Source of the DNA: a virus
IMG/VR virus record: IMGVR_UViG_3300034068_000486
Location: 1-21,252 of that record
DNA length: 21,252 nt
Strand: one strand, 5' to 3'
Part shown: positions 1-21,252 of the stretch, in pieces
Numbering within the stretch: position 1 is the first letter of the stretch
How the letters are laid out: each line of letters opens with the position of its first letter
Translations under genes and position numbers: made by a program
The notes under the pieces: model-generated
The model's database searches: none
What the model was told of the DNA's origin: nothing
Seen by the model: the letters and a program-made list of their open reading frames with translations, nothing else

Positions 1-491
1 ATAAAATTCTACTGTCAGATATTATAGAAAGAGGATACTGGGAAAAACGCCTGTGGGCATTTATGGACCATGACAATGTACAGCGGTTGTTGTACCAAGG
101 ATTGCAAATACGTATTAATATGCCGCCGGTTGCAAGTGAGATTTCATTGTGTCGAATCAATCAATATAGTCCATTTACTGGTATAGTTGATGAGTCATCG
201 ATTATTAGCCATCGTGGTCCAGGTCGTCACATTTCTGTGTTTACCAAAGATGGCGGAATATGGGCGCAAAGTCATTATGAAAAAGGCAACGCAATTGATC
301 ATTTAATGGGAAACTTGCGTGTAGCAGTGGTAAAAGGTGATGACCCAGAAGACTTTGTAGCATGGGCAGAAATGCCAGCACTAATGTTGAGACAGCATCA
401 CCCATTTGAAATATTACCAAATTGGCAATACCAGGCACGACCAAATTTGTTATATAAAGCAAACAACTTAGATATTGGAGTCTTAAATTGA
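1..491 (+). CDS. Hypothetical protein, 5' end cut by window edge
   Basis: The reading frame is open from base 3 to a TGA at 489-491, so the gene probably begins before the window; about 162 residues are visible. An ATG at base 63 could be an internal start, but the 20 residues upstream (around IIERGYWEKRLW) are equally protein-like and no clear ribosome binding site precedes base 63. No family is recognised. The protein is soluble, with aromatic and histidine-rich stretches such as SHRGPGRHISVFTKDGG. It is first in a tightly packed plus-strand run: its TGA overlaps the TTG start of the next gene, so the two are probably translationally coupled. Function is unknown; a link to the glycosyltransferase-like genes behind it is inference from position only. 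Confidence 0.75.
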   Translation, partial: KILLSDIIERGYWEKRLWAFMDHDNVQRLLYQGLQIRINMPPVASEISLCRINQYSPFTGIVDESSIISHRGPGRHISVFTKDGGIWAQSHYEKGNAIDHLMGNLRVAVVKGDDPEDFVAWAEMPALMLRQHHPFEILPNWQYQARPNLLYKANNLDIGVLN

Positions 492-1459
492 AAACCCCTA
501 TTAGTGAATTTGATGTAGTATTCATCAGCTATGATGAACCAAACGCAGATGAGAATTATGCAGACTTATTAGAAAAATGTCCATGGGCCAAACGCAGTCA
601 TGGTGTATATGGTAGCGATGCTTGCCATAAGGCGGCAGCAAAGTTAGCTGAAACTGAACGCTTTATCACAATTGATGCCGACAACAAAGTGCGCCCAGAT
701 TTTTTTGAACTTGAACTAGACTTAAACAAATTTGACCGTAGTGATGTACTATCTTGGTCCGGCAAGAATGTTGTCAATGGATTGGTTTATGGCAATGGAG
801 GGGTTAAGTTATGGCCAAAGAAAGTAGTGGAACAAATGCGTACACACGAAGCAGTTGATAGTGGTGCAGGTGCAGTAGACTTTTGCTGGGATATTCACTA
901 TCATCAGTTAAACAATATCTACAGTGATGTGTACAACAATGCAACTCCGTATCAGGCATATCGTGCAGGTTTTAGAGAAGGCGTCAAGCTAGCACTACAC
1001 GATGGTCGTCCAATGGATTGGCGTCAGATTGCTGATAAGAATAATTTTAAAAATCATCGTAGACTATTGGTCTGGATGAGTGTTGGTACTGATGTACAAA
1101 ATGGTCTTTGGGCTATGTATGGCGCACGGTTAGGTTGCTACTTGACCAACTTGCATAAAGGTTGGGACTACAAATTGGTTGCTGATTTTGAATGGCACAA
1201 TCAGTACTGGGCAGAAACAGTAATGCCAATGTTTGCAGGTGACGAAGTGACTTGCTCAGCATCAAAGTATTCCTACAGCAAATCTAAATTAACAGAAGAA
1301 ACTCAAAAGCTTGGTAGAATCCTAAAACAAGATTTAAGATTGGAAATTGCCGACCTTGATGAAGCTGGCAGTAGATTCTTCAAAGCCAGTTATTTTAATC
1401 CACATCGCCTTGGACCAACTGTCAAAGAGAGTGATGTAGAACAGTTTATTGCGGAGTAA
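488..1459 (+). CDS. Putative GT-A-type glycosyltransferase-like protein (paralogue 1 of 3)
   Basis: A 323-residue soluble protein. It has a DAD-N motif at residues 63-66 (TIDADNK) after hydrophobic strands, which resembles the metal and nucleotide-sugar binding DxD of GT-A glycosyltransferases. A conserved GNGGVKLW lies at about 102-109 and a late G-x-D-x-x-N-G...GAR block follows. The start is TTG at 488, supported by GGAG seven bases upstream and by overlap with the stop of the preceding gene; no ATG fits. It is clearly paralogous to the genes at 1463 and especially 2322, sharing FISYDEPNAD, HGV-G and YQA-R-GFREGVKL. Similar proteins occur, from memory, in marine T4-like phages. Sugar transfer is inferred from the DxD and fold-like pattern; acceptor and donor are unknown. 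Confidence 0.72.
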   Translation: MKTPISEFDVVFISYDEPNADENYADLLEKCPWAKRSHGVYGSDACHKAAAKLAETERFITIDADNKVRPDFFELELDLNKFDRSDVLSWSGKNVVNGLVYGNGGVKLWPKKVVEQMRTHEAVDSGAGAVDFCWDIHYHQLNNIYSDVYNNATPYQAYRAGFREGVKLALHDGRPMDWRQIADKNNFKNHRRLLVWMSVGTDVQNGLWAMYGARLGCYLTNLHKGWDYKLVADFEWHNQYWAETVMPMFAGDEVTCSASKYSYSKSKLTEETQKLGRILKQDLRLEIADLDEAGSRFFKASYFNPHRLGPTVKESDVEQFIAE

Positions 1460-1462
1460 GCT

Positions 1463-2335
1463 TTGTTAGATGTTTTCTTTTTATCAATGGGCGAGCAATG
1501 CAGTGAAGAAAACTGGCAACGCTTATTGGAATTTGCACCCAAAGCAAAACGGGTCAAAGATGTTGTTGGAATTTTTAATGCCCATAGAGTATGTGCTACA
1601 CTAAGCACAACTGATAACTTTTGGGTAGTGGATGCTGATGCCTGGATAGTTGACAACTTTGATTTTTCATGGGAACCAGACCCCAATTTACTATATTGGA
1701 ATGTACCCGAAACTCAGTGTATTAGCATTTGGAAAAGTATAAATCCTGTAAACACACTTACGTATGGATATGGCGGAGTTAAACTTTTCCCACGTGAGCC
1801 ATTTATTAAGAAACATGGCTGGGAAATAGACATGTCAACCTCTTTAGCCGACATTACTATAAGCAAAACTGATATAAGTTGTGAGACAAGATTCAATCAC
1901 ACACCCGAATCAGCCTGGATTGGTGCGTTTAGAGAATGTGCAAAGCTTTCATCTCTTTCAATAATAAAACTTCGCATTCGTAAAAGCCTTGCAAAGCAAG
2001 AAGCAGAAATGGAAAAGCTGTTAGAGACTGTAGAAACACTAGACTATTCTGACGACGGTAAAGTAAATTATTTAAACGTTCAACGCCTTTTTATAATGGA
2101 AAAGTACAAGGCAGAAACAAATATTTTTAACTATTGGCAAGAAATTGAAAACAACAATGCTAATAGACTGTCATGGTGTACAAAAGGATGGGACCGGCAC
2201 AATGGGCCTTACTCAATTTTGGGCGCCCGTGCAGGAACTTTATTTGGTCTTCAACATAGTGATGATTTAAAACAATTAAATCTAATCAACGACTGGAAGT
2301 GGTTAAAGGAAAAATTTAAAAATGTCAATGTTTAA
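1463..2335 (+). CDS. Putative glycosyltransferase-like protein, divergent (paralogue 2 of 3)
   Basis: A 290-residue protein, the divergent middle member of the tandem family. It keeps DAD (VVDADAW), GYGGVKLF and the late KGWDRHNGPYS...GAR block. It has replaced the DEPNAD signature with MGEQCSEEN and the N after DAD with A. An internal stretch rich in E and K (SLAKQEAEMEKLLETVETL) may form a short coiled coil and is absent from the two siblings. The start is TTG at 1463 with GGAG six bases upstream, only three bases after the previous stop; no nearby ATG is better. It may have a different donor or acceptor, or may be a regulatory or inactive partner. That it belongs to the family is seen; activity is inference. 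Confidence 0.7.
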   Translation: MLDVFFLSMGEQCSEENWQRLLEFAPKAKRVKDVVGIFNAHRVCATLSTTDNFWVVDADAWIVDNFDFSWEPDPNLLYWNVPETQCISIWKSINPVNTLTYGYGGVKLFPREPFIKKHGWEIDMSTSLADITISKTDISCETRFNHTPESAWIGAFRECAKLSSLSIIKLRIRKSLAKQEAEMEKLLETVETLDYSDDGKVNYLNVQRLFIMEKYKAETNIFNYWQEIENNNANRLSWCTKGWDRHNGPYSILGARAGTLFGLQHSDDLKQLNLINDWKWLKEKFKNVNV

Positions 2336-3290
2336 CGTGCCTGCTAAAAAAATACATGCGTACTCTCTTGCTGACTTTCCTGTGGTGTTTCTGAGTTTCG
2401 ACGAACCAAATGCTGATATTCACTGGGAAATGTTACAAAAGGTAACACCGCATAAAAATATTGCCAGAGTACATGGTGTAGTTGGTTTTGATACAGCTCA
2501 CAAAACAGCGGCCGCTCAATTCCCAAATAGCGAATATGTTATCACTGTAGATGCTGATAATCAAGTTGACCCTAAATTTTTTAAATGTTCATCTCCCAAA
2601 GATCTAAATGGAAAAGTAAGCTATACCTGGGGAGGTCGACAATACACAAACGGACTCATGTATGGCAACGGCGGATTAAAGTTGTGGAGCACAGAACACT
2701 TGGCCAATATGAAAAGTCATGAGCTAGCAGATGAAGAACGCGATGCAGTAGATTTTTGTTGGGACGCATCACGCTATAAAGAACTGCCAGGATGTTGGAG
2801 TAATGTTTACACCAATGGTAGTGCTTACCAAGCATTTCGCGTAGGTTTTCGAGAAGGTGTTAAACTTAGTATGGACCAAGGCACAGTATTGGAGTTTAAT
2901 GACTGGTCAACTTGTATGCATGCCGCTAACTATCAACGCTTGCTAACGTGGCTAGCTGTTGGCGCTGATGTAGCGCATGGTATGTGGAGTGTGTACGGAG
3001 CAAGATTAGCTGTATATCTGTTACAATATGAAAACTTTGACTTTGTGCAGATTAGGGACTATGATTGGTTCGAGCATTTTTTCAACGATCATGCCAATGC
3101 TGATCCAACAAAAGCAAGTAAAGCACTTGGCAAAAAAATAAGCGACGGCATGGGTTGGATCTTGCCTGATTTTGATAGTAAGCAAAGTAACTTTATCAAA
3201 ATGACACAACTACACCCTGCAAAGCCATTGACAAACGAAGACGTACAATGGCAAACTAATTTAAGTATGTTTGGCTGGTTTAATGAATAA
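2322..3290 (+). CDS. Putative GT-A-type glycosyltransferase-like protein (paralogue 3 of 3)
   Basis: A 322-residue protein, closest to the gene at 488. It shares FLSFDEPNAD, ARVHGVVG, DTAHKTAA, TVDADNQV (the DxD-like motif), YGNGGLKLW, AVDFCWD and YQAFRVGFREGVKL in the same order. It has no signal peptide or membrane segment. The ATG start at 2322 lies inside the end of the previous gene (14-base overlap) with AAGGA upstream; a second ATG two codons downstream is possible. The predicted role is transfer of a sugar or similar activated group, by analogy with GT-A enzymes. The strong similarity to paralogue 1 suggests a relatively recent duplication with selection to keep both. Confidence 0.72.
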   Translation: MSMFNVPAKKIHAYSLADFPVVFLSFDEPNADIHWEMLQKVTPHKNIARVHGVVGFDTAHKTAAAQFPNSEYVITVDADNQVDPKFFKCSSPKDLNGKVSYTWGGRQYTNGLMYGNGGLKLWSTEHLANMKSHELADEERDAVDFCWDASRYKELPGCWSNVYTNGSAYQAFRVGFREGVKLSMDQGTVLEFNDWSTCMHAANYQRLLTWLAVGADVAHGMWSVYGARLAVYLLQYENFDFVQIRDYDWFEHFFNDHANADPTKASKALGKKISDGMGWILPDFDSKQSNFIKMTQLHPAKPLTNEDVQWQTNLSMFGWFNE

Positions 3291-4317
3291 AAATACAGAA
3301 CTACGTTCTTCAATTTTATACTTTGTCGATGAAGCAATTGGCTTTCGTAAAAGTATACATCACTTTCATCGGTGGTTAGAATTCAATGAGCAAGTTGAAC
3401 TTGAGCGTCTGATCATTGAAATTGGGTTTGAGCAATTTGTTGATTTAAGAGCATTGGTTTCGGCTGTAAAATCTAAAAACGAAATCAGAATTTTATCTGC
3501 AGTTGATGGTATCAACTCTTATGGATTCTTTAATACATCCGACAGTGTTGATAAGTTAAAGTCAATGTTAATCAATGATGCATCAATTAAAACTATTGTT
3601 AGTTTTTTAAATTTCTATATCAGCGATATAACATTACTTTCGTGTGTTAATGATAATGATATTATTTTGCTTGCAAATGCTCTTGGCTTTTATTATCCAC
3701 GGAACAAAAAATATATTAATCAACTTGCGCTTACTGTGTGCAACTACCCTGACCTAAACTGGAAGGATGCGCTTAGTAGAAATCAAATTAAAAGCAAACA
3801 GTGGCTAATAGACAAACTTTCCGAGCACCTGACAAGAAACAATAAGGTAAACATATTCAAATCAAAAGCTGAACAAACTTCAATTATAGTTGGAGGTTGG
3901 GTTGGTGTGCTACCATTTCTTGCTAGTATGCAAGAAGTAAAGCTAGGCAAGGTTGTAAATATTGACATTGACAGTAGTGTACATGATGCGGCAAAAAGTT
4001 TGAACGTATCATTTAACCCGTTATACAATAATCTAGATAAAGATATAAGATTAGTTGATTTTTTTGCATATAAAAATCCATTGGTTATTGACACAATTGT
4101 TGAACATTTTAAAAATCACAATACCTGGATCAAAACTTTGCCAGCTGGTACTGAAGTGGTACTGCAAGGAAATAATATGTTTGATGTGGTAGATCATGTC
4201 AACTGTCACAGTTCGTTGAGTCAATTTGTAAAGAGTTGTGGACTATCTAAAATCACATGGCAAGGCGAACTTGTTTTGCACAAGTGTAACAGATACATGG
4301 TAATAGGTACTGTATGA
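3283..4317 (+). CDS. Two-part protein with C-terminal methyltransferase-like domain
   Basis: 344 residues from ATG at 3283, which overlaps the previous stop (ATGAATAA); a TTG at 3271 would add four residues but has no better site. The N-terminal half (about 1-190) is mostly helical and unrecognised. The C-terminal half looks like a Rossmann fold: IIVGGWVGVLP at about 201-211 matches the glycine-rich SAM loop, and NIDID at about 226-230 sits where the acidic residue for the SAM ribose belongs. Small methyltransferase-like proteins with a VGGWVGVL-type loop are, from memory, common in marine phages. The gene is more AT-rich than its neighbours. It overlaps the next gene by ATGA, so the two are co-translated. 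Methylation of a glycan, protein or small molecule is inferred; the substrate is unknown. Confidence 0.65.
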   Translation: MNKNTELRSSILYFVDEAIGFRKSIHHFHRWLEFNEQVELERLIIEIGFEQFVDLRALVSAVKSKNEIRILSAVDGINSYGFFNTSDSVDKLKSMLINDASIKTIVSFLNFYISDITLLSCVNDNDIILLANALGFYYPRNKKYINQLALTVCNYPDLNWKDALSRNQIKSKQWLIDKLSEHLTRNNKVNIFKSKAEQTSIIVGGWVGVLPFLASMQEVKLGKVVNIDIDSSVHDAAKSLNVSFNPLYNNLDKDIRLVDFFAYKNPLVIDTIVEHFKNHNTWIKTLPAGTEVVLQGNNMFDVVDHVNCHSSLSQFVKSCGLSKITWQGELVLHKCNRYMVIGTV

Positions 4318-4829
4318 GTGATCGAATTAAAAAAACAGATACTAAAATTGACTTAGAACGGTTACGCATTGAATCGGCAAAATTACTATGGGATGACAAA
4401 TTACAAAAAAGTAATCTACAGGTATCAATTCAAACTGATGGCACAGGCGATTGGGACAATAGCACTGGCTCAAGAATTGGCGTTAAAGAAAGTGTATGGG
4501 ACAAAATTCATCCTGCTCTCAAAGGCTCATGGTGGGAAACAGACTTTTTTCCTAGTTTGCCTTGGAAAGTTTATAGAACTAGAATCATGGTCATGGAAGG
4601 CAGACGTTGCTATTCCATACACACTGATGACAATGCTCGTTTGCACATTGCAATAACCACACACAATCAGGCCAAATTTATTTTTACAACTCCCCCAGAA
4701 ATTGTTCATATTCCAGCAGACGGACATGTTTGGTGGGTTGATACTCGCAACGAACATACAGCTATTAATGCCAGTAAAGATACACGAGTTCATCTTTTGA
4801 TGAGCTTGGTAAACACTGACGCTGATTAG
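4314..4829 (+). CDS. 2OG-Fe(II) oxygenase, aspartyl/asparaginyl beta-hydroxylase-like
   Basis: 171 residues. The iron-binding facial triad is visible: H103-T-D105 (SIHTDDN), distal H148 (RNEHTAIN), and R158 (DTRVHLL) placed to bind the 2-oxoglutarate carboxylate. The run of beta strands between them (HIAITTH, KFIF, HVWWVD) fits a double-stranded beta-helix, and HxD...H...R with NEHTAIN resembles the aspartyl/asparaginyl beta-hydroxylase branch. The expected reaction is 2-oxoglutarate- and O2-dependent hydroxylation of a protein side chain or small molecule in the cytoplasm. The ATG overlaps the previous stop (ATGA, 4314-4317). It is one of four such enzymes in the window. Substrate is unknown. 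Confidence 0.8.
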   Translation: MSDRIKKTDTKIDLERLRIESAKLLWDDKLQKSNLQVSIQTDGTGDWDNSTGSRIGVKESVWDKIHPALKGSWWETDFFPSLPWKVYRTRIMVMEGRRCYSIHTDDNARLHIAITTHNQAKFIFTTPPEIVHIPADGHVWWVDTRNEHTAINASKDTRVHLLMSLVNTDAD

Positions 4830-4844
4830 TGGCTACATACACAT

Positions 4845-5498
4845 ATGAATCCACTTCGTGTTGAGCTGACAACTGCAAACAACTTTGATCCGTATCGTGC
4901 CGACTATCAAATTTTCTTAAAAAAAGTTGAAGCTGATGAATCTCCAGCGGCAATTAATATGGGTAACGAAGATAATGTTGGATTCTTATTTTCTGTTAAT
5001 AGTTTAAAACGATGGACCAACAATAATGGCGAAATTGCATTGTTGTATGATAACCTCACCGAGAACATAGTTGGTGTTAGTGCAGTAGAAACTCTATACA
5101 TAAACTCTTTGCTAGGCTCAGGTGGCAACCGATGTTGGCTGTTACCTGCTTATAGGTCAACAAATGAAATAACAACATATCTGCTTAATGCAAACTTCGA
5201 TTGGTGTAAACAAAATGATAAAGTTGGCATGGTATTAACTTTCAATGATCACAACAAGTGGATATACGATACAATTAAAAAGTTAAGTACAAACTCTGGT
5301 GCTACACTAGGAACAGTTTGGTCCAAATGGTGGAATGATTGTATTGTATTGCCTCACCGTATTCGATACTTCAATACAAGGCAATGGGCAATTATTAAAC
5401 CAATCAACCGAGTTGCATGTTTGGAACTTGCAGAAGATATTAATAGCAGATATGGAGTGAGGGATAGACCCTTCATTCAAATGGAAAAAGTAACATGA
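4845..5498 (+). CDS. Hypothetical protein, possibly GNAT-like
   Basis: 217 residues, soluble. There is no firm family match. The central strand layout (IVGVSAVETLYI, then RCWLLPAYRSTNEITTYLL, then KVGMVLTFNDHN followed by KWIYDTIKKL) resembles a GNAT N-acyltransferase core, in which a beta bulge precedes a helix and a late strand is followed by a helix. The canonical Q/RxxGxG/A acetyl-CoA loop is not evident. ATG at 4845 follows a 15-base gap with a weak ribosome binding site; the end overlaps the next start by ATGA. Its position next to a PP-loop enzyme and a second possible GNAT protein is the main hint of an acyl-transfer role. Function is unproven. Confidence 0.6.
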   Translation: MNPLRVELTTANNFDPYRADYQIFLKKVEADESPAAINMGNEDNVGFLFSVNSLKRWTNNNGEIALLYDNLTENIVGVSAVETLYINSLLGSGGNRCWLLPAYRSTNEITTYLLNANFDWCKQNDKVGMVLTFNDHNKWIYDTIKKLSTNSGATLGTVWSKWWNDCIVLPHRIRYFNTRQWAIIKPINRVACLELAEDINSRYGVRDRPFIQMEKVT

Positions 5499-6442
5499 GC
5501 ATTATTAATACTGAAAATTCCTATATAAAATACTATTACAATAATGATCCAAGTAAAATTTGGAGAGAAGAAGGCGACGATACATCGCACATGAGTGTTG
5601 GTGGATGCACTCGTCTACCAATGTCTTTTCGTGACGAATGTATACGTACTGCCCGAGCACTAACAAATAACTACAAAAATTTAACAATTTTTATGAGCGG
5701 TGGTCTAGATAGTGAAATTGCATTACATTCGTTCTTGGCTGCAGGGTTGACACCAAAACTAGCCACGGTAAGATTTCCCAATGGTGCAAATGCACACGAC
5801 ATTAACCCCATGCTAGAAATGGTACGCCAGATGGGATTATCATGTCATGTGATTGAATTTAATCCAGAAGAATTTGTCAAGTCAGAAGAATGTTACGAAG
5901 TAGCCAAGCGTTATCAAGCATATAGCTTGTATCAACAAATACTGTTGCGTGTAGCAGAAGACTACCAAGCACCAATGATTACGATTGATGAAGTTGAATT
6001 AGAAAAAGTTCCAAACATTAATTGGGACACTGGCAAGTATTCGTTACCTTGGGTGTTTTTGAAAAAGGAAGATCAAGACGGAGTATGGCGCAGATTCAAC
6101 GACAAAACTGGCATTCCAGCATTGAACAATTTCTACACTTATAGTCCAGAAAGCATGTTGGCATTCTTACAACTTCCAACAGTTGATGATTTGATTAACG
6201 ATAGAATTTTTGGTAAGCTAGGTTGGACAAGTTCTAAGATGAAGATTTATGCTCACACTGGTTTTAAGTTTAGACCACGTCCCAAGTATACTGGCGTTGA
6301 GAATTACATGCACTTATGGAATCAAGTTGGTTATAACATTAAAAAGCATTTACCACATTCCCCAAGGGGCTTTACTATACCAGCAATTGAATTGCGAGAT
6401 AACCTGATAGCAGGAAAAGAATCATCATGTCATATACTTTAA
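5495..6442 (+). CDS. PP-loop ATPase / asparagine-synthase-like protein lacking glutaminase domain
   Basis: 315 residues. A pyrophosphatase loop SGGLDS at 68-73 follows a hydrophobic strand (NLTIFM), the signature of N-type ATP pyrophosphatases (asparagine synthetase C-terminal domain, QueC, NAD synthetase). These enzymes adenylate a carbonyl and then deliver an amine or sulfur. Only about 65 residues precede the loop, so there is no N-terminal glutamine amidotransferase domain and no catalytic Cys2; ammonia or another amine would have to come from elsewhere. The second half has aromatic-rich segments (NWDTGKYSLPWVFL) not typical of asparagine synthetase. The start ATG overlaps the preceding stop, and the end overlaps the next gene by 16 bases. 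A dedicated amide- or amidine-forming enzyme of a modification pathway is likelier than free asparagine synthesis; this is inference. Confidence 0.75.
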   Translation: MSIINTENSYIKYYYNNDPSKIWREEGDDTSHMSVGGCTRLPMSFRDECIRTARALTNNYKNLTIFMSGGLDSEIALHSFLAAGLTPKLATVRFPNGANAHDINPMLEMVRQMGLSCHVIEFNPEEFVKSEECYEVAKRYQAYSLYQQILLRVAEDYQAPMITIDEVELEKVPNINWDTGKYSLPWVFLKKEDQDGVWRRFNDKTGIPALNNFYTYSPESMLAFLQLPTVDDLINDRIFGKLGWTSSKMKIYAHTGFKFRPRPKYTGVENYMHLWNQVGYNIKKHLPHSPRGFTIPAIELRDNLIAGKESSCHIL

Positions 6443-7182
6443 AACCACTAGAATTTAGCGATCTAGACTCTACAGTCGCAACTGCATTGCAAATTTACGA
6501 AAACGCTGACCCTGACAAGTATCCAGAGTTTAAAATTACCAACGACACAGACCGTACCACACGGTTTCAGAAGTTTTTTAGAATGTTTTTAATTCCATCA
6601 AACTTTAATAATCACAATATTAGAAAAGCATTTGGCCTCTTTAAAGGCGACGAGTGCGTTTGCTTAGTTGGCGTTAGACGTTGGGGACACTTACCTTCTT
6701 GGTCTATTAGTTGGTTATTAAGCCCTAGCATTGGTGCTAGATTTATCCCAATCTTTCGTATATTGGTTCAGGAACTTTGTGCTTTCCATGAAAACGCAGG
6801 TATGAATGAGTTTTATGTAACTTACCCATCTACTAGAGAAGCCGCCTATAGTAAAATTATGTTACCTGTTAGAGAAAGATACTTTACATTCGTTGAGTGT
6901 GTGGTACCAAAGAATGAGCGACATCCGTATGGATTTATTCATGAGCTCATGGGAGGAGCACTTCATCCGCACGACATGTCTTTTAGAAGATATATACTAC
7001 GTAGAGATAACACTGAAGCCCCAAGTGCAGGTGGTAAGCATGTGGGATTAACAGAAGCAGAAACTGATTTGACTGCACGCCTTGGAAAAATTCAAGAGCG
7101 GAAGGACAAGATTGAAGAATACAAACAAAATCGAGCGAAAGAAAAACTAGAGAATGAAAATGCAAATAACGAAGCTACTTGA
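6427..7182 (+). CDS. Possible GNAT-like acyltransferase with C-terminal coiled coil
   Basis: 251 residues. The N-terminus (YTLKPLEFSDLDSTVATALQ) has the usual opening of GNAT proteins: a first strand followed by a helix. The middle (KAFGLFKGDECVCLVGVRRW) fits the central antiparallel strands. I do not see a clean acetyl-CoA loop, so the assignment is tentative. The last 45 residues (KIQERKDKIEEYKQNRAKEK) are highly charged and predicted to form a coiled coil, perhaps for oligomerisation. The ATG at 6427 lies within the end of the PP-loop gene, with AGGAAAA upstream. The 3' end overlaps the desaturase start by 29 bases. The charged tail could also be a scaffold-like extension. Confidence 0.6.
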   Translation: MSYTLKPLEFSDLDSTVATALQIYENADPDKYPEFKITNDTDRTTRFQKFFRMFLIPSNFNNHNIRKAFGLFKGDECVCLVGVRRWGHLPSWSISWLLSPSIGARFIPIFRILVQELCAFHENAGMNEFYVTYPSTREAAYSKIMLPVRERYFTFVECVVPKNERHPYGFIHELMGGALHPHDMSFRRYILRRDNTEAPSAGGKHVGLTEAETDLTARLGKIQERKDKIEEYKQNRAKEKLENENANNEAT

Positions 7183-8068
7183 CTGGTTTAAGGTACAACA
7201 AGACTTATACCAAAAGACTCATCAAATTCCATACATACTGGCAGTTTGGTTTCCATACCACATTGCTGCCATTATTGCTATCGTATTTGCTGTGGCAACA
7301 GAGTGGAGTTGGTGGTACCCTGTAACTGCATTGTGTGGTTGGGTCTTGCTTGATGGTGTAGGTAATAATTTAACATTGCATCGTTTTCTTAGTCACAAGT
7401 CATGGACTCCTTACAAGTGGGTAGAACCGTTTTTGTTATGGGCAGGTGTCATGGTCGGTGAAGGAAGTCCGCTATGGTGGGCCGCACTACATCGTGGACA
7501 TCATCATAGAGTAAGTGATCAGCCAGGTAAGGATTTTCACACTCCAGTTGGCAACGGCAAGTGGTGGAGTTACATGGGTTGGCAATTTGCAGTAAAACAG
7601 GACACAGTAAGTTTTAGATATGCAGTAGATTTGCTACGCGATCGTCGTGTGGTATTTTGCCATGAGAACTATAACAAAATTATCTTTGGTACGTTGTTAT
7701 TAAGCACCATATTGTTTGGATTAACATTTACTGTTTGGTTCTTTGTAATTGGTAGTTTAATGAGCCTACATGCAGATGGACTTGTTAATACATTTGGACA
7801 TGTGCCTGCCGCTGGTTACCAGAACTCGGACAACAACGATCAAAGTACAAATGTGTGGTGGCTTGGTTACTTCCATTGGGGTAGTGGCTGGCATAACAAC
7901 CATCATGCCAAAGCAAGTAGTTTTGACTTTGGCAGTAGTGTCAGTGGCCGCCAGCATGAATTTGATCCTTGTTTAATTCTAATGATACCGTTTGCACCTC
8001 CTTCGGAAGTGAAACGCTTGTGGTCTAAGCGTAAAGATGCTATACTAGCATATAACAACAAGGAATAA
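7154..8068 (+). CDS. Membrane fatty-acid desaturase (delta-9 acyl desaturase type)
   Basis: 304 residues. All three di-iron histidine boxes of membrane desaturases are present: HRFLSH at 76-81, HRGHH at 113-117 and HNNHH at 247-251. The spacing and sequences resemble acyl-CoA/acyl-lipid delta-9 desaturases. Hydrophobic segments at about 28-48, 53-72, 178-198 and 199-207 fit the usual four-helix topology with the boxes on the cytoplasmic face. The reaction is O2- and electron-dependent insertion of a cis double bond into a saturated acyl chain; no electron-donor gene is seen nearby, so host ferredoxin or cytochrome would be used. Length is normal, with no obvious breaks. It sits directly upstream of thyX with a 2-base gap. 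As an auxiliary metabolic gene it could raise membrane fluidity in infected cells. Confidence 0.88.
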   Translation: MKMQITKLLDWFKVQQDLYQKTHQIPYILAVWFPYHIAAIIAIVFAVATEWSWWYPVTALCGWVLLDGVGNNLTLHRFLSHKSWTPYKWVEPFLLWAGVMVGEGSPLWWAALHRGHHHRVSDQPGKDFHTPVGNGKWWSYMGWQFAVKQDTVSFRYAVDLLRDRRVVFCHENYNKIIFGTLLLSTILFGLTFTVWFFVIGSLMSLHADGLVNTFGHVPAAGYQNSDNNDQSTNVWWLGYFHWGSGWHNNHHAKASSFDFGSSVSGRQHEFDPCLILMIPFAPPSEVKRLWSKRKDAILAYNNKE

Positions 8069-8070
8069 AA

Positions 8071-8736
8071 ATGGATGTTAAGCTACTCAGTTACTCCCAA
8101 CCTACAAAAGAATTTGCGGCTTTGGGAGTTGCAGATGCTCAGGAACTCATTGCGTATTGCGCCCGTGTGTCCAATCCTAGCAACCAACTTAACACTGACA
8201 CATCAGAAAAGCTCATCAGATACCTCATCAAGCACCAACACTGGAGCCCACTTGAAATGGTCAGTGCCTGTATCGAAATCACAACCACAAGAGACATTGC
8301 AAGACAAATCTTGCGACACAGAAGTTTCAGTTTCCAAGAGTTCTCTCAACGCTATGCTGACCCAACGAAAGATCTCAATTTTGTTACAAGAGAAGCTAGA
8401 CTGCAAGACCCCAAGAATAGACAGAACAGCGTTGACGTCGATGATCAACTGTTACAAAATGAATGGTACAGAGCTCAACAACGAGTCATCTATGCCGCAC
8501 AAAGAGAATACGAGTGGGCTATCAAGAATGGCATAGCCAAAGAACAAGCTCGTGCAGTACTACCAGAGGGACTTATTGAAAGTCGCTTGTACATGAATGG
8601 TACATTACGCAGTTGGATTCACTTTATTGAATTGCGTAGTGCAAACGGTACACAAAAAGAACATCAGGAAGTTGCTAAAGCCTGTGCAGAAGTTATTGCC
8701 ACAGTATTTCCAATGGCAACAAGCTTAACACAATGA
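8071..8736 (+). CDS. thyX: Flavin-dependent thymidylate synthase ThyX
   Basis: 221 residues, full length for the family. The ThyX signature RHR-x7-S is exact: R82, H83, R84 and S92 in RHRSFSFQEFSQRY. Other family landmarks are RVSNPSN near residue 32, HWSPLEM at 57-63, RAVLPEGL at about 161-168 and the substrate-binding stretch RLYMNGTLRSWIHFIELR at 172-189. The enzyme makes dTMP from dUMP using methylene-tetrahydrofolate and FAD/NADPH, independently of ThyA. In phages it supplies thymidylate for genome replication and is common in marine tailed phages. ATG at 8071 has GGA eight bases upstream. The end overlaps the next start by ATGA, placing a nucleotide-metabolism gene inside an otherwise modification-oriented run. 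Confidence 0.96.
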   Translation: MDVKLLSYSQPTKEFAALGVADAQELIAYCARVSNPSNQLNTDTSEKLIRYLIKHQHWSPLEMVSACIEITTTRDIARQILRHRSFSFQEFSQRYADPTKDLNFVTREARLQDPKNRQNSVDVDDQLLQNEWYRAQQRVIYAAQREYEWAIKNGIAKEQARAVLPEGLIESRLYMNGTLRSWIHFIELRSANGTQKEHQEVAKACAEVIATVFPMATSLTQ

Positions 8737-9509
8737 TTAAAACTATCAACAACCAACCTTGGATTAACTTTGACCAGCATGTAGACATTGCCTCACTTAA
8801 TGCTCTTAAAATAGAAACATGCAAGGGCTTTGCTGAAAGTTGGTCTACTGGACAAGTGCTTCCTAGTGTAGCTGGCATTGGACCAAATTGGCCAGATGGT
8901 TCAGGAGCATTGCCTACCCCAGTGGGCAAAGAGTTAGTTGATGTGATGCATAAAACTAGACGCAATCCTACTGCTACAGGTCATAAAGAACTAATAGAAC
9001 TTACTAAAGACATAAACTCTTATGGTTATATGTTTTTAAAGCTAATAGGTGATAACTTGGGCATTGGCTACAATTTATACTTACGTGCGCCAACTACGCT
9101 AGACTACAACGACAAACACTTGGAAAGTAAAACTAAGTGGACCAAGCCTGCTGAGAATTTTAGACCACTAATTAGATGGGTACATGAACAAAATATTTTT
9201 AGTGAAATTGGTAGAGTTGTTATTTTCTTCAATGATCAAGACCAGTACTGTCTAATGCACAGAGATCGCAGTGACCTTAATCCAGTTGCTACACCTGACA
9301 ACTTTATTTGGATTAATTTATTCCAAGACCGTAAACAATTTTATCTTTACGATGGTGAAACAGGTGAAGAGCATCCTATTACTAGTCAAGTCGCATGGTT
9401 TGATACAGAAAACTGGCATGCTAGTAAAAGCAGTCCATTTGCGGCATTTAGTATTCGCTTTGACGGTGTCTTCAAAGATGAATGGAAGGCCAAAACAGGC
9501 CTCCTATAA
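8733..9509 (+). CDS. 2OG-Fe(II) oxygenase-like protein
   Basis: 258 residues. The C-terminal half holds a cupin-like triad: H176-R-D178 (LMHRDRSD), H229 (ENWHASKS) and R242 (FSIRFDG). NWHASKS...SIRFDG is the usual end of this oxygenase type. The N-terminal 150 residues are unrecognised and contain GPNWPDGSGALPTP and a hydrophobic SYGYMFLKLIG stretch. The expected chemistry is 2-oxoglutarate-dependent hydroxylation; the long N-terminal extension makes it distinct from the other three oxygenases in the window. ATG overlaps the thyX stop by four bases. Its own TAA abuts, base to base, the stop of the convergent gene on the other strand. Substrate is unknown. Confidence 0.78.
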   Translation: MIKTINNQPWINFDQHVDIASLNALKIETCKGFAESWSTGQVLPSVAGIGPNWPDGSGALPTPVGKELVDVMHKTRRNPTATGHKELIELTKDINSYGYMFLKLIGDNLGIGYNLYLRAPTTLDYNDKHLESKTKWTKPAENFRPLIRWVHEQNIFSEIGRVVIFFNDQDQYCLMHRDRSDLNPVATPDNFIWINLFQDRKQFYLYDGETGEEHPITSQVAWFDTENWHASKSSPFAAFSIRFDGVFKDEWKAKTGLL

Positions 9510-10574
9510 TTAAGAATTGTAATTCTTAGTAGCAGTTAGTTTGCCACTGGCATCTTGCCATAAAAATCCCCAAGCATTGTTATACCTAGTGATAGTTGGA
9601 AGACTTGGCCACTTGGTTTTAAATCTTAGATATTTTTGATTCGGCCAAATTTCATTAATAAGCAATTTAGCAGGAAGCTTATATGAGTTCCACTTACCAC
9701 CAACTTTTTCTTCTGTGGTATACAATGCCCAACGTTGATAGTCTTCACTATCAAAGAAGTTAATTACATTACCGGCCATGTACTCGGCTTGTTCAGCTGT
9801 TGGACTATGCATACTCATACGATACTTGACAGCTTGCCATTTCATAGCATAGTTAAGCCACCATAAGAAATCATGATTTGTATTAATAGGAACAGGAGAT
9901 GCATTAACTATGTCATACAACATCTTTTCTCTTTCGTCACGATGATATACAGTTTTATCTAGTAACCAAGCCATTGATTCTTTTTCAAATGGAGTATGAA
10001 TTGACTTGTAGTTGCCAGTGGCATCCATGTAACTCTTTAGTGTTAGACTACCAAATAAGTTATCAGCGCACTCTCCTGTTACACATAGATTGTTTGGATT
10101 ATTAATGATTGCATAAAAATTATTGCTAGAAATTAGATTATGTCCAAAATTGGGAAGTATAAATTCTTTAAAAAAGTCTGGATTTTCAAGCTGACTATCT
10201 TCGTTGAATGCCAATAGCACATGATCTTTTAAGTTGATCCAATTTGGATGAGCAACCAGTAGTGCAACAATGAGTGTGCTATCAATACCACCCGAATATA
10301 GTATTACTAGTTTTTCCCTACCACTTGTTTCAAAATCCTTAACAATTTCATCAATACGGCTATGACTACATGCTTTAAATGACAATACATTATCACCGCG
10401 TTCAGGGATAGGACTGTTGTTAAGCAAAGGTACACCTGGTATATCAAGTGTGCCAGTACGGTCACTCATGCTGATCCAAGGATTAAACATTTTTAAGAAA
10501 CTTCTAGCAACAGGAGTAATCTCCACCGTTGTATCGTTTAATAAACGATGAGGGATATAGTATAATAAGTCCAT
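9510..10574 (-). CDS. Asparagine-synthase-like PP-loop protein lacking glutaminase domain
   Basis: 354 residues. The PP-loop SGGIDS at 94-99 follows the strand KLVILY. A second asparagine-synthetase landmark, TGECADNLFGS at 166-176, corresponds to the GEGSDELFGG region of AsnB. As in the PP-loop protein at 5495, the N-terminal region (about 90 residues) is not a glutamine amidotransferase: there is no N-terminal Cys and the first residues are MDLLYYIPHR. The likely chemistry is ATP-dependent adenylation of a carboxylate followed by amide formation, as in asparagine synthase-like cyclases and amidating enzymes. It ends exactly against the convergent plus-strand oxygenase, and its start overlaps the preceding gene's stop by one base (TAATG). 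The carboxylate substrate is unknown. Confidence 0.82.
   Translation of the reverse strand: MDLLYYIPHRLLNDTTVEITPVARSFLKMFNPWISMSDRTGTLDIPGVPLLNNSPIPERGDNVLSFKACSHSRIDEIVKDFETSGREKLVILYSGGIDSTLIVALLVAHPNWINLKDHVLLAFNEDSQLENPDFFKEFILPNFGHNLISSNNFYAIINNPNNLCVTGECADNLFGSLTLKSYMDATGNYKSIHTPFEKESMAWLLDKTVYHRDEREKMLYDIVNASPVPINTNHDFLWWLNYAMKWQAVKYRMSMHSPTAEQAEYMAGNVINFFDSEDYQRWALYTTEEKVGGKWNSYKLPAKLLINEIWPNQKYLRFKTKWPSLPTITRYNNAWGFLWQDASGKLTATKNYNS
9511..9528. repeat. Short palindrome at convergent gene junction
   Basis: TAAGAATT-GT-AATTCTTA is a perfect 8-base inverted repeat two bases past the plus-strand stop and inside the last codons of the minus-strand gene. It may act as a weak bidirectional stem-loop between the converging transcripts. 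The stem is all A/T except one pair per arm and has no U-run, so it is not a convincing terminator. Confidence 0.35.
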
Positions 10575-11200
10575 TACATTAACATGCTAAAAAATGAGTC
10601 TTCTTCCATAGAAGCTCTAATTGCCACAACGGCATCTTTTGAATTTGCCGCACGAATTGCCGCTTGATGCTTGATTCGTATTTGTTCAAGTTTTCGTATT
10701 AGGTATGTGTGATTTTCATTCTTAACATTTATAATGTTTGCGGCAGTGAGTATATCAATATTCATTGTTTCTGCATAGTCTGCAATCATACCAACTTCAC
10801 TAAGCAAATGGTTTCCTGATAAGACTTGTTTTGCTTGGATACCTTTAAGGCGATATGCTTCTTGTTGCCAAGGAACCATACTAAGAAAACGTTTGTATCC
10901 ATGTGCTATACGCATATGAAGTTCAACTGTTAAGTTAACCTTGGTTTGCAACAGCAATGAAAGTAATTTGATATCGTCGGGACGATCGTATTCTTCAAAA
11001 GTGAATGTTCTTGGATTGACTGATCTTAGTTGGAAGTTTAAATTATTAGATCGGAGTGCTTCCATTTCTCGATCTTCTACTGAGTATACTCTAGAGATTG
11101 CCCGGAACTCTCCACCACACGCACTTTCTAGAATAGACAAACTTTCATGCCAGGCCAAAACTTCATTTTCGGCTGTACAAGCAACTGCTAACCATTGCAT
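10574..11200 (-). CDS. Hypothetical protein
   Basis: 208 residues with no recognised domain. The N-terminal half mixes strands (MQWLAVACTAENEVLAWHES) with charged stretches. The C-terminal 90 residues are helical (EVGMIADYAETMNI, then a basic KLEQIRIKHQAAIRAANS) and in layout recall small phage tail-assembly or chaperone proteins, a weak comparison from memory. The ATG at 11200 has TAGGAG eight bases upstream and a 40-base leader, so this may be the first gene of a transcript. It overlaps the asparagine-synthase-like gene by one base and is probably translated with it. It could be a partner of that enzyme or an unrelated structural helper. Confidence 0.7.
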   Translation of the reverse strand: MQWLAVACTAENEVLAWHESLSILESACGGEFRAISRVYSVEDREMEALRSNNLNFQLRSVNPRTFTFEEYDRPDDIKLLSLLLQTKVNLTVELHMRIAHGYKRFLSMVPWQQEAYRLKGIQAKQVLSGNHLLSEVGMIADYAETMNIDILTAANIINVKNENHTYLIRKLEQIRIKHQAAIRAANSKDAVVAIRASMEEDSFFSMLM

Positions 11201-11240
11201 ACATAACTCCTATGTTTAATATAGTTATGTGGTAAAAATG

Positions 11241-11798
11241 TTATTGTATTACCAAGTCTGGTTTAAACCGAATACTTAGTATTGAACGATGCTTGTTACC
11301 CAAATTCTCTACATTATGCGGAGTGTCAACTTTTACAATGCAAGGTACATCAATGATTTTAGAATACGCAAGTTCCGGTTCATTGGTCCATTTAATTTTT
11401 AAATGTTTTAAGTTTTCCGAAGTCATCTTTTCTTCAAGAATGTAATCTCCGCTGTACCAGTGCATTACCCCTTGATCACAATTCTCAATTGGGATGTTCA
11501 TTGCATAGTTACTTGCATCTTTGCGTTCGGCTGTATAGCCGTCGATATGAATATTAACCTTTGACTCAGGAGGTACTGTAAAAAGGATTGCTGATTTCAC
11601 ATCACAGTCGCCAAAGTTATGATTGTTAAGCGTTTGTTGAACCATATTTTTTAGTGCTTGTTTTACAGGAACTGAGGTAAGATGGTAGCTTGCTAATAGC
11701 GTTTCTTGATTAAGAATATGGTTAACCATGACATAGTTCTTAATGAGTTCCCAGTCTTGATCTGTCATGTTCAATGGCTGGTAGTATTTTTGTGTCAT
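11241..11798 (-). CDS. 2OG-Fe(II) oxygenase-like protein
   Basis: 185 residues. The triad is visible: H84-I-D86 (VNIHIDGY), H161 (DTPHNVEN), and an arginine in HRSILSIRF at 170-178. The stretch between them (NYAMNIPI, GVMHWYSGDY) looks like double-stranded beta-helix strands. The arrangement HxDG...PH...R-SIR-F is close to aspartyl-hydroxylase-like and phytanoyl-type phage oxygenases. The expected role is hydroxylation of a small molecule, lipid or protein using 2-oxoglutarate, O2 and Fe(II). Its ATG overlaps the stop of the upstream fatty-acid-hydroxylase-like gene (ATGA), so two oxidative enzymes are coupled. The ribosome binding site is weak (AGAAG), which fits coupled translation. Confidence 0.78.
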   Translation of the reverse strand: MTQKYYQPLNMTDQDWELIKNYVMVNHILNQETLLASYHLTSVPVKQALKNMVQQTLNNHNFGDCDVKSAILFTVPPESKVNIHIDGYTAERKDASNYAMNIPIENCDQGVMHWYSGDYILEEKMTSENLKHLKIKWTNEPELAYSKIIDVPCIVKVDTPHNVENLGNKHRSILSIRFKPDLVIQ

Positions 11799-12265
11799 GC
11801 TACTTCTATTTTTCTATGTGTTTTAAACAGTATATCCCAAATTGGAAAAAACAATCCAAAATTTGATCCATTGTCGCGATGATGTATCAAGTGCCACTTA
11901 CCACTGGTCATAAATGGATAAAAGTTTATATTAGGATTATGTTCAATTGTCTCTTGTATCAGTGCCGCCCAAACATAGTAAAATGCCAGTATCCACCAGT
12001 GGCCAGTGATGGCCGAGAATATGATAGTTGGAATAACTTCAGTGATCCATAAATCTAATGTGCTTGTCCATGTGTCATTGAACAAGAATAAATTGTTCCA
12101 ATGCCATTTGGTTTGGTCATGTGTGTTTATATACTTGTGGTGGTCTGCGTGTGCTTTAAACGCAATTGGGAAATACGAAAGCCCTACTTTGTGTATGATT
12201 CTATGAATCAAATAAAGATAGAGTGTCCAAGATAAAAAAATAAAACTGCATGTTATTAGCATACA
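11795..12265 (-). CDS. Fatty-acid hydroxylase / sterol desaturase superfamily protein
   Basis: About 155 residues from ATG at 12265; a longer frame to an ATG at 12331 overlaps the previous gene by 61 bases and adds residues unlike the family, so the shorter start just after that gene's TAA is preferred. Histidine boxes of the di-iron superfamily are present: H20-x3-H24 (HRIIH), H38-x2-HH (HADHH), H108 (IEHNPN) and H124-x2-HH (HLIHH). Hydrophobic segments at about 2-19, 73-87 and 88-104 anchor it in the membrane. It is shorter than typical members (about 200-300), yet the histidine set looks complete. Family reactions are hydroxylation or desaturation of lipids or carotenoids. It is directly coupled to the 2OG oxygenase downstream. 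The substrate is unknown. Confidence 0.78.
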   Translation of the reverse strand, partial: CMLITCSFIFLSWTLYLYLIHRIIHKVGLSYFPIAFKAHADHHKYINTHDQTKWHWNNLFLFNDTWTSTLDLWITEVIPTIIFSAITGHWWILAFYYVWAALIQETIEHNPNINFYPFMTSGKWHLIHHRDNGSNFGLFFPIWDILFKTHRKIEVA

Positions 12266-12270
12266 AGTAT

Positions 12271-13011
12271 TTATAAGGTTAGTGGCTTTGCTGTATAAAC
12301 TTTGGATGAATCGCCAGTTAATTCGGCCCATTCATAGAAGCCACGAAAGCTTTTATTGTTAGATTTTACGCCACAATTCATAGTAACTCCTGGCCAAACA
12401 TCAAACCAGTGTCTTGCAGTACCAAGTTTTTGGTTCTGGTAAGTTAAATTTGAAGGATGTTGTCTAATACCAGCAATACCTGATAGATCTATGTATGTTT
12501 GTGTTGTACCATTGAGAATTTCAAACTTATCTAAGTTTTCAAACACTTCTTCAATTAGGTTGGTATATTCGTTATCAAATGTTGTTTTCATTGATATCTT
12601 CTTATCTTCTAAGAAGTCTAAGCACGAAACAACAACGTGTCTACCCATATAGCTTAATGTTTCAACTAGTTTGCAGCCAACTGGTGGTTGTGATCTATAA
12701 TAATGTTGTAGTCTTTCATCATTCCTAGATTTACTATTGGATAACATAATTTGGTCACTAATCCCATTTAAAAATTGTTGTCCACTGTAATCATATGAAA
12801 ACGCAGAAACATATTTTGTAGAAGCATCCCATTCTTTTTCCTTTAAATCAATCACTTTTGCATTAAAGTATTGTTCACCTAATATAGTTTTAATGTCTTT
12901 GGTTATTACAATGGTAAATGTCATTGCACTTGACTTTGATACAAAGCCAGCTTTGACAAGTCTTAAAACTGCCTCGCTGGGGTTTACAATTAATAAATGA
13001 GTAGGTTCCAT
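12271..13011 (-). CDS. Hypothetical protein
   Basis: 246 residues, AT-rich, no recognised domain. It starts with a short hydrophobic strand (HLLIVNPSEAVLRLV) and ends with an aromatic section (ARHWFDVWPGVTMNC, FRGFYEWAEL). There is no signal peptide or membrane helix. ATG at 13011 has AGGA eight bases upstream; that site overlaps the stop of the preceding 13016-13318 gene, indicating co-translation. The stop lies five bases before the preferred start of the fatty-acid-hydroxylase-like gene. Position suggests it is co-transcribed with that pair; no function can be assigned. Confidence 0.68.
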   Translation of the reverse strand: MEPTHLLIVNPSEAVLRLVKAGFVSKSSAMTFTIVITKDIKTILGEQYFNAKVIDLKEKEWDASTKYVSAFSYDYSGQQFLNGISDQIMLSNSKSRNDERLQHYYRSQPPVGCKLVETLSYMGRHVVVSCLDFLEDKKISMKTTFDNEYTNLIEEVFENLDKFEILNGTTQTYIDLSGIAGIRQHPSNLTYQNQKLGTARHWFDVWPGVTMNCGVKSNNKSFRGFYEWAELTGDSSKVYTAKPLTL

Positions 13012-13015
13012 GTAG

Positions 13016-13318
13016 TTATTCCTGATTGAAATGTGTAGCTAGTAATGCGCCAACGAATCGAGTAACTCGAGTTTTAATTAACTCGCTATTCATCATGACT
13101 TCAAAGTCCACGATGCGATCCATATATTGTTTAAGTTGTTTGATACCAAGAACGTCTTTGCTAGTTTTAATTTCGCTTAGGTCAGCTTGTTTAAAAATAA
13201 TTTCAGTTCCATCATCTAAGAAAACTTTAATCCAATCAATGTATTCCACTGGTACTTCTTCAACATGTATTTCTCTTAACATGTCTTCAAAGCTTCTGTC
13301 TTTTTTACGAATGCTCAC
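13016..13318 (-). CDS. Hypothetical small protein, GTG start
   Basis: 100 residues, acidic and basic patches, no recognised domain; it contains IDWIKVFLDDGTEIIFK and a helical C-terminus. A TTG at 13321 and a GTG at 13318 are both possible starts. GGAG sits only three bases before the TTG but six before the GTG, so GTG is preferred. The gene closely follows 13362-14006 (43-base gap) and precedes 12271-13011 by four bases. It is probably in the same minus-strand transcript as the conserved phage genes upstream. Confidence 0.65.
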   Translation of the reverse strand: MSIRKKDRSFEDMLREIHVEEVPVEYIDWIKVFLDDGTEIIFKQADLSEIKTSKDVLGIKQLKQYMDRIVDFEVMMNSELIKTRVTRFVGALLATHFNQE

Positions 13319-13361
13319 CAATTACTCCATAAAGTTTTAATACGTCCAAACACACTAGCTT

Positions 13362-14006
13362 TTACGCCACTGCTTTGACCTTTGGTGGTCTTCCCCGGCC
13401 CTGTTTGACTACGGTCGATGGCTGGGCTAGACTTGCGTGGTCGGCCACGACCTGCCCTTTTGGGTCCAACTTCTCTGCCTCCTCACGTAATCTACGTACT
13501 TCGACTTCGAATGTATTTGCTTGTGCTCTTAGCTTGGAAGCCAATTGTACATCATCAATTACACCAGGTGAGCCAGCTGGTGGGGTATATTGGCTAGCTG
13601 TTTTGTTGGTTGCAATGTCGCTTGCTCGTGTTCCACTGGCAGCCTGATCATTTGAAATACTTTTAAGTTGTTTGTTTAGTTCAACTAAATTAATTTCAAC
13701 ACCAGGTTGTGGTGTCATCATAATACTTTTAGTTGCAACCTTAATCATCCATCCACGTTGGTGGATAGTGTTCAACATATTTGTTCCGTCATTAAAAATC
13801 TGACGGAACAAATAGTCGCTTGGTTCCATACTAGCTTGGCAATTGGGGCTTTCAATGGCAGTAATTAAATCATCGTGATATAGTTGTGGTAATAGTCCAG
13901 TTGGAATAACCAATGCAGAGTCCGGATCTCCTGGTACTTCACGAAATACTACTACAACTTTCTTGTGTTGGCCATTTGTTCCAACGTGTTTGATAAATTG
14001 TGCCAT
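13362..14006 (-). CDS. Conserved marine-phage protein with AT-hook-like tail
   Basis: 214 residues. The N-terminal 120 residues (MAQFIKHVG...VVVVFREVPGDPDSALV and later GVEINLVELNKQL) match, from memory, a family widespread in T4-like marine phages whose role is not established. The middle is low-complexity (Ala, Ser, Thr, Pro), followed by a short coiled coil (VEVRRLREEAEKL). The C-terminus carries QGRGRPPKVK, an AT-hook-like motif that binds the minor groove of AT-rich DNA, so nucleic-acid contact is plausible. ATG at 14006 has a strong AGGAG five bases before it (AGGAGCCGATATG). It follows 14025-14291 by 18 bases and is surely co-transcribed with it. Confidence 0.82.
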   Translation of the reverse strand: MAQFIKHVGTNGQHKKVVVVFREVPGDPDSALVIPTGLLPQLYHDDLITAIESPNCQASMEPSDYLFRQIFNDGTNMLNTIHQRGWMIKVATKSIMMTPQPGVEINLVELNKQLKSISNDQAASGTRASDIATNKTASQYTPPAGSPGVIDDVQLASKLRAQANTFEVEVRRLREEAEKLDPKGQVVADHASLAQPSTVVKQGRGRPPKVKAVA

Positions 14007-14024
14007 ATCGGCTCCTTTTCTAAA

Positions 14025-14291
14025 TTACGCCTGCTCTGCGGTAACTTCTGCTTCAGCTGGTGCTTCGGCAGTTGCTTCGGCTGGTGCTTCAGCAGGTTGT
14101 TGTGGCTCGTTGGCTTTTAAGAAGGCAGCCAACTTGTTATAAGTTGCGCCAATGATTTCCATCTCTGGAGCACGATAGCCACCACGTTGTGAGCCCAATT
14201 CAATTGCGCCTGCTAGTACTCTTAAGTCTTGTAGCGTTAAGCCAATTGGTTGCTGAACTTGTGATTCAGCCTGTTGTTCTTGTTGTTCCAT
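14025..14291 (-). CDS. Conserved small marine-phage protein with Ala-Glu-Pro repeat tail
   Basis: 88 residues. The core (LTLQDLRVLAGAIELGSQRG, then GYRAPEMEIIGATYNKLAAF) corresponds, from memory, to a small helical family found beside the 13362-14006 family in T4-like marine phages. The N-terminus is Q/E-rich, and the last 25 residues are repeats of P/T-A-E-A encoded by a 24-base direct repeat. ATG at 14291 has AGGAG with near-ideal spacing and is preceded by a late-promoter-like TATAAGTA. The function is not known; conservation and expression signals suggest an abundant or virion-associated protein. Confidence 0.8.
   Translation of the reverse strand: MEQQEQQAESQVQQPIGLTLQDLRVLAGAIELGSQRGGYRAPEMEIIGATYNKLAAFLKANEPQQPAEAPAEATAEAPAEAEVTAEQA
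14050..14097 (-). repeat. 24-base imperfect tandem repeat inside 14025-14291
   Basis: Two adjacent 24-base units starting at 14050 and 14074 share GCTTC(A/G)GCTGGTGCTTC and encode alternating Ala/Glu/Pro/Thr on the minus strand. Such a tail could expand or contract by slippage. It is seen directly in the sequence; any effect is inference. Confidence 0.75.
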
Positions 14292-14330
14292 TTAAATCTC
14301 CTAGGTTATAGAACGGAATATATCCACGAA

Positions 14331-14338
14331 TACTTATA
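14331..14338 (-). promoter_or_regulatory. T4-type late-promoter-like TATAAGTA
   Basis: On the minus strand TATAAGTA, one mismatch from the T4 late consensus TATAAATA, lies 40 bases before the ATG of 14025-14291. Transcription starting a few bases downstream would give a leader of about 30 bases containing the AGGAG at 14298-14302. No -35 element is evident, as expected for late promoters. A terminator-like hairpin lies just upstream. Confidence 0.4.
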
Positions 14339-14363
14339 GTTAAAAATAGCCACATGTTTAACC

Positions 14364-14391
14364 AAAAAAAATAGGACACCAAGGCCCTATT
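14364..14391 (-). terminator. Rho-independent terminator-like hairpin with 8-base U-run (minus strand)
   Basis: On the minus strand AATAGG, a 10-base loop, then CCTATT is followed by a run of eight T (14371-14364, overlapping the arm). It would stop minus-strand transcription arriving from 14995 and beyond before the next minus-strand gene. The stem is only six pairs, some A/T, so strength is moderate. It lies 5' of the plus-strand oxygenase at 14407. Confidence 0.5.
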
Positions 14392-14406
14392 GAACTAAAT
14401 ATTATT

Positions 14407-14952
14407 ATGCCTGCAAATTTTACCAAAGATCACTGTTATTTTTCCATACCTTTAAAATCGTCTGCCAGAGATGCAATGTTAAGGTATGCAATGTCCCAAT
14501 CTTTTACTCAGTCAGGCCATAACGGAAAACATTCTTTTTTACAAATAACAATCCCTGAATTTTTTATTAAAAATGATCCTATTCTATCTATGATTCAAAC
14601 TAAATGGAACATAGGTTTAGGAAATTTTAGAATACATAAGATGGAGCCAAATACATATTACGTATTTCATACCGATTCGGGAAGAGGAGCAAGTATCAAT
14701 ATGATGTTGTCTGCAGGTTCCGACGGTGTGTCTTATTTTAAAGTAGGCATGGAACATTCATTGTTATACAATCTTGTTCCTTTAGTTTATGAACCTGATA
14801 CGTTTTATCTATTTAATAGCCAAGTGCCGCACGGAGCAATTTGTGGAGAAAGCGATAGATATCTATTGAGTATTAGTCTAGGTGATGCATTTAAAGAAGA
14901 ACCTATGAAAGTCTTTAACGAATATCGTGCTAAATTAACTTCTAAATTTTAA
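14407..14952 (+). CDS. 2OG-Fe(II) oxygenase / aspartyl-hydroxylase-like protein
   Basis: 181 residues, the only plus-strand gene between 9510 and 18866. The triad is clear: H88-T-D90 (YVFHTDSG), H142 (VPHGAIC) and R151 (DRYLLSISLG). YEPDTFYLFNSQVPHG is the classic strand before the distal histidine. The order resembles aspartyl/asparaginyl beta-hydroxylase-like phage proteins. The ATG at 14407 lacks a Shine-Dalgarno sequence, and the sequence just upstream (CTAAATATT) is A/T-rich; translation may start with a very short leader. It is flanked on both sides by minus-strand terminators, so it behaves as an isolated transcription unit or insert. Substrate is unknown. Confidence 0.78.
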   Translation: MPANFTKDHCYFSIPLKSSARDAMLRYAMSQSFTQSGHNGKHSFLQITIPEFFIKNDPILSMIQTKWNIGLGNFRIHKMEPNTYYVFHTDSGRGASINMMLSAGSDGVSYFKVGMEHSLLYNLVPLVYEPDTFYLFNSQVPHGAICGESDRYLLSISLGDAFKEEPMKVFNEYRAKLTSKF

Positions 14953-14953
14953 G

Positions 14954-14975
14954 AAAAAATAGCACCCTAAGGTGC
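14954..14975 (-). terminator. Rho-independent terminator after the VWA/metallopeptidase gene
   Basis: On the minus strand the stem GCACC-TTAG-GGTGC is followed by TATTTTTTC, a textbook terminator about 20 bases past the TAA of the 14995-16209 gene. On the plus strand the hairpin lacks a T-run, so it serves mainly the minus strand, although it also lies immediately after the plus-strand stop at 14952. Confidence 0.75.
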
Positions 14976-14994
14976 GTTGAAGGAGCAGAATAAA

Positions 14995-16209
14995 TTAGTG
15001 CCTAGGTGGCGCATAGTTAGCAGTGATACCAAACGGTGCTGTGATATCTTTGCTACCATGCACAACAAACAGCGTGTCGCAATAGTCTGGGTCTCCCCAT
15101 GAACCAAACGGATAGCCATCTGTAAACACTACTAGTTGATGGGGTTGGACGTCATTGTCTTTCATCCATTGCCAAATGCAAGTAAAGTCTGTACCACCAC
15201 CACCTTGGATGTCGTACTCTCCCATGCTTCTACCATCGTCACCTGTAAATGTATCTTCGTTGTAAATGTCTGTATCAAAAGTAACTATACGCACCTTGTA
15301 AGAAGTAAACTGATCCAACGCACCTTGTACCATGCCAAGGAAGTCACTCAACATGCCTTCATCAATGGAACCAGAAGCGTCCAGTGCTACTACAATGTCA
15401 AGTTCCTCACCTGGTAACTGTCCAGGCATAATAGCGCCAGTATGCCAGGCCTTACGATTGGGACGCATCCAAGTGTAGTCGCTTTTAACACTACCACTAA
15501 ACTGAATACGCAACAAGTCTCTCAAGTCCATTACAGGGTTAGTAATATCTTTGACAAGGCGTTGGATGTCTGCTGGAGTATTGCCTGCGCCTGCATTTTT
15601 AGATGCTTGGATCACAGCCTCACGCCATTCATCACGCAATGCTTTACGTTCTTCTTCTGATAACTTCTTGAACTTAGGCTTGCCATTTTTGCCAACCTTG
15701 TCACCGCCCTGTCCACTGCCATCGCCATCTTCACCATCATCGCCGTCACCTTCCATGTCCAGGTGATCATCAAGTGTCATTTTAATAACTGTAGCATTCT
15801 CCATCAAGTCGTCATAGACTTCGTCGGCAGTCTTGCCTTCATACTTGCGGTCGGCCAAGATTGGTACAGTGGTAATTGCGGTGCCAACACTTTCTCGGAT
15901 AAGCATGTTGTTGATAACATAGTCACCTGCCATGTTCCATACTTGTGGTTCACGGTCGCCACGACGTGACATGTGATCAAAGATAATGTGTCCAAGCTCG
16001 TGTCCAAAGCCAAAGATCATTTCACCATCACTTAGTTTGGAAACAAACTCTGCATTGTAGTAGAACTTGCGGCCATCTGTTGCAATAGTCTTGCACCATT
16101 CAACTTCTTCCAGTTTCAGTCGTGCCGCCAAAGGTCCCCAGAAAGGATACTTTAACAGCATAGCAACACGGCTCTTAACTAGTTTATCACGGGCAGGCAG
16201 TTTGGACAT
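14995..16209 (-). CDS. VWA-domain putative metallopeptidase (MoxR partner)
   Basis: 404 residues. The N-terminal part contains a zinc-binding HELGH at 70-74 in GFGHELGHIIFDHM, followed by WNMAGDYVINNML at 91-103. This is the layout of the metallopeptidase-like/DUF2201 family. A low-complexity acidic linker (about 150-172, D/G/E-rich) leads to a C-terminal von Willebrand A domain with the MIDAS motif D277-A-S-G-S281 in IVVALDASGSIDEG, and later a VVFTDG strand. Such proteins act with MoxR AAA+ ATPases in metal insertion or complex remodelling; the ATPase is encoded just upstream. No signal peptide is seen, so it is cytoplasmic. ATG at 16209 has AGGAG at 16219-16223 and its own strong promoter, and a terminator closes the unit. 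Whether it cuts proteins or only binds metal is unknown. Confidence 0.88.
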   Translation of the reverse strand: MSKLPARDKLVKSRVAMLLKYPFWGPLAARLKLEEVEWCKTIATDGRKFYYNAEFVSKLSDGEMIFGFGHELGHIIFDHMSRRGDREPQVWNMAGDYVINNMLIRESVGTAITTVPILADRKYEGKTADEVYDDLMENATVIKMTLDDHLDMEGDGDDGEDGDGSGQGGDKVGKNGKPKFKKLSEEERKALRDEWREAVIQASKNAGAGNTPADIQRLVKDITNPVMDLRDLLRIQFSGSVKSDYTWMRPNRKAWHTGAIMPGQLPGEELDIVVALDASGSIDEGMLSDFLGMVQGALDQFTSYKVRIVTFDTDIYNEDTFTGDDGRSMGEYDIQGGGGTDFTCIWQWMKDNDVQPHQLVVFTDGYPFGSWGDPDYCDTLFVVHGSKDITAPFGITANYAPPRH

Positions 16210-16243
16210 TTTAGGTGGCTCCTATTTGTTTCTGTATGTATCT

Positions 16244-16272
16244 ATTATACTAGATATCTTGGTAATGGTCAA
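16244..16272 (-). promoter_or_regulatory. Sigma70-type promoter for the VWA/metallopeptidase gene
   Basis: On the minus strand TTGACC (16272-16267), a 17-base spacer and TATAAT (16249-16244) form a near-perfect promoter. The predicted start gives a leader of about 28 bases with AGGAGCCACC before the ATG. The -35 lies within the last codons of 16250-16600, whose TAG is the last three bases of the spacer. TATCTA...TAGATA arms (16239-16256) surround the -10 and an AACCGGTT palindrome (16271-16278) overlaps the -35; both could be operator sites. Confidence 0.8.
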
Positions 16273-16600
16273 CCGGTTTTTCATCTTTATCTTTTGGTCC
16301 TGATATATCCCATATCATGGCTATCTGTGGATCTCTAAACCAAATATGTTGCTTTGGCATAAAGTCCCAATCTAACCTCTTTAATCCTTGTTCTCTGGAC
16401 CATCTGGTAACTTCATTAATTGTGGCTCCTTTAGGGTAAGTTCGGACGGACCAACTTTTCCTTTGTTCTCGGAGCCACTCGCTAACATCGGAGGGGGAGG
16501 GTGGTTGGTCCGTCCAGACCTGTTGGGCTTCTGAGCCGTACATTATTTCAAGTACAGCCCAGTCCCTTAACCGTTTACTCGTCGGTGAGTAAGTTGGCAT
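16250..16600 (-). CDS. Hypothetical small protein between moxR-like and VWA genes
   Basis: 116 residues, tryptophan-rich and charged (SEWLREQRKSWSVRTYPK, then GLKRLDWDFMPKQ), with no recognised domain. ATG at 16600 overlaps the end of the MoxR-like gene by 26 bases and has no clear ribosome binding site, so translation would depend on coupling; a start at the internal Met20 is possible. The gene holds a perfect 12-base inverted repeat with a G-rich stretch (plus strand), and its last codons contain the -35 of the next gene's promoter. Coding composition looks real, but expression is uncertain. It may be a third member of the MoxR/VWA module. Confidence 0.6.
   Translation of the reverse strand: MPTYSPTSKRLRDWAVLEIMYGSEAQQVWTDQPPSPSDVSEWLREQRKSWSVRTYPKGATINEVTRWSREQGLKRLDWDFMPKQHIWFRDPQIAMIWDISGPKDKDEKPVDHYQDI
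16444..16515. repeat. Perfect 12-base inverted repeat with G-rich segment
   Basis: GGACGGACCAAC (16444-16455) and GTTGGTCCGTCC (16504-16515) are exact reverse complements separated by 48 bases. The spacer ends in a plus-strand purine tract GGAGGGGGAGGGTGG that, with the right arm, offers several G-runs (a two-layer G-quadruplex candidate). GC content is far above the surroundings. It lies wholly inside the 16250-16600 gene. Confidence 0.85.
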
Positions 16601-17675
16601 AGCGTTTGAAGAACTCTGGGAAGTTAGTCATCTTCTTACGATCAAACACAACCTTGTAGTTCTTCAATACAGTATGAGCACCCATGATAACCATCTCAGG
16701 TTCAAAGTTACTCATCATAAAGCCAAGCCAGTTGTCTGCACTCTTGTTAAAGTCTTCCAACTTACCGCTTCTCTTGCCATCTTCATAACGTGTACGAAGT
16801 TCGTAGCTCAAACTGGTAACTAGTGCGTATGCGGCACTTACCTCTTTGCTTTTGAAAGTGGTAACTTTGCCACTCAGTACATCTGATGGGTCAGGCAAGT
16901 CTGCGGCATGCTTGCGGTGTGCCATAAACTTAATTGCCATACCTTCGCCAACCAAGCCTGCTACCATGTCTGTGTTAGCACTGTCTGGCATGTCGTCATC
17001 AATCATCTCACTTACAAAACTCCATGTACGTGGAGTAGGGAAGGCACGATCGTGTTGAGTAGGCTCAAAGTTGTACAAGTCACCTTTGAACTGTTTTAAA
17101 AAGCCAACCACATGCGGATGGATCTCATTCATAATAGCCCATTGTTCCCAGTCTTCAAAGTCCACTCGGATTTCCAAATGCATGAAGCGGTTGGCCAGTG
17201 GGCTAGGCATACGATAGGTAACACCCTTATCACCCATTCGGTTACCTGCGGCAATTAGAACTACATTGTCTGGCAGGGTGTATTGTCCAACTTTGCGGTT
17301 AAGGATAAGCTGGTAAGCCGCGGCCTGAACAGCAGGAGGAGCAGAGTTAAGCTCATCTAAGAACAAGAAGATAGTGTCGTATTCTTTGGCAAAATCTTTG
17401 CTAGGCAATTCTGAAGGGGTAGCCCACTTCATAGTGTTATCACCTTGACTGTAGTAAGGGACACCTTTAATGTCTGTTGGATCCATAAGAGCCATACGCA
17501 AGTCGACTACAGTAGAGTTAGCAAACTCTGCGGCAACTTGGTTCACCATGTCACTCTTGCCTACGCCAGGAGGTCCCCAGATAAAGACTGGTCGGCGTTT
17601 TGCAACGGCTCGGCGCAGGATAGGTTTGCACTCGCTAATCTTAACGGTGCGGGTTTCGACAGTATTATTTCCCAT
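16575..17675 (-). CDS. MoxR-type AAA+ ATPase
   Basis: 366 residues. Walker A is GPPGVGKS at 34-41; Walker B is IFLFLDELN at 102-110, with the MoxR-like continuation SAPPAVQAAAYQLI. Sensor 1 is in IAAGNRMGDKG at 141-151 and a likely arginine finger is R163 (PLANRFMH). Family members are hexameric ATPases that remodel or activate protein complexes, usually working with a VWA-domain partner such as the gene two positions downstream (compare the RavA/ViaA and MoxR/VWA pairs). It is cytoplasmic. ATG at 17675 has AGGAG at 17683-17687 inside the leader AGGAGCCACC, the same leader as the VWA gene, and a consensus promoter just upstream. Length and motifs are intact. The client complex in a phage is unknown. 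Confidence 0.92.
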   Translation of the reverse strand: MGNNTVETRTVKISECKPILRRAVAKRRPVFIWGPPGVGKSDMVNQVAAEFANSTVVDLRMALMDPTDIKGVPYYSQGDNTMKWATPSELPSKDFAKEYDTIFLFLDELNSAPPAVQAAAYQLILNRKVGQYTLPDNVVLIAAGNRMGDKGVTYRMPSPLANRFMHLEIRVDFEDWEQWAIMNEIHPHVVGFLKQFKGDLYNFEPTQHDRAFPTPRTWSFVSEMIDDDMPDSANTDMVAGLVGEGMAIKFMAHRKHAADLPDPSDVLSGKVTTFKSKEVSAAYALVTSLSYELRTRYEDGKRSGKLEDFNKSADNWLGFMMSNFEPEMVIMGAHTVLKNYKVVFDRKKMTNFPEFFKRYANLLTDE

Positions 17676-17709
17676 TTGGTGGCTCCTACTTAGGGTGTGT
17701 TAAAATTAA

Positions 17710-17738
17710 ATTATAACATAAGATAGGGCATCTGTCAA
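17710..17738 (-). promoter_or_regulatory. Consensus sigma70 promoter for the MoxR-type gene
   Basis: On the minus strand TTGACA (17738-17733), 17 bases and TATAAT (17715-17710) match both hexamers and the ideal spacing exactly. The -35 lies in the loop of a hairpin whose 3' arm ends three bases before the -10. The leader of about 27 bases carries AGGAGCCACC. Confidence 0.88.
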
Positions 17739-17751
17739 CACCCCATCTTAT
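17718..17751 (-). terminator. Hairpin after 17756-18106, overlapping the moxR promoter
   Basis: ATAAGAT-A-GGG (17718-17728) pairs with CCCATCTTAT (17742-17751), giving a 10-pair stem with one bulged base and a 13-base loop. It starts five bases past the stop of the minus-strand gene 17756-18106 and is followed on that strand by a T-rich but interrupted stretch. It is terminator-like for that gene; as DNA it places the moxR -35 in the loop. Confidence 0.5.
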
Positions 17752-17755
17752 CTTT

Positions 17756-18106
17756 TTAGGCAACTGCCTTGGTAACTACAGCAGGCATCACTTGAGCAAC
17801 AAATTCTGACGCATCAATTTGATCCTTGGTCATTGGCACAGGCAGTTCTACAAACTTAACATCTGTACAACCTGCACGTACCAAGGTACGAGTGCGACGC
17901 TTGTCGTTGGTGTAGCGAACTGCACCTTTACCTTTTTTGTCAACTGCATAGCCAACATGGGTGAATGTTTCACCAGCAATAATTGCTTCAACTGCGGCTT
18001 CTACTACAGCAGGTGCCACAACTACCAATTCCATTACACCAGCGGCACGAGCACGAGCGGCACGTTTACGAATAGCGTCGGGGGTTTGAGAAAGAACTTT
18101 AGACAT
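17756..18106 (-). CDS. Hypothetical small protein
   Basis: 116 residues, Ala/Val-rich and more GC-rich than its surroundings; no recognised domain. It begins with a basic helix (IRKRAARARAAGV), then a hydrophobic helix-like section (VVVAPAVVEAAVEAII) that is too polar overall to be a clear membrane anchor, then a strand-rich basic part (YTNDKRRTRTLVRAGC, VKFVELPV). The basic helix could bind nucleic acid. ATG at 18106 has GGAG seven bases upstream, a strong promoter at 18166-18194 and a hairpin at the predicted mRNA 5' end, so high early expression is likely. A hairpin follows its stop. Function is unknown. Confidence 0.75.
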   Translation of the reverse strand: MSKVLSQTPDAIRKRAARARAAGVMELVVVAPAVVEAAVEAIIAGETFTHVGYAVDKKGKGAVRYTNDKRRTRTLVRAGCTDVKFVELPVPMTKDQIDASEFVAQVMPAVVTKAVA

Positions 18107-18139
18107 ATAAAAACTCCAATTTGTGTGTTGAGTAAAACA

Positions 18140-18158
18140 TTGCAGAACCTTTCCGCAA
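18140..18158 (-). promoter_or_regulatory. mRNA 5'-end stem-loop
   Basis: On the minus strand TTGCGGAA-AGG-TTCTGCAA forms an 8-pair stem (one G-U pair) with a 3-base loop. It begins within about three bases of the predicted transcription start of 17756-18106. Stem-loops at the extreme 5' end are known to protect mRNAs from decay; that role here is inference. Confidence 0.55.
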
Positions 18159-18165
18159 TATAGTT

Positions 18166-18194
18166 ATTGTACTATAGATCCAGACGCCTGTCAA
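18166..18194 (-). promoter_or_regulatory. Sigma70-type promoter for 17756-18106
   Basis: On the minus strand TTGACA (18194-18189), a 17-base spacer and TACAAT (18171-18166): a perfect -35, one mismatch in the -10, ideal spacing. The -35 and spacer lie inside the last codons of the 54-residue gene 18172-18336, whose TAG forms the last three spacer bases, exactly as at the 16244-16272 promoter. Confidence 0.82.
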
Positions 18195-18336
18195 CCTCTT
18201 TTTGAGTCTTGGCATGTCGTTTATATGCAACACGACTCTGCTCAACCCGACCTTTAAAAGGGGTATTTGCAGAGTACAGTTCCACACAACGGCGCTTTGA
18301 ACGCTCAAGTTTGATAGTGATAGTATTCCGTTTCAT
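18172..18336 (-). CDS. Small basic protein, 54 residues
   Basis: A short frame from ATG at 18336 to TAG at 18172-18174 encodes a very basic protein (MKRNTITIKLERSKRRCVEL, later YKRHAKTQKEVDRR). Small K/R-rich proteins of similar style occur in marine phages, from memory. A near-perfect promoter ends nine bases before the ATG, so the mRNA would be leaderless or have only two or three leader bases, and no ribosome binding site is possible. The frame at 18099-18308 on the same strand is less convincing because it runs through the next promoter, hairpin and gene start. The protein could bind nucleic acid or be an early host-takeover factor; this is inference. Confidence 0.6.
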   Translation of the reverse strand: MKRNTITIKLERSKRRCVELYSANTPFKGRVEQSRVAYKRHAKTQKEVDRRLDL

Positions 18337-18345
18337 AGTGTTACT

Positions 18346-18374
18346 ATTATATGTGGTCTAGAGCCAAGAGTCAA
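18346..18374 (-). promoter_or_regulatory. Sigma70-type promoter for 18172-18336
   Basis: On the minus strand TTGACT (18374-18369), 17 bases, then TATAAT (18351-18346): a perfect -10, one mismatch in the -35. It is the fourth member of the promoter set at 16.2-18.4 kb and, like the others, has G before TTGAC. It drives the short basic gene with almost no leader. Confidence 0.8.
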
Positions 18375-18422
18375 CCTATTTTTGGTGTTTTTTTGATAAA
18401 AAGTGTTGTATTTTTGCAACTA

Positions 18423-18866
18423 TTAGCGGTTTGCTAGGTCTCTAGCGTGTCTTAGCACTTGACTCATGCGACCAAAGTTTATACTGGCCAATTCTAACAG
18501 TAAATCAACTGGCGTTGTTGCAATGCTGGCCATGCCAAATGCAATTTCGCCCATGTCTGCAAAGTACTTGTCACTAGGCCATCGTGCTTGTTTAAGTTGC
18601 CAAGCATCAATCAGCAAACACTCTTCGCCTACACTGCGGAGGTCAATGCGTTTAGTTAGGCCAGGTTTGTTTTGTGCAGTCAGTAGTTTGATTGCAATTG
18701 GTTCATCCCATATATCAGTGCGTTCAAACGACCGTGCTACAGTATGGACTAGGAATGCTTCAACATCAGGTTGCAAATATGTCTTGCTAACACCTTGCGC
18801 TTCAGATACTAATTCCCAACCTGCTTGAACATACGGTTGCCAATTCTGCATAGAAATATTTACCAT
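18423..18866 (-). CDS. Hypothetical protein
   Basis: About 147 residues from ATG at 18866; an ATG at 18851 (MQNWQPYV) is equally possible, while an upstream ATG at 18929 would reach into the divergent transporter gene. No domain is recognised. The middle reads DEPIAIKLLTAQNKPGLTKR and the C-terminus is helical (PVDLLLELASINFGRM). There is no membrane helix. No clear ribosome binding site is found at any start. It is divergent from the SulP-type gene with 10 to 25 bases between starts, so a shared control region is likely. Another frame of 120 codons lies antisense within it, but the minus frame has the more natural composition. Confidence 0.65.
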   Translation of the reverse strand: MVNISMQNWQPYVQAGWELVSEAQGVSKTYLQPDVEAFLVHTVARSFERTDIWDEPIAIKLLTAQNKPGLTKRIDLRSVGEECLLIDAWQLKQARWPSDKYFADMGEIAFGMASIATTPVDLLLELASINFGRMSQVLRHARDLANR

Positions 18867-18884
18867 AAGTACGTCAATGCAGAA
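18844..18884. promoter_or_regulatory. Inverted repeat at divergent starts
   Basis: TTCTGCAT (18844-18851) and ATGCAGAA (18877-18884) are exact reverse complements 25 bases apart. Each arm contains a possible start codon, so both divergent genes could begin ATG-CAG-AA (Met-Gln-Asn). It may be a dimeric repressor site or a coincidence of coding. Confidence 0.4.
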
Positions 18885-20007
18885 CATATTAAAAAACACT
18901 CTTGCTGGTGTAACAACTAGCCTTGCCATGGTACCTGAGGTAGTTGCGTTTGCATTACTGGCTCATGTTAATCCTTTAGTTGGATTGTATGCGGCTTTCA
19001 TACTAGGATTGATAACTGCCGTGTTTGGTGGCCGCCCTGGACTCATCAGTGGAGGTGCTGGTAGTCTTGCAGTTGTTTCAGTTGCCTTGGTTGTAACACA
19101 TGGTGTCCAATATCTCTTTGCCTGTATCATCCTCATGGGCTTGATCCAAGTTGCATTTGGTGTGTTCAAGCTTGGCAAGTTGATTAAGCTGGTCAGCCCT
19201 GCTGTTATGACAGGGTTTGTAAATGGTCTTGCTCTTGTAATTTTTACAGCACAGTTTCACCAGGTACCTGAATCAGGCACGCCACTTTATACTATGCTTG
19301 GTTTAATTGCTTTGACCATTCTTGGCGTAGTTGTTGGGCCAAAAATTACTAAACACATTCCTGGTAGCTTGTTTGGTATAGTCTTAACCACAGGCGTTGT
19401 ATTGTTGTTTGGACTTGACACACAATTAGTCAAAGATGTTGCTGAAGTATCTGGTGCGTTCCCAACCTTTGCTTGGCCTGATGTGCCAATGACTCTAGAA
19501 ACACTAAAAATTATTGCACCTTACAGTTTTGTTTTAGCAGGCATTGGCTTGATTGAAACATTGTTAACAGCAAACTTAGTTGATAAGACAATTGGGGGCA
19601 TTAACCAGCCTAATAAAGAAAGTATGGCACAAGGTGCAGGTAACGTGCTTACTGGCTTGTTTGGCGGAATGGGTGGTTGTGCCATGATTGGTCAAACAGT
19701 TATTAACTTAGAAGCAGGCGGTCATCAACGTTTAGCAGGTGTAGTTGAGGCTCTGTGTATCTTGGCTTACATTCTATTTGCCAGTGTTGTTATTGAAAAC
19801 ATCCCACTGGCCGCATTAGTAGGAGTTATGTGTGTTGTATGCTATCACACATTTGATTGGAAAAGTCTACAGCTAAAACAAGCAGATGCAGGGGTAATGT
19901 TGGTAGTTACCGCAAGCACGTTTGCTTTTAATTTGGCGTATGCGGTGTTTATTGGTATTATAATTACAGCACTAATGCATTACTGGAAAGAAGTCAGGAA
20001 GATTTAA
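18877..20007 (+). CDS. SulP-family anion transporter lacking a STAS domain
   Basis: 376 residues, almost entirely membrane helices. Family landmarks: VPEVVAFALLA at 19-29 (TM1), GGRPGLISGGAGSLAVVSVA at 51-70 (the TM3 substrate region), GLIETLLTANLVD at 224-236, and FGGMGGCAMIGQTVINL at 262-278 with AGGHQRLAG after it. Relatives (SulP/SLC26) are usually 480-570 residues or longer, with a C-terminal cytoplasmic STAS domain; here the protein ends seven residues after the last helix (MHYWKEVRKI), so STAS is absent without an obvious frameshift. Substrates in the family are sulfate, bicarbonate or other anions; which one cannot be read here. It is the only transporter in the window and a likely auxiliary metabolic gene acting in the host inner membrane. 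No ribosome binding site is evident. Its stop overlaps the convergent gene's stop by three bases. Confidence 0.88.
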   Translation: MQNILKNTLAGVTTSLAMVPEVVAFALLAHVNPLVGLYAAFILGLITAVFGGRPGLISGGAGSLAVVSVALVVTHGVQYLFACIILMGLIQVAFGVFKLGKLIKLVSPAVMTGFVNGLALVIFTAQFHQVPESGTPLYTMLGLIALTILGVVVGPKITKHIPGSLFGIVLTTGVVLLFGLDTQLVKDVAEVSGAFPTFAWPDVPMTLETLKIIAPYSFVLAGIGLIETLLTANLVDKTIGGINQPNKESMAQGAGNVLTGLFGGMGGCAMIGQTVINLEAGGHQRLAGVVEALCILAYILFASVVIENIPLAALVGVMCVVCYHTFDWKSLQLKQADAGVMLVVTASTFAFNLAYAVFIGIIITALMHYWKEVRKI

Positions 20008-20387
20008 CCTTTGCTTAGTGCTTTACGGCTTAGCCCACTAAGCCAAAGAACAATGTCGTCATTTAATAAACGAATTTCCATAGCATCATTTTCCCCAAAG
20101 ATTCGAAAGTAGCCAGCACCGTGGTAGTATGGCCAATCAAGATGTTGTTCTAGGCCTATCAGGTGTCCAGGTTTAGGGCTCCATCCAGCGGGACATTGGT
20201 AAGACCAATACCGAAAGTGTGGTTTCATTAGTTCCCAACCAAATGTAGTTAAGCGAAGACCTTTTTGTCGTCCTGGTTGATAATTTTTAAACACCGTGTA
20301 TGGTGTTATTTTTGTTGCCTCCCATATATGAGGCACTGGATACCGAGCTAGGTACTCAGTTATCTTTGTAGCTAGTTCCTGACTCAT
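20004..20387 (-). CDS. Conserved small marine-phage protein
   Basis: About 127 residues from ATG at 20387 (MSQELATKI); an ATG at 20414 would add nine residues and deepen the overlap with the next gene. The sequence (VFKNYQPGRQKGLRLTTFG, LDWPYYHG, FGENDAMEIRLLNDDIVLWL) matches, from memory, a small family common in T4-like marine phages with no known function. No membrane segment. Its stop shares bases with the stop of the convergent transporter (TTAA at 20004-20007). It overlaps 20356-20667 by 32 bases, so the two are probably coupled. Confidence 0.72.
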   Translation of the reverse strand: MSQELATKITEYLARYPVPHIWEATKITPYTVFKNYQPGRQKGLRLTTFGWELMKPHFRYWSYQCPAGWSPKPGHLIGLEQHLDWPYYHGAGYFRIFGENDAMEIRLLNDDIVLWLSGLSRKALSKG

Positions 20388-20667
20388 TAATTTTGCGGCC
20401 CTGCTTGAGTTCAACTACACAGAAATCTGTAGTTTTGAACATTTTGTTTAAACGATCGGCTAGATTGAATGCATGACCGGGATTGGAAAAACTTACCTTT
20501 TTATATTTTGGTCCAGGATAGCTGACCAAGCTGTTCAAGGTGCGAAGATTTATTGGCTTATCTTTGTAAAATACAGCATAGATTGCATCTGCCGCAAGGA
20601 CTTCTTCACTTTTATAAGTGCGAGGATTTGTATTTGTTAATATAATAGTGGGTTTAGGTCTGCTCAT
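20356..20667 (-). CDS. Conserved small marine-phage protein
   Basis: About 103 residues from ATG at 20667 (MSRPKPTIIL); an ATG at 20682 adds five residues. The core (RTYKSEEVLAADAIYAVFY, VSYPGPKYKKVSFSNPGHAF, NLADRLNKMFKT) resembles, from memory, a family seen in marine phages, of unknown role. The protein is basic and soluble, with two repeated aromatic strands. No strong ribosome binding site; a 6-base inverted repeat sits over the start region. It precedes and overlaps 20004-20387. Confidence 0.72.
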   Translation of the reverse strand: MSRPKPTIILTNTNPRTYKSEEVLAADAIYAVFYKDKPINLRTLNSLVSYPGPKYKKVSFSNPGHAFNLADRLNKMFKTTDFCVVELKQGRKINESGTSYKDN

Positions 20668-20683
20668 ATGCTTATTTAGCATA
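20667..20683. promoter_or_regulatory. Inverted repeat over the start of 20356-20667
   Basis: TATGCT (20667-20672) and AGCATA (20678-20683) are perfect arms around a 5-base A/T centre, covering both candidate start codons (20667 and 20682). It could be an operator or a hairpin that hides the start. It is short, so chance is possible. Confidence 0.35.
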
Positions 20684-20715
20684 AGTGCGTATATAACGAG
20701 CCTATTAAATACCGC

Positions 20716-21063
20716 TTAAATTGCCACTCTGTTGGAAGTAATAGTTTTAAGTTTACTGCCGTATGCCACCACACAACTGAGTTCTCTATTGCCATTGTCA
20801 GTCAACACCAAAGTCCATTCTCTTGTTGTTTTGTTGGCCCAAAACGACATTATAAACATGTCATCAACTGTGCCGGTAGCAATGATTTCTTCACCGCTAC
20901 TGCCCAAGGCTTCACCAATCTCTAAACTGGCACCACATGCCCATTTGCTATCAACTATTATGCTCGAGGCCAAGACTGACTTTGCTACAAAGTATAGCAC
21001 TAGTCCAATGATGGTAAGTTTAGTTATAGCTGGCCGCCAGCCATTGAGTATGTTGTTGAGCAT
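20716..21063 (-). CDS. Putative exported small phage protein
   Basis: About 115 residues from ATG at 21063 (MLNNILNGW). A hydrophobic helix at about 15-32 (LTIIGLVLYFVAKSVLA) after a short positively charged stretch fits a signal peptide or signal anchor, with a possible cut after ALASS-like residues. The mature part has two cysteines (WACGAS and LSCVVA) that could form a disulfide, and the WTLVLTDNGNRELSCVVAYG layout recalls, from memory, small secreted proteins found in many marine phages. Longer starts at 21087 and 21096 overlap the next gene more deeply. It overlaps 21020-21252 by 44 bases. Envelope location is inferred; function is unknown. Confidence 0.68.
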   Translation of the reverse strand: MLNNILNGWRPAITKLTIIGLVLYFVAKSVLASSIIVDSKWACGASLEIGEALGSSGEEIIATGTVDDMFIMSFWANKTTREWTLVLTDNGNRELSCVVAYGSKLKTITSNRVAI

Positions 21064-21252
21064 TATCCGAAGCCTTCTGTAAACCATACTTACCACAAAA
21101 CTTCATAAAGTGAGGTCCTACGGAAGGATTACGTTCTTTCTGCACAGCTTCGGCAATGGTCTGATCTAGTACAGCCTTGATGTTGTCAGGTTGTGCAGTC
21201 AAGTCAATAATACTTTTGTTACGTTCGTAGTCATCGCGCACCAAGTGTTCGA
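21020..21252 (-). CDS. Hypothetical phage protein, 5' end cut by window edge
   Basis: At least 74 residues, open to the right edge; codons upstream of the TTG/GTG at 21244/21241 continue in frame (E-H-L-V-R-D-D), so the gene probably begins outside the window. The sequence (RDDYERNKSIIDLTAQPDNI, then PHFMKFCGKYGLQKASDNA) is helical and soluble and resembles a small family recalled from marine phages. The stop at 21020 lies inside the following gene. No function can be given. Confidence 0.65.
   Translation of the reverse strand, partial: EHLVRDDYERNKSIIDLTAQPDNIKAVLDQTIAEAVQKERNPSVGPHFMKFCGKYGLQKASDNAQQHTQWLAASYN

Follow-up and report, generated by a model that had tools for sequence, protein, structure and literature searches.

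A conserved hairpin within a small phage gene presents a loop complementary to the ribosome-binding sites of the flanking moxR and VWA genes

The inverted repeat at positions 16444-16515 of the window, i.e., the whole 21,252-nucleotide stretch of viral DNA analysed here, is almost certainly the outer stem of a conserved hairpin in a minus-strand mRNA, as indicated by comparison with related viral loci. The apical loop of this hairpin very probably pairs with the ribosome-binding sites (RBSs) of the two flanking genes, which encode a MoxR-like ATPase and a VWA protein. We consider it likely that this structure, embedded in a coding part of the moxR transcript, is an antisense hairpin which would mask the Shine-Dalgarno sites of both genes. 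While RBS-covering antisense RNAs are known, the search of open-licence papers turned up neither a conserved one inside a coding gene with flanking targets nor any phage element that targets RBSs to either side of itself, and an earlier description elsewhere is possible.

The element is hosted by a small gene (16250..16600, minus strand) which encodes a 116-residue protein of no known family and shares a 26-nt overlap with the end of moxR. It sits between the moxR-like AAA+ ATPase gene (16575..17675, minus strand; phrog_1297) and a DUF2201 metallopeptidase-VWA gene (14995..16209, minus strand; phrog_1314). Homologues sharing 45-100% identity were found at about 50 loci in viral contigs, with moxR directly upstream in most and VWA downstream in many; none was found in isolated phage records or in bacterial genomes represented by one genome per species. 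A search of the small protein against Pfam gave nothing above threshold and one sub-threshold match to TusA, and no PHROG family was matched. Its AlphaFold model (pLDDT 78) had no significant fold match in the PDB (best E value 0.5), and one significant match to a viral protein of unknown function. The reading frame is intact in all homologues except L038, where one base is lost in an A-run. The frameshift in this locus (match 3001-3335) truncates the protein immediately ahead of the 3' arm of the hairpin, while the RNA element there still scores 75 bits; this is either a sequencing error or a lineage in which only the RNA function is kept.

The repeat consists of two exact 12-base arms, GGACGGACCAAC and its exact reverse complement, at 16444-16455 and 16504-16515 and 48 bases apart, just as an earlier sequence-only reading had placed them, and the 12-mer has no further copy in the contig. 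That reading also called the repeat very unlikely by chance. The repeat is real; of 100 sequences made by dinucleotide shuffling of the window, 28 contained a perfect 12-mer inverted repeat within 100 bases. As the bare repeat is just moderately unusual, the case for the element rests on comparative evidence. The predicted RNA fold of the region has a z score of -2.6. No second copy of the element was detected in the same contigs, the weak extra matches being mostly the same site on the other strand. Elsewhere in the window, a 14-base perfect inverted repeat with a 9-base loop lies at 13778-13814, inside another minus-strand gene (13362-14006).

In the mRNA sense, the outer stem P1 is formed by the 5' arm GGACGGACCAAC (16504..16515, minus strand) and the 3' arm GUUGGUCCGUCC (16444..16455, minus strand), and is extended by one U-G pair between 16516 and 16443. 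The inner helix P2 pairs GUUAGCG (16480..16486, minus strand) with CGAGAAC (16465..16471, minus strand), the latter being CGCGAAC in most relatives. In a gap-free set of 28 distinct viral sequences, covering the 13 pairs of P1 and 6 pairs of P2 (19 pairs; 532 cells), base pairing is kept in 98.7% of the cells. Changes on both sides were found in 9 of the 19 pairs, with 29 such cells compared to 4.8 in shuffles (0 of 500), and pairing falls to 26-47% when the 3' partners are slid by 1-3 bases. RNAalifold, run without guidance, returned the same structure minus one pair. Randomisation of synonymous codons leaves an average of 9.7 pairs in P1, against 12.9 observed. When mapped on a tree built from the adjacent moxR DNA, pair 12-63 (numbering of alignment A2) has changed at least 12 times and pair 4-71 at least 6 times.

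Many of the paired changes are silent (CAA/AGT to CAG/AGC; ACG/TCC to ACA/TCT), and others alter the protein. Thus, ACG/GTC is replaced by TTG/AAC in L039 and by CAG/TGC in L139, so that two adjacent pairs are altered on both sides (UU/AA and CA/UG, respectively) and the amino acids differ. In L150/L151 much of both arms is rewritten, to CGAGAGGGCCAGG (or CGAGAAGGTCAGG) and CCTGGCCTTCTCG, with all 13 pairs retained. The P2 pairs GCG/CGC become CUG/CAG in these same two loci and CCG/CGG in L059, a sequence left out of model building which keeps 12 of the 13 P1 pairs, a recompensated P2 and the loop. The compensatory changes which maintain the element override amino-acid identity. Compensation between the arms in relatives, the check that the sequence-only reading had itself named, was strongly positive, and its suggestion that the structure spans codons under selection at the nucleic-acid level is borne out by the same changes.

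The substitutions also discriminate between molecules and strands. By our own count, the base-pair cells read in the mRNA sense include about 29 G-U and about 4 A-C combinations. Part of this asymmetry is forced by fixed Trp codons. At pair 12-63, however, all four combinations would be silent, and A-U, G-C and G-U were found while A-C never was. Common G-U with A-C almost absent indicates an RNA of the sense strand, and is predicted neither by a DNA cruciform nor by an antisense transcript. A role at the DNA level, with a DNA-binding protein recognising GGAGCCAC/GTGGCTCC as its operator and with the arms serving as a cruciform or as a dyad bound by protein, would account for the identical double-stranded octamer at moxR, VWA and the hairpin. 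We regard it as highly improbable, because a cruciform cannot tell G-U from A-C, the arms show base-pair compensation, and the octamer is located at the RBS, downstream of the promoter. Still less weight, close to none, is given to the plus-strand G-quadruplex that had been proposed from the four G-runs in the window copy. These runs would form a two-tetrad candidate only, on the strand opposite to the RNA (antisense to the gene), and are not conserved, about two thirds of the relatives being without the motif; the G-quadruplex was thus rejected as an element.

The loop of the minus-strand hairpin presents the octamer GUGGCUCC (16471..16478, minus strand), an exact complement of GGAGCCAC whose last C also closes P2. 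The codons of the loop are frozen against the codon bias of the gene: Leu is encoded by CTC in the loop of 29 of 31 sequences, compared to 2 of 175 Leu codons in the rest of the gene, Ser by AGC in 29/29 vs 14/118, and Glu by GAG in 30/31 vs 29/182. The octamer as a whole is kept in 93% of relatives, as opposed to 0.13% of synonymous randomisations. An overlapping frame was considered as a cause of the frozen codons and rejected, the other same-strand frames containing stops or unconserved changes within the element.

On the minus strand of the window, GGAGCCAC occurs three times: just 5' of the moxR ATG (17679..17686), just 5' of the VWA ATG (16215..16222), in both cases in the Shine-Dalgarno region, and within the small gene (16422..16429). 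The loop forms 8 of 8 pairs with the moxR and VWA sites in most lineages. A scan of about 1.2 Mb in 16 related contigs located GGAGCCAC followed after 0-8 nt by ATG at both moxR and VWA, in some contigs also at the internal site, and at just one other place. At three other neighbouring genes, GGAG is kept and is followed by diverse bases other than CCAC, which indicates that CCAC is not shared by the RBSs of these viruses in general. Since GGAG is expected from Shine-Dalgarno function, CCAC alone constitutes independent evidence. The octamer was absent from the moxR start regions of PA5oct and L094. The VWA RBS variants GGAGUCAC, GGAGUUAC and GGAGCCAU can pair with the standard loop through G-U.

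Loop mutations were found in L029 and L032 only, and the RBSs of both lineages are changed too, with the loop/RBS pairing lost and not restored. In L145/L148 pairing is lost for moxR only, while L149 has neither stem nor loop, and non-matching RBSs. True compensatory switches between loop and RBS were not seen among the relatives, the loop and RBSs being so conserved. With respect to raw duplex energy, moxR ranks third among the annotated starts of the window and is surpassed by many arbitrary positions; this ranking is not discriminating by itself, and specificity rests on the exact octamer. The gene at 13362-14006 (minus strand) might be a weak extra target, as its RBS AAAAGGAGCCGATATG agrees with the loop complement at six bases, though not in all relatives. 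Taken from sequence, the element presents what would be expected of an antisense RBS-blocking hairpin, namely a conserved structured loop complementary to the Shine-Dalgarno sequences of specific mRNAs. The inner helix and this complementarity did not figure in the sequence-only reading, and give a more specific function than the processing, protein binding or replication suggested there. It might be argued that the hairpin serves processing or stability (as an RNase site, a pause or a protein-binding site) and that its loop/RBS complementarity is incidental, as RNases could target a stable stem located between cistrons and the loop could be read by an RNA-binding protein. We find this improbable, because the frozen loop matches both flanking RBSs over exactly 8 nt and almost nothing else.

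The third copy of GGAGCCAC, within the small gene, is partly conserved. Many relatives have a GAGCCA(C)-like segment 3' of the stem, in a codon register which differs in L034 and L059, and the copy is absent or weak in L013, L021, L029, L032, L039 and L139; in codon randomisation its conservation has a mean z of 1.3. It may, with weak support, form a pseudoknot with the loop in cis. The surrounding sequence CCCTAAAGGAGCCACAATTAATG (16415-16437, minus strand) is similar to the RBS region of moxR and is followed by an 11-codon ORF (MKLP...) in another frame, and the codons GGA, GCC, GAA and GTT in this segment are nearly frozen in the relatives too. An internal start at this ORF was rejected, the ATG being absent in L024, L032, L034, L059 and others.

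Sigma70-type promoters are predicted upstream of both targets, TTGACA-17-TATAAT for moxR (17710..17738, minus strand) and TTGACC-17-TATAAT for VWA (16244..16272, minus strand), the latter downstream of the hairpin. Near-consensus promoters were found at moxR in 26 of 27 relatives and at VWA in 29 of 29. Judged by these predictions, the hairpin is positioned within the moxR transcription unit and upstream of the VWA promoter. A VWA message made from its own promoter would not contain the hairpin, so that action on VWA would be in trans, unless read-through dominates. The distance from the element to VWA ranges from 208 to 972 nt across relatives; in L039/L139, other sequence places VWA 943-972 nt from the element and the complementarity persists. 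Neither a promoter nor a terminator dedicated to a separate small RNA was detected.

In the proposed mechanism, the moxR transcript would continue into the small gene, whose RNA is predicted to fold into the 13-bp P1, a large internal loop, the short P2 and the apical loop with GUGGCUCC. The loop would make 8 Watson-Crick pairs with GGAGCCAC at both RBSs, that of moxR lying on the same transcript about 1.2 kb upstream of the hairpin and that of VWA, under its own promoter, about 230 nt downstream. This pairing would block binding of the 30S subunit, and the MoxR ATPase and its VWA partner would be held low and in balance. Thus, the hairpin probably shuts down or balances translation of the chaperone pair; we infer the repression itself and the pairing in the cell, which may act in trans or by long-range folding and may involve release of a processed small RNA. 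A point against the antisense model is that the hairpin would be melted by ribosomes during translation of the small ORF. We further speculate, as a possibility to which we give somewhat less than even chances, that the coding gene doubles as a trans-acting antisense RNA for both flanking genes, such that the repressors of moxR and of its partner are both part of the moxR message, the internal RBS copy serves as a cis decoy or pseudoknot, and feedback by RNA only fixes the ratio of the two-part chaperone.

Alternatively, the loop and RBSs might pair solely within one moxR-small gene-VWA transcript, as a long-range cis switch. The hairpin would then be opened, and the RBSs released, when the small ORF is translated, and a local pseudoknot made by the third copy would compete. 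The co-transcription of the element with moxR implied by its position, the overlap of the small ORF with the end of moxR, and the segment following the stem in many relatives are consistent with such a switch. It is nevertheless unlikely given the promoter of VWA itself in every relative tested, the variable distance to VWA, and the absence or weakness of the third copy in six relatives.

The antisense hairpin has several counterparts among known systems. The c4 RNA is made from the same transcript as its target. The action of this antisense RNA of phages P1/P7 (RF01695) depends on structure, its complementary stretches are probably in loops, and it blocks the RBS of the target mRNA (PMC12197685). 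The present element likewise has, by sequence, an unpaired loop complementary to target RBSs. Its fold differs from that of c4, however, with no covariance-model match, and a search of 4227 Rfam families gave nothing for the element up to an E value of 5 beyond chance-level matches. Moreover, the c4 target is the antirepressor (ant) mRNA, whereas the targets here are a moxR and VWA chaperone pair, one on each side of an element within conserved protein-coding sequence. In Staphylococcus aureus RNAIII, C-rich hairpin loops pair with the Shine-Dalgarno regions of several mRNAs and stop initiation (PMC2837412). The hairpin loop facing Shine-Dalgarno regions is shared, but RNAIII is a regulatory RNA in its own right whose targets are unlinked, while this loop lies in coding sequence between its two targets. 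Bacterial ORF-internal and mRNA-derived small RNAs, in the parts of the reports available (PMC7815308, PMC6393394), also are regulatory RNAs nested in mRNAs; those cases are bacterial, and the present element is from a phage. The same kind of gene pair, MoxR-vWA(metallopeptidase), is found in jumbo phages, where it is proposed to serve virion assembly, and the available portion of that account describes no RNA regulation of the pair (PMC7824862). The antisense hairpin thus provides a directly testable model of how large phages would tune this chaperone pair, and asking which codons are frozen can reveal structured regulatory RNAs in phage genomes.

Two further observations were made in the window. 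A dyad, ATAAGATGGGG...CCCTATCTTAT (17718-17751, minus strand), overlaps the moxR promoter at its -35 box and is a possible operator for a repressor. By inspection, the translations of 18877-20007, 7154-8068 and 8071-8736 resemble a SulP-type transporter, a fatty acid desaturase and ThyX, respectively.
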